DNA of 64,000 bases from Streptomyces sp. NBC_00376 (GTDB lineage: Bacteria > Actinomycetota > Actinomycetes > Streptomycetales > Streptomycetaceae). The DNA is taken from contig NZ_CP107960.1 in the NCBI RefSeq assembly GCF_036077095.1, positions 1,488,001-1,552,000 of the forward strand. Direction: 5' to 3'. Positions 1 through 64,000 of this stretch are shown here, piece after piece; positions within the stretch are counted from its first letter, which is position 1, and every line of letters begins with the position of its first letter. A program made the translations under genes and the position numbers. The notes below the pieces were generated by a model. That model saw only the letters and a program-made list of their open reading frames with translations. It ran no database searches and was not told the DNA's origin.

Positions 1-446
1 AGAAGTACGGACTCGGCGTGCTGACCTGGAGCCCGCTCAACAGCGGCTGGCTCACGGGGCGGTTCCGCCACGGCGAGCCGGTCGAACTGGACGCCTTCCG
101 CCGCGTAGTGGCCCACAAGTTCGACCTCGAACTGCCCGGCAACCGCCGCAAGGCCGAAGCCGTCGAGGAACTGCTGACGGTGGCACGGGAGGCGGGTGTC
201 TCGCTGACGCACCTGGCGCTGGCGTTCGCGGCGACCCACCCGGCGGTCACCTCGGTGATCCTCGGGCCCCGCACCGTCGACCAGCTGACCGACCAGCTGG
301 CCGCCGCCGAGCTCCGTCTCGACGACGAGATCCTGGACCGCATCGACGCGATCGTCCCGCCCGGCGTCACGCTCAACCCCTCGGACACCGACTACCGCAG
401 CCCGGCCCTGGCCGCCGCGGCGCGACGGCGCGGGCCCACGGGCTGA
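1..446 (+). CDS. aldo/keto reductase, C-terminal part (5' end outside window)
   Basis: The reading frame is open from the left edge (first full codon at base 3) and stops at 446, so only the last ~148 residues are present. The visible part carries features of the C-terminal half of an aldo/keto reductase barrel: LTWSPLNSGWLTG near the edge, then a helix-strand segment with THPAVTSVILGPRTVDQL, the usual NADPH adenosine-phosphate binding region of AKRs. Such enzymes reduce aldehydes and ketones with NADPH in the cytosol; the substrate cannot be told. It converges on the methyltransferase at 505-1248, with a shared hairpin terminator between them. Confidence 0.88.
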   Translation, partial: KYGLGVLTWSPLNSGWLTGRFRHGEPVELDAFRRVVAHKFDLELPGNRRKAEAVEELLTVAREAGVSLTHLALAFAATHPAVTSVILGPRTVDQLTDQLAAAELRLDDEILDRIDAIVPPGVTLNPSDTDYRSPALAAAARRRGPTG

Positions 447-457
447 CCCGCCGCGGC

Positions 458-505
458 GGCCCTGTCGTCGAACCGGGCGGCAGACGGCAGTTCGACGACA
501 GGGCC
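458..505. terminator. bidirectional hairpin terminator
   Basis: A perfect 16-bp inverted repeat, GGCCCTGTCGTCGAAC at 458-473 and its complement at 490-505, with a 16-nt loop. It lies between two converging genes and touches the stop codon of the minus-strand one, as expected of a shared intrinsic terminator in high-GC DNA, where a U-run is often missing. Confidence 0.75.
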
Positions 506-1248
506 TACCGCCGGCCTCCGTCCCGACGCTCCGCGGGCGCCAGCACGTACCAGCGTGACGGCAGCTCGACGCGGGTCCCGTCGGGCAGGAACTCGGTCTG
601 GGCCAGGGCGGTCGCACCGCCGGCCAGTGTGGTGAGACCGGCCTCCCGGAGCAGCCGCTGTACCTCCTCCTCCGTGGCGCTCGCCGGCTTGAGCCCGTAC
701 TGAAGCACCCGGCGCAGCTTCTCCGGCGGGCCGTCCGGCCCCTGCGCCACCAGCTGGAGCACATCCTTGGAGGCCGGGGTCGGCTCGACGACGAAGGCCC
801 GTCCGCGCTCCCCCAGCAGCGCCGCGACCGCCGCGGCGACGGCGGGCCTGGCCCCGGGCTCGCTCTGGTGGATCACCGCTCGCATGTACACATTGGTGTC
901 GCCGATCCGCTTGTGCAGGTCCGCCACGGCTTCCTCGTCGACGAGATCGAGCTGGGCGAACTCGGCGACGCCCGCGGTGTCCGCGCGGCGGGCGTGCGCG
1001 ATGGCCGCGTGCGCGAGGTCCACACCGATCGCGCGGTCGAAACGGGTCGCGAGATAGCGGGTCTGCGTACCGTTCCCGCAGCCGAGGTCGACGACGGGCA
1101 GCGAGGTGTCGGCGTGCGGCAGCAGACGTTCGGTGTCGGGTACGGAGGTGAGGGAGGGGTCGGAGTCCCAGATCGCCTCGCCGGGCAGGTCCGAGGTGGC
1201 GGCCCAGAAGCCCTCCCACGCCTCGCGGTAGTGCTGTGACACGTCCAT
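505..1248 (-). CDS. class I SAM-dependent methyltransferase
   Basis: Encodes 247 residues. Motif I of the Rossmann methyltransferase fold is clear (VVDLGCGNGTQTRYLA, residues ~51-66), followed by the acidic end of strand 2 (AIGVDLA) and a DxVD-type motif II region (FAQLDLVDEE). Its second half is longer than a minimal methyltransferase core, and the acceptor substrate is not recognisable. The ATG start at 1248 is preceded by GGGGAG five bases upstream. It appears monocistronic, reading toward the terminator at 458-505. Confidence 0.85.
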   Translation of the reverse strand: MDVSQHYREAWEGFWAATSDLPGEAIWDSDPSLTSVPDTERLLPHADTSLPVVDLGCGNGTQTRYLATRFDRAIGVDLAHAAIAHARRADTAGVAEFAQLDLVDEEAVADLHKRIGDTNVYMRAVIHQSEPGARPAVAAAVAALLGERGRAFVVEPTPASKDVLQLVAQGPDGPPEKLRRVLQYGLKPASATEEEVQRLLREAGLTTLAGGATALAQTEFLPDGTRVELPSRWYVLAPAERRDGGRR

Positions 1249-1359
1249 GCGCGCTCCCCGGTCCGTTCGTCGTGCGGTGTTGTGCTCAGGACCGGACTAC
1301 CGTCCCGGGACGGCAGCGGCAAGACCCCGCACAGCATCCACCCGCTCGTGGCGAGGACT

Positions 1360-3819
1360 TCACCAGGTGTGCGACCTGGGCCCCGGGATCCCGTTCAGCG
1401 CCTGTTCGAACCAGACGGTCTTGCCGTGGGCCGTGGTGCTGGTGCCCCATTCGCGGGCCAGGCTGCTCACCAGGAGCAGGCCGCGTCCGGACTCGTCGTG
1501 GGTGGCGGCGTCGAGCAGTGTGGCCGGGGCGGGTTCGTCGTCGCTGACCTCGCACAGCAGGGCGCCGGTGCGGACCAGGCGGAGCACGATGTGATGGGAC
1601 CGGCCGTGCTTCACCGCGTTGGTCACGAGCTCGCTGACCATCAGCTCGGCCGACTCCACCGCGTCCGACAGCTCCCAGTCGAGCAGTTTCCCGCGCACCA
1701 GGCGTCGCGACCGCGCCACTTCTCGTGGATCCAGGGCGAGTTGCCACTCTGCGACATCGACTTCCGAGATGCCGTTCAGCCGGGCCATCAGCAGCGCCAC
1801 GTCGTCCTTGCGGCCTCCGCTCGGGTTCAGGGCGCGGATGATCGTGTCGCAGGCGTCGTCCATGGAGGCGGCGGGATGGGCCGCCGAGGCGCAGAGCGCG
1901 GCGAGCCCGGCCCCGATGTCCTGGCCGCGCACCTCGACCAGGCCGTCGGTGCACAGGATCAGACGGTCGCCGGGCCGCACCCGTACGGTCGCGGTCTCGA
2001 AGGCGACGCCGCCCACACCGATGGGGGCGCCGGTGGGCAGGGTCAGGAGTTCGGCCCGCCCGTCCTCGGCCCGGACGAGCACGGGCGGGATGTGCCCGGC
2101 GTTGGCGATCCGGACCTCGGAACGGATCGGGTCGTAGACGGCGTAGAGGCACGTCGCCAGGTACTGCTCGCCCAGGCGCTGCGCCAGGTCGTCCAGGTTG
2201 CGCAGCAGTCGGGCCGGCGGCACCTCCATCGTGGCCATGGTCAGTACGGCGGTACGCAACTGACCCATCATCGCTGCCGAGTTGAGGCCGTGCCCCATGA
2301 CGTCGCCGACCACGAGCGCGGTCCGGGAGCCGGGCAGTTTCACCGAGTCGAACCAGTCGCCGCCGACGCGTCCGAGCCGGGTGCCGGGCAGGTAGCGGGT
2401 GGCGATGTCGCAGCCGGCCATCCGGGGTGCGACCTGGGGCAGCATGCTGTCCTGGAGCGTCTCCGCGACGTTCTCCTGGTAGGTGTACATCCGGGCGTTG
2501 TCGAGTACCAGCCCGGCGCGGGCGGCGAGTTCGGCGCCGGTGGTGCGGTCCATGCCGTCGAAGGGCTCACGGCCGGGACGGCGCATCAGGACCATGAAGC
2601 CGAGGACCACGTCGCGGGCCTTGAGCGGCACGATCAGCAGGGAGCGGTGGGTGATCAGCGGGCGCAGGTCGCGTTTCTCGAACTCGCCGGAGATCCGGTT
2701 GCTCAGCTCCTCGCTGACGTACCGGACGAGGACGGGTTCGCCGGTGACCATGCACCGGAAGAACGGGGTGTGTTCGGGGAAGGCGATGGACTCGCCGACC
2801 GGGACGGTGTCGTCCCAGCGGCCGGGCTCGTCGTTGTGCTCGACCCAGACCCGGTGCCAGACGGTGGTGACGTCGGGCGGCCCGTCGGGGAAGCCCTCGC
2901 CGGCCAGGACGGCGGCGCGCAGATGCGTACCCGCGAAGTCTGTGAAGCGGGGTACGGCGGCGCTGGTGACCTCGCGGATGGTGCGCTCCAGGTCGAGGGA
3001 GGTGCCGATGCGGCCGCTGATCTCGTTGAGGAACTCCAGCCGTTCGCGGACCGCCGCGTATTCGAGGTCGAGCTCGGGGCGGGGCGCGGTGCGGGGCACG
3101 GGCGATCCGCCGGTTTCGCCCGGCGGGCCCTGGACGGGGAGCCGGGAGGTGCGTCGCGGCACACCCCACTCGGGGGTGACCGGGACCTGGCTGCGATGGC
3201 TGAATTCCAGTACGGGATAGCCGAGTTCGAGGACCTGGGCGACGATCCTGGTCGCCTCGCCGACGCTCATGCTGGGCAGGATCTCGGGCAGTCGGCCCGC
3301 CAGTTCCTGGTAGCCGGGAAAGTCGGTGTGGAGCGCGAAGGCGGGGGCGACGGTCCCGGTGTCCCGGCCGTCCACCTCGCCGTCCCCGCCGAGCCGTCCG
3401 GCGTCCGCGGCGAGCACCAGGAAGCGCTCGGCCCCCGGGCCGACCAGCGGGTAGGCCCACCACAGGACGTCGATCCGGCCGCGCTCCGGTTCGTCGATCC
3501 GGGCCCGGCCCGTAGCCGGGTACGAGAGGTTCCCGCCCGGCGGTCCGTCGAGTTCGGATCCGAGTCCGCAGACCGGACCGGGGCCGCCTCCGGAGCGGCC
3601 CTCCTCTTCCACCCGCCCCAACACGCCGGAGATCGGGAGGAGTTCACCGGCCGGGCAGCCGACCGCCTCGTGCCTGGTGACGCCGAAGAGCCGTCTGGCG
3701 CCGGTCGACCAGTGGGAGACGAGCCCGTCCGCGTCGACCACCGCGACGGCCAGCGGCACACGGCCCGTCATGGCGCCGCTCGGCGACGTGGTCCGCTGTG
3801 GCGGCACCTCGGGTTCCAT
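1360..3819 (-). CDS. PAS/GAF/SpoIIE-type PP2C phosphatase with anti-sigma-like ATPase domain
   Basis: Encodes 819 residues. Order: PAS-like sensor (~20-140), GAF domain (~290-455), SpoIIE/RsbU-type PP2C phosphatase (~480-680, with VGGDWFDS and VVGDVMGHGLNSA metal-binding motifs) and a C-terminal RsbW-like HATPase_c domain (SELVTNAVKHG, GRGLLLVSSL). This fits a signalling protein that both phosphorylates and dephosphorylates anti-sigma-factor antagonists; cytosolic, no membrane segments. The frame is open far upstream through the preceding gene, but ATG 3819 is chosen because GGAAGGAG lies ten bases before it and the PAS domain begins just after. Large families of such proteins are typical of Streptomyces; the sensed signal and partner are unknown. 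Confidence 0.87.
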   Translation of the reverse strand: MEPEVPPQRTTSPSGAMTGRVPLAVAVVDADGLVSHWSTGARRLFGVTRHEAVGCPAGELLPISGVLGRVEEEGRSGGGPGPVCGLGSELDGPPGGNLSYPATGRARIDEPERGRIDVLWWAYPLVGPGAERFLVLAADAGRLGGDGEVDGRDTGTVAPAFALHTDFPGYQELAGRLPEILPSMSVGEATRIVAQVLELGYPVLEFSHRSQVPVTPEWGVPRRTSRLPVQGPPGETGGSPVPRTAPRPELDLEYAAVRERLEFLNEISGRIGTSLDLERTIREVTSAAVPRFTDFAGTHLRAAVLAGEGFPDGPPDVTTVWHRVWVEHNDEPGRWDDTVPVGESIAFPEHTPFFRCMVTGEPVLVRYVSEELSNRISGEFEKRDLRPLITHRSLLIVPLKARDVVLGFMVLMRRPGREPFDGMDRTTGAELAARAGLVLDNARMYTYQENVAETLQDSMLPQVAPRMAGCDIATRYLPGTRLGRVGGDWFDSVKLPGSRTALVVGDVMGHGLNSAAMMGQLRTAVLTMATMEVPPARLLRNLDDLAQRLGEQYLATCLYAVYDPIRSEVRIANAGHIPPVLVRAEDGRAELLTLPTGAPIGVGGVAFETATVRVRPGDRLILCTDGLVEVRGQDIGAGLAALCASAAHPAASMDDACDTIIRALNPSGGRKDDVALLMARLNGISEVDVAEWQLALDPREVARSRRLVRGKLLDWELSDAVESAELMVSELVTNAVKHGRSHHIVLRLVRTGALLCEVSDDEPAPATLLDAATHDESGRGLLLVSSLAREWGTSTTAHGKTVWFEQALNGIPGPRSHTW

Positions 3820-4010
3820 GGCTGGGAGGCTCCTTCCCCACCGCTGCGTTCCGCGGTTCGTGGCTCCACGGTACGGCTCCCGTGTCCGGCACCCGCCGGT
3901 CATCGGCGGAATCACCCCCAGGGGTGGTGCGCCCGGCGCGCGGAGCGGCCCGGCCACGGGTCGGGGCCGGCCGGGGAGGCCGGCGGCCGGCCCTTCGTCC
4001 CTCCGGACGG

Positions 4011-6500
4011 TCAGTCCTCGTGCCCCAGTTGGAGGTCGCGTTCGGTGCGTCCGCCGCCCGCCACCTGGAGCACGGTGGCCACGGGCGGATACCCCGCCGC
4101 GATCACCGTGTACTCGCCGGTGGACAGGTCCACGAACCGGAATGCCCCGTCGGGGCCCGTGGTGAGGGTGTCGACCACATTGCCCGCCGCGTCCAGGAGC
4201 GTGACCCGGGCGTCCTCGACCGGCCGGCCGCCGCTCGCCCGTACGACGCCGCGCAGCACCGCGCCGCCGGCGAGCTCGATGTCCTGCCGGGTCTCCCTGG
4301 CCGCCTGCACGCTCACCGGCAGCGCGGCGGGCCGGAAGGCGGGGGCGCTGGCGGCGAGGGTGTACTCCCCGGCCACCAGCTCCGAGATCACATAGCCGCC
4401 TTCGCGACCGCTGCGGGTGGACGCGACGACCTCGCCGCGGACGTCGGTGAGGGTGACGGCGGCGTCGCGCACCGGGATGCCGTCGGCGGTGACGACGGTC
4501 CCGGCGAGGCGCCCGGCCCCGCCGAGCACCACATCGAGCTCGACGGGCCGTTCGCCCACGGTGACACTGACGGCCTGCGGCTGGTGGCCGCCGGCCGCGG
4601 CGATGAGGACGTACGAACCGGCGCCCGGCACGCTCAGCGCGTACCGCCCGTCGTCGCCGCTGGCGCCCCGTCCGACCTGCTGGCCCTGGACGTCGATGAG
4701 GGTGAGGGCGGCGCGCGGGACCTTCGTGCCGTCGGGGTGCTGGACGCTGCCGCAGACCGGCACTCCCGACAGGTAGACGGGCGGCGGAGCGGCGGCGGCC
4801 TCGGTGGTCGTGTTCGTCAAGTTGGTGCGGGCGGCCGGAACGGTCATGGACTCGGCGGCGTTTTCGGGGCTGTGGTGGGACACCAGCGGTTTCTCCTTGA
4901 GGAAGAAGGCGAAGAACAGGCCGAGCGCGAGCACCGGCACGAGGTAGAGGAAGATCCGCGGCATCGCGTCGGCGTACGCCTGGACATAACTGTCGCGCAG
5001 CGCGGGCTCCATGGCATGGACCAGCTGCGGGGTGATCGACCCGGGGTCGGGGAGGTCGGCGCCGGACGGCAGGCGGACGGCGAGCGCGTCCGCGAGGCGG
5101 CCCGCGAAGAGCGTCCCGAAGACGGCGGCGCCGACGCTGCCGCCGATCTGCCGGAAGTAGTTGTTGGCGCTGGTGGCGGAGCCGATGTCGGCGGGCTCGA
5201 CGGAGTTCTGCACGGCGAGCACCAGGACCGGCATGATCAGCCCGATCCCGATGCCGAGCACGGCCTGCGCGATGCTGTATTCGAGCCGTGGGGTGTCGGT
5301 TTCGAGGCGGGAGAGCAGCCACATCCCGACCACCGAGATCGCACTGCCGAGGATCGGGTGGACGCGGTAGCGCCCGGTGCGGGAGATCAGCTGGCCGGAG
5401 ACGACGGACGCGATGACGATGCCGCCCATCATCGGGAGCATCAGCAGCCCGGATTCGGTGGCCGTGGCCCCGTCGACCATCTGGAGGAAGGTGGGCAGAT
5501 AGCTGGCGGCGCCGAACAGTCCCACCCCGACGATCGCTCCGACGAGCGCGGTGACGTTGAAGATCGAGTCGCGGAACAGCCGGAGCGGGATGATGGGTTC
5601 GGCCGCCCGGTGCTCGACTACCAGGAAGAGCAGGGCTGTTCCGAGGGCGCCGACCCCCAGCCCCAGGATGGTGCGCGAGCCCCACGCGTACTCCGTTCCG
5701 CCCCAACTGGTCAGCAGCACCAGGCAGGTGGAGGCGGCCGCGAGCAGCAGCGCGCCGAGGACGTCGAGCCGGGGCCGGACGGTGGGCCTGGGGAGTTTCA
5801 GTACGACGGTGATGACGGCGAGGGTGACCAGGCCGAACGGGACGTTGATGTAGAAGCACCAGCGCCAGGAGGCGTGGTCGGTGAAGAAGCCGCCGAGCAG
5901 CGGGCCCGCCACGGACGCGAGGCCGAACGCGGCGCCGATGAGCCCCATGAACCGGCCGCGTTCCCGGGGCGGCACGACATCCGCGATGATCGCCTGGACC
6001 CCGATCATCAGCCCGCCGCCGCCGATGCCCTGGACGGCGCGGAAGGCGATCAGCTCGTCCATGGTGCGGGACCAGCCGGCGAGCGCGGAGCCGATGACGA
6101 AGACGACGATGGCGAACTGGAAGACGCCCTTGCGGCCGAAGAGGTCGCCGAGCTTTCCGTAGATCGGCAGTCCGATCGTGGAGGCGAGCAGATAAGCGGT
6201 GACGGCCCAGGACATCTTCTCCAGGCCATGCAGCTCGCCGACGATCTTCGGCAGCGCGGTGGCGACGATCATCTGGTCGAGCGCCGCGAGCAGGAGCGTG
6301 AGCATCAGCCCGAGGAAGATCAGCCGGATGCGCCGGGGACTGGTCTCCGGTCCGTCGTACGGGGCCGACGCCTGGTCCCGTTCCACCGCTTCCGTCTCGG
6401 CGGAGGGCGGCAAGGGCGGCCCGGCGGGTGACGCGGCAGCAGCCTGGGCGGTCCCCGTGCCGCCCGGCTCCTCCTCCAACAGAGTGATCCCACCCACCAC
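4011..6500 (-). CDS. DHA2-family MFS exporter fused to carboxypeptidase-regulatory-like modules
   Basis: About 829 residues. Residues ~55-560 are a 14-helix EmrB/QacA-type drug:proton antiporter ([13 protein letters not shown] in helix 1, [11 protein letters not shown] loop 2-3, motif C GPLLGG in helix 5). Residues ~590-829 hold three tandem transthyretin-like carboxypeptidase-regulatory modules, each with a G-x-Y/F-x-(hydrophobic) G-x-Y pattern ([42 protein letters not shown]). GTG 6500 is chosen because GAGGGGAG lies six bases upstream; starts at 6521 or 6590 are open but lack a good ribosome site. Transcription may continue into the phosphatase gene at 3819. Substrate unknown. Confidence 0.85.
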
Positions 6501-6688
6501 GTGCCGCTCCCCTCGTCGCATCTGCGCCGCCCATTTCTGCCATTGGGCGAGAAGGGAGGGCAAACGCGACGGGGGGCGCTGACGGCGCACTCGGGGGGCT
6601 TAGCCCCCGGTGGGAGCCACTACGGCGCACCACTGGACGGGCCGGGAAAACCACCCGAACCGGTGAGGCCGGTCAAGAGTCCGGCGGG

Positions 6689-7132
6689 CTACTTCTCGAC
6701 CTCGGCGGCGAGGTTCTGCAGCAGCTCGTCGTAGATCCGGCCGAGGCCCTTGGGCGCGAAGGTCCTCTCGAAGAATCCGCCGATGCCTCCGGCGCCGTTC
6801 CAGACGGTCGAGACGACGGCCTTCGACCTGCCCTCGCCGGCCGGGGTGACGGTCCAGGTGGTGACCATCGAGGAGTTGCGGTCCTTCTCCACCAGCTGGC
6901 CGTCGGTGGGCTCGCTGACCTCCAGCAGGCAGTCGCGGACCCGCTTGCTGGTGGCCTGGAGCTTCCAGTGGACGAGGGTGCCCTCGCCGTCACCGCCCTC
7001 GCGCACCTCGTACTCGCTGAAGTGTCCGGGCAGCACCTTGCCGCGGACTTCCTTGTAGTCGGCCAGCGCGTCGAACACCGTCTCCGCGTCCGCGGCGATG
7101 ACTCGCTCTGTCGTGGCCTCGACCTGCGCCAT
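6689..7132 (-). CDS. SRPBCC family (START-like) small protein
   Basis: Encodes 147 residues with the SRPBCC/polyketide-cyclase fold pattern: MAQVEATTERVIAADAETVF at the start, a central beta-sheet (VHWKLQATSK, SMVTTWTVTPAGEG) and a long C-terminal helix (RIYDELLQNLAAEV). These proteins bind hydrophobic ligands or act as small-molecule cyclases/hydrolases; no catalytic claim can be made here. Start ATG 7132 has GGAGG seven bases upstream and beats the longer start at 7177. It diverges from the radical SAM gene at 7282. Confidence 0.82.
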   Translation of the reverse strand: MAQVEATTERVIAADAETVFDALADYKEVRGKVLPGHFSEYEVREGGDGEGTLVHWKLQATSKRVRDCLLEVSEPTDGQLVEKDRNSSMVTTWTVTPAGEGRSKAVVSTVWNGAGGIGGFFERTFAPKGLGRIYDELLQNLAAEVEK

Positions 7133-7236
7133 GGCTGTTCCTCCAGCACTCGGTTGTTCGGGGGTGTGCTGAGCCAACCACCTCGGGCACGCCGCTCAAA
7201 ATCCGGGCCGGGACGAAGGGGAGAAAACGATCAAGG

Positions 7237-7254
7237 GAACAAGTGTTCTATTCT
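7237..7254 (+). promoter_or_regulatory. candidate LexA (SOS) box and -10 element
   Basis: GAAC-AAGT-GTTC at 7237-7248 is a perfect match to the GAAC-N4-GTTC palindrome used by LexA in Gram-positive bacteria. It is followed directly by TATTCT (7249-7254), a plausible -10. The gene begins at 7282. The position between -35 and -10 would suit repression. Binding is inferred. Confidence 0.6.
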
Positions 7255-7281
7255 CTGTCCAGTGCTACCGAGGAGGCGTCC

Positions 7282-8334
7282 ATGCGCTGGGACAATCTGG
7301 TCGAGAACCCCGCCACGACCGGGAACAGCGCGCTCTTCACCGCCGACGCGGTGACCACGCGCACCTTTGACACCCCCGAGTTCCGGGGGATCACCTTCCA
7401 TGAGATCCGGGCCCGCTCGATCGTGAACCGGGTGCCGGGCGCGTCGCGGATGCCGTTCGAATGGACCGTCAATCCGTACCGCGGCTGCTCGCACGCCTGC
7501 GTCTACTGCTTCGCCCGCAAGACCCACAGCTATCTGGATCTCGACACCGGCCTCGGCTTCGACTCCCAGATCGTCGTCAAGATCAACGCCCCCGAGCTGC
7601 TCCGCGGCCACCTCGCGTCCGGCCGCTGGCACGGCGCGCACATCGCGATGGGCACCAATGTCGACTGCTACCAGCGCGCCGAGGGCCGCTACCGCCTGAT
7701 GCCCGGCATCATCTCGGCCCTGCGCGATCACGCGAACCCGTTCTCGATCCTGACCAAGGGGACGCTGATCCTGCGCGACCTGGAACTGCTGCGCCAGGCC
7801 GCCGAGGTCACCGACGTGGGCATCTCCGTCTCGGTCGGCTTCGTCGACGAGGCGCTGTGGCGCACCGTGGAGCCCGGCACCCCCTCCCCCGCGCGCCGCC
7901 TCGATGCCGTCCGCACCCTGAGCGAGAACGGCATCGACTGCGGTGTGCTGATGGCCCCCGTCATCCCGTTCCTCGGCGATCATCCGGACCAGCTGCGCGC
8001 CACCGTCCGCGCGATCGCCGCCGCCGGGGCGACCTCGGTGACCCCGCTCGTCCTCCATCTGCGGCCCGGCGCCCGGGAGTGGTACACGCAGTGGCTCGGG
8101 AAGCACCACCCCCACCTGGTGCGGCGGTACGAGCGGCTGTACGCCGAGGGGGCCTACGCGCCCAAGTGGTACCAGCGCCGCATCACCCGGTACGTCCACG
8201 AGCTGGCGGCCGAGTTCGGCATCGGCCCCTCGCACCGCGGCACGGCCCGGCGGCTCCCCACCCGGAACGAACCGCGAACGGAACAGCACGCACCGCTCGA
8301 CGGCCCCGGGCCCACGCAGCTGACCCTCCTCTGA
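7282..8334 (+). CDS. Rv2578c-type radical SAM protein
   Basis: Encodes 350 residues. The radical SAM cluster motif CSHACVYC gives C69, C73 and C76 (CX3CX2C), preceded by NPYRGC, and followed by the (beta/alpha) barrel with GTNVDCYQRAEG and LTKGTLILRD. This matches the Rv2578c family, related in its core to spore photoproduct lyase/SplB-like proteins and found next to DNA-repair functions in actinobacteria. ATG 7282 is chosen for the GAGGAGG five bases upstream; the frame is open to 7243. The C-terminal ~30 residues are low-complexity and basic. The SOS-box-like site upstream supports a DNA-damage role, which is inference; the reaction is unknown. Confidence 0.85.
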   Translation: MRWDNLVENPATTGNSALFTADAVTTRTFDTPEFRGITFHEIRARSIVNRVPGASRMPFEWTVNPYRGCSHACVYCFARKTHSYLDLDTGLGFDSQIVVKINAPELLRGHLASGRWHGAHIAMGTNVDCYQRAEGRYRLMPGIISALRDHANPFSILTKGTLILRDLELLRQAAEVTDVGISVSVGFVDEALWRTVEPGTPSPARRLDAVRTLSENGIDCGVLMAPVIPFLGDHPDQLRATVRAIAAAGATSVTPLVLHLRPGAREWYTQWLGKHHPHLVRRYERLYAEGAYAPKWYQRRITRYVHELAAEFGIGPSHRGTARRLPTRNEPRTEQHAPLDGPGPTQLTLL

Positions 8335-8515
8335 CCCGCCCCGCCGGCCTCGACCCGCCCCGGTCCGCCCGGACCTTCGCGGACGGCCCGGCGCAACCGG
8401 CACGGGCAAACGGGTCAACTCTTGACACAACAGGCCCTTCCCGACGCGAATGCGGGGAGCATGCGGCGGGGGCTGCGCCATCCGCAGCCGTGTTTCCCCC
8501 ACCACGGGAGGCCAT

Positions 8516-10120
8516 ATGACGAAACGTCCGGTAATTCTTTTCGCCGTCGGTGCGACGGTCGCCGGCCTGGTGACCACCGCACCGGCCACGGCAACCGCCG
8601 ACAACGGCGCGCGGCCCGCCGCCGCGAAGCTCGAATGGACCGACTGCGCCACGAAGTCCTATCCGCGGCTGCAGTGCTCATCGGTCAGTACACCGCTCGA
8701 CCATGACAATCCGTCGGGCCGGCAGATCACCCTCGCCCTGTCCCGCGTCCCGCACACCGCGAAGACCTTCCAGGGCCCTCTGCTCGTCAACCCGGGCGGC
8801 CCCGGGGGCAGCGGTCTGTCGATGGCCGGATTCGTGGCGTCCGCACTGCCGAAGGCGGTCGCCGCGCAGTACGACGTGATCGGCTTCGATCCCCGCGGCG
8901 TCGGGAAGAGCAGGCCGGCGCTGGACTGCGTACCGGACTACTTCGCCCCGGTGCGCCCCGACTCGGTGCCCGGCTCGCTCGGCGTCGAGGCGGCCAACCG
9001 CAACCGGGCCCGTTCGTTCGCCGAGGCGTGCGGGCGCGAGTACCCGGATCTGCTGCCGTACATGGACACGATCAGCGCCGCGAAGGACCTCGACGTGATC
9101 CGGCGCGCCACCGGCTCCCGGCAGCTCAACTACTTCGGGTACTCCTACGGCACCTACCTCGGCGCGGTGTACGGCAAGCTCTTCCCGGAGCGGGTGCGGC
9201 GCTTCGTCCTCGACTCGAACGTGGACCCCGACGGTGTCTGGTACGACGACAACATCGGCCAGAACTACGCCTTCGACGCCCGCCACAAGGCGTTCGCCGC
9301 CTGGGTGGCGAAGCACGACTCCACGTACCGGCTCGGCAGCGACCCGGCGAAGGTCGAGGCGGCCTGGTACGCGATGCGCGAGGCCGTCAAGGCACGGCCG
9401 GCGGGCGGGAAGGTCGGCCCGAGCGAACTGGAGGACACCTTCCTGCCGGGCGGCTACTACAACGGGTACTGGCCCTACCTGGCCGAGGTGTTCGCCGCGT
9501 ACACCGACGACGGCGACCAGGACGCGCTCGTGAAGGCGTACAAGAAATTCGGCGCGGCCGACGCCGAGGACGACAACGGGTACTCGGTCTACGCGGCCGT
9601 GCAGTGCCGCGACGCCCAGTGGCCCCGGCAGTGGAACACCTGGCGCGCCGACAGCCTTCGGGTGCACACCAAGGCGCCCTTCTACACCTGGAACAACGCC
9701 TGGTACAACGCCCCTTGTGCCGACTGGCCGGTGGAGCCGCTGAATCCGGTGCGGGTCTCCAACAACGACCTTCCGCCGGTACTGCTCTTCCAGGCCACCG
9801 ACGACGCGGCCACGCCGTACGAGGGCGGGGTCACCCTGCACCGCAGGCTGCGCGGCTCCAGCCTGGTCGTCGAGCAGGGCGGCGGCAATCACGGCATCAC
9901 GCTGAGCGGCAACGACTGCCTGGACACCTACCTCGTGGACTATCTCGCCAAGGGCACCGTCCCGCGCGGCGAGGGCAGCCGGGCCGGCGCGGACGCGGTG
10001 TGCGCCAAGTCCCCCGACCCGCAGCCGCTGACCGGCGAGGCGGCTTCGAGGTCGGTGCGGCGGACGGGCACCGGCAGCAGGGGCGCCACCCTGCACGGGC
10101 TGCTCGGTTTCCGCGGCTGA
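8516..10120 (+). CDS. secreted tripeptidyl aminopeptidase-type alpha/beta hydrolase
   Basis: Encodes 534 residues with a signal peptide (basic MTKRP, hydrophobic stretch, TATA-like cleavage region near residue 29). The alpha/beta hydrolase core shows the oxyanion loop NPGGPGGSG, the nucleophile elbow GYSYGTYLG (Ser210) and a C-terminal TAP-like domain ending in a catalytic-His context (GGNHGITLSG). This is the family of Streptomyces Tap/SlpD/SlpE mycelial aminopeptidases that release tripeptides from extracellular proteins. ATG 8516 follows GGGAGG four bases upstream. Conserved cysteines may form disulfides. Confidence 0.9.
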   Translation: MTKRPVILFAVGATVAGLVTTAPATATADNGARPAAAKLEWTDCATKSYPRLQCSSVSTPLDHDNPSGRQITLALSRVPHTAKTFQGPLLVNPGGPGGSGLSMAGFVASALPKAVAAQYDVIGFDPRGVGKSRPALDCVPDYFAPVRPDSVPGSLGVEAANRNRARSFAEACGREYPDLLPYMDTISAAKDLDVIRRATGSRQLNYFGYSYGTYLGAVYGKLFPERVRRFVLDSNVDPDGVWYDDNIGQNYAFDARHKAFAAWVAKHDSTYRLGSDPAKVEAAWYAMREAVKARPAGGKVGPSELEDTFLPGGYYNGYWPYLAEVFAAYTDDGDQDALVKAYKKFGAADAEDDNGYSVYAAVQCRDAQWPRQWNTWRADSLRVHTKAPFYTWNNAWYNAPCADWPVEPLNPVRVSNNDLPPVLLFQATDDAATPYEGGVTLHRRLRGSSLVVEQGGGNHGITLSGNDCLDTYLVDYLAKGTVPRGEGSRAGADAVCAKSPDPQPLTGEAASRSVRRTGTGSRGATLHGLLGFRG

Positions 10121-10177
10121 CGGCCCCGCTCCGGCCCGCGTACGGGCCGTCCCGGCGGATGCGCCAGGATGGCCCGT

Positions 10178-10723
10178 ATGACGACACGGATACATGTGCG
10201 GGACATGACGGTCGACGACTGCGAGGCCGTCACGCGGGTCCGGGTGCGCGGCTGGCGGGCCGCGTACGCGGGGCTGGTGCCGCAGTCGTATCTGGACGGC
10301 ATGGACCTCACCGTCGCCGAGGACGTGGAGCGGCGCCGCGCGTCCTTCGCACAGGGAACCACGCTCGTGAACGTGGTGGCCGAACGGGCGGACCTCGGAG
10401 TGATCGGCTGGGGCTGCTACGGGGCGCGCCGGGAGAACGGCAGGCCGCTCGCGCGGGGCGAGCTGTACGCGCTCTACGTGGCGCCCGAGCAGATCGGGAC
10501 CGGGGCGGGCCGCGCCCTGATGGCGGAGATCCTCACCCGTGCCGCGGCCGACGGCTTCCCGGACCTGGCGTTGTGGGTGCTGAAGGAGAACGCCCCGGCC
10601 CGCCGTTTCTACGAGCGCGCGGGCTTCTGTCCCGACGGCGCCGAGGAGTCCTTCGAGGCGGACGGCTCGCTGGTGCCCGAGGTGCGGTACCTGCGCGCGC
10701 TCGGCGCTTCCGCCGCCTCCTGA
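10178..10723 (+). CDS. GNAT family N-acetyltransferase
   Basis: Encodes 181 residues with a single GNAT fold: N-terminal VRDMTVDDCEAVTRVRVRGWRAAYAGLV, the strand 4-helix 3 acetyl-CoA site (LYALYVAPEQIGTGAGRALM, Q/R-x-x-G-x-G/A-like) and LWVLKENAPARRFYERAGF. Start at 10178 (MTTRIHVRD) is chosen because AGGA lies eight bases before it; 10169 is an in-frame alternative. The acetylated substrate is unknown. It converges with the HEAT-repeat gene, whose stop lies 14 bases away. Confidence 0.88.
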   Translation: MTTRIHVRDMTVDDCEAVTRVRVRGWRAAYAGLVPQSYLDGMDLTVAEDVERRRASFAQGTTLVNVVAERADLGVIGWGCYGARRENGRPLARGELYALYVAPEQIGTGAGRALMAEILTRAAADGFPDLALWVLKENAPARRFYERAGFCPDGAEESFEADGSLVPEVRYLRALGASAAS

Positions 10724-10736
10724 GTCCGGCGCTCCT

Positions 10737-11318
10737 TCAGGGCGCGCCCAGCCGGCCGAGCGCGTCGCGGGCCGCGCCGCCCAGCCTCGGGTGCGGCAGG
10801 GCCGCCTCCAGGAGCGGGCGGGCCCGCCCGTCCCCGAGCTGCCCGAGCCCCTCGACGCAGGCGAGCGCCACCCGCCAGTGCGGGTCGCCGGGGGCGAGCA
10901 GCCGTTCCAGGGTGCTCATCAGCGCCGGTACGGACTCCGGGGCCCGGAGCTCGGTGAGCAGCCGCACCGGGTGCAGGGCGTACGCGGTGCGCAGGGCGTT
11001 GGTCGCCAGGGCCGCGGCGGCCCGGGGCGTACGGGGGTCGCCCAGGCGCACCAGGGCGTGGGCGGCCGAGACGCAGCGCTCCGGGTCGCGGTGGTTGAGC
11101 AGCAGCACCAGCGCCTCGAAGGCCCGCCGGTCTCCGCCGCAGCCGAGCCGGAAGGCGGCGATCTCACGGGCCCAGAGCGGGCGTTCGCGTTCCACCAGGA
11201 CGCGGGCCAGTTCCTCCTCGTCCTCGGTGGCGAGCAGTCCGCGGCACTGCGCCGACTCCCCCGCCGCTTCCGCCTCGTCAGCAAGCCGGTCCGCGAGCGA
11301 CCGGAACTCCTCGTCCAT
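10737..11318 (-). CDS. HEAT-repeat protein
   Basis: Encodes 193 mostly helical residues. Repeated ~30-residue helix pairs (LWAREIAAFRLGCGGD, CVSAAHALVRLGDPRTPRA, WRVALACVEGLGQLGDGRARP, GGAARDALGRLGAP) mark a HEAT/PBS-lyase-type adaptor scaffold, usually a protein-protein interaction module. An N-terminal acidic helix (EEFRSLADRLADEAEA) precedes the repeats. ATG 11318 is preferred over 11375 because the earlier segment is Arg/Pro-rich and not helical. No enzyme domain is present and partners are unknown. Confidence 0.75.
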   Translation of the reverse strand: MDEEFRSLADRLADEAEAAGESAQCRGLLATEDEEELARVLVERERPLWAREIAAFRLGCGGDRRAFEALVLLLNHRDPERCVSAAHALVRLGDPRTPRAAAALATNALRTAYALHPVRLLTELRAPESVPALMSTLERLLAPGDPHWRVALACVEGLGQLGDGRARPLLEAALPHPRLGGAARDALGRLGAP

Positions 11319-11682
11319 GACCGTCAGCGTATCGGCGGGGACTCTGCGTATCGAGGGGCGGGGGAAATGTGGCATGGGGCACAGCGAGCCGGGGCTGGCG
11401 CGCTCGTTACCCGGCAGTTAATCTCATGTGAGCGGGACACCATCCCCGCTTGCTCCGGTGGCCTGGTGACGCAGCCACCCGGAGTGCTTGTCGGTTCGGC
11501 AGTTCTGCAGACGTGACTCCGGGACAGAGTCCGTCGCCCCTTCCGGGTCCGGGCGTGCCCATGGCGCGCCGGCCCCGAGTACCACGACACGCAACTCCCG
11601 CACGTGTCGCGCCGGTTCTCCCTTTTCACAGTGCGCGCTCCGTGCCTCCTCACAGTCGTCACTCATTCTCTGGAGTCCCGTG
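11319..11682. other. 364-bp divergent intergenic region
   Basis: Between the HEAT-repeat gene (minus) and the 3-hydroxyacyl-CoA dehydrogenase gene (plus). It holds an imperfect inverted repeat TTACCCGGCAGTTAA (11407-11421), a hairpin with arms at about 11455-11462 and 11474-11481, and a direct repeat of CGTATCG. I see no convincing ORF with Streptomyces codon bias and no copy of the GGCACTGAGTGCC palindrome found elsewhere in the window. Confidence 0.5.
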
Positions 11683-13464
11683 ATGGACACCCCGCTCAGC
11701 ACCATTGCCGTCGTCGGTCTCGGCACCATGGGCACCGGCATCGCCGAGGTCCTGGCCCGTGCCGGCCACGAGGTCATCGGCATCGACATCAGCGACGAGG
11801 CCGCCCGCCGGGCCGTCGCCGCCCTGGAAGCCGCGACCGCCCGCGCCGTGCGGCGCGAGCGGATCACCGAGGAGGAGCGGGGCGACGCCCTCGCCCGGTT
11901 CCGCACCTCCGCCGACCTGCGGGCCGCCGCGGAGGCGGAGCTCGTCATCGAGGTCGTGCCCGAGTCGTACGAGATCAAGCAGCAGGTCTTCCGGGAGCTC
12001 GACGCCATCGTCTCCCCCACCACGATCCTGGCGACCGGCACCAACGCCCTGTCCGTGACGCGGCTGGCCGCCGAGTCGCTGCGCCCGGAGCGCGTGCTCG
12101 GCCTGCACTTCTTCAACCCGGCGCCCGCGATGAAGCTGGTCGAGGTGGTCTCCTCGGTGCTGACCGCGCCGCCGGCCGTCGAGACCGTCACCGCGCTCGC
12201 CCGTAGCCTGGGCAAGGAACCGGTCGCGGTCGGCGACCGGCCGGGCTTCGTCGCCGACGGCCTGCTGTTCGGCTACCTCAACCAGGCCGCCGCGATGTAC
12301 GAGGCCAACTACGCCTCCCGGGAGGACATCGACGCGGCGATGAAGCTCGGCTGCGGTCTGCCGATGGGTCCGCTCGCCCTGCTCGACCTGATCGGGATCG
12401 ACACCGCCCGCACCGTGCTGGAGGCGATGTACGCCGAGTCGCACGACCGGCTGCACGCCCCGGCGCCGGTGCTCAGGCAGCTGAGCGAGGCGGGGCTGAC
12501 CGGCCGCAAGGCGGGCCGCGGCTTCTACACGTACGAGGGGCCCGGCAGCCAGACCGTGGTGCCGGACGCCCTGACGCCGGGCGACGACGGATCGGCATCG
12601 GCCGGGCGCACGGTGCGTTCGATGGGTGTCGCGGGTTCCGGGACGATGGCCTCGGGCATCGCCGAGGTCTTCGCGAAGGCCGGGTACGACGTGGTGCTCG
12701 CCGCCCGCGGCCAGGAGAAGGCGGACACCGCCAAGGGCCGGATCGCCAAGTCGCTGGAGCGCTCCGTCACCAAGGGGCGGCTGACGGCCGAGGCGCGGGA
12801 CGCCGCCCTGGCCCGGATCACCGCGGCCGGTTCGCTGGACGCCTTCGCCGATGTCGACCTCGCGGTGGAGGCCGTCGCCGAGGATCTCTCAGTCAAGCAG
12901 CAGCTGTTCGGGACCCTGGACAAGGTCTGCAAGCCTGGTGCCGTGCTCGCCACCACCACCTCGTCGCTGCCGGTCGTCGCGATCGCGCGGGCCACCTCGC
13001 GTCCCGAGGACGTGATCGGGATGCACTTCTTCAACCCTGCGCCGGCGATGAAGCTGGTCGAGGTGGTCCGTACGGTGCTCACCGCCGACGATGTCCACGC
13101 CACCGTCCGCGAGGTGTGCGGCAAGGTCCGCAAGCACCCGGTGGACTGCGGGGACCGGGCCGGTTTCATCGTGAACGCGCTGCTGTTCCCGTACCTCAAC
13201 AACGCGATCAAGATGGTCGAGGAGCACTACGCGACGCTCGACGACATCGACGCGGCGATGAAGCTGGGCGGCGGCTACCCGATGGGCCCGTTCGAACTGC
13301 TCGACGTCGTCGGTCTCGATGTCTCGCTGGCCATCGAGAAGGTGCTGCACAGCGAGTTCCGCGACCCGGGCCTGGCCCCGGCGCCGCTGCTCGAACACCT
13401 GGTGGCCGCCGGCTGCCTCGGCCGCAAGACGGGGCGCGGCTTCCGCGAACATGCCCGGCGCTGA
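11683..13464 (+). CDS. tandem-duplicated 3-hydroxyacyl-CoA (3-hydroxybutyryl-CoA) dehydrogenase
   Basis: Encodes 593 residues made of two complete ~290-residue 3-hydroxyacyl-CoA dehydrogenase units. Each has its own dinucleotide site (VGLGTMGTGIAEV; VAGSGTMASGIAEV), catalytic-His loop (LHFFNPAPAMKLVEVV; MHFFNPAPAMKLVEVV) and C-terminal helical domain (GYLNQAAAMYEANYAS; PYLNNAIKMVEEHYAT). The family oxidises 3-hydroxyacyl-CoA with NAD(P)+ or runs in reverse; with ccr nearby, interconversion of acetoacetyl- and 3-hydroxybutyryl-CoA feeding crotonyl-CoA is the likely role. ATG 11683 with TGGAG seven bases upstream is chosen over the long upstream frame. Confidence 0.9.
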   Translation: MDTPLSTIAVVGLGTMGTGIAEVLARAGHEVIGIDISDEAARRAVAALEAATARAVRRERITEEERGDALARFRTSADLRAAAEAELVIEVVPESYEIKQQVFRELDAIVSPTTILATGTNALSVTRLAAESLRPERVLGLHFFNPAPAMKLVEVVSSVLTAPPAVETVTALARSLGKEPVAVGDRPGFVADGLLFGYLNQAAAMYEANYASREDIDAAMKLGCGLPMGPLALLDLIGIDTARTVLEAMYAESHDRLHAPAPVLRQLSEAGLTGRKAGRGFYTYEGPGSQTVVPDALTPGDDGSASAGRTVRSMGVAGSGTMASGIAEVFAKAGYDVVLAARGQEKADTAKGRIAKSLERSVTKGRLTAEARDAALARITAAGSLDAFADVDLAVEAVAEDLSVKQQLFGTLDKVCKPGAVLATTTSSLPVVAIARATSRPEDVIGMHFFNPAPAMKLVEVVRTVLTADDVHATVREVCGKVRKHPVDCGDRAGFIVNALLFPYLNNAIKMVEEHYATLDDIDAAMKLGGGYPMGPFELLDVVGLDVSLAIEKVLHSEFRDPGLAPAPLLEHLVAAGCLGRKTGRGFREHARR

Positions 13465-13478
13465 GAAAGGTGCCGGTT

Positions 13479-13514
13479 GGGGCGGGCTGCTCGATCCTTC
13501 GGGCGGCCCGCCCC
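13479..13514 (+). terminator. possible intrinsic terminator
   Basis: Arms GGGGCGGGC (13479-13487) and GCCCGCCCC (13506-13514) with an 18-nt loop, just after the dehydrogenase stop and before the tetR gene. Moderate support, as the loop is long. Confidence 0.45.
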
Positions 13515-13543
13515 CACGGGCGCACTCCCCCGACCCGATGCAG

Positions 13544-13555
13544 TACGTTCACACC
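13544..13555 (+). promoter_or_regulatory. -10 element placing the tetR start at the transcript 5' end
   Basis: TACGTT (13544-13549) fits the TAnnnT -10 pattern and lies six bases before ATG 13556. No Shine-Dalgarno sequence is present, so a leaderless mRNA is likely. Confidence 0.45.
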
Positions 13556-14371
13556 ATGTCCCAGCCCGCCAGGTCCCCCCGTGTCTCCGCCGCGCCCGAC
13601 GCACAGGAAAGTGCCGCCGGCACGCGCGCCGCCGCCCAACGGCTCAAAATGCGCCGTGAACTGGCCGCCGCGGCGATGGAACTCTTCGCCACGAAGGGGT
13701 ACGAAGCGACGACGGTCGACGAGATCGCGGGCGCCGCCGGGGTCGCCCGGCGGACCTTCTTCCGGCACTTCCGCTCCAAGGAAGAGGCGATCTTCCCGGA
13801 CCACGACGACACCCTCGTCAGGGCCGAGGCCGTCCTCAATGCCGCACCGGCGCACGAGCACCCCCTCGACACCGTCTGCCGCGGCATCAAGGAAGTCATG
13901 AAGATGTACGCGGCGAAGCCCGCGGTCTCCGTGGCCCGATACAAACTGACCCGCGAGGTCCCCACCCTGCGCGAGGCGGAGATCGCCTCGGTGGCCCGCT
14001 ACGAGCGGCTGTTCACCCGCTATCTGCTGGGCCATTTCGACGAGCGCGACCACCATGTCGGCAACGACGACCCGCTGCTGGCGGAGGTCGCGGCGTCCGC
14101 CGTGGTCACCGCGCACAACCACGTCCTGCGCCGCTGGCTGCGGGCGGGCGGCGAGGGCGACGTGGAGGCCCAGCTCGACCACGCCTTCGCGATCGTCCGC
14201 GACACCTTCGGGAGCGGCATCGGAGCCGGCCGGACCGTCGGCGCCGAGCCAGCGAAGCAGCCCGCCGCCTCGGTGGCCTCCCAGGGCGAGGTGCTGGTCG
14301 CCGTGGCGCGGACCGACGCACCGCTCGACGAAGTGATGCGCACGATCCAGCAGGCGCTCCAGGCCCGCTGA
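13556..14371 (+). CDS. TetR-family regulator (paralogue of the one at 46049-46756)
   Basis: Encodes 271 residues. The N-terminal helix-turn-helix is typical (MELFATKGYEATTVDEIAG, GVARRTFFRHFRSKEEAIFPDH, residues ~45-90). The ligand domain shares signatures with the second TetR in the window: VARYKLTREVPTLRE, HNHVLRRWLRAGGEGD and a distinctive C-terminal VAVARTDAPLDEVMRTIQQAL. It has a disordered N-terminus and lies between the hydroxyacyl-CoA dehydrogenase and ethylmalonyl-CoA genes, so an acyl-CoA ligand is plausible. Its likely operator is the palindrome in the ccr promoter (15351-15385). ATG 13538 is an alternative start. Confidence 0.85.
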   Translation: MSQPARSPRVSAAPDAQESAAGTRAAAQRLKMRRELAAAAMELFATKGYEATTVDEIAGAAGVARRTFFRHFRSKEEAIFPDHDDTLVRAEAVLNAAPAHEHPLDTVCRGIKEVMKMYAAKPAVSVARYKLTREVPTLREAEIASVARYERLFTRYLLGHFDERDHHVGNDDPLLAEVAASAVVTAHNHVLRRWLRAGGEGDVEAQLDHAFAIVRDTFGSGIGAGRTVGAEPAKQPAASVASQGEVLVAVARTDAPLDEVMRTIQQALQAR

Positions 14372-14374
14372 ACG

Positions 14375-14416
14375 GGCGCGGGCGGGGGCGGGCACGCCCC
14401 CGCCCCGGCCCGCGCC
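14375..14416 (+). terminator. strong GC hairpin terminator
   Basis: Immediately after the tetR stop, GGCGCGGGC plus GGGGGCGGG pairs with CCCCCGCCCC plus GCCCGCGCC to form a stem of about 18 bp around a short loop, with one bulge. Confidence 0.6.
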
Positions 14417-14460
14417 GAAACCTGGTTGCCCGGCCCGCTCACCGGTGTTGTGGTGGGCGG

Positions 14461-15255
14461 ATGAATCATCATCACGAAGCACTGCTGACCGTCTTCGACC
14501 GCGAGATGCGCGAGCACGCCCGCCCCGACGGCCCCGGGGTCCGGGTGGAGCGCACCGGCGACGTCGTACGGCAGGTCGGCGCGGCCGACGACTGGAACGG
14601 TGTCGTCTGGTCATCCCCGGACCTGGCTCCCGCTCGGGCGGACGCGGTGATCGCGGCCCAGGTGGCGCACTACACGGCGCTCGGGCACGGCGAATTCGAG
14701 TGGAAGCTGTACGCGCACGACCGGCCGGCCGATCTGGACCGGCGGCTGCTGGCGGCCGGTTTCGAGGCGGAGGAGCCGGAGACCCTGCTGGTCGCCCCGG
14801 TCGCGGAGCTCTCGACGCGGGTGGAGCTCCCCGACGGCGTTCGGCTGCGCACCGTGCGTGACGCGGACGACGTGGAGCTGATGGCCCTCGCCCATGAGCG
14901 GGCGTTCGGCTCCGACTGGTCGCGGCTGCGGCATCAGGTGCCGGCCCGGCTGGCCGAGGACCCGGACGGTTTCGTCGGCGTGCTCGCCATGGCGGGTGAC
15001 GAGCCGGTGAGCTCGGCCCGGATGGAGCTGTACCCGGGCACGGGCTTCGCGGGGCTCTGGGGCGGCGGCACGGTCGAGGCATGGCGCGGAAAGGGCCTCT
15101 ACCGGGCCCTGGTGGCCTTCCGCGCCCAGATCGCGGTGGAGCGCGGCTACGGCTACCTTCAGGTCGATGCCACCGACATGAGCGCTCCGATCCTCCGGCG
15201 GCTCGGATTCCGCGCGCTGAGCACCACGACGCCCTATGTGTACCGCTCGCACTGA
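14461..15255 (+). CDS. GNAT family N-acetyltransferase
   Basis: Encodes 264 residues with a C-terminal GNAT domain: acetyl-CoA site VEAWRGKGLYRALVAFRAQI and the following VDATDMSAPILRRLGFRAL. The N-terminal ~110 residues form a second, degenerate GNAT-like half (KLYAHDRPADLDRRLLAAGFEAEEPETLLV), an arrangement common in streptomycete acetyltransferases. Substrate unknown. It starts at ATG 14461 without a clear ribosome site; TGTGGT lies six bases upstream and could be a -10. It stands alone between the tetR terminator and the ccr regulatory region. Confidence 0.82.
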   Translation: MNHHHEALLTVFDREMREHARPDGPGVRVERTGDVVRQVGAADDWNGVVWSSPDLAPARADAVIAAQVAHYTALGHGEFEWKLYAHDRPADLDRRLLAAGFEAEEPETLLVAPVAELSTRVELPDGVRLRTVRDADDVELMALAHERAFGSDWSRLRHQVPARLAEDPDGFVGVLAMAGDEPVSSARMELYPGTGFAGLWGGGTVEAWRGKGLYRALVAFRAQIAVERGYGYLQVDATDMSAPILRRLGFRALSTTTPYVYRSH

Positions 15256-15350
15256 TCGATCATTCGCGGCATTTCACGGGGCATTTGCCTACGAAACCCC
15301 CCTCTCCTTGCTCATAAGTGCCCGGCGGGTGACAAGTGAGAGAAATTGTT

Positions 15351-15392
15351 GGCACCGAGTGCCTTGCCAGGTGTCACGGAGTGCCATACGTT
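15351..15392 (+). promoter_or_regulatory. ccr promoter flanked and filled by two TetR-type operators
   Basis: GGCACCGAGTGCC (15351-15363) abuts a -35 TTGCCA (15364-15369). A second copy, GTCACGGAGTGCC (15373-15385), fills the spacer, and TACGTT (15387-15392) is the -10, 17 bp from the -35. The copies are 22 bp apart, two helical turns. The same layout occurs upstream of etfB (46788-46829) and of the DUF35 gene (45985-46027). Sites are read directly; TetR binding is inferred. Confidence 0.65.
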
Positions 15393-15453
15393 GAAGTTGT
15401 CCGGGCGGCCGGCGTGCTGCGAACTCACGTACGCCGGCTGTCCCCGCAAGCGA

Positions 15454-15490
15454 TTTGCCTGCGCGCCCGGACGCCTGCGTCACAGGCAAA
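15454..15490 (+). promoter_or_regulatory. nested hairpin in the long ccr 5' leader
   Basis: If transcription starts near 15399, the leader of ccr is about 220 nt. TTTGCCTG (15454-15461) pairs with CAGGCAAA (15483-15490), and GACG/CGTC pair inside that loop. No known riboswitch consensus is recognised, and there is no ORF with clear coding bias between 15256 and 15620. Confidence 0.4.
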
Positions 15491-15620
15491 CCCTTCTGCT
15501 CCACAGAGCAAGCCGAAGCTTTGACAGCCGAACCGACGGCAGCACCTCCACCCCGTTCCCTCTCCTGCTCGCAGGGATCGCAAGCGTTCCCTCAGCGCCC
15601 CCATCCGCCGGAGGCACCCC

Positions 15621-16958
15621 GTGAAGGAAATCCTGGACGCGATCCAATCGCAGGACAGCACAGCCGCGGACTTCGCGGCCCTGTCCATCCCCGAGTCGTA
15701 CCGCGCGGTGACCGTGCACAAGGACGAGACCGAGATGTTCCACGGGCTCGCCACTCGCGACAAGGACCCCCGCAAGTCGCTGCACCTCGACGAGGTCCCG
15801 GTGCCCGAACTCGGGCCCGGCGAGGCCCTGGTGGCCGTCATGGCGAGTTCGGTGAACTACAACTCCGTCTGGACCTCGATCTTCGAGCCGATGTCCACCT
15901 TCGGCTTCCTGGAGCGCTACGGAAAGCTCAGCGAGCTCACCCGGCGCCACGACCTGCCGTACCACGTCATCGGTTCCGACCTGGCGGGCGTCGTCCTGCG
16001 CGCCGGCCCCGGCGTCAACGCCTGGCACCCCGGCGACGAGGTCGTCGCCCACTGCCTCTCGGTCGAGCTGGAGTCCTCGGACGGCCACAACGACACGATG
16101 CTCGACCCCGAGCAGCGGATCTGGGGCTTCGAGACCAACTTCGGCGGCCTGGCGGAGATCGCGCTCGTCAAGTCCAACCAGCTGATGCCGAAGCCTCAGC
16201 ACCTCAGCTGGGAGGAGGCCGCCGCTCCGGGCCTGGTCAACTCCACCGCGTACCGCCAGCTCGTCTCGCGCAACGGCGCGGGGATGAAGCAGGGCGACAA
16301 CGTGCTGATCTGGGGCGCCAGCGGCGGACTCGGCTCGTACGCCACGCAGTTCGCGCTGGCCGGCGGCGCCAACCCGGTCTGCGTCGTCTCCAGCGAGCAG
16401 AAGGCCGACATCTGCCGGAAGATGGGCGCCGAGGCGATCATCGACCGCAACGCCGAGGGCTACAAGTTCTGGAAGGACGAGCACAACCAGGACCCGCGCG
16501 AGTGGAAGCGCTTCGGCAAGCGCATCCGTGAACTCACCGGCGGCGAGGACGTGGACATCGTCTTCGAGCACCCGGGCCGCGAGACCTTCGGCGCCTCGGT
16601 GTACGTGACCCGCAAGGGCGGCACGATCGTCACCTGCGCCTCCACCTCCGGCTACAACCACGAGTACGACAACCGCTACCTGTGGATGTCGCTGAAGCGG
16701 ATCGTGGGCTCGCACTTCGCCAACTACCGCGAGGCGTGGGAGGCCAACCGGCTCGTCGCCAAGGGCAAGATCCACCCCACGCTGTCGAAGGTCTACTCGC
16801 TGGAGGAGACCGGCCAGGCCGCGTACGACGTCCACCGCAACCTCCACCAGGGCAAGGTCGGCGTGCTGGCGCTCGCCCCGCGCGAGGGGCTCGGCGTGCG
16901 CAACGAGGAACTGCGCGAGCAGCACATCGACGCCATCAACCGCTTCCGGAACGTCTGA
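15621..16958 (+). CDS. ccr: crotonyl-CoA carboxylase/reductase
   Basis: Encodes 445 residues, the family's usual length. It reductively carboxylates crotonyl-CoA with CO2 and NADPH to ethylmalonyl-CoA, the key step of the ethylmalonyl-CoA pathway and a source of polyketide extender units. The CO2-pocket residues known from the Kitasatospora enzyme are present at identical numbers: N81 (VNYN), F170-E171 (WGFETN) and H365 (VGSHFAN). The MDR-type nucleotide site GASGGLGSYATQ is intact. GTG 15621 follows GGAGG by six bases. It is the first gene of an operon with meaA, mcl, mch and mcd. Confidence 0.97.
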   Translation: MKEILDAIQSQDSTAADFAALSIPESYRAVTVHKDETEMFHGLATRDKDPRKSLHLDEVPVPELGPGEALVAVMASSVNYNSVWTSIFEPMSTFGFLERYGKLSELTRRHDLPYHVIGSDLAGVVLRAGPGVNAWHPGDEVVAHCLSVELESSDGHNDTMLDPEQRIWGFETNFGGLAEIALVKSNQLMPKPQHLSWEEAAAPGLVNSTAYRQLVSRNGAGMKQGDNVLIWGASGGLGSYATQFALAGGANPVCVVSSEQKADICRKMGAEAIIDRNAEGYKFWKDEHNQDPREWKRFGKRIRELTGGEDVDIVFEHPGRETFGASVYVTRKGGTIVTCASTSGYNHEYDNRYLWMSLKRIVGSHFANYREAWEANRLVAKGKIHPTLSKVYSLEETGQAAYDVHRNLHQGKVGVLALAPREGLGVRNEELREQHIDAINRFRNV

Positions 16959-16959
16959 C

Positions 16960-18972
16960 ATGAGTGGGCGTCAGAAGGACCGCCCGTGGCTCATGCGGAC
17001 GTACGCCGGTCACTCGACCGCCGAGGCGTCCAACGAGCTCTACCGGCGCAACCTCGCCAAGGGCCAGACCGGCCTGTCGGTCGCCTTCGACCTGCCGACG
17101 CAGACCGGGTACGACCCCGACCACATCCTCGCCCGCGGCGAGGTCGGCCGGGTCGGCGTGCCGGTGTCGCACCTCGGTGACATGCGCCGGCTGTTCCAGG
17201 ACATCCCCCTGGAGCAGATGAACACCTCGATGACGATCAACGCCACCGCGATGTGGCTGCTTGCGCTCTACCAGGTGGTCGCGGAGGAACAGGGCGCCGA
17301 TCCCACCCGGCTCCAGGGCACCACGCAGAACGACATCGTCAAGGAGTACCTCTCGCGCGGGACGCACGTCTTCCCGCCCGGTCCCTCGCTGCGGCTGACC
17401 ACCGACATGATCACGTACACGGTCAACCGCATCCCGAAGTGGAACCCGATCAACATCTGCAGCTACCACCTGCAGGAGGCGGGGGCCACTCCGGTCCAGG
17501 AGATCGCGTACGCCATGTCGACGGCGATCGCCGTGCTCGACGCGGTCCGTGACTCGGGGCAGGTGCCCGAGGAGAAGTTCGGCGATGCCGTCGCCCGGAT
17601 CTCCTTCTTCGTGAACGCGGGCGTCCGCTTCATCGAGGAGATGTGCAAGATGCGCGCCTTCGGCCGCATCTGGGACCGGATCACCCGCGAGCGGTACGGC
17701 ATCACCGACGCCAAGCAGCGCCGCTTCCGCTACGGCGTCCAGGTCAACTCCCTCGGCCTGACCGAGGCGCAGCCGGAGAACAACGTCCAGCGCATCGTCC
17801 TGGAGATGCTGGCCGTCACGCTCTCCAAGGACGCCCGCGCCCGCGCCGTCCAGCTGCCGGCCTGGAACGAGGCGCTGGGGCTCCCCCGGCCCTGGGACCA
17901 GCAGTGGTCGCTCCGCATCCAGCAGGTGCTCGCGCACGAGAGCGACCTGCTGGAGTACGAGGACATCTTCGCCGGGTCGCACGTCATCGAGGCCAAGGTG
18001 GACGAGCTGGTCGCCGAGTCGCTCGCCGAGATCGACCGGATCGAGCGGATGGGCGGCGCCATGGCGGCCGTCGAGTCCGGCTATCTGAAGTCCGAGCTGG
18101 TCTCCTCGCACGCCGCCCGCCGGGCCCGGATCGAGGGCGGCGAGGAGAAGATCGTCGGCGTCAACATCTACGAGACGACGGAGCCGAACCCGCTCACCGC
18201 GGACCTCGACGGGGCGATCATGACGGTCGACCCGGCCAACGAGGCCCGGGTCGTCGCCGCCCTGCACGACTGGCGCGACAACCGCGACGAGGCCCGCGCC
18301 ACGGAGGCGCTGGCGGCGCTGAAGAAGGCCGCCGCGGGCACCGAGAACATGATGGAAGCGACCGTGGAGTGCGCCCGCGCGGGTGTCACCACCGGCGAGT
18401 GGTCCTGGGCGCTGCGCGACGTCTTCGGTGAGTTCCGGGCCCCGACGGGCGTTTCGTCGGCGCCGGTCGCGGTGACCGCCGAGGCGGGCACCCCGCTCGC
18501 CCTGGTCCGAGAGAAGGTCGCCCGCACCGCGGCCGACCTGGGCGCCGGGCGGCTGCGGCTGCTGGTCGGCAAGCCGGGCCTGGACGGGCACTCCAACGGC
18601 GCCGAGCAGATCGCCGTGCGGGCCCGTGACGCCGGCTTCGAGGTCGTCTACCAGGGGATCAGGCTGACCCCCGAACAGATCGTCTCGGCCGCCCTCGCCG
18701 AGGACGTGCACTGCGTCGGTCTGTCGATCCTGTCCGGCTCGCACGCCGAGCTCGTACCGGACGTGCTCACCCGGCTGCGCGAGGCGGGCGCCGCCGACAT
18801 CCCGGTCATCGCGGGCGGGATCATTCCGCCCGCCGACGCGTCGGCCCTGATCGGGGCCGGTGTCGCCGCCGTATTCACCCCGAAGGATTTCGGTATCACG
18901 GAGATCATCGGCCGTATCGTCGACGAGATCCGGAAAGCGAACAAGCTCGACCCTCTGGAGGTCCCCGCATGA
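16960..18972 (+). CDS. meaA: ethylmalonyl-CoA mutase, B12-dependent
   Basis: Encodes 670 residues: an N-terminal methylmalonyl-CoA-mutase-type TIM barrel ([19 protein letters not shown]) and a C-terminal cobalamin-binding domain with the DxHxxG motif ([13 protein letters not shown], ~residue 550) and a SIxSGSH loop. It converts (2R)-ethylmalonyl-CoA to (2S)-methylsuccinyl-CoA. Single-subunit length and pairing with ccr distinguish it from methylmalonyl-CoA mutase. The start lies one base after the ccr stop, pointing to translational coupling; no strong ribosome site is visible. It overlaps mcl by four bases. Confidence 0.94.
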
Positions 18973-19931
18973 CTGCCGTCAACCGCCTGCGCCCGCGCCG
19001 TTCGTGTCTGGCAGTGCCCGGCTCGAACCCGCGGTTCCTGGAGAAGGCCCAGGGCCTCCCGGCCGACCAGGTCTTCCTGGACCTGGAGGACGCCTGCGCG
19101 CCGCTCGCCAAGGAGGGCGCCCGGCACACCATCGTCGACGCGCTGAACAACGGTGACTGGACGGGCAAGACCCGGGTCGTGCGGGTGAACGACTGGACCA
19201 CGCACTGGACGTACCGCGACGTCATCACGGTCGTCGAGGGCGCCGGCCAGAACCTCGACTGCATCATGCTGCCGAAGGTCCAGGACGCCCAGCAGGTCGT
19301 GGCGCTGGACCTGCTGCTGACCCAGATCGAGAAGACGATGGGCTTCGAGGTCGGGAAGATCGGCATCGAGGCGCAGATCGAGAACGCCAAGGGCCTCGTC
19401 AACATCGACGACATCGCCGCCGCCTCGCCCCGCCTGGAGACGCTGATCTTCGGCCCGGCCGACTTCATGGCGTCGATCAACATGAAGACCCTGGTCGTCG
19501 GTCAGCAGCCGCCCGGCTACGGCGCGGACGCCTACCACTACATCCTGATGCGCATTCTGATGGCGGCCCGTACGCACGACCTCCAGGCGATCGACGGCCC
19601 CTTCCTGCAGATCCGTGACGTGGACGCGTACCGCGAGGTCGCGGGCCGTGCGGCGGCGCTGGGCTTCGACGGCAAGTGGGTACTGCACCCGGGTCAGGTC
19701 GACGCCGCCAACGAGGTGTTCTCGCCCTCGCAGGAGGACTACGACCACGCCGAGCTGATCCTCGACGCGTACGAGTGGTGCACCTCCGAGGAGGGCGGCA
19801 AGAAGGGCTCGGCGATGCTGGGCGACGAGATGATCGACGAGGCGAGCCGCAAGATGGCCCTGGTCATCGCGGGCAAGGGCCGCGCGGCCGGCATGCAGCG
19901 CACCTCCAAGTTCGAAGCGCCGGAGGCCTGA
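18969..19931 (+). CDS. mcl: L-malyl-CoA/beta-methylmalyl-CoA lyase (HpcH/HpaI-CitE family)
   Basis: Encodes 320 residues of the CitE-like barrel family. Visible features are the N-terminal RSCLAVPGSNPRFLEKA, the metal/phosphate region FLDLEDACAP with acidic ligands, the IEAQIENAKGL strand with a catalytic-site Glu, and FGPADFMASI. In the ethylmalonyl-CoA pathway this enzyme cleaves beta-methylmalyl-CoA to glyoxylate and propionyl-CoA. The ATG overlaps the meaA stop (ATGA) and GGAGG lies seven bases upstream. Assignment rests on family and on the operon. Confidence 0.92.
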   Translation: MTAVNRLRPRRSCLAVPGSNPRFLEKAQGLPADQVFLDLEDACAPLAKEGARHTIVDALNNGDWTGKTRVVRVNDWTTHWTYRDVITVVEGAGQNLDCIMLPKVQDAQQVVALDLLLTQIEKTMGFEVGKIGIEAQIENAKGLVNIDDIAAASPRLETLIFGPADFMASINMKTLVVGQQPPGYGADAYHYILMRILMAARTHDLQAIDGPFLQIRDVDAYREVAGRAAALGFDGKWVLHPGQVDAANEVFSPSQEDYDHAELILDAYEWCTSEEGGKKGSAMLGDEMIDEASRKMALVIAGKGRAAGMQRTSKFEAPEA

Positions 19932-19933
19932 TC

Positions 19934-20461
19934 GTGCAGTTCGGACGCACATACGAGGAGTTCGAGGTCGGTGCGGTCTACAAGCACTGGCCCGGGAAGA
20001 CGGTCACCGAGTACGACGACCACCTCTTCTGCCTGCTGACCATGAATCATCACCCGTTGCACATGGACAGCAACTACGCGGAGCGGACGACGGATTTCGG
20101 GAAGAACGTTGTCGTCGGCAACTACATCTACTCGCTGCTGCTCGGCATGTCCGTTCCGGACGTCTCCGGAAAGGCGATCGCCAATCTCGAGGTCGAGTCG
20201 CTGAAGCACGTCGCCCCGACCTTCCACGGCGACACGATCTACGGCGAGACGACGGTTCTGGACAAGACTCCGTCAAAGTCCAAGAACGACCGCGGAATCG
20301 TCCACGTGGAGACCAAGGGGTACAAGCAGGACGGCACGCTGGTCTGCGTGTTCCGCCGCAAGGTGATGGTCCCCACCGAGACGTACATCAAGGAGCGCGG
20401 CGGTGAGCAGCCAGGCCGCCCCGAACTGAACCAGCCTTCGCAGAAGAACGTGGAGAAGTAG
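19934..20461 (+). CDS. mch: mesaconyl-CoA hydratase, MaoC-like
   Basis: Encodes 175 residues. A single hot-dog MaoC domain with the hydratase motif region (LLTMNHHPLHMDSNYA, the Asp/His dyad context) and VGNYIYSLLLGMSV. In this operon it should hydrate mesaconyl-CoA to beta-methylmalyl-CoA; the general family is R-specific enoyl-CoA hydratases. GTG 19934, two bases after the mcl stop, is chosen because GGAGG lies seven bases upstream inside mcl. The stop is two bases before mcd, so coupling is likely. Confidence 0.9.
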   Translation: MQFGRTYEEFEVGAVYKHWPGKTVTEYDDHLFCLLTMNHHPLHMDSNYAERTTDFGKNVVVGNYIYSLLLGMSVPDVSGKAIANLEVESLKHVAPTFHGDTIYGETTVLDKTPSKSKNDRGIVHVETKGYKQDGTLVCVFRRKVMVPTETYIKERGGEQPGRPELNQPSQKNVEK

Positions 20462-20463
20462 CC

Positions 20464-21669
20464 ATGACGCGACTCGCCCAGACCGCCGGCCTCACCGACG
20501 TCCAGCAGGAAATCCTCTCCACGGTCCGGGATTTCGTCGACAAGGAGATCATTCCGGTCGCGACCCAGCTGGAACACCGTGACGAGTACCCCACCGAGAT
20601 CGTCGAGGGGCTCAAGGAACTCGGCCTGTTCGGGCTGATGATCCCCGAGGAGTACGGGGGCCTGGGTGAGTCGCTTCTCACATACGCGCTGTGCGTGGAG
20701 GAAATCGCCCGCGGCTGGATGAGCGTTTCGGGAATCATCAACACGCACTTCATCGTGGCGTACATGCTCAAGCAGCACGGCACCCAGGAGCAGAAGGACA
20801 CCTTCCTGCCGCGCATGGCACTGGGCGAGGTCCGGGGCGCGTTCTCGATGTCCGAGCCGGCGCTGGGCTCGGACGTCTCCGCGATCACCTCCAAGGGCGT
20901 CAGGGACGGCGAGGAGTACGTCCTCAACGGCCAGAAGATGTGGCTGACGAACGGTGGCACGTCCTCGCTCGTCGCCGTTCTGTGCCGGAGTGACGAAGGC
21001 CACCCCGAGGGGACCGCCCCGCACAAGTCGATGACCACATTCCTGGTGGAGAAGGAGCCCGGATTCGGCGAGGTCCGACCCGGACTCACTATTCCCGGCA
21101 AAATCGACAAAATGGGCTACAAGGGCGTCGACACGACCGAACTCATCATGGACGGGCTACGAATTCCGGCCAATCGAGTGCTGGGCGGCACCACCGGCCG
21201 AGGCTTTTACCAAATGATGGACGGCGTCGAGGTCGGCCGGGTGAATGTGGCGGCGCGTGGCTGCGGTGTCGCACAGCGTGCATTCGAGCTTGGTGTTTCC
21301 TACGCCCAGCAGCGGCAGACCTTCGGAAAGCCGATCGCCCAGCACCAGGCGATCCAGTTCAAGCTGGCCGAAATGGCCACCAAGGTGGAAGCCGCCCATG
21401 CAATGATGGTAAATGCAGCGCGCAAAAAGGACTCCGGGGAACGAAACGACCTGGAGGCAGGGATGGCGAAGTACCTCGCCTCCGAGTACTGCAAGGAAGT
21501 CGTCGAGGACGCCTTCCGTATCCACGGCGGTTACGGCTTCTCCAAGGAGTACGAGATCGAGCGCCTCTACCGGGAGGCCCCGATGCTGCTTATCGGTGAA
21601 GGTACCGCCGAGATCCAGAAAATGATCATCGGGCGCCGACTCCTCGAGGAGTACCGGTTCCAGGGGTGA
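20464..21669 (+). CDS. mcd: (2S)-methylsuccinyl-CoA dehydrogenase, acyl-CoA dehydrogenase family
   Basis: Encodes 401 residues with the three acyl-CoA dehydrogenase domains: N-terminal helices, a middle beta domain (FSMSEPALGSDVSAI; QKMWLTNGG) and C-terminal helices with the FAD-adenosine loop (RIHGGYGFSKEYEIERLYREA). It oxidises methylsuccinyl-CoA to mesaconyl-CoA and passes electrons to electron-transfer flavoprotein, whose genes are at 46866-48741. ATG 20464 has GGAG upstream, overlapping the mch end. It is the last pathway gene of the operon. Substrate is inferred from the operon; the family alone would also allow butyryl-type substrates. Confidence 0.9.
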   Translation: MTRLAQTAGLTDVQQEILSTVRDFVDKEIIPVATQLEHRDEYPTEIVEGLKELGLFGLMIPEEYGGLGESLLTYALCVEEIARGWMSVSGIINTHFIVAYMLKQHGTQEQKDTFLPRMALGEVRGAFSMSEPALGSDVSAITSKGVRDGEEYVLNGQKMWLTNGGTSSLVAVLCRSDEGHPEGTAPHKSMTTFLVEKEPGFGEVRPGLTIPGKIDKMGYKGVDTTELIMDGLRIPANRVLGGTTGRGFYQMMDGVEVGRVNVAARGCGVAQRAFELGVSYAQQRQTFGKPIAQHQAIQFKLAEMATKVEAAHAMMVNAARKKDSGERNDLEAGMAKYLASEYCKEVVEDAFRIHGGYGFSKEYEIERLYREAPMLLIGEGTAEIQKMIIGRRLLEEYRFQG

Positions 21670-21850
21670 TTGTCCCTTTCGAGGCGATTTAGCCGCGAAG
21701 AAGATCACACCCTGTCACCCTCGGCCGGTGCCTTCCAACCGTCCGACTCGGCTGCTGGCTTGCCCAGTTGTTGCTCGCAACCGATAACATCGCCGGAAAA
21801 GCCGCCGTCCCCCGTTGCCAGCGCGGCATCATCCGCTACGAAGGTCATCC

Positions 21851-22498
21851 ATGCCCGACAGCCAAACCTCTGCACCACGCGGCGGAGTCCGCCTTGCGCG
21901 CGGAGCTTCGCCGTGGCTCCTCCCGACCGTCGCCACCGCGGCGCTCAGCCTCTCCCGGGCCCGCAAGTCCGGACGCTGGGCCGCGGTGGCCGTGCCCACC
22001 ACCGCGCTCGCGGCGGGCATGCTGTGGTTCTTCCGCGACCCCGAGCGCGAGATCACCCAGGGCCGCGTCATCTCGCCGGCCGACGGCGTGGTGCAGAGCA
22101 TCATGCCGTGGAAGGACGGGCGCACCCGCGTCGCGATCTTCATGAGCCCGCTGAATGTTCACGTCAACCGTGCCCCCCTGGCCGGCACGGTGACCTCGGT
22201 CGAGCACGTCCCCGGCGGGTTCGTTCCGGCATTCAACAAGGAGAGCGAGAACAACGAGCGCGTCGTCTGGCACTTCGACACCGAGCTCGGCGACATCGAG
22301 ATGGTGCAGATCGCGGGTGCTGTCGCCCGGCGCATCGTCCCGTACATCCCGCAGGGCACGAAGGTGGAGCAGGGCGAGCGCATCGGTCTGATCCGCTTCG
22401 GCTCGCGGGTCGACATCTACCTTCCGGAAGGTGTCGAGGTCGCGGTCGAGGTCGGCCAGGCCACCACCGCGGGGGTGACTCGAATTGACCGTGATTGA
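21851..22498 (+). CDS. psd: phosphatidylserine decarboxylase proenzyme
   Basis: Encodes 215 residues, the short archaeal/actinobacterial-type Psd. It has an N-terminal hydrophobic segment (WAAVAVPTTALAAGMLWFF), the conserved PADGVVQSI and MSPLNVHVNRAP motifs, and the self-cleavage site in RFGSRVDIYLP, where the Gly-Ser bond yields the pyruvoyl cofactor. It makes phosphatidylethanolamine at the membrane. ATG 21851 follows GAAGG; the frame is open to 21815. It overlaps pssA by 14 bases, so the two steps of phosphatidylethanolamine synthesis are coupled. Confidence 0.94.
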   Translation: MPDSQTSAPRGGVRLARGASPWLLPTVATAALSLSRARKSGRWAAVAVPTTALAAGMLWFFRDPEREITQGRVISPADGVVQSIMPWKDGRTRVAIFMSPLNVHVNRAPLAGTVTSVEHVPGGFVPAFNKESENNERVVWHFDTELGDIEMVQIAGAVARRIVPYIPQGTKVEQGERIGLIRFGSRVDIYLPEGVEVAVEVGQATTAGVTRIDRD

Positions 22499-23342
22499 TC
22501 CCGACACACAGGCAGGCTGGGTGCCCGAGTCGGAGTCCGAGGAGGACGCCGGCGAGGACATGCCGCTCTCTCTGCGGCTGTCGATAGCGGACACCCTGAC
22601 TCTCGGCAACGCCACGTGCGGTTTCATGGCGGTGTACTTCACCACCACCGGAATCCTGATCCCGCACCTCACGGGCAGCGACGAGAGCGGCATGGCCCGG
22701 CACTCCGCGGCCACCGCCGTGATCCTGATGCTCCTCGCGGCGGTCTTCGACCTCTTCGACGGGCTCGTGGCGCGCAAGCTGCGCTCCTCGCCGATGGGTG
22801 CCGAGCTGGACAACCTCTCGGACCTGATCAGCTTCGGGCTCGCCCCGGCGTACTTCGTCCTCGTGTACGGCATGGTCGCGGACGACGCACACCAGCGGGT
22901 CTCGGCGCTGGCGGCCATCGTGGTGCTGCTGGCGGTGGTGCTCAGGCTTGCGAGATTCTCCTGCGTGACCATGAAGGACGGCATGTTCCAGGGCATGCCG
23001 AGCCCCTTCGGAGCGCTCACGGTCGTCTCGATCGTGCTCCTGGAGCTGCCCTTCGTGCCGACGCTGCTCGCGATCGTCGGAGTGGCGTGGCTGATGGTCA
23101 GCCGGGTCGAGTACCCGAAGCCGCGGGGTGTCCTCGCGGTGGCGATGCTCAGCTGGATCGTGGCCGCGATGGGGCTCCTCGCCGCGTGGGCGTTCGACGC
23201 CCCCGGCGGCCAGCTGCTCCTCCAGACCGGCTGTGCGCTGCAGGTGGTCCTGGGAGCGGTCATCCCGCTCTTCGCGACGGCACGGCGGGTGAACACCTTC
23301 CGTGGCAACCGGCGCGAGGCACGGACCGCGCAGCTGCCGTAG
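22485..23342 (+). CDS. pssA: CDP-diacylglycerol--serine O-phosphatidyltransferase
   Basis: Encodes 285 residues. It carries the CDP-alcohol phosphotransferase signature DGLVARKL...GAELDNLSD (DGxxAR...GxxxDxxxD), embedded in about seven membrane helices. It forms phosphatidylserine from CDP-diacylglycerol and L-serine, the substrate for the overlapping psd gene. A TTG codon at 22485 gives the usual MTVIDPD N-terminus; GTG 22491 is an alternative. The acidic N-terminal ~25 residues are cytosolic. A strong terminator follows at 23363. Confidence 0.93.
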   Translation: MTVIDPDTQAGWVPESESEEDAGEDMPLSLRLSIADTLTLGNATCGFMAVYFTTTGILIPHLTGSDESGMARHSAATAVILMLLAAVFDLFDGLVARKLRSSPMGAELDNLSDLISFGLAPAYFVLVYGMVADDAHQRVSALAAIVVLLAVVLRLARFSCVTMKDGMFQGMPSPFGALTVVSIVLLELPFVPTLLAIVGVAWLMVSRVEYPKPRGVLAVAMLSWIVAAMGLLAAWAFDAPGGQLLLQTGCALQVVLGAVIPLFATARRVNTFRGNRREARTAQLP

Positions 23343-23362
23343 CGGCACGCAAGACGCATGAG

Positions 23363-23396
23363 AAGGACCCGGGTGCTCCCCAGCACCCGGGTCCTT
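23363..23396 (+). terminator. intrinsic terminator after pssA
   Basis: Perfect 15-bp stem AAGGACCCGGGTGCT (23363-23377) and its complement (23382-23396) around a CCCC loop, 20 bases after the pssA stop. Confidence 0.85.
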
Positions 23397-23523
23397 CCGC
23401 ATCCGAGGGGCCACGGCCGCGGTCCGCGCGGCCGTGAGGCCCCGCCCAGTATGTTGGGGCCCAACCGGCTGGCGGGCGCCGTCCCCGGAAACCAGGCCTT
23501 GATGACGAAGGACTCGGAACCCG

Positions 23524-23922
23524 ATGACAGACAACTCCGACATGATCGACTTCGTACGGGCGCGCCTCGCCGAGGAGGAGCTCATCGCGCAGGCGGCGGG
23601 CAGCGACAGCTGGCGGTGTCCGGCCGATGTGCCCGGCGAAGTCCACGACCGGTCCGGGGGCATCGCGTTCAGCGTGCGGAATCTCGGTTTCGACCAGCAC
23701 ATCGCGTTCCAGGACCCGGCGCGTACGCTGCGCCGCATCGAGACGAGCAGGGTGCTCCTCGACGAGTACGCGGAGGTCTCCGGCCTGGACACCGACCGCC
23801 CCGATCACGACTTCCGGTCGGGCCGGGCCGTCGGGCTGGGGTTCGCCGTCCGGCAGCTGGCCGCGGAACACGCCGGCCACCCCGGGTACCGGGCCAGGTG
23901 GCTCCCCCGGTTCATCCAGTAG
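23524..23922 (+). CDS. small actinobacterial hypothetical protein, DUF6221-like
   Basis: Encodes 132 residues, no signal peptide or membrane segment. The opening (MIDFVRARLAEEELIAQAA, then WRCPADVPGEV) and a middle region predicting long helices (RTLRRIETSRVLLDEYAEV) resemble the DUF6221 family common in Streptomyces chromosomes, plasmids and phages; function unknown. The C-terminal AVRQLAAEHAGHPGYRARW is typical of that group. ATG 23524 is preceded by GAAGGA about 16 bases upstream, a weak site. It is 180 bp after pssA, beyond the terminator. Confidence 0.75.
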   Translation: MTDNSDMIDFVRARLAEEELIAQAAGSDSWRCPADVPGEVHDRSGGIAFSVRNLGFDQHIAFQDPARTLRRIETSRVLLDEYAEVSGLDTDRPDHDFRSGRAVGLGFAVRQLAAEHAGHPGYRARWLPRFIQ

Positions 23923-23998
23923 TGGCGACCGCCGCGGCCGCCCGCGTGGGTGCGTTCGCTGCGGTCGCCGCCGAGGGCTGTGCGAGGTTGCGTTCCGC

Positions 23999-25591
23999 TC
24001 AGTGCCGGGCGTCCCGGGAGGTGCCCCGGAGTCCGGCCGCCGCGAGTACGGCTCCCAGCAGGCAGAGGACGCCGGTGACGAGCACGGCGGTGTGCACCCC
24101 GTTCATGAACGCCTGGCCACTGCCCTCCACGACCGCCGCCCTGAGCCCGGTGGGCATGCCGGGCGAGACGGGTGCGATGCCCATGGCCACTGCGTCCCCC
24201 GCCTCCTCCAGCCCGGCCGCGACGCCCGCGGGGACGCCCGCCCCGGTCAGCTCCCCGCCCAGGGTGGCGCCGACCCGGCCGCTGATCAGCGAGACCAGCA
24301 CCGATGTGCCGAGCGCTCCGCCGATCTGGAGGGCGGTGGCCTGGAGGCCGCCGGCCACGCCGCCGTCCCGGGCGGGGGCCTGGCCGACGATGGCGTCGGA
24401 GGAGGCCGCGAGCACCATACCGACGCCCAGGCCGAGCGCGATGAACGGCGGCCACATCGTGGCGTAGGAAGAGGCGGTGTCCCAGCTGAGCATGCCGAAG
24501 GTCGCTGCGGCCTGGAGCAGCATGCCCAGCGGCATCGTGAGCCGGGGCCCGAAGCGGCCGGTCAGCGCCGCTCCGAGCGGGGAGGCCACCAGAGAGGCGA
24601 GGCTGAGCGGGAGTGTGCGCACACCGGCCTCCACGGGCGAGAAGCCCCGTACGTTCTGGAGGTAGAGCATCACGAAGAAGATCACTCCGAGCATCACGAA
24701 GAAGTTGAGCGCGGTGATGACGGTGCCGACGGTCAGCGCCCGGATGCGGAACAGCCGCATCGGCAGCAGCGGGTGCTCGATCCGGTTCTCGTACCGGCCG
24801 AAGCCCACCAGGACGAGCACACCGGCGGCGATGGCGCCCAGGGTGCCGGCCGAGGCCCAGCCCCAGGTCTCGCCCTTGACGACGCCGAAGACCACGCAGA
24901 GCAGACCGGACGCGAGCAGTACGACGCCGGGCACGTCGAAGCGGTGTTGGCCGGTCGAGTTCCTGCTCTGCGGCAGGACGGCGGCGCTGATCAGGAGTGC
25001 GATCACGCCGATCGGGGCGTTGATGCAGAAGACCGATTCCCAGTCGACGTGCTCGACCAGGAGCCCGCCGACGATGGGGCCGAGCGCCGTGGAGACGGCC
25101 GAGACCATGGCCCAGATCCCCACCGCCATGCCGAACCTGCGCGGCGGGAAGGCGGCACGCAGCAGGCCCAGGGTGTTGGGCATCAGCAGACCGCCGAAGA
25201 AGCCCTGCGCGGCCCGGAAGACGATGACGCCGTCGATCGAGCCCGACAGGCCGATGGCGACCGAGGAGAGGGTGAACCCGACGATGCCCGCCATGTAGAA
25301 GGTGCGCCGCCCGTAGCGGTCACCGAGCTTGCCGCCGAGGATCAGCGAGGCCGCGAGGGCGAGCAGGTAGGAGTTGGTGACCCACTGGAGGTCCGCGGTG
25401 GAGGCTTCGAGGGCGCGGCCGATCTCGGGGTTGGCGATCGCCACCACGGACGCGTCGAGCTGGACCATGAAGAGGCCGAAGGCGACCGCGAGCAGGGTCA
25501 GCCAGGGATTGGAACGCCTGCCCAGGGGCGGCTTCGCCGGCTGCGGGGAGGATGCGGGCAGGGCGGAGTGATCCACGGTGGTGGACGGCAT
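23999..25591 (-). CDS. EmrB/QacA-family MFS drug exporter
   Basis: Encodes 530 residues with 14 predicted helices of the DHA2 drug:proton antiporters. Landmarks are QLDASVVAIANPEIG in helix 1, GGKLGDRYGRRTFY in loop 2-3, the antiporter motif C region (ALGPIVGGLLVEHV, helix 5) and LQNVRGFSPVEAGV. It exports unknown toxic compounds at the cytoplasmic membrane. ATG 25591 with AAGG upstream is preferred over the open frame to 25753, whose product is low-complexity. The marR gene upstream on the same strand probably controls it. Confidence 0.88.
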   Translation of the reverse strand: MPSTTVDHSALPASSPQPAKPPLGRRSNPWLTLLAVAFGLFMVQLDASVVAIANPEIGRALEASTADLQWVTNSYLLALAASLILGGKLGDRYGRRTFYMAGIVGFTLSSVAIGLSGSIDGVIVFRAAQGFFGGLLMPNTLGLLRAAFPPRRFGMAVGIWAMVSAVSTALGPIVGGLLVEHVDWESVFCINAPIGVIALLISAAVLPQSRNSTGQHRFDVPGVVLLASGLLCVVFGVVKGETWGWASAGTLGAIAAGVLVLVGFGRYENRIEHPLLPMRLFRIRALTVGTVITALNFFVMLGVIFFVMLYLQNVRGFSPVEAGVRTLPLSLASLVASPLGAALTGRFGPRLTMPLGMLLQAAATFGMLSWDTASSYATMWPPFIALGLGVGMVLAASSDAIVGQAPARDGGVAGGLQATALQIGGALGTSVLVSLISGRVGATLGGELTGAGVPAGVAAGLEEAGDAVAMGIAPVSPGMPTGLRAAVVEGSGQAFMNGVHTAVLVTGVLCLLGAVLAAAGLRGTSRDARH

Positions 25592-25824
25592 GGGTGTGCC
25601 TTGTCTGTCGGGTGTGCCGGTAAACGTGTGCCGGGAGTGCTTGAAGGCGCCTGAGCGCGCCGGGAGGCGCCGGAGTGCCCGGAGATGCCGCGGATGGCCC
25701 CGGAACGGCCGTTCTCGGGCACAGGAGGCTCCACGGGCGCGGGAAGACTCCACGGGCGCGCACGGCGGCGGATGCGGTCGTACGGCGCGTGGTCGTCGTG
25801 TCCCCCTCGGCGGGGGAGCGGGGC

Positions 25825-26304
25825 CTACTCGGCGGCGTGCGCGGGGCGCAGGCTGCGCGTGAGCGCCGTCAGCGCGCCGACGGCCGAGCCGAGCGCGCCT
25901 GTCTCGCCATCGGTGAGGGACTGGAGGGCATCGGCGATGTGCGCGCGCTCCAGTCGCTGGACCTCGGTCAGCTCGCGCCGGGCCCTGGCAGTCAGGTGCA
26001 GGTGGGCGATCCGCTTGTCACCGGTGTCCTGGCGGCGCTCCAGCAGTCCCTCTCCGGTGAGCTGGGAGATCAGGGCGCTGACGTTGTTCGGCCGCATCAG
26101 CAGGGCGTCGGCGGCCTCGCGGACGGTGACGCCCTCCCGCTGCGCGACGAAGCGCAGCAGCGCGAGCTGTCCCTCGGGCGGCCTGGGACGCTGGAAGTCC
26201 TGGGCGACCCTGCGGTCGAGAGCCCGGTTCAGCGCCGGCAGGCATTCCGCGAGCGCGGCGGCCACACGGTCGAGGTCCTGGGCGGACGCGCGGGAGTCGG
26301 GCAT
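25825..26304 (-). CDS. MarR-family regulator
   Basis: Encodes 159 residues with a winged helix-turn-helix: VTVREAADALLMRPNNVSALISQL (recognition helix ~70-95) and the wing DTGDKRIAHLHLTARA. MarR proteins are dimeric repressors released by small aromatic ligands, often controlling an adjacent exporter. It lies 233 bp upstream of the MFS gene on the same strand. A candidate operator overlaps its own promoter (26314-26338). The start codon ATG 26304 is the only reasonable one. Confidence 0.87.
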   Translation of the reverse strand: MPDSRASAQDLDRVAAALAECLPALNRALDRRVAQDFQRPRPPEGQLALLRFVAQREGVTVREAADALLMRPNNVSALISQLTGEGLLERRQDTGDKRIAHLHLTARARRELTEVQRLERAHIADALQSLTDGETGALGSAVGALTALTRSLRPAHAAE

Positions 26305-26313
26305 GGCTACGAC

Positions 26314-26338
26314 AATAGATATCTGGTCATAGGTATGT
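26314..26338 (-). promoter_or_regulatory. candidate MarR operator / marR promoter
   Basis: On the minus strand this AT-rich island reads as two near-repeats, ATACCTAT and AGATATCTAT, the second containing the palindrome AGATATCT, 10-35 bases upstream of the marR start. Such AT-rich inverted sequence is rare in this DNA and is where autoregulation would act. Confidence 0.45.
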
Positions 26339-26493
26339 CAAAGGATGTACTGGCACGGCGGGGGACGCCGGAGACTTGCGGCCGGCCATCCGCAGCGGGC
26401 TCCGTGTCCCGGCCACGGGCCCGGCTGCGGATGGCTGCAGGAGGGCTAAGGTTTCAGAAGGAGCGCATCGCATCGCACCGTGCAGGGACGGCC

Positions 26494-27339
26494 ATGCACC
26501 GACACCGCAGCACATCGGACAGCACCCAGGAGCTCCTTCTCACTCTTGGGCGCCTTGTCGATCAGGCCCTGGAGAACATCAGGCTCCAGCGCGCCCGCGC
26601 GGAAATGGGCCTGGCCCTGCAGCGCCACATGCTCCCCACCGAACTGCCCGACTTCCCGGGCATCCGGATCGGAGCCCGGTACGCGCCCTCGCAGGACGGC
26701 ATGGCTGTCGGCGGCGACTTCTACGACGCGTTCCCGATGCGGGACGGGGTTGCTGGGATCACCATCGGCGACGTACAGGGGCACGGGGTGGAGGCCGCAG
26801 CCTTCATGGGTGAGGCCCGCGCCAGCCTCAGGGCGCTCGCCAGCGTCACGACCGACCCCGGCACGGTGCTGGCCTGCGCCAACGATCTGTTGATCTCGCT
26901 GGGCGGCGACCTGTTCACGACCTGCTGCCTGCTGAGCGTCACCCCGCAGAGCGGCGAGCTGTCCGTGGCACGGGCCGGACACGTGCCACTCGTATGGGGT
27001 ACCGACGACGGCGACTCCGGCATCTCCCAGGACGACGGCGGGGTGCCCCTGGGCATCCTGCACGACCAGTGGTACCCCGTGACCCGTCGGCGGCTGGCGC
27101 GGCCCGGGTATCTGGTCCTGCTGACCGACGGGGTCGTGGAGGGGCCGTCGTACCCGATCGACGAGGGGCTCGCCGCGGTGGCGGAGGTGGTCGCCGCGGC
27201 CGGCGGGGTCGACCCCGGCGAGCTGGCCACGCGGGTGCTCCAGGTGGCGGACCTGACCGGTCACGAGGACGACGCCGCCGTGCTCGTCGTCCGCTACGAC
27301 GGTCCGTCGGGGACGACCGGGCCGGTGGACGGGGCCTGA
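26494..27339 (+). CDS. SpoIIE/RsbU-type PP2C phosphatase, minimal form
   Basis: Encodes 281 residues. After a short coiled-coil helix (LVDQALENIRLQRARAEMGLALQRHML) the whole protein is a PP2C SpoIIE domain: VGGDFYDAF and IGDVQGHGVEAA supply the metal-binding aspartates, LVLLTDGVVEG and HEDDAAVLVV the C-terminal ones. No sensor or HATPase domain is present, so it should dephosphorylate an anti-sigma antagonist on a signal from a partner. ATG 26494 with AGGGA six bases upstream is chosen over the long open frame. The MASE1 membrane protein 112 bp downstream is a candidate partner. Confidence 0.85.
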   Translation: MHRHRSTSDSTQELLLTLGRLVDQALENIRLQRARAEMGLALQRHMLPTELPDFPGIRIGARYAPSQDGMAVGGDFYDAFPMRDGVAGITIGDVQGHGVEAAAFMGEARASLRALASVTTDPGTVLACANDLLISLGGDLFTTCCLLSVTPQSGELSVARAGHVPLVWGTDDGDSGISQDDGGVPLGILHDQWYPVTRRRLARPGYLVLLTDGVVEGPSYPIDEGLAAVAEVVAAAGGVDPGELATRVLQVADLTGHEDDAAVLVVRYDGPSGTTGPVDGA

Positions 27340-27450
27340 CCCGTTCGCGTACCCGGGCGGGGCGGGACGTACCGCGTCCGCCGACTTCACCTCCGCGATA
27401 CCGGCGTGTCCGCCCCGGCGGCACGCAGTTGCTTGGTGTCCGATGCTGGA

Positions 27451-28389
27451 ATGGTGGACAGAGCGCAGCTCCGACAGCACACGGTCGAGGTCCTGAAGGT
27501 CCTCGCGGTGGCGGCCTGCTACTACGCGACGGCCCGTCTGGGACTGCTCCAGCAACTGGTGCGCGGCCAGGTCACCCCGCTGTGGCCGCCGACCGGGATC
27601 GCGGTCGCGGCGCTGCTGGTGTTCGGGGTACGGATCTGGCCCGGCATCGCCCTCGGCGCACTCGCCGCCAACATCATCCTCGGGCCCTCGTTGCTGCCCG
27701 TACTGGTCATCGCCGCCGGAAACACGGTCGCCCCCATCTGTTCCTACCTGCTGCTGCGGCGTGCGGGATTCCGCAACGAACTCGACCGGTTGCGCGACGC
27801 GCTGGCGCTGGTCTTCCTGGGGGCGCTGGCGGGCATGCTGATCAGCGCGACGGTGGGCACTGGCGCCCTGGTCGTCTCGGGGGCGCTCCCGAGCGAGGAG
27901 TTCTGGCCGACCTGGTCGGTCTGGTGGACGGGCGACGCCATGGGCGTCATGGTCGTGACACCGTTCCTGCTCGTCGTGCGCAACGCCCGCCTGCCGTACT
28001 CCATCAACCCCGCGCGGTGGGCGGAGGCCGCCGCGCTGGGGGTGTGCACCGTGGCCGTCACCGTGGTGGCGACCGAAACCGGCGCTTCGCTGCTCTTCCT
28101 CGTATCCCCGTTCCTGATCTGGGCCGCCTTCCGCTTCGAGCGGGCCGGGGCCGCCTGCTGCGCACTGGGCGTCTCCACGCTCGCGATCCTGGCCGCAGGA
28201 CGGATGACCGGCCCCTTCGCCCACCACGGTCTGCTGACCAACATGATCACTCTTCAGGGGTTCATCGGAACCACCGCGCTCGTCTCCCTGCTGCTGGCCG
28301 CGGTCGTCACCGAACGGAACCGCACCTACCGCGAGATCAAGCGGCTCTGCGCGCAGCTCTCCGACAAGGTCACCCGTCAGGACCTCTGA
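27451..28389 (+). CDS. MASE1-domain integral membrane protein
   Basis: Encodes ~312 residues, nearly all membrane helices (about eight to nine). The MASE1 signature is visible: YYATARLGLLQQL, VTPLWPPTGIAVAALL, WPGIALGALAANIILG and WWTGDAMGVMVVTPFLL. MASE1 is a sensory membrane module normally fused to kinases, GGDEF or SpoIIE domains; here it ends after a short cytosolic tail with no output domain. The start is uncertain: ATG 27451, GTG 27436 or 27406 are in frame and none has a strong ribosome site. It follows a SpoIIE phosphatase on the same strand. Confidence 0.8.
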   Translation: MVDRAQLRQHTVEVLKVLAVAACYYATARLGLLQQLVRGQVTPLWPPTGIAVAALLVFGVRIWPGIALGALAANIILGPSLLPVLVIAAGNTVAPICSYLLLRRAGFRNELDRLRDALALVFLGALAGMLISATVGTGALVVSGALPSEEFWPTWSVWWTGDAMGVMVVTPFLLVVRNARLPYSINPARWAEAAALGVCTVAVTVVATETGASLLFLVSPFLIWAAFRFERAGAACCALGVSTLAILAAGRMTGPFAHHGLLTNMITLQGFIGTTALVSLLLAAVVTERNRTYREIKRLCAQLSDKVTRQDL

Positions 28390-28517
28390 GTCACTCGATC
28401 GGTCCTGCGACGGGTGCGCCGGCCCGCGATCGGCAGCAGGCTGAGGGGCGACGGCACCGCGACGAGGGCAACCGGAAGCCGAAATTCAGGCGGACGGGCG
28501 CCGTAAGAGGTGGAGCC

Positions 28518-29030
28518 ATGCCCCATGTGTCTGCGAATGTCCATGTGTCCCGCCCCGCCGACGAGGTCTTCTCGTTCCTCCGGGATCCGCGGAACCTGGC
28601 TGAGTGGTCATCGAGCATAGACCGGGTGATCGAGGGTCCGGTCGCCGCCGAGCTGGGTGACGAGTACACCTGCAAGTTTCCGGGCAGACGACGGGCGCAC
28701 CGCCTGCGGTGCACCGCGAGCTCCCCCGTCGAGTACCTCGTCTTCCGCGGTGCGGGCATGTGGACGCCACTGGGCCGCCACTCCCCGGAACTGGAGTTCC
28801 GGCTGAGTCCGAGCCGGCTCGGTACGACGGTCACCGTCTCGGTCAAGCCCCATCTGGACGGCGGCATGATACTTCTCGCGCCGTTCGTGACGATGGCCTG
28901 GCGCCGGGACCTGCCTGCGGAGCTCCAGAGTCTGTCCGAGCTGCTGAGCCACGGGGGCGGGGCGGGAGACGGTACGGAGGACGCCGGGGACGGCTGGGAC
29001 GCGGCGCCCTCGGTGGGATCGCCGGGCTGA
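28518..29030 (+). CDS. SRPBCC family protein
   Basis: Encodes 170 residues with a polyketide-cyclase/START-like pattern: HVSANVHVSRPADEVFSFL at the N-terminus, a seven-strand sheet ending in TVTVSVKPHLDG, and a C-terminal helix (LPAELQSLSELLSH) followed by a disordered acidic tail. Likely a ligand-binding protein; no catalytic residues can be named. ATG 28518 follows TGGAG two bases upstream and AGAGG further up. It converges on glycerate kinase with a shared hairpin. Confidence 0.82.
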   Translation: MPHVSANVHVSRPADEVFSFLRDPRNLAEWSSSIDRVIEGPVAAELGDEYTCKFPGRRRAHRLRCTASSPVEYLVFRGAGMWTPLGRHSPELEFRLSPSRLGTTVTVSVKPHLDGGMILLAPFVTMAWRRDLPAELQSLSELLSHGGGAGDGTEDAGDGWDAAPSVGSPG

Positions 29031-29031
29031 T

Positions 29032-29082
29032 CTCCGGCCACCGGGCGGCGCATCGGATCGGTGCACCGCCCGGCCACCGGAG
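29032..29082. terminator. bidirectional hairpin between convergent genes
   Basis: Arms at 29032-29048 and 29066-29082 pair over 17 positions with a two- to three-base mismatch in the middle (CTCCGG and CCGGGCGG blocks match exactly). It lies between the SRPBCC gene and glycerate kinase. Confidence 0.6.
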
Positions 29083-29090
29083 CAAGCCAG

Positions 29091-30206
29091 CTACAGCAGG
29101 AAGTCGCGCGCGATCGACTCGGACGCCCGTTCCAGCAGGGGTCCCGCCTGGGCCATGGAGACCGCGGGGTCCGGCTCCAGGTCCGCGAGGGCGTACGCAC
29201 GGCGGATGCCCGCCGCGGTCAGCGCCTCCGGCGCCAGGGCCAGGCGGCCGCAGACCGCCACGACCTCGATCCCCACGGCGCGGGCCGCCGCCGCCACTCC
29301 CGCCGGGGCCTTGCCGTGGAGGGTCTGCTCGTCGAGCGAGCCCTCACCGGTGATCACCAGCGTGGCGCGCGCCAGCGCCGGGGCGAAGCCGAGGACGTCG
29401 AGCATGACCTCGATGCCGGGGCGGAACCGGGCGCCGAGGGCTACCAGCGCCCCGTAGCCGATGCCGCCCGCCGCGCCCGCTCCCGGCAGCGCGGCGTGGT
29501 CCGGGCCGAGGACGGACGCGTAGTGGGCGAGCGCCGCGTCGAGCGTCGCGATGTCGTCCTCGGTCGCGCCCTTCTGCCTGCCGTAGACCTCGGGGGCACC
29601 CTTCGGGCCCGTCAGCGGGTTGTCCACGTCGCTGGCGAGGATCAGGTCCACATCGGCCAGTCGCGGATCGAGGCCGGACAGGTCCGCCTCCGCCAGGTCG
29701 GCCAGGCCGCCGCCACCGGGGCCGACGGGCTTGCCGTCCGCGTCCAGGAAACGGGCGCCCAGCGCGGCCAGCATGCCCGCGCCGCCGTCCGTCGTAGCGC
29801 TGCCACCGACGCCGAACACGATCGTCCGGGCACCCGCGTCGAGCGCGGCGGCGAGCAGCTCGCCGGAGCCGTACGTCGTCGCCGTGAGCGGGGCGAACAC
29901 CCCTGCGGGCAGGTGCTGGAGGCCCGATGCCTCGGCCATCTCCACCACCGCCGTGGTGCCGCGCAGCGCGTACGCCGCGGTCACCGGATCGCCGAGCGGC
30001 CCGGTCACCCGCGCCTCGCGGCGCTCGAATCCGGCGGCCACCGCCGCCGCCACCGTGCCGTCGCCGCCGTCCGCCACAGGCAGGGTCTCGACCCGCACGT
30101 CGGGGACGACCCGCCGCAGCCCGGCCGTCACCCGCTCCGCGACCTGTACGGCCGTGAGCGAGCCCTTGAACTTGTCCGCCGCGACGAGTACGCGTGCGGT
30201 CTCCAT
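29091..30206 (-). CDS. glycerate kinase (GlxK/GarK type)
   Basis: Encodes 371 residues of the class II bacterial glycerate kinase family: VLVAADKFKGSLTAVQVAE at the N-terminus, PVADGGDGTV, FGVGGSATTDGGAGML, a LVITGEGSLDEQT motif and a C-terminal HGKAPAGVA region. It phosphorylates D-glycerate to 2-phosphoglycerate in the cytosol, joining glyoxylate/serine carbon to glycolysis. ATG 30206 with GGAG five bases upstream is preferred to GTG 30224. It diverges from the NUDIX gene. The ethylmalonyl-CoA pathway yields glyoxylate, but the link is only by metabolism. Confidence 0.92.
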   Translation of the reverse strand: METARVLVAADKFKGSLTAVQVAERVTAGLRRVVPDVRVETLPVADGGDGTVAAAVAAGFERREARVTGPLGDPVTAAYALRGTTAVVEMAEASGLQHLPAGVFAPLTATTYGSGELLAAALDAGARTIVFGVGGSATTDGGAGMLAALGARFLDADGKPVGPGGGGLADLAEADLSGLDPRLADVDLILASDVDNPLTGPKGAPEVYGRQKGATEDDIATLDAALAHYASVLGPDHAALPGAGAAGGIGYGALVALGARFRPGIEVMLDVLGFAPALARATLVITGEGSLDEQTLHGKAPAGVAAAARAVGIEVVAVCGRLALAPEALTAAGIRRAYALADLEPDPAVSMAQAGPLLERASESIARDFLL

Positions 30207-30329
30207 CACTGCTCCGTCCGCCACCTTGCATCCCTTGCTTTCGAACAGGCAGTCGCGCCGCCCCCGACCCTATCCGCAGCGGATACCCGCTGCCCAGAGC
30301 GGTCGTCGTCCGGACTGCGCCCCTGCCAC

Positions 30330-30341
30330 TACGCTTCCCGC
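30330..30341 (+). promoter_or_regulatory. -10 element for a leaderless NUDIX transcript
   Basis: TACGCT (30330-30335) lies six bases before the GTG at 30342; no Shine-Dalgarno sequence is present. Confidence 0.45.
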
Positions 30342-30836
30342 GTGACCACCACTGACTACGCCTCCTACATCGCGGGGCTCCCCCGGGTGCTGGCCGCCGC
30401 GGCCACCTTGTTCCGGGACGACCGGGGGCGAGTGCTGCTCGTCGAGCCGAACTACCGGGACGGCTGGGCGGTGCCCGGCGGAACAGTCGAGTCCGACGAC
30501 GGCGAGAGCCCGCGCCAGGCCGCACGGCGCGAGACTGCCGAGGAGATCGGCCTCGATCTGGCACCGGGGCGGCTGCTCGCCGTCGACTGGGCACGCGGCC
30601 CGCAGCGGCCTCCGATCGCCGCGTACCTGTACGACGGCGGGGTGCTGGACGAGACCCGGTTGAAGACGATCCGGCTCCAGGAGGAGGAGCTCCTGTCCTG
30701 GCGGCTGGTCGAGCGCGAAGAGATCGACCGCTATCTGCTCGGCGCCCTCGCGCTGCGCGTGAAGGCCGCGCTGGAGGTGCTCGAATCCGGCGGCGGCGCG
30801 GTGGAGCTGGAGGACGGCCGCCCGGTGGACGGCTGA
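30342..30836 (+). CDS. NUDIX hydrolase
   Basis: Encodes 164 residues. The NUDIX box is complete: GGTVESDDGE then SPRQAARRETAEEIGL, with the catalytic REtaEEiG core and a two-residue insertion in the first loop that is common in this branch. Such enzymes hydrolyse nucleoside diphosphates linked to another moiety; the substrate is not predictable. GTG 30342 is leaderless by appearance. The stop codon falls inside an array of 7-bp repeats (30829-30863), so the C-terminus may vary between strains. Confidence 0.88.
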   Translation: MTTTDYASYIAGLPRVLAAAATLFRDDRGRVLLVEPNYRDGWAVPGGTVESDDGESPRQAARRETAEEIGLDLAPGRLLAVDWARGPQRPPIAAYLYDGGVLDETRLKTIRLQEEELLSWRLVEREEIDRYLLGALALRVKAALEVLESGGGAVELEDGRPVDG

Positions 30837-30863
30837 CGGCTGACGGCTGACGGCTGACGGCCG
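30829..30863. repeat. 7-bp tandem repeat (ACGGCTG), ~5 copies
   Basis: Four perfect copies of ACGGCTG and a partial fifth, spanning the last codons and stop of the NUDIX gene. A 7-bp unit shifts frame with each copy change, and every copy carries a TGA in one frame. Confidence 0.85.
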
Positions 30864-31022
30864 GGGCCGGATACCACCCCAATCACCCTTCTGTCCCGTT
30901 GTGCTGACCGGTCGTCACCTGGTAGTCCGGTCGACGGCTGCCGGACCGTCGAGTTCATGTGCCATTGGTCCGCAGTGCACGCTCGACCGGCATCATCCGG
31001 ACTCCACGACAGCGGAGGGATC

Positions 31023-32231
31023 ATGCGTAAGCACACGGGACACCTCGGTGGGCGACTGGTCACGACCGTCGCAGCGCTCGCCTGTACGGCAGTCGTCGCC
31101 ACGGCGTCGACGGCGCTCGCTGAACCGGCACCGGCCTCGGTGCCGACCGCACCCGGCGGCCTGCCGCAGTCGGTCGACGGCGGCGCCTGGCAGTCCGGCC
31201 ATGTCCAGGGCATGGCCATCGACCGCCGCAAGGGCTTCATGTACTTCTCGATGACCAATCTGCTGGTCAAGACCGACCTCAAGGGCAATCCGGTCGGCTC
31301 GGTCACCGGATTCACCGGCCACCTCGGCGATCTGGACTTCAACGAGAAGGACGGCCGGGTCTACGGCTCGCTGGAGTACAAGGAGGCGAAGTCCTTCTAC
31401 ATCGCGATCCTCGATGTCGACCGCATCACCCGGATGGACATGGACGCCCAGTCCACCGGGGTCGTCTCGACCGTCTACCTCAAGGAGGTCGTGAAGGACT
31501 TCACCGCCGACATGAACGGCGACGGGGTCTTCGACGGCGACACGGGCAACACTCCCGACCACCGCTACGGCTGCAGCGGCATCGACGGCGTCGCGTTCGG
31601 TCCAGCCTTCGGCGACCGGCGCGGCAACCGCGCCGCGAAGAGACTGACGGTCGCGTACGGCGTGTACGCCAACACCGGCCGCGCGGACAACGACCACCAG
31701 GTGCTGCTCCAGTACGACGTCACCCACTGGAAGAAGTACGAACGCCCACTGACCGAGTCCGCCCCGCACACCAGCGGACCCGCCCACGTCGGCGGCAAGT
31801 TCTTCGCGTACACCGGGAACACCAATTACGGCGTGCAGAACCTGGAGTACGACGGGCACAGCGGCAACTGGCTGATGGCCGCCTACAAGGGCTCCAAGCC
31901 CGGTTTCCCCAACTACTCGGTCTTCGCGCTGGACGGTGCGCGCAAGCCGGTACGCGGCTGGGTGCGCGGGCAGCAGCACCCGGAGCGCGGACTGCTGCTC
32001 CCGCTGCTGCGCGAGGGGGCGCACGACGCCACGACGGGTACGTACGGGTGGCCGGCGCCGGGACAGTACGGGCAGTACGGGCTGGTCTCGCTCGACGACG
32101 GGCGGTTCTACGTGGCGCGCAGCGGCACGCTCCAGGACGGCGGCGTCACCAAGCAGACGGCACGTGCCGAGCTGAACACCTGGACGGGCCTGACCCCGTC
32201 CCCGTTCACTCCTGCCGGCCCCGCGGCCTGA
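31023..32231 (+). CDS. secreted protein of unknown function
   Basis: Encodes 402 residues with a clear Sec signal peptide (basic MRKHTGHLGGR, hydrophobic VTTVAALACTAVVATAS, cleavage near ALA-EP at ~35). The mature part has repeated blade-like motifs (GMAIDRRKGFMYFSMTNLLVKTD; GHLGDLDFNEKDGRVYGSLEY), suggesting a beta-propeller. A calcium-like loop DMNGDGVFDGDTGN lies near residue 160. No catalytic motif is recognised. ATG 31023 follows GGAGGG by three to four bases. It has no close operon partner. Confidence 0.82.
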   Translation: MRKHTGHLGGRLVTTVAALACTAVVATASTALAEPAPASVPTAPGGLPQSVDGGAWQSGHVQGMAIDRRKGFMYFSMTNLLVKTDLKGNPVGSVTGFTGHLGDLDFNEKDGRVYGSLEYKEAKSFYIAILDVDRITRMDMDAQSTGVVSTVYLKEVVKDFTADMNGDGVFDGDTGNTPDHRYGCSGIDGVAFGPAFGDRRGNRAAKRLTVAYGVYANTGRADNDHQVLLQYDVTHWKKYERPLTESAPHTSGPAHVGGKFFAYTGNTNYGVQNLEYDGHSGNWLMAAYKGSKPGFPNYSVFALDGARKPVRGWVRGQQHPERGLLLPLLREGAHDATTGTYGWPAPGQYGQYGLVSLDDGRFYVARSGTLQDGGVTKQTARAELNTWTGLTPSPFTPAGPAA

Positions 32232-32297
32232 CATCCGCCACGGGGCGGACGGCTGCCCGAGACCGAAATGGCCTCGCGGACGGTGACCGGCGCTGCT

Positions 32298-32309
32298 TAC
32301 GCTCGCTCC
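32298..32309 (+). promoter_or_regulatory. -10 element for a leaderless sirtuin transcript
   Basis: TACGCT (32298-32303) six bases before ATG 32310, identical in sequence and spacing to the NUDIX promoter at 30330; no ribosome site. Confidence 0.45.
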
Positions 32310-33119
32310 ATGACTCTGGTCGCGATCCTCAGCGGCGCCGGCATCTCCACGGACTCCGGCATCCCCGACTACCGCGGGCCCAACGGGCTCTGGCGCAAGG
32401 ACCCGGAGGCCGAGAAGCTCGTCACGTACGACTACTACATGGCCGATCCGGAGATCCGCCGCCGCTCCTGGCAGATGCGCCGCACCAGTTCGGCCTGGTC
32501 CGCGGAGCCGAACGCGGCGCACCGCGCGGTGGCGGAGCTGGAGCGGTCCGGCGTCCCGGTGCGGGTGATCACGCAGAACGTCGACGGTCTGCATCAGCTC
32601 GCCGGGCTCCCCGGCCGCAAGGTCCTGGAGCTGCACGGGACCGCGCGCGAGGTGGTCTGCACCCGCTGCCACGCCCGCTCGGCGATGAGCGAGGCGCTGG
32701 CCCGGGTGGAGGCGGGAGAGGCCGACCCGGCGTGCGCGGTCTGCGGCGGCATCCTGAAATCGGCCACGATCATGTTCGGTGAGCGGCTCGATCCGATGGT
32801 GCTGGGCCAGGCTGTGTCGATCGCGAAGGCCAGCGAGGTGTTCATCGCGGTCGGTACGACGCTCCAGGTGCAGCCCGCCGCCTCACTGGCCGGGATCGCG
32901 GTGGAGAACGGGGCGCGGCTCATCGTGGTGAACGCGGAGCCGACCCCGTACGACGAACTGGCCGAGGAGGTCGTCCGCGAGCCCATCGGCACGGCGCTGC
33001 CGGCGCTGCTGGGGCGGCTGGCCGCCGGTGCGGAGCCGGCCGTGGGTTCCGACGGGGATCCCGGCGGGACTTCCGACGGGGCTTCGGGCGGGACTTCCGA
33101 CGGGGCTTCCGGGGACTGA
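32310..33119 (+). CDS. Sir2-family NAD-dependent protein deacylase
   Basis: Encodes 269 residues. Sirtuin motifs are complete: GAGISTDSGIPDYRG near the N-terminus, TQNVDGLHQLAG, the catalytic LHG (residue ~112 region), two zinc CxxC pairs (CTRCHA, CAVCGG), then GTTLQVQPAASL and NAEPTPYD. It removes acyl groups from lysines using NAD+ in the cytosol. The C-terminal ~27 residues are a Gly/Ser/Asp-rich tail encoded by 24-bp repeats and unlikely to be part of the fold. The next gene starts 84 bp downstream. Confidence 0.92.
   Translation: MTLVAILSGAGISTDSGIPDYRGPNGLWRKDPEAEKLVTYDYYMADPEIRRRSWQMRRTSSAWSAEPNAAHRAVAELERSGVPVRVITQNVDGLHQLAGLPGRKVLELHGTAREVVCTRCHARSAMSEALARVEAGEADPACAVCGGILKSATIMFGERLDPMVLGQAVSIAKASEVFIAVGTTLQVQPAASLAGIAVENGARLIVVNAEPTPYDELAEEVVREPIGTALPALLGRLAAGAEPAVGSDGDPGGTSDGASGGTSDGASGD
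33042..33113 (+). repeat. 24-bp in-frame repeat in the sirtuin tail, 3 copies
   Basis: Copies at 33066-33089 and 33090-33113 are almost identical, and a degenerate third lies at 33042-33065. Each encodes a GTSDGASG-like octapeptide, so copy number can change without altering frame. Confidence 0.8.
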
Positions 33120-33203
33120 GGTACGGGGACCGAGGTGCCGGTGGGGCCGGAAGGCGGTCGGCCCGGCCGGGAGTTGTCGGTGGGGGGCTGTACGGTCCCC
33201 CGC

Positions 33204-33857
33204 ATGACAGAACCCTCCCCACTCGACGCCACCCGTGCCTCTTACGACACCGTCGCCGCCGACTACGCCGTGCTGCTGGCCGACATGATGCCGAAGAAGC
33301 CGTACGACAATGCCGTGCTGGCCGCCTTCGCGGACATCGTGACGGCGGGCGGCGGCGGCCGGGTGGGCGATCTGGGCTGCGGGCCCGGTCGTGTGACGGC
33401 CCGTCTGCGCGATCTCGGGCTGGCCGCATTCGGCATCGACCTCTCCCCCGGCATGATCGCGGTGGCCCGCGCGACCTACCCCGACCTCGTCTTCGACGAG
33501 GGTTCGATGACCGACCTGGACCTGGCGGACAGCAGCCTGGCCGGTGCGCTGGCCTGGTACTCCCTGGTCCACACCCCGCCGGAGCAGCTGCCCGGCATCT
33601 TCGCCGAGTTCCATCGGGTCCTGGCCCCGGGCGGCCATCTGCTCATGGCCTTCAAGGTCGGCGACGAGTGCGTGCGCCTGGAGCAGGCGTACGGCCACAC
33701 GGTGACGCTCGACGTCTACCGCTTCGTGCCCGACGCCGTGGCCGGGATGCTGGGGAAGGCCGGGTTCCGTGTCCAGTCCCGGCTGGTCCGCGAGGCGGAC
33801 GAGTGGGAGAAGACCCCGCAGGCCTTCTTCGTGATGGTGAAGCCCGCAGCACCGTAA
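33204..33857 (+). CDS. class I SAM-dependent methyltransferase
   Basis: Encodes 217 residues. Motif I GRVGDLGCGPGRVTARL (~50-66), strand 2 acidic residue in FGIDLSPGMI, FDEGSMTDLDL and a post-motif HRVLAPGGHLLMAF define a Methyltransf_11/25 domain. N-terminal ASYDTVAADYAVLL is the usual lead-in helix. Acceptor unknown. ATG 33204 has no Shine-Dalgarno sequence; TACGGT lies seven bases upstream, so the transcript may be leaderless. It converges on the 2Fe-2S gene. Confidence 0.88.
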   Translation: MTEPSPLDATRASYDTVAADYAVLLADMMPKKPYDNAVLAAFADIVTAGGGGRVGDLGCGPGRVTARLRDLGLAAFGIDLSPGMIAVARATYPDLVFDEGSMTDLDLADSSLAGALAWYSLVHTPPEQLPGIFAEFHRVLAPGGHLLMAFKVGDECVRLEQAYGHTVTLDVYRFVPDAVAGMLGKAGFRVQSRLVREADEWEKTPQAFFVMVKPAAP

Positions 33858-33886
33858 CGGCCCGGCCGTGCTCGGCCGGACAGGTC

Positions 33887-34291
33887 TCAGTGGTCGAGTT
33901 CCTGCTGTACCCGCCGCGAGGGGCGGAACGTGTACAGGTCGAGGATCTCCGGCGGGTCCACCAGCCCGGGACCGCCCGCCTCGACCCAGGTGACGATGTC
34001 CGTCACCGCGTCCGGGTCGTTGACCAGCCCGAGCCAGACCGGGCGGCCGCCCGCCCGGCGGCCCTCGGCCGACGGCTGCACGACGACGACATTGGCCCGT
34101 TCGCAGGAGTCCAGGCACTCCACGGCACGCACGGTGGCGACCGCGCCGAGCGATCGCCGCAGCTCGGCGAGCTGACCGGCGTGGTCCACGTCCGGGATCT
34201 TGGGCGTCCCGCAGCAGCAGCCGCGGCAGACGCTGACGGTGGGCCGGGGCGTCCCCTCGGCGGGGGCCGCCCTTCGGGTGCGGCGGCTCAT
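33887..34291 (-). CDS. thioredoxin-like [2Fe-2S] ferredoxin-domain protein
   Basis: Encodes 134 residues. The cysteine pattern VCRGCCCGT near residue 24 and VECLDSCERANVVVVQPS near residue 67 matches the small (2Fe-2S) ferredoxin-domain family with a thioredoxin-like fold, although an extra Cys makes the exact ligands uncertain. The C-terminal WLGLVNDPDAVTDIVTWV follows the family. It may act as a small electron carrier. ATG 34291 with GGAGG nine bases upstream is preferred over the open frame to 34486. Confidence 0.8.
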   Translation of the reverse strand: MSRRTRRAAPAEGTPRPTVSVCRGCCCGTPKIPDVDHAGQLAELRRSLGAVATVRAVECLDSCERANVVVVQPSAEGRRAGGRPVWLGLVNDPDAVTDIVTWVEAGGPGLVDPPEILDLYTFRPSRRVQQELDH

Positions 34292-34399
34292 GCGGGAACG
34301 CCTCCGGTGCGGGCGGGGATGATCACCAGGGGACTGTACCGATCCCCGCCACCGGATCGAACACCTGCTCTCCCCCGTTCGGGGGTGGGGTACAGTTGA

Positions 34400-34520
34400 T
34401 GGCTGCGAAGGGGAGTAGCCCCGCAAACCGGTCGTCGACACACTGGAACCCCCGGGTTCCCGGTGGCCGGGCCCGTGGATCATCACGGGCGGGCGAGACC
34501 TTCGGTCAGGTATGACACGC
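34400..34520 (+). promoter_or_regulatory. yybP-ykoY manganese riboswitch
   Basis: Conserved elements appear in order: AAGGGGAGTAGCCC (34409-34421), an internal GTCGACACACTGG arm, and GGGCGAGACCTTCGGTC (34491-34506) closing the structure. These match the yybP-ykoY Mn2+-sensing class, and the downstream gene is the GDT1/UPF0016 transporter family it typically controls in actinobacteria. The leader extends to the start at 34629 and includes GC hairpins that could act as the expression platform. Recognised by eye, not by a covariance search. Confidence 0.8.
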
Positions 34521-34628
34521 CCGCGCCCCCGTGGGCGCTGACGTCATGCCGGGCCGAGTGGTCCTCCGGAAGCCCGAGTGGCGCTTCGCGAAGACCCGGG
34601 GCCCGGCTCTCACAGAAAGCCACCCGGA

Positions 34629-35213
34629 ATGCACCTCGACCCCTGGGCGATCCTCACCGCCTTCGGTCTGATCTTCCTTGCGGAGCTCCCCGACAAGACG
34701 ATGTTCGCGTCGCTCGCCATGGGCACCCGCATGCGGCCGCTGTACGTCTGGTTCGGCACGTCGTCCGCGTTCATCGTGCACGTCGCCATCGCGGTGGGGG
34801 CGGGCAGCCTGATCGGGTTGCTGCCCGACTGGATCGTCAAGCTCGTCTCCGCCTCCCTCTTCGCGTTCGGGGCCTTCATGCTGCTGCGCTCGGGTGGCGG
34901 CGATGACGGCGAGGACGGCGGAACGAAGACGGTGACCGGTTTCTGGCCGGTCTATTCGACCGCGTTCATGGCCGTCTTCATCAGCGAGTGGGGCGACCTC
35001 ACCCAGATCACCACGGCCAACCTGGCCGCGAGCAACGGCACCTGGTCCACGGCGATCGGGTCCGCGGCCGCCCTGATGTCCGTCTCGGCGCTGGCGCTGC
35101 TCGCCGGGCGCTTCATCGCCAAGCGGGTACCGCTGAAGACGGTCCAGCGGATGGGCGGGCTCTGCATGCTGGGGCTGGCGATCTGGACCCTGGTGGAGAT
35201 CTTCACCGGCTGA
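34629..35213 (+). CDS. GDT1/TMEM165 (UPF0016) family cation transporter
   Basis: Encodes 194 residues in six membrane helices built as two inverted halves, each with the family's acidic motif: AELPDKTMFAS in helix 1 and SEWGDLTQITTA in helix 4. A Gly/Asp-rich loop (GGGDDGEDGG) joins the halves. Members export Mn2+ (and move Ca2+/H+) across the membrane; the manganese riboswitch upstream supports Mn2+ efflux here. ATG 34629 follows the riboswitch expression platform. A bidirectional terminator separates it from ogt. Confidence 0.9.
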   Translation: MHLDPWAILTAFGLIFLAELPDKTMFASLAMGTRMRPLYVWFGTSSAFIVHVAIAVGAGSLIGLLPDWIVKLVSASLFAFGAFMLLRSGGGDDGEDGGTKTVTGFWPVYSTAFMAVFISEWGDLTQITTANLAASNGTWSTAIGSAAALMSVSALALLAGRFIAKRVPLKTVQRMGGLCMLGLAIWTLVEIFTG

Positions 35214-35241
35214 CGGCCGGCGCGTACGCAGGTGGCTCGGG

Positions 35242-35271
35242 ACGGGCCCGGACCTCGGTGTCCGGGCCCGT
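35242..35271. terminator. bidirectional terminator between gdt1-type gene and ogt
   Basis: A 12-bp stem, ACGGGCCCGGAC (35242-35253) pairing with 35260-35271 around a six-base loop, between convergent genes; TT follows on the plus strand. Confidence 0.75.
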
Positions 35272-35309
35272 TGCCGTGTCGGTTTCCACGGGAGAGGGCG
35301 CGGGCGGCG

Positions 35310-35834
35310 TCAGAAGAGCGCCGGGGTGTCGTCCTGCGTACCGTTCTCGAAGGCCAGCAGCCGCTGCTTGCGGTCGAGTCCGCCGCCGTAGCCGGTGAGA
35401 CCGCCCGAGGCGCCGATGACACGGTGGCAGGGGACGATGATGCCCACCGGGTTCTTCCCGTTGGCCAACCCCACCGCCCGTGAGGCGCCCGGCTTGCCGA
35501 GGTTCTCGGCCAGTTCGCCGTACGAGCGGGTCTCGCCGTACGGGATCAGCCGCAACTGCTCCCAGACGCTGCGCTGGAACGGGGTGCCGTCCAGGCGAAG
35601 CGGCAGGTCGAAGGTGCGCAACTCCCCGGCGAAGTAGGCGTCGAGCTGGCGGACGGCCTCCGTGAAGGGCCGGGGGTCACGTTCGCCGAAGGTCACCTCG
35701 GGCGGGCGGTGCCGCTGACCGGTCATGTAGAGGCCCGCGAGGACCCCGTCGGTGGCGACGAGGGTGAGCGGACCGTACGGGCTGTCGACGACGGTGTGCT
35801 GCCGGGTCGCCGCGGGTGGCTGCGGATCGGTCAT
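35310..35834 (-). CDS. ogt: methylated-DNA--protein-cysteine S-methyltransferase
   Basis: Encodes 174 residues. It has the active-site motif [13 protein letters not shown], the preceding [13 protein letters not shown] helix-turn-helix/Asn-hinge region and the C-terminal [16 protein letters not shown]. It repairs O6-methylguanine by irreversible transfer of the methyl group to the motif Cys. The ATG overlaps the last four bases of the ada-alkA gene (ATGA), so the two alkylation-repair proteins are cotranslated. Confidence 0.95.
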
Positions 35835-37327
35835 GGCTGGACTTCCCGGTTCTTTTCGGTGGGCAGGTGGTTGATGGGGTGGTCGTCCACGGTCCACAGG
35901 TACTGGACCGCGTACGCCCTCCAGGGGCGCCAGGCGGCCGCGCGGGCGGTGAGCGCCGCGGGTGTCGAGGGGAGGCCGAGCTCCTCGGCGGCGCGCCGGA
36001 TGCCGAGGTCGGTGGGGAGGAAGGCGTCCGGGTCGCCGAGCGCCCGCATCGCGATGACCTCGACGGTCCAGGGGCCGAAGCCGGGGAGCGCGGTCAGTTC
36101 GGTCCGCGCCTGCTCCCAGTCGGTGTCGGTGCCCAGCCGCAGCGATCCGTCGGCGAGTGCGGAGACGAGCGTGGTGAGGGTGGTGCGGCGGCTGCGGGGC
36201 AGGGCCAGCTGTTCCGGGTCGAGTCCGGCGAGGGCCGCCGGGTCCGGGAAGAGGTGGGTGAGGCCGCCCTCCGGGTCGTCGACCGGCAGACCGTGCGCGC
36301 CGACCAGGCGGGCCGCGTGGGTGCGGGCGGCGGCGGTCGAGACCTGCTGGCCGAGCACCGCCCGTACGGCGAACTCCGCGCCGTCGACGGTACGCGGCAC
36401 CCGCCGGCCGGGCGCCTTGCCGACCAGCGGGGCGAGCAGCGGATCGGCGCGCAGCTGCTCGTCGACGGCCTCCGGGTCGGCGTCCAGGTCGAGCAGCCAG
36501 CGGCAGCGGCTGATCGCGAGGGTGAGGTCGCGCGGGTCGGTGAGGGAGAGACGGCAGGCGATGTGGTCGGGGTGCGGGGTGAGCGCGACGATGCCGTGTC
36601 CGTACCGCAGGGAGAGGGTGCGGCGGTAGGCACCGTCGCGCCACTCCTCGACGCCGGGGACGGCGGTCGCGGCGAGGTGACCGAAGAGGTTGCTGGGGTT
36701 GAGCGGGGCCCGGTACGGCAGCCGCAGCGCGATCATGCCCGGGGTGGCCGGGGGTGTCCCGGACCGCGCGGCGCGGCTGCGCAGTTCGCCCGGGGCGAGC
36801 GCGAAGACCTGGCGGACGGTGTCGTTGAAGGTACGGATCGAGGAGAACCCGGCGGCGAACGCGACTTCCGCCATGGGGAGTCCGGTCGTCTCGATGAGCA
36901 GTCTCGCGGTCTGGGCGCGCTGCGCGCGGGCCAGGGCGAGCGGGCCGGCTCCGAGCTCGGCGAGCAGCTGGCGTTCGATCTGCCGGGCGGAGTAGCCGAG
37001 CCGTGCGGCCAGTCCGGGGACGCCCTCGCGGTCGACGACACCGTCCCGGATGAGCCGCATCGCGCGGGCCACGGAGTCGGCGCGGGCGTTCCACTCCGGG
37101 GAGCCGGGGCTGGTGTCGGGCCGGCACCGTTTGCAGGCACGGAATCCGGCCTGCTGACAGGCCGCGGCACTGGGGTAGAAGGTCATGTTCTCGACCTTGG
37201 GCGGCACGGCCGGGCAGCTGGGACGGCAGTAGATCCGGGTGGTCAGGACCGCCGTGAAGAACCAGCCGTCGAAGCGGGCGTCCTTGGAGTGGACGGCCCG
37301 TACGCAGCGCTCGGTGTCGGTGTACAT
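35831..37327 (-). CDS. alkA: Ada-AlkA fusion: methyl-phosphotriester sensor with DNA-3-methyladenine glycosylase II
   Basis: Encodes 498 residues. The Ada N-terminal zinc domain is intact: C34, C38, C65 and C68 ([18 protein letters not shown]) with spacing identical to E. coli Ada 38/42/69/72, so C34 should be the methyl acceptor. An AraC-type helix-turn-helix follows ([35 protein letters not shown], ~100-190), then an AlkA N-domain and the HhH-GPD glycosylase ([42 protein letters not shown] with the catalytic Asp). It senses and repairs alkylation and probably activates its own operon with ogt. Confidence 0.93.
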
Positions 37328-37492
37328 GGCTCAAGCATCCGTCACCCGGAATCCCGAGGCTGGCGAGAATCCGACATGGACCTCGCGCTGCCAGGAACTC
37401 TTCGGAGGCCGTGCCGGGCTCCCGGGCTCCCGGGCGGGGAGTCCGCGCAGGGTGGACAACCCCTGAGGCGGCTTCCACGCCCGGGGCGGCTG

Positions 37493-37798
37493 TCACCAGG
37501 AGGACTTGGTGACCCCCGGCAGGAATCCGGCATGCGCCTGCTCGCGTGCGCGGACTCGGGAGAGACCGAACTTCCGCAGGTATCCGCGGGGCCGCCCGTC
37601 CACGCTGTCCCGGTTGCGCAACCGGGTCGCACTGGCGTCGCGCGGCTGGCGCCGGAGCTCGTCCGCGGCGGCCCGGCGTTCGGTGTCCGTGGTGGACGGC
37701 CGGCGGATGATCTCCTTCAGCTCGGCGCGACGGGCGGCGTACCGCTCGACGGTCGCCCTGCGCTTCTCGTTCTGCGCGATCTTGCTCTTCTTGGCCAT
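37493..37798 (-). CDS. rpsN: 30S ribosomal protein S14, zinc-independent (C-minus) paralogue
   Basis: Encodes 101 residues, the long form of S14 ([14 protein letters not shown]... to [17 protein letters not shown]...GVTKSSW). It has no cysteines, so it lacks the CxxC zinc ribbon of the constitutive paralogue. Such copies replace the zinc form in the ribosome under zinc starvation. The ATG overlaps the rpmB stop (ATGA). Zur regulation is inferred from the box at 38074. Confidence 0.95.
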
Positions 37799-38034
37799 CA
37801 GACCTTCCCTCCCCCGGCCCGGATGCGGGCGACGGCCGCCTCGATCCCGATGCTGTCGACGGTCCTGATCGCCCTGGCGGCGAGCGTGAGCCGGACGTAC
37901 CGGCCCTCGCTCGACAACCAGTACCTCTTGCGCTGGATGTTGGGGTCGAAGCGGCGTGAGGTGCGCCGGTGCGAGTGGGAGATGTTGTTGCCGAAGCCCG
38001 GCCGGGCGCCGGTCAGTTGGCAGTGGGCGGACAC
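37798..38034 (-). CDS. rpmB: 50S ribosomal protein L28, zinc-independent paralogue
   Basis: Encodes 78 residues: [25 protein letters not shown] and the C-terminal [17 protein letters not shown] match L28. Only one Cys remains, so the zinc-binding CxxC pairs are missing, as in Zur-controlled C-minus copies. GTG 38034 is the start. First gene of a two-gene operon with rpsN, transcribed away from the Zur box at 38074-38088. Confidence 0.95.
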
Positions 38035-38066
38035 GGTGCTACCTGCTTTCTGCGGAGAACCACATA

Positions 38067-38094
38067 TTGGAAATGGAAATCATTGCCATATAGT
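38067..38094. promoter_or_regulatory. Zur box in a bidirectional promoter
   Basis: TGGAAATCATTGCCA (38074-38088) is a symmetric 15-mer fitting the actinobacterial Zur pattern TGnnAATnATTnnCA on one strand. It fills the spacer between TTGGAA (38067-38072) and TATAGT (38089-38094) of the plus-strand promoter, and lies 40 bases upstream of rpmB on the other strand. Repression of both directions by zinc-loaded Zur is inferred. Confidence 0.8.
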
Positions 38095-38102
38095 AGCGGT
38101 CA

Positions 38103-39280
38103 TGGCTCGCAACGAACTACGCCCGGCCGTCAGGCCCCACCGGTTGCCCGTCCTCGTCGTCGGCGGGCTCCACTCCGACGCGCGCAGGAAGGTGGTGGAA
38201 CGGCTGCTGCGCACCGTCCCCGGCAGCGTCGCGCTCCACCACGATCTGGCCACGGCCGCCGAGGGCACCGTGTGGCGCCTCGTCCGCGACGCGTCGGGCG
38301 AACTGTCGCGCGGCCAGGCCCCGCTCGTCGACGACTGCGCCTGCTGCGCGTTGCGCGAGGACCTGGTGCCGGAGCTGGAGCGGCTGGCCGCCGACGGGGC
38401 GACCCGGCTCGCGGTGGTCGAACTGTGGGACTCCGTCGAGCCGAGGGCGATGGCCGAGGCCGTCGTCACGCACGGCGGCGACACCCTCGAACTCACCAAT
38501 GTGATGACGGCCGTCGACCCCGCTCTCGTCATGCCCTGTCTCGGGAACGGCGACGACCTGGCCGGCGTCGGCCTGGCGGCAGCAGCCTCGGACCGGCGGA
38601 CCGTCGGCGACACCTGGGCACGGCAGCTGGAGTACGCGCCGGTGATCGTTCTCGTGGACGGCGACGAAGCCTGCGAAGAGGACCGCGCACTACTGGCCCA
38701 GCTCCACCCGACGGCCCGTCAAGTATGGTACGAATCGGGGGAATTGGGTCTGCTCGCGTTCGCGGGCTTCGACGTGGAATCGGCGGCGGCGGCCCAGCAC
38801 CCGGCCTGTGCGCTGCTGCCGCAGGAGGCGGACGGGGCCGGGGTCGCCACGCTCGTCTGGCACCGCCACCGCCCCTTCCACCCCGAGCGGCTCTTCCAGG
38901 CGCTGGAGGAGTTGTGCTGTGCGGCAGCGCGCAGCCGGGGCCGCTTCTGGCTCGCCGACCGCCCCGACACCCTGCTGGCCTGGTACGCCGCCGGCGGCGC
39001 CCTCTGCGTGGAGAGCGCGGGCCCGTGGCTGGCCTCCCTGCCGGACGCGGCCTGGGACATGGTGCCTCCGGTCCGCCGGGCGGCGGCTGCCCTGGACTGG
39101 CACCCCGAGCACGGCGACCGCTGCCAGCACCTCGTCTTCACCTCCCCCGGCCTCGACCGGGACGGGCTGGCCCGGCTCCTCGACGCCTGCCTGCTCACCG
39201 ACGCCGAATACGCCGCGGGCCCCGAGGCGTGGAGACGGCTCCCGTCCCCCTTCGACTCGTTCCTCGACCCGGTCCGCTGA
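38103..39280 (+). CDS. CobW/COG0523-like protein with degenerate P-loop
   Basis: Encodes 392 residues. Family features are the CACCALRED motif (the CxCC metal site of COG0523, residues ~79-87), VVELWDSVEPRAMAEA and a C-terminal CobW_C domain (RGRFWLADRPDTLLAWYAAGG). However the expected Walker A GxxGxGKT is replaced by VVGGLHSDARRKVVERLL, with no GK(S/T), and no NKxD guanine motif is seen. The Zur box upstream suggests a zinc-starvation role, perhaps zinc handling without normal GTPase activity. TATAGT lies eight bases before the ATG and there is no ribosome site, so translation is probably leaderless. Confidence 0.82.
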
Positions 39281-39341
39281 CTCCGGCCGGCGGCGGAAGC
39301 CCCGCGCTAGTCCGGTCGGCCCTCTTCGGCTTCGCCCCGGA

Positions 39342-39887
39342 TCAGCCCTGCGCAGCCAGTACCTCTTCGAACTCCGCGTACGCGTGCGCGTCGAACAGCA
39401 CGAACCGCACCTCCTCCACGGGCGGCGCGGCCTCCGCCAGGACCGTGCGTACGGCGATGCGTGCCCCGTCGTCCATCGGCCAGCCGTAGATCCCGGTCGA
39501 GATGGCCGGGAAGGCGACGGTACGCGCCCCCAACTCCGCGGCCGTCCGCAGTGATTCGCGGTAGCACGAGGCGAGGAGCGCCGAGCGGTCCTCGGAACTG
39601 CTCCAGACCGGGCCGACGGTGTGGACGACCCAGCGCGCGTCCAGCTGCCCGGCCGTCGTGGCGACGGCCTGGCCGGTGCGCAGGCCCTTTCCGTACCGCG
39701 AAGCGCGCAGCTCCCGGCATGCGGCGAGGATCTCCGGACCGCCCCGGCGGTGGACCGCGCCGTCGACCCCGCCCCCGCCGAGCAGGGAGGAGTTCGCCGC
39801 GTTGACGATGACATCGGCGGACTGCCGGGTGATGTCGCCGCGGACCAGGGTGACGGTCACGCCCTCGGGTGAACGCATGTGGACCAT
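39342..39887 (-). CDS. macrodomain protein, O-acetyl-ADP-ribose deacetylase type
   Basis: Encodes 181 residues forming one macrodomain. Ligand-binding motifs are complete: GDITRQSADVIVNAANSSLLGGGGVDGAVH, VVHTVGPVW and FPAISTGIYGWPMDD. MacroD-type enzymes hydrolyse O-acetyl-ADP-ribose or mono-ADP-ribosyl adducts. The start at ATG 39887 (MVHMRSPEG) has GGGG four bases upstream; 39878 is an alternative. The sirtuin at 32310 makes the same metabolite, but the two are 6 kb apart. Confidence 0.9.
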   Translation of the reverse strand: MVHMRSPEGVTVTLVRGDITRQSADVIVNAANSSLLGGGGVDGAVHRRGGPEILAACRELRASRYGKGLRTGQAVATTAGQLDARWVVHTVGPVWSSSEDRSALLASCYRESLRTAAELGARTVAFPAISTGIYGWPMDDGARIAVRTVLAEAAPPVEEVRFVLFDAHAYAEFEEVLAAQG

Positions 39888-39906
39888 GATGCCCCGTGCG
39901 GCCCGC

Positions 39907-41322
39907 TCAGGCCGCCCGCAGCCGCCGCCAGACAGCCTTCGCCGCGTGGTGGCCCGACATGCCGTGCACCCCGGGGCCGGGCGGAGTGGCCGAGGAGCAG
40001 AGGAACACCGCGGGGTGGGCCGTCGCGTAGGGGACCCGGGCGAGCTTGGGGCGCAGCACCGTCTGCAGGCCTGCGAAGGCGCCGCACGCGATGTCGCCGC
40101 CGACGTAGTTGGCATTGCGCGTCGCGAGCTCGGGCGGTCCCGCCACCGCGCGGGCCAGCACCAGGTCGCGGAAGCCGGGGGCGAAGCGCTCCAGTTGCCG
40201 TTCGATGACGTCGGTGGCGTCACCCTCCCAGCCCGACGGGACGTGTCCGTACGCCCAGAAGACGTGCCGGCCCTCGGGTGCGCGGGACGGGTCGACCAGG
40301 CTGGGCTGTGCGGTGATCAGGAACGGCACGCTGGGGTCGCGGCCTGTCACGGCGGCCGTCAGCGCGGCGTCGATCTCACCGGCCGTGGGGCCGATGTGGA
40401 CGGTGCCGGCCCGCCGGGCCTCCTCCGCCGTCCAGGGGACGGGGCCCGACAAGGCGTAATCGATCTTGAAGCAGGACGCTCCGTACCGGTAGCCGCGGTA
40501 GGCGTGGCCCAGTCCGGCGATGCGGGCGAGGGCGGTGGGCGAGGTGTCGAAGATGTAGGCGCGGGCGGGCGGCAGCTCGTCGAGGCGCTTGACCTCCGTG
40601 CCGGTACGGATCGTGCCGCCCTGTTCGCGTATGTACGAGGCGAGGGCGTCGGAGATGGACTGCGATCCGCCGCGCGGCACGGGCCAGCCCTTCTCGTGCG
40701 CGGCGAGCGCGAAGAGCAGGGCGATACCGCCGGTGGCGATTCCGCTGGTGGGAGCTATGGCATGGGCGGCGAGCCCGGCGAACAGGCCGCGCGCCTTCAC
40801 ACCGCCGAAGCGGCGGGAGAGCAGCGACGCGGGCTGGAGCGCGTCGAGACCGAAGCGCACCCAGCGGTAGGGGTCACGGGGCAGCCCGTCCCACGGGGTG
40901 CGCAGGAAGTCCTGGGCGAGGGTGTCCCAGTGGCCGAGGTAGGGGGCGACGAGCCTGCGGTACGCCCCCGCGTCCTGGGGTCCCAGCGACATGGCGCTCT
41001 CCCCCACCGAGCCGGTGAGCACGGCGGCCGTGCCGTCCGGGAAGGGGTGGGCGAGCGCCAGCTCGGGCTGGAGCCACTCCAGGCCGTGCCGGGCGAGCGG
41101 CATCGCGTCGAACGCGGGTGAGCCGATGCCCAGCGGGTGGACGGCGGAACAGGGGTCGTGACGGAATCCGGGGAGGGTGAGCTCCTCGGTGCGGGCACCG
41201 CCTCCGACGGTGTCCTGCGCTTCGAAGACCTCCACGGCGAAGCCGCGGCGGGCCAGTTCGGCCGCGGCGGTCAGTCCGTTGGGGCCCGCCCCCACGACGA
41301 CTGCATCGAGCATCGACGGCAC
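39907..41322 (-). CDS. NAD(P)/FAD-dependent oxidoreductase, phytoene-desaturase-like
   Basis: Encodes 471 residues. The N-terminal Rossmann site is [20 protein letters not shown] (residues ~8-27), and a C-terminal flavin-binding segment [18 protein letters not shown] closes the fold, as in the carotenoid-desaturase/amine-oxidase group. [15 protein letters not shown] is the family's second dinucleotide-fold motif. No carotenoid genes are nearby, so the substrate is unknown. GTG 41322 has AAGGAG seven bases upstream; ATG 41313 is in frame. The stop is 19 bp from the macrodomain gene. Confidence 0.87.
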
Positions 41323-41409
41323 CTTCGGACTCCTTCGTCAGCCGACGGCCAGGGCACCCAGGATATTCCGAGGCACCGACAACGCGGGCGCGGGTATGGT
41401 AGCTGCGCG

Positions 41410-42282
41410 ATGGACACACCGAACTCCCAGGCCACGCCCCGGGCGGCCGACGAAGCGACCGCACCCGCCGCCCCCGTCACCGACGTGCCCGCCCGTATCG
41501 CCGACATGGCCGCCCGGCTCACCGCACTGCCCGGTATCCGGGCCGTCGCGCTGGGCGGCAGCCGGGCCCGTGGCACCCACCGTCCGGACTCCGACTGGGA
41601 CCTGGGCCTGTACTACCGCGGCACCCCCGACGTGGCGGCGCTGACCGCGCTGGCCTCCGAGGTGCAGGGTTCCCCCGCCGAGGTCGCCGGTCCCGGCGGG
41701 TGGGGGCCATGGGTCGACGGCGGGGCCTGGCTGCGGGTGGACGGCGTCCCGGTGGACTGGATCCTGCGCGATCTGGACCGGGTGGAGGCGGTCTGGGCCG
41801 ACTGCCGTGAGGGACGCTTCGAGGTGGGCGTGCAGCCGGGGCACCCGCTCGGGTTCTGGTCCCCCGCATATCCCGGCGAGGTCGCGCTGGGCCGGGTGAT
41901 CGCCGACCCGCAAAGGGAATTGACGGTACTTCAGGGAGAGGTCCGGAACTATCCGGAGCCGCTGCGCACCGCGCTCGTCGATGCCGCCTGGGAGGCGGAG
42001 TTCTCGGTGGCGGCCGCCCGCAAGTCGGCGCCCGGCGGCGACCGGCTCCATGTGTCGCTGTGCCTGTCGCGGGCGTTCGGCATCCTCGCCCAGTCCCTCC
42101 ACGCCCACCATCGCACCTGGTGTCTGAACGAGAAGGGCGCGGCGGCCGCGGCCGCCGCCCTGCCGGACACCCCCGAGCGGTACACCGAGCGGATCGGCGA
42201 GGCGCTGCGGGGCCTGGACGAGGAGGCGGTGGAGCTGGCCGCGGAGCTCGTGCGGGACGTCCGGTCGGCCTGCGGCGGGTGA
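41410..42282 (+). CDS. nucleotidyltransferase-domain protein (minimal NTase fold)
   Basis: Encodes 290 residues. The N-terminal domain has the GSx10DxD signature ALGGSRARGTHRPDSDWDLGLYY with the two metal-binding aspartates, and a third candidate acid in VDWILRDLDRV. The C-terminal half is helical and resembles DUF4037/HEPN-like substrate domains (SLCLSRAFGILAQSLHAHH). It could be an aminoglycoside-adenylyltransferase-like or house-keeping NTase; the acceptor is unknown. TATGGT lies nine bases before ATG 41410 and no ribosome site is evident. Confidence 0.83.
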   Translation: MDTPNSQATPRAADEATAPAAPVTDVPARIADMAARLTALPGIRAVALGGSRARGTHRPDSDWDLGLYYRGTPDVAALTALASEVQGSPAEVAGPGGWGPWVDGGAWLRVDGVPVDWILRDLDRVEAVWADCREGRFEVGVQPGHPLGFWSPAYPGEVALGRVIADPQRELTVLQGEVRNYPEPLRTALVDAAWEAEFSVAAARKSAPGGDRLHVSLCLSRAFGILAQSLHAHHRTWCLNEKGAAAAAAALPDTPERYTERIGEALRGLDEEAVELAAELVRDVRSACGG

Positions 42283-42470
42283 GGTGGCCCGGCAGGTGGG
42301 GTGAGCCTGCGGGTGGGATGATTCTGCGGCGCGTGAGACGGGCCGACGGGCGGGGTGGGCCCGCGGCGGGTGAGATGAGCCGGCGGGCAACGCAGGCCCG
42401 CGCCCGGCTCGCGGCGCCGGCCCGCGAGCTCCTGGCCTGATCGGGGTCCCGATCCTGATCGGAGTCCTGC

Positions 42471-43298
42471 TCAGGCCCCGTCGCGGAGCGCCTGGAGGAC
42501 GCGTTCGACGGTCTTCCCGTCGCGGGCCGCCGTGAACGGCAGCGCGTTGCCGCCGGTGATGCGGAACGGTGCGCCGGAGAGGGTGGCCTGGGAGCCGCCC
42601 GCCTCGGCGACCAGCAGCAGGCCCGCCGCGTGGTCCCAGGCGTACTCCCAGTTGAAGGCGACCGCGTCCAGCTCGCCACGGGCGACGGCGAGGTATTCGA
42701 GCCCCGCCGAACCGCAGGGACGGGCCTCGATCCCCTCGGTGCGCAGGCCGAGCAGGGCGCGCTTCTGCGCGTCGGTGGTGTAGTCGGGGTGCGACATCGC
42801 CACGTGCAGCGCCTCCCCGGGGGCGGGCGAACCGGAGCGTATCCGCTCGCCGTCGAGCGTGGCACCGCGGCCACGGACCGCGACCGCCATCTCGTCCAGG
42901 GCCGCGGCGTACGTCCACGAGGCCAGGAGTTCGCCGCGGTGGGCGAGGGCTACCAGGGTGCAGAAGCCCGCTTCGCCGCGGACGAACTGGCGGGTGCCGT
43001 CGACCGGGTCGACGATCCACACGGGTGCGTCGCCGCCCAGCGCCTCGTACACCTTCGGGTCGGCGTGGACCGCCTCCTCGCCGACGACGACCGAGCCGGG
43101 CAGCAGCCCGGTCAGCGATGCGGTGAGGTGTTCCTCGGCGAGGCGGTCGGCGGTGGTGACGAGGTCGTGCGGACCGTTCTTCTCGACGATCTCGTGTGCG
43201 GCGAGCTGCCGGAAGCGGGGCATGATCTCGGCGGCGGCCGCTGCGCGTACCGCCGCCTCGACCTCGGTCAGGTCTCCGGCCAGGAATTCATCGATCAT
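42471..43298 (-). CDS. inositol monophosphatase-family phosphatase
   Basis: Encodes 275 residues. Metal-site motifs are present: VVGEEAVHAD, WIVDPVDGTRQF and the C-terminal WDHAAGLLLVAEAGG. Members dephosphorylate inositol-1-phosphate, histidinol phosphate, fructose-1,6-bisphosphate or PAP; the branch cannot be fixed by eye. ATG 43298 follows GGGGAC closely; TTG 43310 is an alternative. The downstream 42283-42470 stretch is G-rich low complexity with no gene. It is followed upstream by ggt on the same strand with a 63-bp gap. Confidence 0.88.
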   Translation of the reverse strand: MIDEFLAGDLTEVEAAVRAAAAAEIMPRFRQLAAHEIVEKNGPHDLVTTADRLAEEHLTASLTGLLPGSVVVGEEAVHADPKVYEALGGDAPVWIVDPVDGTRQFVRGEAGFCTLVALAHRGELLASWTYAAALDEMAVAVRGRGATLDGERIRSGSPAPGEALHVAMSHPDYTTDAQKRALLGLRTEGIEARPCGSAGLEYLAVARGELDAVAFNWEYAWDHAAGLLLVAEAGGSQATLSGAPFRITGGNALPFTAARDGKTVERVLQALRDGA

Positions 43299-43361
43299 GT
43301 CCCCAGCCAATCATGTCGTGCCGGGGCGCCGACGACCTGGTCATGTCGGGGAAGTGGCCGC

Positions 43362-45167
43362 TCAGCGTCCTACGGCGTACCCCTGCATGCCCCGCGGGTT
43401 GGCGGCCGCGGACAGCACCCCGGTCTCCGGGTCGCGGGCCACGGCGCACATCCGGCCCTCGGACCAGGGGTCGCCGACGGTGACGTCATGGCCGCGGCGG
43501 CGCAGTTCCTCGACGACCTCCGGGTCCATGCCCTCCTCGACTGTGACGCTGCCGGGGCGCATCCCGCGCGGGAAGAAGGAGCCCGGGAAGCTGTCGTTGT
43601 GCCAGTTCGGGGCGTCGATGGCGCCCTGGAGGTCGAGTCCGCCGCGGACCTCGGCGCGCAGCGCCACTGCCAGGAAGAAATGCACCTGCCACTGGTCCTG
43701 CTGGTCGCCGCCGGGCGTGCCGAACGCCATGACCGGGACGCCGTCACGCAGGGCGAGGGACGGGGTGAGGGTGGTGCGGGGGCGGCGGCCCGGGGTGAGG
43801 GAGTTGGGCAGGCCCTCGTCCAGCCAGGCCATCTGGAGCCGGGTGCCGAGCGGGAAGCCGAGCTCCGGCACGACCGGGTTGGACTGGAGCCAGCCGCCGC
43901 TGGGCGTGGCGGAGACCATGTTGCCCCAGCGGTCGACCACATCGACGTGGCAGGTGTCGCCACGGGTCGTGCCGTCCTTGGCGACGGTCGGCTCGCCGAC
44001 GCCTGCCGTCGGGATGCCCATGGCGTCGAAGCCGTCACCGCCGGCGGCGACCGCGTGGGCGTGGCGGCTGAGCACGGGGGTGCGGCCGTCCGGGCTGCCG
44101 GGGCGCAGCTCGTGCGAGGCCTCGGCGGTGATGAGGGCGCGGCGCTCGGCGTTGTACGGCTCCGAGAGCAGTGCGTCCAGGGGTACGTCGGTGGCGTCGC
44201 CGTACCAGGCCTCGCGGTCGGCCATGGCGAGCTTGCAGCCCTCGATGAGCAGGTGGACGTAGTCGGCGCTGCCGTACCGGGGCAGTTCGTCGGGGAGCAG
44301 GGCGAGCTGCTGGAGGAAGGCGGGACCCTGGCTCCAGCCCGCCGCCTTGGCGAGCGTCCAGCCGTTCCAGTCGTACGTGGCGGGGGCCTCGTAGGACGCG
44401 GACCAGCCGGCCAGGTCGGCGGCGGTGAGGGTGCCGGTGTGGCGGGTGCCGCTGGTGTCCATGGTGGGGCGGGCGGCCTGGCGGACCAGGGCCTCGGCGA
44501 TGAAGCCCTCGCTCCAGATCCTGCGGGCGGCGTCGATCTGGGCGGCCCGGTCCTCGCCGCCGGTCTCCTCCGCTTCGGTGATCAGCCGGCGCCAGGTGGC
44601 GGCGAGTGCGGGGTTGCGGAACAGCTCGCCCGGCCTGGGCGCCTTGCCGCCGGGCAGGTACACGTCGGCGGAGGACTGCCACTCGGTCTCGAAGAGTTCG
44701 CGGACGGTCTCCACGGTCTGGCCGACCCGCTCGACGGGGGCGTGGCCGTCCTCGGCGTAGCCGATCGCGTACCGCAGCACCTCGGCGACGGTCTTCGTGC
44801 CGTGGTCGCGCAGCAGCAGCATCCAGGCGTCGAAGGCGCCGGGTACGGCCGCGGCGAGCGGTCCGGTGCCCGGGACGAGGTCGAGGCCGAGGGAGCGGTA
44901 GTGGGCGACGGTCGCGCCCACGGGGGCCGGGCCCTGGCCGCACAGCACCCGCACCTCGCCGTCCTTCGGCGCCAGGATCATCGGAACCTCACCGGCCGGG
45001 CCGTTGAGGTGCGGTTCGACGACGTGCAGGACGAACCCGGCGGCGACGGCCGCGTCGTAGGCGTTGCCGCCGTCCTCCAGTACCGCCATCGCGGACTGCG
45101 AGGCGAGCCAGTGGGTGGAGGACACCATGCCGAATGTGCCCTGGAGGGTGGGCCGGGTGGTGAACAC
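43362..45167 (-). CDS. gamma-glutamyltransferase family N-terminal nucleophile hydrolase
   Basis: Encodes 601 residues. The autocatalytic site context [21 protein letters not shown] puts the nucleophile Thr near residue 405; the C-terminal subunit has the [17 protein letters not shown] motif. The family transfers or hydrolyses gamma-glutamyl groups (glutathione, cephalosporin side chains). There is no signal peptide, unlike secreted GGTs, so it is probably a cytosolic member. GTG 45167 has AAGGAG eight bases upstream. The decayed ABC-transporter gene just upstream suggests it once belonged to a peptide uptake operon. Confidence 0.9.
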
Positions 45168-45204
45168 GGTTGCGGCTCCTTGCTGCGGCGTGCGGAAGGG
45201 TGGA

Positions 45205-45444
45205 ACGGATCGTATGTACGGGGGGGGCGGGCGGCGGCGTCCGGGGCGGTGCCGTCGTCACCGACGAGGTGGCAGGAGACCTGCCGGCCGCCGGGGAGGC
45301 GAACAGTTCGGCGGTCGGGGCCTGTTCGGCGATCTGCCCGAGGTACATCACGGCGATCCGGTCGGCGAGGTATTCGACGGCGGCCAGATCGTGGGTGATG
45401 AACAAGCAGCCGAAGCCGCGGTCGCGCCGGAGCTCGGCGAGCAT
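45205..45444 (-). pseudogene. remnant of an oligopeptide ABC transporter ATPase (DppD/OppF type)
   Basis: The minus strand reads [20 protein letters not shown], then [20 protein letters not shown] and [11 protein letters not shown], i.e. the H-loop region and the segment after it in oligopeptide-transporter ATPases. Walker A, signature motif and Walker B are absent. After FASP the frame breaks, and the typical extreme C-terminus ([14 protein letters not shown]) continues in another frame, so the ~50-residue stretch normally between them is deleted. The remnant abuts ggt. Two independent losses make it a dead gene. Confidence 0.75.
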
Positions 45445-45476
45445 CCCTCCCCCTTCCCCCTCCCCCCAACGACGAC

Positions 45477-45517
45477 GTCGGCCCTCCAGGACCGCAACCG
45501 GGCCCTGAAAGGCCGAC
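45477..45517 (-). terminator. probable terminator after the DUF35 gene
   Basis: GTCGGCC (45477-45483) pairs with GGCCGAC (45511-45517), with an inner CAGGaCC/GGgCCCTG pairing. It lies 28 bases past the DUF35 stop on that gene's strand, followed by a C/T-rich run. Confidence 0.5.
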
Positions 45518-45544
45518 GCAGGACGAGGTCGGGCGGGCGGGCCC

Positions 45545-45928
45545 TCAGAGCCAGCCGTCGTCCCTCGGCGGGTCGCAGAGCTCGAAGACCACTTCGCCCG
45601 CGTCCGGGCCGTCCGCGACGACGGGACGCACCTGGGCGCCGACCGCCACGCGGTGCGGGGCCGCGCCCACGACACGGCAGCGGAACACGAAGCCCTCGGG
45701 GAGACGGACGAGGGACTCGTTGCGTGCGGCGTCCGTGTAGCGGTGGACGACGCCGGACCGCACCACGACACCCAGGCCGGCGCTGCGCTCGGGCTGCAGG
45801 TCACCCGACGCGCACACCGGGCACAGCAGCCTGCGGAAGGAGGCCGTGCCGCACCAGCGGCAGCGGTGGTACTCCAGCCCGGCTTCCTCATGCACCGTCT
45901 GCACGGTGCCACTTGATGACTGGGACAC
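45545..45928 (-). CDS. DUF35 OB-fold/zinc-ribbon protein (acyl-CoA-associated)
   Basis: Encodes 127 residues: an N-terminal rubredoxin-like zinc ribbon ([22 protein letters not shown], two CxxC pairs) and an OB-fold domain ([12 protein letters not shown]...[24 protein letters not shown]). DUF35 proteins work with thiolases and acyl-CoA aldolases, but none is adjacent. GTG 45928 with AGGGG six bases upstream is chosen; ATG 45964 is in frame but lacks a site. Its promoter (45985-46027) carries the same double operator as ccr and etfBA, so it probably belongs to that acyl-CoA regulon. Confidence 0.82.
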
Positions 45929-45984
45929 GTTCGACCCCCTGCGCTCGGCTCGGATGCGCCGCACCTGCGCGTCGGCGCGTCCGC

Positions 45985-46027
45985 ACCATAGGGCACTGAG
46001 TGCCGGGACGTAAAGACACTCAGTGCC
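45985..46027 (-). promoter_or_regulatory. DUF35-gene promoter with two TetR-type operators
   Basis: Reading the minus strand: GGCACTGAGTGTC (46027-46015), TTTACG as -35 (46014-46009), four bases, the perfect palindrome GGCACTCAGTGCC (46004-45992), one base, then TATGGT as -10 (45990-45985). Operators are 23 bp apart and the -35/-10 spacer is 18 bp. The upper operator abuts the -35 exactly as at ccr and etfB. Confidence 0.65.
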
Positions 46028-46048
46028 AGACCGAGCCGGACCGCCTGG

Positions 46049-46756
46049 TCAGCCCTGCCCGATGACGGACTCGATCTGCTGCACCACGCGCCACATCGGA
46101 GCCCCCTTCGAGGCGACCATCACCACCACATCGCCGTCCGTCGAAGGCATCGACGTACCCTCTTCCGCCTCGCTCCCCCACACCCGGTGCACCATCCCGA
46201 GCGCGTGGTCGACGGCGGCCTCCGCATCCCCCTCGCCACCCGAACGCAGCCAGGTCCGCAGCCCGTTGTTGTGCGCCGCGACCACGGACGCGGCGATCAC
46301 CTCGGCGCGCAGCGCCCCGTCGCCCGACTCCCCGTACCTGCCACGCAGATATCCGGCCATCGTCTGCTCGTACCGACGCACCACCGACAGCTCGTAGGTA
46401 CGCAGTCCGGGGACCTCCCGGGTGAGCCGGTACCGCTGGACGGAGAACTCCGGGTTGGCGGAGTACATGCGCAGCACCAGCCTGGCCGCGTCGCTCACCG
46501 CGTCCACCGGATCGGCGTCGCCGGCCCGTTCCAGGAACGCGGTCATGTCGGCGAGGCACCGCTCGTGGTCCGGGAAGACCGCGTCCTCCTTGGACGGGAA
46601 GTACCGGAAGAACGACCGGCGCCCGACCCCGGCCCGCGCCACGATGTCGTCCACCGTGGTCTGTTCGAAGCCCCGCTCCAGGAAGAGCTGGAAGGCCGCC
46701 TCGGCGAGCACCTCCCGCATCGGTGCCTTCTTCGCTGGTCTGCGCGCGTCAGTCAT
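46049..46756 (-). CDS. TetR-family regulator (paralogue of the one at 13556-14371)
   Basis: Encodes 235 residues. Helix-turn-helix: [19 protein letters not shown] and [22 protein letters not shown]. It shares with the first TetR the recognition-helix pattern (RRxFFRxFxSKEdAxFPDH), [35 protein letters not shown] and a C-terminal [20 protein letters not shown]. Nearly identical recognition helices imply overlapping DNA targets. It sits between the DUF35 gene and etfB, each behind a double operator; the etfB operator also overlaps its own upstream region, so autoregulation is likely. ATG 46756 is preferred; GTG 46792 is in frame. Confidence 0.87.
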
Positions 46757-46787
46757 GCCGGGAACGTAGCACCGGAAGGCCGAATCC

Positions 46788-46829
46788 GACACCGGGTACC
46801 TTTACAGAGGGTACTGAGTGCCATACTGT
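46788..46829 (+). promoter_or_regulatory. etfBA promoter with two TetR-type operators
   Basis: GACACCGGGTACC (46788-46800) abuts the -35 TTTACA (46801-46806); GGTACTGAGTGCC (46810-46822) fills the 17-bp spacer, and TACTGT (46824-46829) is the -10. Predicted start of transcription near 46836 leaves a ~30-nt leader before etfB. The upper site is the most degenerate of the six copies. The region also lies directly upstream of the divergent tetR gene. Confidence 0.65.
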
Positions 46830-46865
46830 CGTCCCTACGAACCACACCCAGGTAGGAGAGCCGGC

Positions 46866-47651
46866 GTGAGCTTGAGGATCGTTGTCTGTGTGAAGTACGT
46901 GCCCGACGCCACCGGTGACCGGCATTTCGCCGATGACCTGACGGTGGACCGTGAGGATGTGGACGGTCTGCTGTCGGAGCTCGATGAGTACGCGGTGGAG
47001 CAGGCGTTGCAGATCGCGGACGAGGCGGACGAGGCTGAGGTCACCGTGTTGACGGTGGGTCCGGAGGATGCCAAGGACGCGTTGCGCAAGGCGTTGTCGA
47101 TGGGTGCGGACAAGGCGGTTCATGTCGAGGACGACGATCTGCACGGCAGTGATGTGATGGCTACGTCGCTGGTGCTGGCGAAGGCTGTGGAGAAGGCCGG
47201 GTACGACCTGGTGGTCTCGGGGATGGCGTCGACGGACGGGACGATGGGTGTGGTCCCGGCGTTGCTGGCGGAGCGTCTGGGTGTGCCGCAGGTGACGTTG
47301 CTGTCCGAGGTGTCGGTGGCGGACGGTGTGGTGCGGGGCCGTCGTGACGGTGACAGTGCCTCGGAGCGGGTGGAGGCGTCGTTGCCGGCGGTGGTGTCGG
47401 TGACGGACCAGTCGGGTGAGGCGCGTTACCCGTCGTTCAAGGGGATCATGGCGGCGAAGAAGAAGCCGGTCCAGTCGTGGGATCTGGAGGATCTGGGGAT
47501 CGAGGCCGGTGAGGTGGGTCTGGAGGGTTCCTGGAGCGTGGTCGATTCGGCGGCGGAGCGTCCGGCGCGGACGGCGGGCACGATCGTGAAGGACGAGGGC
47601 GAGGGCGGCCGTCTGCTGGCGGAGTTCCTGGCGGGCCAGAAGTTCATCTGA
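46866..47651 (+). CDS. etfB: electron transfer flavoprotein beta subunit
   Basis: Encodes 261 residues. Family features: IVVCVKYVPDATGD at the start, ELDEYAVEQALQIAD, VLTVGPEDAKDALRKALSMGAD and the signature VSGMASTDGTMGVVPALLAERLG, which binds AMP. With EtfA it accepts electrons from acyl-CoA dehydrogenases such as Mcd and passes them to ETF:quinone oxidoreductase. GTG 46866 follows GGAG by seven to eight bases. Its third codon positions use many G and T (TTG, GTG, GGT), unlike the C-rich neighbours. Confidence 0.95.
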   Translation: MSLRIVVCVKYVPDATGDRHFADDLTVDREDVDGLLSELDEYAVEQALQIADEADEAEVTVLTVGPEDAKDALRKALSMGADKAVHVEDDDLHGSDVMATSLVLAKAVEKAGYDLVVSGMASTDGTMGVVPALLAERLGVPQVTLLSEVSVADGVVRGRRDGDSASERVEASLPAVVSVTDQSGEARYPSFKGIMAAKKKPVQSWDLEDLGIEAGEVGLEGSWSVVDSAAERPARTAGTIVKDEGEGGRLLAEFLAGQKFI

Positions 47652-47778
47652 CCCTGGCCCCCGGCGCCCGGCCCCTGGCCCCGGTTCCGGTTCCGGTGTC
47701 TGTTCGGTTTCGGGTTGGGGTTGTGGTTCCTGTTGTGCTCCCCCTGTTTCTTCGTTACTCGCAGGAGATTGAAGTCCC

Positions 47779-48741
47779 ATGGCTGAAGTTCTGGTTTTTG
47801 TCGATCACGTGGACGGTGCGGTTCGCAAGCCCACGCTGGAGTTGCTGACGCTGGCGCGTCGTCTGGGTGAGCCGGTGGCGCTCGCGGTGGGCGCGGGTGC
47901 CGGTGGTACGGCGGCGGTGCTGGGTGAGCACGGTGCGGTGCGGGTGCTGACGGCGGAGGATGCCGAGTTCGGCGAGTACCTCGTGGTGCCGAAGGTGGAT
48001 GCTTTGCAGGCGGCGTACGAGGCGGTGTCGCCGGTGGCGGTGCTGGTGCCGTCGTCGGCGGAGGGCAAGGAGATCGCGGCGCGTCTGGCGGTGCGGATCG
48101 GTTCGGGTCTGATCACCGATGCGGTGGATCTGGAGGCCGGTGAGCAGGGTCCGGTGGCCACGCAGTCGGCGTTCGCGGCGTCGTTCAGCACGCGGTCGCG
48201 GGTGTCGCGGGGCACGCCGGTGATCACGGTGAAGCCGAACTCGGCTCCGGTCGAGCCGGTCGCGGCGGCGGGTGCGGCGGAGGTGCTGGCGGTGTCGTTC
48301 TCGGCGCTGGCGACGGGGACGCGGGTGACCGCGCGGACGCCGCGTGAGGCGACGGGCCGTCCGGAGCTGACCGAGGCGGCGATCGTGGTCTCGGGTGGCC
48401 GTGGGGTCAACGGTGCGGAGAACTTCGCGCTGATCGAGGCGCTCGCGGACTCGCTGGGTGCGGCCGTGGGTGCCTCGCGTGCGGCGGTGGACGCGGGCTG
48501 GTACCCGCATTCCAACCAGGTCGGCCAGACCGGCAAGTCCGTGTCCCCGCAGCTGTACATCGCGTCGGGGATCTCGGGTGCGATCCAGCACCGGGCCGGG
48601 ATGCAGACCTCGAAGACGATCGTCGCGATCAACAAGGACGCCGAGGCCCCGATCTTCGACCTCGTGGACTACGGCGTCGTCGGCGACCTCTTCCAGGTCG
48701 TTCCCCAGCTCACCGACGAGGTCAAGTCCCGCAAGGGCTGA
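47779..48741 (+). CDS. etfA: electron transfer flavoprotein alpha subunit
   Basis: Encodes 320 residues. N-terminal EtfA/B-like domain ([19 protein letters not shown]) and the C-terminal FAD domain with [52 protein letters not shown] and [22 protein letters not shown]. It binds the redox FAD. AGGAG lies about ten bases before ATG 47779. The 127-bp gap after etfB is a repetitive G/T- and C-rich stretch with no promoter evident, so cotranscription is likely. The first two thirds share the etfB codon bias; a strong terminator follows. Confidence 0.95.
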
Positions 48742-48772
48742 CCCCCGGCCAGGCCGGAACACCCCCATCCGA

Positions 48773-48818
48773 CGGTCCGGGGCCGTGTGGCGCACACGCA
48801 CCACACGGCCCCGGACCG
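48773..48818 (+). terminator. strong terminator after etfA
   Basis: A perfect 18-bp stem: 48773-48790 (beginning CGGTCCGGGGCC) pairs with 48801-48818 around a 10-nt loop, followed by TTTCC. It lies 32 bases after the etfA stop. Confidence 0.85.
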
Positions 48819-48972
48819 TTTCCGCCTGCCGTCACGAGCGACCGCACGGCCAGAGTAAAAGCATGGCAAAACACGCTCGTCAAGCGGCTGCCCGGACCGT
48901 CTGAGCGATCCTTTTCGGACTTTCCCGCCCACTGAGCCCTCCTGGCTCAGGAAGCCCTGTGACCGGCCCTAT

Positions 48973-48992
48973 GCTCTACACGTCTGTAGAGC
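48973..48992. promoter_or_regulatory. inverted repeat over the probable spo0M promoter
   Basis: GCTCTACA-CGTC-TGTAGAGC is a perfect 8-bp inverted repeat with a four-base centre. TATGCT (48971-48976) overlaps its left arm and could be a -10. It lies about 75-90 bases upstream of spo0M. A smaller hairpin CTGAGCC/GGCTCAG is at 48932-48950. The binding protein is unknown. Confidence 0.5.
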
Positions 48993-49063
48993 ACGGGAGC
49001 CCCCTCGGTGTTTCCCGTGCTCCCTCGTACCCCTCGTACGCACGTAAGGGAGTGGACGCCGCC

Positions 49064-50092
49064 ATGGTGTTCAAACGACTGCTCGGCTCGCTCGGTGTGG
49101 GCGGCCCAACCGTCGACACCGTCCTCACCACCGGGGCGATCGCTCCCGGCGGCCCCTTGTCCGGCCAGGTCCATCTCAAGGGTGGCAGCGCCGACTTCGA
49201 CATCGACCACATCGCGCTGGAGCTCGTCGCGCAGGTGGAGGCAGAGCACGAGGAGGGAGAGGACGAGCGCGTCGTGGCCTTCGAGCGCTTCACCGTCGGC
49301 GGCGGCTTCCGGCTCGCCGAGGGTGAGCTGCTCAGCCTGCCGTTCACGGTCACGCTGCCGTGGGAGACGCCCATCACCGAGCTGTACGGGCAGAGCCTCG
49401 GCATCGTGCTCGGCGTGCACACGGAGCTGTCGGTCGCCGGGGCCAAGGACAACGGTGATCTCGACCGGCTCGCCGTGAGCCCGCTGCCGGTGCAGGAGGC
49501 GATCCTCGAAGCGTTCGGACAGCTCGGCTTCGGTTTCCGGTCCGCGGATCTGGAGTACGGCCGCATCGGCGGCACCGGCCAGCAACTCCCCTTCTACCAG
49601 GAGATCGAGCTGACCCCGCCGCCGCAGTACGCGCACGCGGTCGACGAGATCGAGGTGACCTTCCTCGCCACCGCGGGCGGCATGGAGGTGGTCCTGGAGG
49701 CGGACAGGCGTGCCGGGCTGTTCTCCGACGGGCACGACGCTCTCACCCGGTTCACGGTCGCGCACGACGGAATCCACCATCAGGACTGGCGGGCGCTCGT
49801 CGAAGGCTGGCTCCAGCAGCTGATCGAGCACCGGTCGGCGTACGCGGCGGGTTCCGCGTACGGGCACGGCGACCCGTACGCCGGGCACCACGGCAGCGGT
49901 CACGGCCACCACGAGGACCGGCATCACAACGACGGCCACCGCTCCGGACCGGGCCTGGGAACGGCCGTCGCGGTGGGTGCGGCCGGGCTCGCGGTCGGCG
50001 TCGTCGGGGGCATGGTCGCTGCCGAAGTCGTGGACGAGGCAGGGGACTTCTTCGAAGGCGACAACGACGACGACGAGGGTGGCGACGACTGA
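49064..50092 (+). CDS. Spo0M-like arrestin-fold sporulation protein with C-terminal membrane segment
   Basis: Encodes 342 residues. Residues 1-~250 form the SpoOM/arrestin-like beta-sandwich (TVLTTGAIAPGGPLSGQVHLKG; FRLAEGELLSLPFTVTLPWETPI). Then comes a His/Gly-rich stretch (HHGSGHGHHEDRHHNDGHRSG), a hydrophobic Gly-zipper segment (GTAVAVGAAGLAVGVVGGMVA) and an acidic tail. Members control sporulation; the extension could bind metal and anchor or oligomerise the protein. ATG 49064 with AAGGGAG about 11 bases upstream; the frame is open to 48959. It overlaps tatA (TGATG). Confidence 0.85.
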   Translation: MVFKRLLGSLGVGGPTVDTVLTTGAIAPGGPLSGQVHLKGGSADFDIDHIALELVAQVEAEHEEGEDERVVAFERFTVGGGFRLAEGELLSLPFTVTLPWETPITELYGQSLGIVLGVHTELSVAGAKDNGDLDRLAVSPLPVQEAILEAFGQLGFGFRSADLEYGRIGGTGQQLPFYQEIELTPPPQYAHAVDEIEVTFLATAGGMEVVLEADRRAGLFSDGHDALTRFTVAHDGIHHQDWRALVEGWLQQLIEHRSAYAAGSAYGHGDPYAGHHGSGHGHHEDRHHNDGHRSGPGLGTAVAVGAAGLAVGVVGGMVAAEVVDEAGDFFEGDNDDDEGGDD

Positions 50093-50349
50093 TGTTCGGA
50101 ATCAGCGAGATCGCGATCATCCTGATCGTGGTGATAGTCCTTCTGGGCGCCAAGCGCCTCCCCGATCTGGCCCGTTCCGCGGGCAAGTCGGCCCGCATCC
50201 TCAAGGCCGAGGCGAAGGCCATGAAGGAGACGAAGGGCGCCGAAGGCGAAGCGGGGGCGCCCCGCGTCATCCGCGGCGAGACCGTAGGCGGTCAGGATGC
50301 CGGGGCCCCGGAACCGGATACGGGGCAGCAGCCCAGGGGCAGGGCGTAG
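50092..50349 (+). CDS. tatA: TatA/TatE-like twin-arginine translocase subunit
   Basis: Encodes 85 residues: short periplasmic MFGISE, one membrane helix (IAIILIVVIVLLG), the AKRLPDLARSAGKSARILKAEAKAMKE amphipathic helix with the conserved K-L-P-hinge, and a disordered tail. It forms the channel that moves folded twin-arginine proteins. The start overlaps the spo0M stop, so the two are cotranslated; no tatB or tatC is in the window, suggesting an accessory TatA. Confidence 0.88.
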   Translation: MFGISEIAIILIVVIVLLGAKRLPDLARSAGKSARILKAEAKAMKETKGAEGEAGAPRVIRGETVGGQDAGAPEPDTGQQPRGRA

Positions 50350-50378
50350 GACCGCCGGTCCGGCCGGCGCCCGGACCA

Positions 50379-50798
50379 TCAGGGCGTGCACGCCTGCGAG
50401 ATCGACAGGCTGTTCTCGTACAGATGGAGCCGGGTGATCCGGCCGCCCTCGGCGGTGAGGCGCAGCGCGAGGGGGCCCTCGAAGGACTTTCCGGTCGCAC
50501 GGACGGTCCCCTCGAGATGCCCCATCAGGACGGCGTCGGCTCCGTCGACGAGGAAGGTGTCGATGGAGACACGGGCGTCCTCGGGCACGGTGTGATCGGC
50601 CAGCTCCACGAACTGGGCGGCGCATTCGGCGGCAGTGGAGCGAGGTCGGATCCAGGGCACCGCGGGGTTCTCGGCGAGCAGCCGGTCGACGTCGTCGGCG
50701 AAGAGCGCGGTGAGCCCTTCGGTGTCCCCCGCGATGCGGAGGTCGAGGAACTTCTGAACGGTGGCGCGGGTGGCGTCCGCGGTGTCGGTGGGCTTCAT
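50379..50798 (-). CDS. SnoaL/NTF2-like small protein
   Basis: Encodes 139 residues with the NTF2-like cone fold: ATVQKFLDLRIAGDTEGLTALFADDVDRLL, then PWIRPRSTAAECAAQFVELAD and a C-terminal sheet (GGRITRLHLYENSLSI). Proteins of this kind are small-molecule isomerases, cyclases or ligand binders; function not assignable. ATG 50798 with GAGG three bases upstream is chosen over the frame open to 50951. A perfect palindrome 38-52 bases upstream is a likely operator. Confidence 0.8.
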   Translation of the reverse strand: MKPTDTADATRATVQKFLDLRIAGDTEGLTALFADDVDRLLAENPAVPWIRPRSTAAECAAQFVELADHTVPEDARVSIDTFLVDGADAVLMGHLEGTVRATGKSFEGPLALRLTAEGGRITRLHLYENSLSISQACTP

Positions 50799-50835
50799 GT
50801 GCCTCAGCCTGCCCAGGGCGCTGACTGGGCGTCGA

Positions 50836-50850
50836 TTACCTCGGAGGTAA
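50836..50850 (-). promoter_or_regulatory. perfect palindrome upstream of the SnoaL-like gene
   Basis: TTACCTC-G-GAGGTAA, a 7-1-7 perfect inverted repeat, 38-52 bases before the start codon. It resembles operators of small winged-helix regulators (HxlR or MerR type), but no such regulator is in the window. Confidence 0.55.
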
Positions 50851-51027
50851 GTACGGGCGGGGCTGCCGCAGTCGCAGAGTGTGGCCCGATCGCCGCGGCC
50901 CCGCTCCTGCGGCGCCGGCTGCCGTCCGTCCGCGAATCCCACCCGGTTCAACTCGATCTGAAGCGATCAGTAGGACCGGCCTTCGCTCACGCCAAAGCCG
51001 GTCCTGCGCACAGGGGACGCGGGTGGA

Positions 51028-51183
51028 TCAGGCGGGGGCCCCTGCCGCCTCGTCGTGAACGGCCTGCTGCTTCTTGTTGCTGATGGCGAACAGGGCCACC
51101 AGGAGGACGGCTGCGCTGATGATGACGCCGGCGATGAAGGCCGTGGAGATCGCGTCGAAGAGGAGGCGGACGGGCGGTGGGCC
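51028..51183 (-). pseudogene. possible C-terminal remnant of an MFS transporter
   Basis: The minus strand encodes a single membrane helix and tail, FDAISTAFIAGVIISAAVLL then VALFAISNKKQQAVHDEAAG, ending in a stop at 51028. This looks like the last helix of a DHA2-type drug exporter; nothing upstream on any frame restores the other helices. Alternatively it could be a small single-pass membrane protein starting at 51255, but that N-terminus is Arg/Pro-rich low complexity. Confidence 0.4.
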
Positions 51184-51348
51184 GGCCGGTTCCCGGCTCC
51201 CATGGCTCGCCCGATCCGGAAACGGTGCGGGGGCCGCGGCACGCCGGCAGGGCACGGTCTAAAGTGCGATGCACAGTATGTGCGCTTCTGCCCCAGGTCG
51301 GAGCAAGAGACGCAGGGGCCACGCCGCCCCCCGGAAGGGAACGAAATC

Positions 51349-52413
51349 GTGCATGGCGAGTACAAGGTGCCCGGCGGCAAGCTTGTCGTCGTGGATCTGG
51401 ACGTCGAGGAAGGCGTACTGCGCAACGTGCGCGTCGCCGGGGACTTCTTCCTGGAGCCCGACGAGGCGATCCTCTCGATCAACAGGGCCTTGGAGGGTGC
51501 CCCGTCCTCGACGGACGCCGCAGGGCTGGCGGCCCGGATCACGGCGGGTCTGCCGGAGTCGACCGTCATGCTCGGACTGACCGCGGAGGGCATCGGCACC
51601 GCTGTTCGGCGAGCGCTGGCCCGTGCGACCGAGTGGAGCGACTACGACTGGCAGCTGGTGCACACCGAACCGCAGGCCCCGGCCCTGCACATGGCACTGG
51701 ACGAGGTCCTCACCACCGAGGTGGCCGCCGGACGGCGGGCCCCCACGCTGCGGGTCTGGGAATGGGCCTCGCCCGCCGTGGTCATCGGCAGCTTCCAGTC
51801 GCTGCGCAACGAGGTGGACCCCGAAGGAGCGGCGAAGCACGGCATGACCGTGGTGCGCCGCATCTCCGGTGGCGGGGCCATGTTCGTGGAGCCCATGAGC
51901 ACGATCACCTACTCCCTGTCCGCGCCGGAGTCGCTGGTCTCCGGGCTGTCGTTCGCCGACAGCTACGCCTACCTCGACGACTGGGTGCTGGGCGCGCTCG
52001 GCGACATGGGCATCAATGCCTGGTACCAGCCGCTCAACGACATCGCCACCGAGGCCGGAAAGATCGCCGGCGCCGCCCAGAAGCGGATCGTCGGCACCGA
52101 CGGTGGCCCCGGAGCCGTCCTGCACCACGTGACGATGTCGTACGACATCGACGCGGACAAGATGCTGGAGGTGCTGCGGATCGGCAAGGAGAAGATGTCC
52201 GACAAGGGCACCAAGAGCGCCAAGAAGCGCGTCGACCCGCTCCGCCGTCAGACCGGCCTCGCGCGGGAGCAGGTGATCGAGAACATGATCGCCTCCTTCC
52301 GCGACCGCTACGGGCTGACCACGGGTGCGGTCACAGCGGAGGAGATGGCCCGTGCGCGGGAGCTGGTGCGGACGAAGTTCGGCACCGGGGAATGGACCGC
52401 CCGGGTGCCGTGA
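51349..52413 (+). CDS. lipoate--protein ligase family protein
   Basis: Encodes 354 residues. An N-terminal ~90-residue domain like the LplA accessory C-domain (EYKVPGGKLVVVDLDVEEG) precedes the ligase domain: LRVWEWASPAVVIGSFQSL, the signature VRRISGGGAMFVEPMSTITYSL and KIAGAAQKR with the conserved Lys. The family attaches lipoate or octanoate to acyl-carrier-like domains; this N-terminal accessory order is seen in actinobacterial members of unproven substrate. GTG 51349 has GAAGGGA about eight bases upstream. It appears monocistronic. Confidence 0.87.
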   Translation: MHGEYKVPGGKLVVVDLDVEEGVLRNVRVAGDFFLEPDEAILSINRALEGAPSSTDAAGLAARITAGLPESTVMLGLTAEGIGTAVRRALARATEWSDYDWQLVHTEPQAPALHMALDEVLTTEVAAGRRAPTLRVWEWASPAVVIGSFQSLRNEVDPEGAAKHGMTVVRRISGGGAMFVEPMSTITYSLSAPESLVSGLSFADSYAYLDDWVLGALGDMGINAWYQPLNDIATEAGKIAGAAQKRIVGTDGGPGAVLHHVTMSYDIDADKMLEVLRIGKEKMSDKGTKSAKKRVDPLRRQTGLAREQVIENMIASFRDRYGLTTGAVTAEEMARARELVRTKFGTGEWTARVP

Positions 52414-52454
52414 GACCGGTCGCGGTCCCGGGTTCCCGTCATCGGCGGTGGCCG

Positions 52455-52594
52455 GGGCAGTTCCTGCCCGGTGTCTGGTTCGCGGCGTCGGCAGTTCCTG
52501 CTCGGTGTCAGGTCTCCCGTCGTCGGCGGTGCCGGCCGGGGCGGTTCCTGCCCGGTCTCAGGTACCCGGTGTCGGCAGTTCCTGTTCGGTCCAG
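52455..52594. repeat. four imperfect copies of a ~25-bp repeat at the end of the SpoIIE gene
   Basis: Copies with the core GGCAGTTCCTG(C/T)(C/T)CGGT start at 52455, 52488, 52538 and 52572. The last lies inside the final codons of the minus-strand phosphatase gene (52558-55077); the others follow its stop. The end of the coding sequence seems to have been copied outward. Confidence 0.75.
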
Positions 52595-55077
52595 ATGATC
52601 TTGCCTTCGGCCGTGTAGCGAGTGCCCCAGCGCCGGGTGAGCTGGGCGACGAGGAAGAGCCCGCGGCCGCCCTCGTCCGTGGTGCGGGCGTGCCTGAGCC
52701 TCGGCGAGGTACTGCTGGTGTCGGCGACCTCGCAGATCAGGGCGGACTGACGCAGCAGCCGGATCCGGATCGGCCCGCTGGCGTAGCGCACCGCGTTGGT
52801 GACCAGTTCGCTGACGATCAGCTCGGTCGTCATCGCCAGCTCCTCCAGGCCCCAGGCGCTCAGCTGGCGGGCGGTCCGGGCCCGGGCACCGGCGACGACG
52901 GCCGGCTCGGCGGGCACTTCCCAGGAGGCGATGTGATCCGCGCTCAGCTCGTGGGTACGGGCGAGCAGCAGGGCCACGTCGTCGGGCTGGGGCACCGGGA
53001 CCAGCTGTTCCACGACCGTCGCGCACAGGGCGTCGAGCGGAAGTCCGCGCTGTGCCAGGGCGCCGCCGAGGCGGGACATGCCGAGTTCGGGGTCCTGGTC
53101 CCTGCCTTCGATCAGGCCGTTGGTGTAGAGGCCGATCAGGCTCCCCTCGGGCAGTTCGGTCTCCGCCGTCTCGAAGGGCAGCCCGCCCAGGCCCAGGGGC
53201 GGTCCTGCGGGCAGTTCGAGGAAGGTGATGCGGCCGTCCGGGGCTACGACGACGGGCGGCGGGTGGCCGGCGCGTGCCATGGTGCAGCGCTGGGTGACCG
53301 GGTCGTAGACCGCGTAGAGGCAGGTGGCGCCGAGTACGGATGTGTCCTGCTCCGCGCTCTCGGGTTCCTCGTCGCTCAGCCGGAGCACGAGGTCGTCGAG
53401 GTGGGCGAGGAGTTCGTCGGGCGGCAGGTCCATGTCGGCGAGGGTGTGCACCGCGGTGCGGAGCCGCCCCATGGTGGCCGCGGCGGCGATGCCGTGGCCG
53501 ACGACGTCGCCGACGACGAGGGCGACCCGGGCCCCGGACAGCGGGATCACGTCGAACCAGTCGCCGCCGACACCGTCCTTGGCGTCCGCCGGGAGGTAGG
53601 AGGAGGCCACGTCCAGGGTCATTCCGCCGGGCAGTGTGTGCGGGAGCAGGCTGCGCTGGAGGGTCAGCGCGGCAGCGTGCTCATGGGTGTAGCGGCGGGC
53701 GTTGTCTACGCACACGCCGGCCCTCGCCACCATCTCGCGTGCCGGAAGTACATCCTCCGGTTCGAAGGGGGCGGGGTTCACCGACCGTACGAAGGTGGTC
53801 AGTCCGAGCACGGTGTCGCGGGCCCGCATGGGTACGCAGATGACGGAATGGAGTCCGTACTCGCGGATGCTCGCCGACCTGGCGGGCTGTTCGGCCGTCC
53901 ACAGATGGTTGTCGGGGTCGAGGACCGGGATGAGGAGGGGTTCGCCGTCGATGAGGTACCGCATGTCGTGGGGCGGGGGCACGAAGTCCACCGGGTCCCC
54001 GACCCGCCGGATCGCCTCAGGACAGCCCTCGCGCACCGAGCTCATCCCGGCGCGGCGCATCCTCGGCCGGGCCGAGCTGAAGGCACCCGACCGGACCAGC
54101 TCCACACCGGACAGCCCCGTGCCCAGCTGCCACGGGCCGGGCGCGCCGGGGTTGGCGACCGGCTCCAGCAGGTCGACCATCACGAAGTCGGCGAATCGCG
54201 GCACCGCGAAGTCGGCCAGTTCCTGAGCCGTGCGCATCACGTCCAGGGTGGAACCGATGCTGGCTCCGGCGTCGTTGACCAGGGCCAGGCGCTGCTGGGC
54301 GTTCCACCGGTCGGTGACGTCCAGGACCATGTAGCAGAGGCCGGTGACCACGCCTTCGTTGTCGGTCAGCGGGAGGTACGACGTGGAGTAGGCGCGTTTG
54401 CGGCGCGGATCGGCCCAGGTCCAGCCCAGGTACTCGTAGTCGATGACCGGAACCCCGGTGTCCAGCACACCGCGCATCAGCGTCTCGATGGCCTCGGTCT
54501 CCAGCCCCGGGAGCACCTCGCTGAGCCGCCGGCCCACCCGATGCTCGCGCGGGACGCCGCTGAAGCGTTCAAGGGTGTCGTTCATCCAGACGTAGCGCAG
54601 ATCCGGGTCCATCACCGCCATGCCGATCGGTGAACCGGACAGGAAGGCGTCCAGCACGGACTGCCCGACCGTCCACTCCGGCCGCCGTTCGCTTCCGGAG
54701 ACCAGGAAGCACTCACGGCCATCCAGGTGAAACGCGGCCGAGACCCGCAGGTCCACCTCGATCCGGCTGCCGTCGCGCCGCCGCACGTCCGCGACGCCGC
54801 GCCACCCCACGCCCGCCCGGCAGCGCTCGGCGATCCCCGCCACCCGTACCGGATCCTCGGGCATGGCGAGCAGGAAGCCGGCGGACCGCCCGACCACCTC
54901 GGCGGCCCGGTAGCCCAGCAGTTCCTGCGCGCTGTGCGTCCAGCCGACAACCGTTCCGCTGCCGGCGACCACCACGGTCGCGTCGTTCGCCGTGTCGTGG
55001 GAGTGCCGGGGTGTGCGGGGCGGCGAGGGTTCGCCGGGCTCCGGCTTCGGGCCTGCACACGCCATACCTGACACCAC
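52558..55077 (-). CDS. PAS-PAS-GAF-SpoIIE-type PP2C phosphatase with HATPase domain
   Basis: Encodes 839 residues. Two PAS domains (~28-130, VVAGSGTVVGWTHSAQELLGY; ~140-260, FLSGSPIGMAVMDPDLRYVW), a GAF domain (~285-460), the SpoIIE phosphatase (~480-690; VGGDWFDVI, VVGDVVGHGIAAAATM) and an RsbW-like ATPase (~700-830; SELVTNAVRYA, GGRGLFLVAQL). Same architecture as the gene at 1360-3819 plus an extra PAS domain. GTG 55077 with AAGGAG seven bases upstream is chosen; ATG 55065 is in frame. Signals and anti-sigma partner unknown. Cytosolic. Confidence 0.88.
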   Translation of the reverse strand: MVSGMACAGPKPEPGEPSPPRTPRHSHDTANDATVVVAGSGTVVGWTHSAQELLGYRAAEVVGRSAGFLLAMPEDPVRVAGIAERCRAGVGWRGVADVRRRDGSRIEVDLRVSAAFHLDGRECFLVSGSERRPEWTVGQSVLDAFLSGSPIGMAVMDPDLRYVWMNDTLERFSGVPREHRVGRRLSEVLPGLETEAIETLMRGVLDTGVPVIDYEYLGWTWADPRRKRAYSTSYLPLTDNEGVVTGLCYMVLDVTDRWNAQQRLALVNDAGASIGSTLDVMRTAQELADFAVPRFADFVMVDLLEPVANPGAPGPWQLGTGLSGVELVRSGAFSSARPRMRRAGMSSVREGCPEAIRRVGDPVDFVPPPHDMRYLIDGEPLLIPVLDPDNHLWTAEQPARSASIREYGLHSVICVPMRARDTVLGLTTFVRSVNPAPFEPEDVLPAREMVARAGVCVDNARRYTHEHAAALTLQRSLLPHTLPGGMTLDVASSYLPADAKDGVGGDWFDVIPLSGARVALVVGDVVGHGIAAAATMGRLRTAVHTLADMDLPPDELLAHLDDLVLRLSDEEPESAEQDTSVLGATCLYAVYDPVTQRCTMARAGHPPPVVVAPDGRITFLELPAGPPLGLGGLPFETAETELPEGSLIGLYTNGLIEGRDQDPELGMSRLGGALAQRGLPLDALCATVVEQLVPVPQPDDVALLLARTHELSADHIASWEVPAEPAVVAGARARTARQLSAWGLEELAMTTELIVSELVTNAVRYASGPIRIRLLRQSALICEVADTSSTSPRLRHARTTDEGGRGLFLVAQLTRRWGTRYTAEGKIIWTEQELPTPGT

Positions 55078-55166
55078 CCATCCGCTCCTTGTCCATGATC
55101 CCGCCTCCCGCGCTCAGGTGCGAGCGACAACGGGGAGGGCCGCGGCCGGGCGGGGGCGGGAGGCCG

Positions 55167-56642
55167 TCAGCGCACCGTGCCCGGCCCGGACCGGACGGGC
55201 GGGGCCGGGGGCCGGTGCTCGTACCAGCGCCGGTCGGCCTCCAGCTGGGCGGCGAGGGAGATCAGGCGTTCCTCGCTGCGGGACGGTCCGAGCAGCTGTG
55301 CCCCGACGGGCAGCCCGTCGGCGGTGAACCCGGCCGGGACGTTGATGCCGGGCCAGCCCAGCACGTTCCAGGGCCAGGCATACGGGCATGCCTCGGTCAT
55401 CGCCAGATCGGTGCGCCAGGCGCTCAGCCCGTCGAAACGGCCGATCGGTGGCGGCGGCAGGGCCGTCGTCGGGGTGAGCAGCACGTCGTACCCGGCGCCG
55501 GCCCGGGACGGGCGGAAGAACCCGCCGATCCTGCGGTGCTGGCGCACCTCGCGCTCCCGGGCGGCCCGCACCACCCGGCCGCCGAGCCGGGTGCCGGTGC
55601 GCAGCGCGCTGCGGGTGCGCGGGTCGAGGAGTGCGGGGTCGGGGTGGCGGGCGGCGAGTTCGGCGATCCCGGCGGTGGCTCGGGGGACGAACCCGAGGCC
55701 GATCAGCCCGTACCGGGGCCTGGCCTCCTCGACGTCGTGCCCCAGGCGGGCGAGGGCCTCGGCCAGTTCGAGGACGGCCCGGCGCACATCGGGGTGGGGC
55801 TCGGAGCCGGTGAGGGTGAGCGGTGGGCGCCAGGCGAGGGCGATGCGCAGCCGGCCGGGGTCGCGGCGGGCGGCGGCCGCGGCGGCGACGGGCGGCGGCC
55901 GGTGCTGGTCGTCGGGGTGGGCGCCGGCGACCGCGTCGAGCAGCAGTGCGGCGTCGGCGACGGTCCTGGCCAGCGGTCCGTTGACGGTCAGGCCCTGGAA
56001 GGCGTCGGTGTGCGGATGGCCGGAGATCCGGCCGCGCTGGGGTTTGATGCCGACGAGATGGGTCCAGGCCGCCGGGATACGTACGGAACCCGCGCCGTCC
56101 GAGCCGAGCGCGGCGGGCACCAGACCGGCCGCGACCGCGGCAGCGGAGCCACCGGAGGAGCCGCCGGGGGTGTGGCCGGTGTGCCACGGGTTGCGGGTGG
56201 CGCCGAAGGCGGGGCCCTCGGTGAACGGCCACTGGCCCAGCTCGCAGGAGTTGGTCTTCCCGACGATCACCGCCCCGGCCGCCCGCAGCCGGCGCACGGC
56301 CTCGCTGTCCGTGGTCGCGGCCGGCAGATCGCCGTCGCAGCCGAAGTAGGTCGGCATCCCGGCGACGTCCGTGTCGTCCTTGACGGCGACCGGTACGCCG
56401 AGCAGCGGCAGCCGCTCCCCCGCCGCGAGTCGGCGGTCGGCCTCGGCGGCCTCGGCGAGCGCGGCCTCGGCACGCAGGTGCCGGAAGGCGTTGAGGATGC
56501 CCTGGCTCGCTTCGATGCGGCGCAGCGCGGCGGACACCTGCTCGGCCGAGGTGGTGCGGCCCTCGGCCAGCTCCCGTGCGCTGTCGGCCAGTCCGGCCGG
56601 GCCGGCCGGTTCGGTGGTTTCCACCGCTTCCGTTGAGGACAT
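55167..56642 (-). CDS. amidase signature family enzyme
   Basis: Encodes 491 residues. The Ser-cisSer-Lys triad is visible: VAVKDDTDVAG (Lys), TPGGSSGGSAAAVAAGL (cis-Ser) and GSDGAGSVRIPA (nucleophile Ser). It hydrolyses an amide of unknown identity; the family ranges from GatA to aryl-acylamidases, and the lack of gatB/C rules out the tRNA role. ATG 56642 is chosen with AGGAAGG about ten bases upstream over the frame open to 56756. An inverted repeat at 56720 is a candidate operator. Confidence 0.9.
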   Translation of the reverse strand: MSSTEAVETTEPAGPAGLADSARELAEGRTTSAEQVSAALRRIEASQGILNAFRHLRAEAALAEAAEADRRLAAGERLPLLGVPVAVKDDTDVAGMPTYFGCDGDLPAATTDSEAVRRLRAAGAVIVGKTNSCELGQWPFTEGPAFGATRNPWHTGHTPGGSSGGSAAAVAAGLVPAALGSDGAGSVRIPAAWTHLVGIKPQRGRISGHPHTDAFQGLTVNGPLARTVADAALLLDAVAGAHPDDQHRPPPVAAAAAARRDPGRLRIALAWRPPLTLTGSEPHPDVRRAVLELAEALARLGHDVEEARPRYGLIGLGFVPRATAGIAELAARHPDPALLDPRTRSALRTGTRLGGRVVRAAREREVRQHRRIGGFFRPSRAGAGYDVLLTPTTALPPPPIGRFDGLSAWRTDLAMTEACPYAWPWNVLGWPGINVPAGFTADGLPVGAQLLGPSRSEERLISLAAQLEADRRWYEHRPPAPPVRSGPGTVR

Positions 56643-56719
56643 GGGCTGACCGCCTTCCTCGTGTCGGAGGACACCCGCGCAGGGCCTGTGCACCGCGCGC
56701 CTGGTACTCCCGAACGAAC

Positions 56720-56733
56720 TTACCGGAGGGTAA
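56720..56733 (-). promoter_or_regulatory. inverted repeat upstream of the amidase gene
   Basis: TTACC-GGAG-GGTAA, a 5-bp inverted repeat with a four-base centre, 78 bases before the amidase start. Its half-sites match those of the palindrome at 50836 (TTACC...GGTAA) and partly that at 11407. Confidence 0.4.
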
Positions 56734-56891
56734 TGAGGAATGAGCGGTCCGCTCAACCGTTCGGTGGAAAGCGGCCCGAGGCGCGTCCCACGTGCGCTCG
56801 GGGAGTGCCCGGTCGCGTCCGGGGAGTGTCAGTGCCGCTTGCTACGTTCTGCGGCGGAAGAGGACGGCGAAAAAGCACTGCTGGAGGGCGC

Positions 56892-57566
56892 GTGGAAGTG
56901 GAGTTCGAGGGCGAGTTCGAGACGCATCTGACGGTGCGTCTCGATCCTCGCGCCGACGACGGGACGGGGGACGCGCGGGAGGCCGACCGGCTGGGGCGCT
57001 GGGCGGAGCACAACGGCCTGAAGCTCACCCGTATCCTCCTGGACCGCGGTGCCACGCCCGATCAGCCCATGCTGACCGAACGGGGACGGGGGTCGCTCTC
57101 CGGGCAGCGGGCCGCCGCCGGGCTCCGGTCGGCCGAGCTGCGCGCCGCGGGCTTCGCCGTCATACGCGTGAAGATCGAGGCCGCTCCGTGGAACGAGGAC
57201 ATACCGCGGACGGCCGACGAGGCCGCCGCGCTCTCTCCCGACTGCCACTTCGAGCATCACGTCAAGCTGCTGCTGACCGGTGAGCCGCAGCTCGCCGTCG
57301 CACGGGCGGTGGCCGGGCGGCACGGCGCGCGCCTGTCGCGCAATGCCCGCCGCACCACCGGTCCCGGACGCCACGAGCGGTTCGTCACGCAGCGCTGCCA
57401 CGCGGCGGGCCGTCCGGAGGCGAGGGCGGAGCTCGACGCGCTGCTGGGCGGGCTGGCCGCCGCCGGGCTCGAAGTGCTGGAGGTCGAGGAGGAGTTCGTG
57501 GTGCACGACGACCATCCGGCGGTGGACGCGGGCTGGCTGGACGAGCGGGCCGGGGTCTCCCTGTGA
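56892..57566 (+). CDS. hypothetical protein with two internal repeats, partner of the AbiEii-type gene
   Basis: Encodes 224 residues, no signal peptide. Two halves look homologous: FETHLTVRL ... LTRILLDRGATPDQ ... ELRAAGFAVIRVKIEAAPWNEDIP and FEHHVKLLL ... ARLSRNARRTTGPG ... GLAAAGLEVLEVEEEFVVHDDHP, each with an F-E-x-H strand, a central basic loop, a long helix and an acidic final strand. I do not recognise the family; it lacks the winged-helix of AbiEi antitoxins. GTG 56892 with GGAGG four bases upstream is chosen. Its stop overlaps the start of the nucleotidyltransferase gene, so the pair is cotranslated. Confidence 0.78.
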   Translation: MEVEFEGEFETHLTVRLDPRADDGTGDAREADRLGRWAEHNGLKLTRILLDRGATPDQPMLTERGRGSLSGQRAAAGLRSAELRAAGFAVIRVKIEAAPWNEDIPRTADEAAALSPDCHFEHHVKLLLTGEPQLAVARAVAGRHGARLSRNARRTTGPGRHERFVTQRCHAAGRPEARAELDALLGGLAAAGLEVLEVEEEFVVHDDHPAVDAGWLDERAGVSL

Positions 57567-58588
57567 GCGCGGACGACCGGCCCTTCCCCGGGGAACCGGA
57601 CTACGACGATCCGTCGCTCGCACCGCGCTGGCGGGCCGCCCGGCGCGCCGTCCAGGACCATCTGCTGCGCGTGATGGCCGAGTCGCCCTGGGGCGACGAT
57701 CTGGTCCTGCGCGGCAGCGTCCCGCTCCAGGCGTGGGTGGGCGCGGCCGCGCGGGAGCCGGCCGACCTGGACTGGATCGTGCTGGAGCCGTCGGAAGGCG
57801 ACTTCGTCGACGGCCTCGATCCCTATCCGTACGTCAACTCGACAGAGGCCGTCCAGCAGTGGCCGGAGGCCGCGCACGGCGCGGCCGCTCCCGAGCCGCT
57901 GACGGACGGCGAGTGCCACGACACCGGCGGCGCCCGGCCGGCGCCGGCGCCGGAGGGGCTGCACTGGATCGAGGCCGAGGAAAAGGATCCCCCGGCCTCC
58001 CCCGCCGAGGAGGTCGTGGCCGCCCTGGCAGCCGGTCCGCAGCTGCCCGAGGGGATTCGCATCGATCCGCTCCGGGTGAAGCCGGACGCCACATGGATGT
58101 ACCGGACGTACGAGACGCCCGGGGTGCGTGTCGTCGTCCCCTGGGAGGCCGACGGGCTGCCGCCGGGCGAGTTGCGGATGGACTTCGCCCAGGACGAACG
58201 ACTCCCCCAGGCCCCGGGGTGGACGGCCTGCCCGCGCGGCGACGGCGGGCCCCCGACGCCCGTCCGCACCGCGAGCCCGGGGCTCTCGCTCGCCTGGAAG
58301 CTGCTGTGGCTCGCCGAGGACCAGGAGGCGGAAGGCCGGTCGGGGGCCAAGGACCTGTACGACGCGGTGCTGCTCGCGGAGCACCACGCCACCCGTCTGT
58401 CGCCCCGCCTGCTGCGCACGGTGCTGGGGCCGCACGCGCCGGGATTCACGCCCGGGGCGGTGCTGGACTGGCTGGTGGACTGGTCCGCGTTCCACGCCGG
58501 GCATCCGTGGGTGGAAGGCGGACCGGACCATCTGCGGGAGCGGCTGGCCACCGCACTGCCACGGCTGCTGGAGCAGAGCGTTCCGTAG
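57563..58588 (+). CDS. AbiEii/AbiGii-like nucleotidyltransferase
   Basis: Encodes 341 residues. The NTase motif LRGSVPLQAW ... EPADLDWIVLEPSEGDFVDG gives G-S and D-x-D, and the C-terminal half (PGLSLAWKLLWLAEDQ, GAKDLYDAVLLAEHH) matches the Lys/Asp-containing helical core of the AbiEii/DUF1814 family, the toxin side of type IV toxin-antitoxin and phage-abortive systems. An Ala/Pro/Glu-rich insertion (~100-155) separates the motifs. The start GTG 57563 overlaps the upstream stop by four bases. In Streptomyces such pairs are chromosomal and may not be toxins. Confidence 0.78.
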   Translation: MSADDRPFPGEPDYDDPSLAPRWRAARRAVQDHLLRVMAESPWGDDLVLRGSVPLQAWVGAAAREPADLDWIVLEPSEGDFVDGLDPYPYVNSTEAVQQWPEAAHGAAAPEPLTDGECHDTGGARPAPAPEGLHWIEAEEKDPPASPAEEVVAALAAGPQLPEGIRIDPLRVKPDATWMYRTYETPGVRVVVPWEADGLPPGELRMDFAQDERLPQAPGWTACPRGDGGPPTPVRTASPGLSLAWKLLWLAEDQEAEGRSGAKDLYDAVLLAEHHATRLSPRLLRTVLGPHAPGFTPGAVLDWLVDWSAFHAGHPWVEGGPDHLRERLATALPRLLEQSVP

Positions 58589-58616
58589 CACCGCAGCAGG
58601 CGCGTGGCGCCGCAGC

Positions 58617-58646
58617 GGCCGCACCGGCGGTTGCGCCGGTGCGGCC
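58617..58646. terminator. bidirectional hairpin terminator
   Basis: A perfect 13-bp stem, GGCCGCACCGGCG (58617-58629) and its complement (58634-58646) around GTTG, between the convergent AbiEii-type and secreted-protein genes. Confidence 0.8.
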
Positions 58647-58654
58647 TGCGCGGC

Positions 58655-59017
58655 CTACGGCTGGACGGTGATCTCGCCGATGCCGGTGCCGATGCCGGCA
58701 CAGTGCGCGGTGGACTGACCGGACTGTCCGGGGTTGAGGGTGACGTGCTCGCCGTCCACGTCCGGGGACCAGCCGCAGACCAGGTGCACCCAGAAGGTCT
58801 GCGTCGTACTGCCGTCGTTGCGGCACAGCGCGAAGCCCGTGTAGTCGTCGATCTCGTGCTTGCCGGTGTCGCAGGACAGACCGGGCGGCGTCGCCACGGA
58901 CGGCACGGCGGTGACGGCCGTGGCAGCCGCGGCGGGAACGGCGAGCGCGGTGGCAGCCCCGGCCACGACGACTCCCCGGAGCACGGCCCTGGACACACTC
59001 CCCATCGACAGCTTCAT
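58655..59017 (-). CDS. small secreted protein of unknown function
   Basis: Encodes 120 residues with a Sec signal peptide (MKLSMGSVSRAVLRG, hydrophobic VVVAGAATALAVPAAAA, cleavage after ~residue 36). The mature ~80 residues hold four cysteines (LSCDTGKHEI, FALCRNDGST, HLVCGWSPD, TAHCAGIG), likely two disulfides, and are Gly/Thr rich. No family recognised. ATG 59017 has GAGGAGG 11 bases upstream. Confidence 0.78.
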   Translation of the reverse strand: MKLSMGSVSRAVLRGVVVAGAATALAVPAAAATAVTAVPSVATPPGLSCDTGKHEIDDYTGFALCRNDGSTTQTFWVHLVCGWSPDVDGEHVTLNPGQSGQSTAHCAGIGTGIGEITVQP

Positions 59018-59980
59018 GTCTGGCTGTTCCTCCTCGCTGGTGGTGAACTCGGTGCCCCGACACCGTCCCCCACCCTTCATGCCCCAAAACGAGGCAAAAC
59101 CTCACACTGTGTATGTGTCGCATGCGTCCTCGGGAGTGCGCTCCGCCGCGCGACCGCATCCGCCCCGGCGTACGCTCGGAAGGGTCGTATGGCAATCGGA
59201 TGGCACCTGTACGGGCCCTATGGGCACTACCAGGGAGGCGACGTGACCGGTCGACACAGGGGCACCCGCCGGGCCGCCTGGGCGGCGGCCGTCGTGCTGG
59301 GAATCACCGGTGGAAGCGTCCTGGGCGGCGGTGCGGCGCAGGCGGACAACGGCATCGACAAACTCTCCGCGCAGCAGATCGCGGATCGTTCCCGTGACGC
59401 CCTCCTGAGCGCCCGTTCCCTGCACCTGAGCGCCCGCGGCGAGCTGGGGGACGACATCCCGCCGATGACTCTGGAGCTCACCCTGGACCGGGACGGCAAC
59501 TGCAACGGTTCGGTGGATCTTGGCCAGAGCCAGGGGTCGGTCCGGATCGTGAAGCGCGGTGACGACGTCTGGGTCAAGCCGGATGCGAACTTCTGGAAGA
59601 ACCAGGTCCCGGGCGGTGGTTCGGCTTCGCCGCGATCCTGAACGGGCGTTACATGAAGGGGTCGGCCGACGACCCGCGGCTGCGCGATGTGGCGAACGGC
59701 TGCGATCTGGACACGTTCCGGAAGCTGATCAGCGACAACGCGGAAAACGACCGGGGGACGCTGAACAAGGGCCACAGGACCACGCTCGACGGGGCTCCGG
59801 TGGTGCCGGTGACCAGGGTGCGGGACGACCGGACGGTGACCACGTACGTCGCGGCCACCGGCAAGCCGTACCCCCTGAAGATCACCGTTCAGGGCCGCGG
59901 GGCGGACGCGGTCGTGGGCTTCTCGGCCTTCGACAAGCCGGTGCCCACGACCACGCCGCCGCCGGACCAGACGTACGACA

Positions 59981-61540
<1,560 letters not shown>

Positions 61541-61590
61541 GGCGGCTGGACCCTTCGCTCGGGAACGGTGCCGTGCGGGGCGGAGTGCGA

Positions 61591-61670
61591 AAACGGCGAG
61601 AAACTGCGAGAAGCTGCGAGAAGCTGCGAGAAGCTGCGAGAAGCTGCGAGAAGCTGCGAGAAGCTGCGAG
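61591..61670. repeat. 10-bp tandem repeat, 6 perfect + 2 variant copies
   Basis: Six perfect AAGCTGCGAG units (61611-61670) preceded by AAACTGCGAG and AAACGGCGAG. It lies in the 228-bp gap between the LLM and NCS1 genes, 51 bases upstream of the NCS1 start. The period is close to one DNA helical turn. Confidence 0.9.
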
Positions 61671-61768
61671 AAACAGAACAGTGGGAAGCGGCGGTGCGGG
61701 GACGGGGGTGCGGACAGCCTTGGGGAGTGCGCCGGAGCGGGACGGCGGGAGAGCCGGAGAAGGGCGGG

Positions 61769-62770
61769 TCAGTCGGACAGGGCGGGGATGACCCGCGCAC
61801 CGTAGGCGTCGATCGTCGCCTCCCGCGCATCGTGCATGTTGTATACGGCGAACTGGTCGACGCCCAGGTCGCGCAGGGCCCGCAGCTTCTCGATGTGCGC
61901 CTCGGCGGGGCCCAGCAGGCAGAACCGGTCTACGATCTCGTCCGGCACGAAGGTGGTGTCGGGGTTCCCGGCCCGGCCGTGGTGGCTGTAGTCGTAGCCG
62001 GTCCGCCCGGCGATGTACTCGGTCAGGGCCTCGGGGACGAGCCCGGAGTGCGCGCCGTACCGGGAGACGAGGTCCGCGACGTGGTTGCCGACCATGCCGC
62101 CGAACCAGCGGCACTGCTCGCGGGCGTGGTCGAGGTCGTCGCTCACGTAGGCGGGGGCGGCGACGCAGATGGTCACGGAGTCCGGGTCACGGCCGGCCTC
62201 GGCCGCCGCGTCCCGCACCGCCTTGATCATCCACTCGGTGAGGAACGGGTCGGCGAGCTGGAGGATGAAGCCGTCGGCCTTCTGTCCGGCCAGGGCGAGG
62301 GCCTTCGGACCGTACGCGCCCATCCAGACGGGCAGTCTGCCGTCCTTCACCCAGGGGATCTGGACCGGCTGCCCGTCGACGGTCGCCTCGCGTCCCTCGG
62401 CGAGGTCGCGGATGACGTCGATGGCCTCGCCCAGGCGGGCCAGCGTGTTGGGTTTGCGGCCGGCGACGCGCATCGCCGAGTCGCCACGTCCGATGCCGCA
62501 GACGGTGCGGTTGCCGAACATGTCGTTGAGGGTGGCGAAGGTGGAGGCGGTCACCTCCCAGGTGCGGGTGCCGGGGTTGGTGACCATGGGGCCGACCACG
62601 AGGTGTTCGGTGTGTTCGAGGATCTGGCTGTAGATGACGAACGGTTCCTGCCAGAGCACCGTCGAGTCGAAGGTCCAGCCGTAGCGGAAGCCGTTGCGTT
62701 CGGCGCGGCGCATCAGGCCGACGACGGCCGAGGCGGGCGGATCGGTCTGGAGGACGAGTCCGAAGTCCAT
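61769..62770 (-). CDS. LLM-class F420/FMN-dependent oxidoreductase, TIGR03842-like
   Basis: Encodes 333 residues of the luciferase-like monooxygenase barrel: MDFGLVLQTDPPASAVVGLM, YGWTFDS, GPMVTNPGTRTWEVTAS, the CGIGRGDSAMRVAGRKP cofactor loop and VWMGAYGPKALALAGQKADGF. Its consistent neighbourhood with dihydropyrimidinase marks the TIGR03842 group. A role in oxidising or reducing a pyrimidine-derived compound is inference. ATG 62770 with AGGAG eight bases upstream, 11 bases after the hydA stop, so cotranscribed. Confidence 0.9.
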   Translation of the reverse strand: MDFGLVLQTDPPASAVVGLMRRAERNGFRYGWTFDSTVLWQEPFVIYSQILEHTEHLVVGPMVTNPGTRTWEVTASTFATLNDMFGNRTVCGIGRGDSAMRVAGRKPNTLARLGEAIDVIRDLAEGREATVDGQPVQIPWVKDGRLPVWMGAYGPKALALAGQKADGFILQLADPFLTEWMIKAVRDAAAEAGRDPDSVTICVAAPAYVSDDLDHAREQCRWFGGMVGNHVADLVSRYGAHSGLVPEALTEYIAGRTGYDYSHHGRAGNPDTTFVPDEIVDRFCLLGPAEAHIEKLRALRDLGVDQFAVYNMHDAREATIDAYGARVIPALSD

Positions 62771-62781
62771 GACGGGTGCTC

Positions 62782-64000
62782 CTAGTCCAGGTACTGACAG
62801 GTGGCTCGCGGGGTGTACATGCCGTGTCCGGCCCGGCCGGTGAACTTCCTTGCGTCGATGACGACTTCACCGCGCGAGAGGACCGTTTCGACCTGGCCGG
62901 TGATCCGCTTTCCCTCGTACGCCGAGTAGTCGACGTTCATGTGGTGGGTCTCGGCGGAGATGGTCTGTTCGGCCGCCGGGTCGTAGATGACGACGTCGGC
63001 GTCGGCGCCCGGGGCGATGGTGCCCTTCTTCGGGTAGAGGCCGAACATCCGGGCCGGGGAGGCGCAGGCGATCTCGATCCAGCGGCGGCGCGAGATGTGA
63101 CCGTCCAGGACCGCCTGATGGAGGAGGTCCATCCGGTTCTCCACGCCGGGCATGCCGTTGGGGATCTTCGAGAAGTCGCCCCGGCCCATCTCCTTCTGGC
63201 CCGAGAAGCAGAAGGGGCAGTGGTCGGTGGAGACGACCTGGAGTTCGTTGTTCCTGAGCCCCCGCCAGAGCGCCTCCTGGTGTTCCCTGGGCCGCAGCGG
63301 GGTGGAGCAGACGTACTTGGCGCCCTCGAAGTCCGGCTCGGCGAGGTTGTCGGTGGAGAGGAAGAGATACTGCGGGCAGGTCTCACCGAAGACCGGAAGT
63401 CCCTTGTGGCGGGCGGCGGCGACCTCGGCGACCGCCTCGTCCGCGGAGACGTGCACGACGTACAGCGGCGATCCGGCGACGCGGGCGAGCTGGACGGCAC
63501 GGTGGGTGGCCTCGGCCTCCAGCGCCACCTTGCGCACATCACCGTGGTAGCGCGGATCGGTGCGGCCCTCGGCGAGGGCCTGTTCGACGAGTACGTCGAT
63601 GGCGATGCCGTTCTCCGCGTGCATCATGATCAGGCCGCCATTGTGGGAGGCCCGTTGCATGGCGCGCAGGATCTGGCCGTCGTCGCTGTAGAAGACGCCC
63701 GGGTACGCCATGAACAGCTTGAAGGAGGTGACCCCCTCCGAGACCAGCAGGTCCATCTCCTTGAGCGAGGACTCGTTCACGTCGGAGAGGATCATGTGGA
63801 AGGCGTAGTCGATGGCGCAATTGCCGTCGGCCTTGGCATACCAGGCGTCGAGACCTTCGCGGACCGCGCGGCCCACGGACTGGATGGCGAAGTCGACGAT
63901 CGTGGTGGTGCCGCCCCAGGCGGCCGCCCGGGTGCCGGTCTCGAAGGTGTCGGCGGCGTAGGTGCCGCCGAACGGCATCTGCATGTGGGTGTGCGCGTCG
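62782..64000 (-). CDS. hydA: dihydropyrimidinase (hydantoinase), N-terminus outside window
   Basis: The last ~406 residues are present; the frame continues past the right edge. Metal-site features: DAHTHMQMPFGG at the edge (HxH), the carboxylated Lys in SFKLFMAYPG, HAENG, and VHVSADEAV, then STDHCPFCF (metal Asp region) and SPARMFGLYPKKGTIAPGADAD near the C-terminus. It opens dihydrouracil or dihydrothymine to N-carbamoyl-beta-amino acids. It leads an operon with the LLM enzyme and the NCS1 transporter, giving uptake and reductive pyrimidine breakdown. Confidence 0.93.
   Translation of the reverse strand, partial: DAHTHMQMPFGGTYAADTFETGTRAAAWGGTTTIVDFAIQSVGRAVREGLDAWYAKADGNCAIDYAFHMILSDVNESSLKEMDLLVSEGVTSFKLFMAYPGVFYSDDGQILRAMQRASHNGGLIMMHAENGIAIDVLVEQALAEGRTDPRYHGDVRKVALEAEATHRAVQLARVAGSPLYVVHVSADEAVAEVAAARHKGLPVFGETCPQYLFLSTDNLAEPDFEGAKYVCSTPLRPREHQEALWRGLRNNELQVVSTDHCPFCFSGQKEMGRGDFSKIPNGMPGVENRMDLLHQAVLDGHISRRRWIEIACASPARMFGLYPKKGTIAPGADADVVIYDPAAEQTISAETHHMNVDYSAYEGKRITGQVETVLSRGEVVIDARKFTGRAGHGMYTPRATCQYLD

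Follow-up and report, generated by a model that had tools for sequence, protein, structure and literature searches.

Paired palindromes flanking the -35 box of ccr, etfB and DUF35 gene promoters in Streptomyces: putative operators of two MftR-like TetR regulators

Palindrome pairs at three promoters

The ccr locus raises the question of how the ethylmalonyl-CoA pathway is controlled in Streptomyces and which genes share this control. The pathway is the acetate growth route of Streptomyces without a glyoxylate cycle, as shown for S. tsukubaensis (PMC4606968, available in part), and can supply ethylmalonyl-CoA to polyketide synthases. In the literature covered (titles and abstract openings, with few subscription journals), no Streptomyces regulator of the pathway is described. 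The first-pass annotation of the window, i.e. the whole stretch of 64,000 nt analysed, had proposed two palindromic operators at the ccr promoter and the same arrangement, in both orientations, at etfB and a DUF35 gene.

The consensus of the 13-bp palindrome is GGCACTNAGTGCC. Six copies are arranged as three pairs with a partner distance of 22-23 bp, and one pair each flanks the -35 box of ccr, etfB and the DUF35 gene. On re-reading, the coordinates and sequences of all six sites were correct, and the recurrence of order and spacing was confirmed for both orientations (22 vs 23 bp). The promoter elements are as follows.

15351..15363, + strand: putative upstream ccr operator GGCACCGAGTGCC, abutting the -35 box; kept in 35/35 genus ccr promoters read
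15364..15369, + strand: inferred ccr -35 hexamer TTGCCA; TTG invariant in 35/35
15373..15385, + strand: putative ccr spacer operator GTCACGGAGTGCC; position 6 is G in 34/35
15387..15392, + strand: inferred ccr -10 hexamer TACGTT, 17 bp from the -35 box
46788..46800, + strand: putative upstream etfB operator GACACCGGGTACC, the weakest of the six sites
46801..46806, + strand: inferred etfB -35 box TTTACA
46810..46822, + strand: putative etfB spacer operator GGTACTGAGTGCC
46824..46829, + strand: inferred etfB -10 box TACTGT; spacer 17 bp
46015..46027, - strand: putative upstream operator of the DUF35 gene GGCACTGAGTGTC
46009..46014, - strand: inferred -35 box of the DUF35 gene TTTACG; TTTAC conserved
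45992..46004, - strand: putative spacer operator of the DUF35 gene GGCACTCAGTGCC, a perfect palindrome
45985..45990, - strand: inferred -10 box of the DUF35 gene TATGGT; consensus ATA[TC]GGTG in relatives

In all three promoters, the upstream palindrome is followed by the -35 box, the spacer palindrome and the -10 box. Judged by the predicted and conserved -35 and -10 boxes, the putative operators would overlap the core promoter. The distance between the operators tracks the promoter spacing, since both are one bp longer at the DUF35 gene (spacer of 18 bp, operator distance of 23) than at ccr and etfB (17 bp and 22). Compared to GGCACTNAGTGCC, the site at 45992 has no mismatch, those at 15351, 46015 and 46810 have one, the one at 15373 has two and the one at 46788 has four.

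With a probability of about 0.7, the palindromes are operators of two MftR-like TetR repressors that occlude the promoters, are released by acyl-CoA and jointly induce their targets upon release. The sites, their geometry and conservation, the linkage to TetR genes and the agreement with a published MftR operator are read directly from the sequence; the identity of the binding protein, its repressing action, the inducer and the joint response of the targets are what we infer from them.

Chance palindromes and conservation at ccr

Short palindromes may also arise by chance in GC-rich DNA. Lone sites are not enriched in the host genome (10.04 Mb, 3 contigs), which has 20 with one mismatch or none vs 21 for a reversed control. 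As the count equals the control, the single-motif count was dropped as evidence. Within the window, four sites with at most one mismatch were observed vs about 0.17 expected from 30 simulations. When two sites 22 or 23 bp apart are scored together and up to five mismatches are allowed over both, exactly three pairs are found in the window and none in 60 simulated windows, which yielded eight pairs with six mismatches. The earlier judgement that chance is unlikely and that nothing comparable lies elsewhere in the window thus holds for pairs: the window has no further pair as good, and the simulated windows have none. The 22-bp paired pattern, allowing up to three mismatches, is found in the host genome at ccr (0 mismatches), at etfB (1) and at one place on contig C3 (3), with one match for the control. 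The three perfect sites of this genome precede the DUF35 gene, a citrate synthase gene and a family III CoA-transferase gene.

Sites with one mismatch beyond the three promoters were inspected at nine loci of the host genome (L005-L007, L011-L016). Three lie inside likely genes and none is a convincing promoter site by eye, L013 being the nearest to one; the inspection covered all but five such sites, two of which are on other contigs.

The ccr pair precedes an operon of ethylmalonyl-CoA pathway genes.

15621..16958, + strand: ccr, crotonyl-CoA carboxylase/reductase (TIGR01751, 636.6 bits vs a cut-off of 378.55)
16960..18972, + strand: acyl-CoA mutase of the ethylmalonyl-CoA operon (PF01642, PF02310); name meaA/ecm inferred from position
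18969..19931, + strand: HpcH/HpaI-type lyase (PF03328); name malyl-CoA lyase inferred from position
19676..20461, + strand: mesaconyl-CoA hydratase (PF19315, MC_hydratase); true start probably near 19928
20464..21669, + strand: acyl-CoA dehydrogenase (PF00441/PF02771); name methylsuccinyl-CoA dehydrogenase inferred from position

Ccr was searched in 61 genomes, 37 of them from the genus, and the promoter was read in 35 of these 37; the other two are G010, which has no ccr, and G008, in which the match is broken. The pair is found at exactly 22 bp in all 35 promoters. The two palindromes have the same fixed columns, namely positions 1, 3-5, 9-11 and 13, and variation is confined to positions 2, 6-8 and 12. 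In the gap between them, the TTG of the -35 box is invariant and five of the remaining six bases vary. The sequence ATACGTTG following the second palindrome is nearly invariant. A 43-bp ccr pattern with up to two mismatches is present in 186 of 200 Streptomyces genomes, with no match for the control. The 14 genomes lacking it include G008, whose ccr is broken, and G018, where the pair is present but followed by a different -10 box. Twelve further genomes, including Kitasatospora xanthocidica, K. griseola, Streptomyces griseus and Actinacidiphila bryophytorum, all carry the ccr pair (one control match in one of them). No pair with at most six mismatches was found in the 15 promoters read of ccr paralogues within the genus or of orthologues outside the family.

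Scans of the complete genome and of other Streptomyces genomes had been proposed as a check. The former gives a divided result: the lone motif is as common as the reversed control, and the paired pattern is rare. The latter bears out the ccr pair, with 35/35 promoters and 186/200 genomes vs none for the control. The signal resides in pairing, promoter placement and conservation, with lone sites meaning little. Chance is a practically negligible explanation, contradicted by the pairing, the invariant columns and already by the conservation across genomes.

A further pattern, GNCACNNNGTGYCATANNNTG, matches in 21 of 37 genomes (one control match in one genome). Thirty of its loci were read: 28 are located at ccr or the DUF35 gene, one (L170) lies within a gene and one (L169) at a ccr remnant in G010 (G010:C2:795250). 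There, ccr and most of the mutase gene are lost; the spacer palindrome survives, the upstream palindrome has decayed and the frame of the ccr-linked TetR gene is intact.

Two TetR regulators near the sites

Two TetR genes are found near the palindrome pairs.

46049..46756, - strand: TetR-1, MftR-like, 235 aa (PF00440 and the MftR C-terminal domain PF17754), between the DUF35 and etfB pairs
13556..14371, + strand: TetR-2, ccr-linked, 271 aa (PF00440), upstream of ccr
11488..13464, + strand: 3-hydroxyacyl-CoA dehydrogenase (PF02737, PF00725), upstream of TetR-2

The two regulators are paralogues with 43% identity. TetR-1 matches PF17754 with 34.8 bits, above the threshold of 22.7, and stays below the NCBIfam cut-off for MftR (TIGR03968, 96.3 bits vs 224.9). 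For TetR-2, the Pfam search returned only TetR_N, with no PF17754 match at 0.001. The identified neighbours of the TetR genes are etfBA, the DUF35 gene, ccr and the 3-hydroxyacyl-CoA dehydrogenase gene. In 32 of 35 loci, TetR-2 precedes ccr by no more than 1.5 kb: the distance from its end to ccr is 387-891 bp in 29 loci and about 1.25 kb in the host genome, G019 and G029. In the host genome, a GNAT acetyltransferase gene (window 14461-15255) separates the two genes.

Of 80 loci of TetR-1 relatives, 71 carry a pair (five or fewer mismatches) towards etfB and 68 carry one towards the DUF35 gene; these are the best 80 of 118 relatives, hence the closest ones and an uneven sample. Autoregulation of TetR-1 is likely, since the upstream etfB palindrome covers its probable -35 box (by eye). 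At five loci (L147-L151), the flanks of the TetR-1 homologue are without an operator. The homologue follows an apparent acyl-CoA dehydrogenase gene there (recognised by eye from the C-terminus), and the same genomes carry pairs elsewhere, at ccr and etfB.

Within either paralogue (80 and 27 rows), the recognition-helix residues RR[ST]FFR[YH]F do not vary, and they are near-identical between the two, so that either TetR could bind every site. Alternatively, labour may be divided: TetR-2 would act on ccr via a CACG-type spacer site and TetR-1 on etfB and the DUF35 gene via a CACT-type site, and the upstream ccr site would also admit TetR-1, so that ccr would integrate two signals. This is a serious possibility that falls somewhat short of even odds. 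Position 6 of the spacer site is G at ccr in 34/35 cases and T in 70/71 on the etfB side and 65/68 on the DUF35 side, a few helix residues differ consistently between the paralogues (G/A45, S/T48, Y/H52, P/R54), and each tetR gene is located near its own promoter type. Against it, most recognition-helix residues are common to both proteins and the site types differ mainly in their central bases. Such central operator bases are often not directly read by TetR dimers. The CACG/CACT difference may thus reflect a preference of TetR-2 and TetR-1, or it may be neutral. Moreover, G010 lacks ccr and keeps an intact TetR-2 frame as well as a perfect site at its citrate synthase gene. That TetR-2 was kept after the loss of ccr, together with this site, suggests that it has targets beyond ccr.

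Likeness to MftR and the proposed mechanism

The first-pass annotation had taken the sites for TetR-type operators, and they match the operator of a characterised TetR repressor, MftR (PMC8728441, available in part). The footprint of M. smegmatis MftR spans 27 bp and includes GGCACTCGATGCCATA, and the conserved core of the operator is T-N2-GGCA-N5-TGCC-N2-A (PMC8728441, in part). Within the MftR footprint, GGCACTCGATGCC is two mismatches away from the window consensus and has the same GGCA-N5-TGCC frame. In the window, this frame is exact at 15351 and 45992, and the four other sites deviate in one or both arms; exact copies are also located at 9908, 14930 and 52456, away from the three promoters. 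The consensus of the sites in relatives agrees with the frame as well. The operator match is good evidence for the family, suggestive and not decisive. It falls short of proof because single-base changes in the mycobacterial palindrome did not abolish MftR binding (PMC8728441, in part). The best solved relatives include 2RAE, the R. jostii MftR according to the same partial source, and 8X0A, which is named MftR. For MftR His68, which is needed for oleoyl-CoA, no counterpart could be assigned in TetR-1, whose invariant His64 faces a Phe in the alignments with 2RAE and 8X0A.

The window system thus shares with MftR and the mft genes the TetR family, the PF17754 domain (in TetR-1), the operator frame and the link to acyl-CoA. 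It differs in layout and targets. The described MftR footprint is a single one of 27 bp, from -79 to -53 in the numbering of that paper, whereas two predicted operators straddle the -35 box here; MftR targets are mycofactocin genes with long-chain acyl-CoA as inducer, whereas ccr, etfB and the DUF35 gene are the predicted targets here (PMC8728441, in part for both).

In the proposed mechanism, two repressor dimers would occupy the ccr, etfB and DUF35 promoters about two helical turns apart. One dimer would sit just upstream of the -35 box and the other would fill the spacer up to the -10 box, so that RNA polymerase would be excluded. Acyl-CoA accumulating on acetate, fatty acids or similar carbon sources would release the repressors, and the ethylmalonyl-CoA operon and the DUF35 protein would then be induced. 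In some species, a second ETF would be co-induced and take electrons from the acyl-CoA dehydrogenase of the operon; in many, citrate synthase genes and a CoA-transferase would be co-induced as well. Native ccr1 expression in S. tsukubaensis was below quantification on glucose/dextrin, with the operon being needed on acetate (PMC4606968, in part), and this pattern fits repression on sugar.

The TetR proteins might instead act as activators. A TetR-type activator of ccr, CcrR, is reportedly known from Methylobacterium extorquens AM1 (Hu and Lidstrom 2012), an alphaproteobacterium, and it resembles the TetR-type control of a ccr gene proposed here. A site that fills a 17-18 bp spacer up to the -10 box is in the position of a repressor, and the relative that has been characterised and shares the operator frame, MftR, is a repressor: its overexpression lowers mft transcripts, and long-chain acyl-CoAs release it (PMC8728441, in part). 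Activation is therefore a very unlikely mode of action at these sites.

It is also conceivable, albeit unlikely, that an unrelated regulator encoded elsewhere binds the motif and that the neighbouring TetR genes are coincidental. The motif is also present at distant genes, and the TetR-1 homologues at L147-L151 lack an adjacent site. Against this, each of the two paralogues lies close to the motif in the majority of loci read, and the likeness to the MftR operator again argues for the TetR proteins.

Two further systems can be compared with the repression by MftR-like proteins favoured here. AccR of Streptomyces avermitilis is said to be a TetR repressor of short-chain acyl-CoA genes with the operator GTTAA-N6-TTAAC; this motif is different from the window palindrome. 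The RamB-linked control of the ethylmalonyl-CoA pathway in Paracoccus denitrificans also concerns the choice of the acetyl-CoA assimilation route, in another host and, by the title, with another regulator (PMC10370305). No account of the motif or of an MftR-like ccr regulator in Streptomyces was found in titles and abstract openings (few subscription journals), and the letters of the motif were met only in papers unrelated by title.

DUF35 gene and duplicate ETF

The gene next to TetR-1 on the DUF35 side is short and carries its pair in most of the loci read.

45545..45964, - strand: DUF35/ChsH2-like zinc-ribbon OB-fold protein, 139 aa (PF12172 just above the gathering score, PF01796 below it)

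The protein is present in 25 of the 61 genomes searched. An upstream pair is found in 24 of the 25 best DUF35 loci of relatives, the exception (L069) having a perfect single site; five weaker DUF35 matches have no pair.

On the other side of TetR-1, the operators precede a duplicate of the ETF genes.

46866..47651, + strand: etfB, operator-bearing duplicate (PF01012)
47779..48741, + strand: etfA, operator-bearing duplicate (PF00766 and PF01012)

A second etfBA of the host genome (C1:7855635; locus L300, G000:C1:7854000-7859500) encodes the same EtfB protein. The DNA of both copies is 99.2% identical over 1,987 columns, the tract of identity extending in the window from 46852 to 48824, i.e. from 14 bp before etfB to past etfA, and their promoters are unrelated. 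Two etfB copies (at least 78% identity) are found in eight of the 37 genus genomes, and in five of these eight the copies of the same genome are each other's closest relatives. The TetR-1-linked copy carries a pair in four of the eight, namely the host genome (G000), G005, G019 and G023; identity between the two copies is 98.5-99.4% there, and in the tree they are each other's nearest neighbours. G010 has two identical copies, both without operators. The copies of G004, G015 and G025 are old, separate ones, and the one closer to TetR-1 lacks operators.

The near-identity of the operator-bearing copy to the other copy suggests gene conversion. Recent, repeated duplication is the rival explanation; gene conversion is preferred because the TetR-1-linked place is common to four genomes. 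The contig ends within 1.2 kb on the etfB side in 54 of 80 TetR-1 loci, vs one of 80 on the other side. Such breaks are as expected if near-identical copies break assemblies, which does not explain all of them: some of the 54 loci (L148-L150, L155) show no etfB.

Of 30 etfB loci read, 28 are not linked to TetR-1, and none of the 28 has a pair. Even a ccr-like single site is absent from 30 of 31 etfB copies not linked to TetR-1, the exception being that of the host genome. This site before its other etfBA copy (two mismatches to a 21-letter pattern) is taken as chance, being absent from the 30 other copies.

A wider regulon: citrate synthases and CoA-transferase

Beyond the window, a citrate synthase gene, presumably the main one, has a perfect copy of GGCACTNAGTGCC (L003:1501-1513, G000:C1:5668931) about 110 bp upstream of its likely start. 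The perfect site is found in the host genome and in all 20 relatives fetched (of about 30 with known coordinates), and may sit upstream of the promoter rather than inside it. Outside the genus, the best site has at least three mismatches in nine stretches, where the placement is estimated and promoters may be missed. A second citrate synthase gene is adjacent to what we take to be pdxH wherever its locus was read. Of 30 genus loci of this gene (L345-L374), 21 carry a site with no more than two mismatches, which is perfect in 14 of them; the host genome is among the nine without a site. Two Kitasatospora-type loci (L343, L344) even carry a pair at this gene.

In front of a family III CoA-transferase gene, a perfect palindrome precedes the ATG (L004:1501-1513, G000:C1:6726819) together with a -10-like box, and the transcript is apparently leaderless. 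A site with at most two mismatches about 10 bases before the start codon is found in eight of 24 genus orthologues, a count that excludes G030 (three mismatches, same place) and G034 (a two-mismatch site elsewhere). The pattern GRYACTNAGTGYCATA, which is unfit for ccr, occurs at 33 places in 26 of the 61 genomes, with no match for the control. The loci read are DUF35 or etfB loci, except for the CoA-transferase (three genomes), the second citrate synthase (two) and L215 (G031:C1:1788072), where a perfect palindrome is followed by ATA and no target gene is recognised.

Judged by these sites, the regulon looks wider than the three promoters of the window. The earlier interpretation, one regulon joining the ccr operon, ETF and the DUF35 gene, holds in its main outline. 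The conserved sites support the link; the targets were drawn too narrowly, and the ETF part was too general, as it concerns a duplicate copy and is not genus-wide.

The conserved operators point to two candidate repressors and a set of promoters. We rate the system as a new regulon with a known kind of repressor and an uncommon arrangement of operators in tandem; flanking the -35 box in this way, they would be a natural design for a tight acyl-CoA-inducible promoter. More tentatively, the sites might belong to a Streptomycetaceae-wide regulon in which two acyl-CoA-sensing MftR-like paralogues read one operator and set the fate of acetyl-CoA. It would comprise two citrate synthases, the ethylmalonyl-CoA pathway, the CoA-transferase and, in some lineages, a spare ETF that is kept near-identical by gene conversion and has a separate promoter. 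If true, the same switch would set the supply of ethylmalonyl-CoA and methylmalonyl-CoA, and thereby that of building blocks, since both are building blocks of polyketides.

Downstream of the citrate synthase site, at a distance of about 20-30 bp, the relatives (L375-L394) repeatedly show another palindrome, GAGTGCACTC, perhaps the site of a different regulator.
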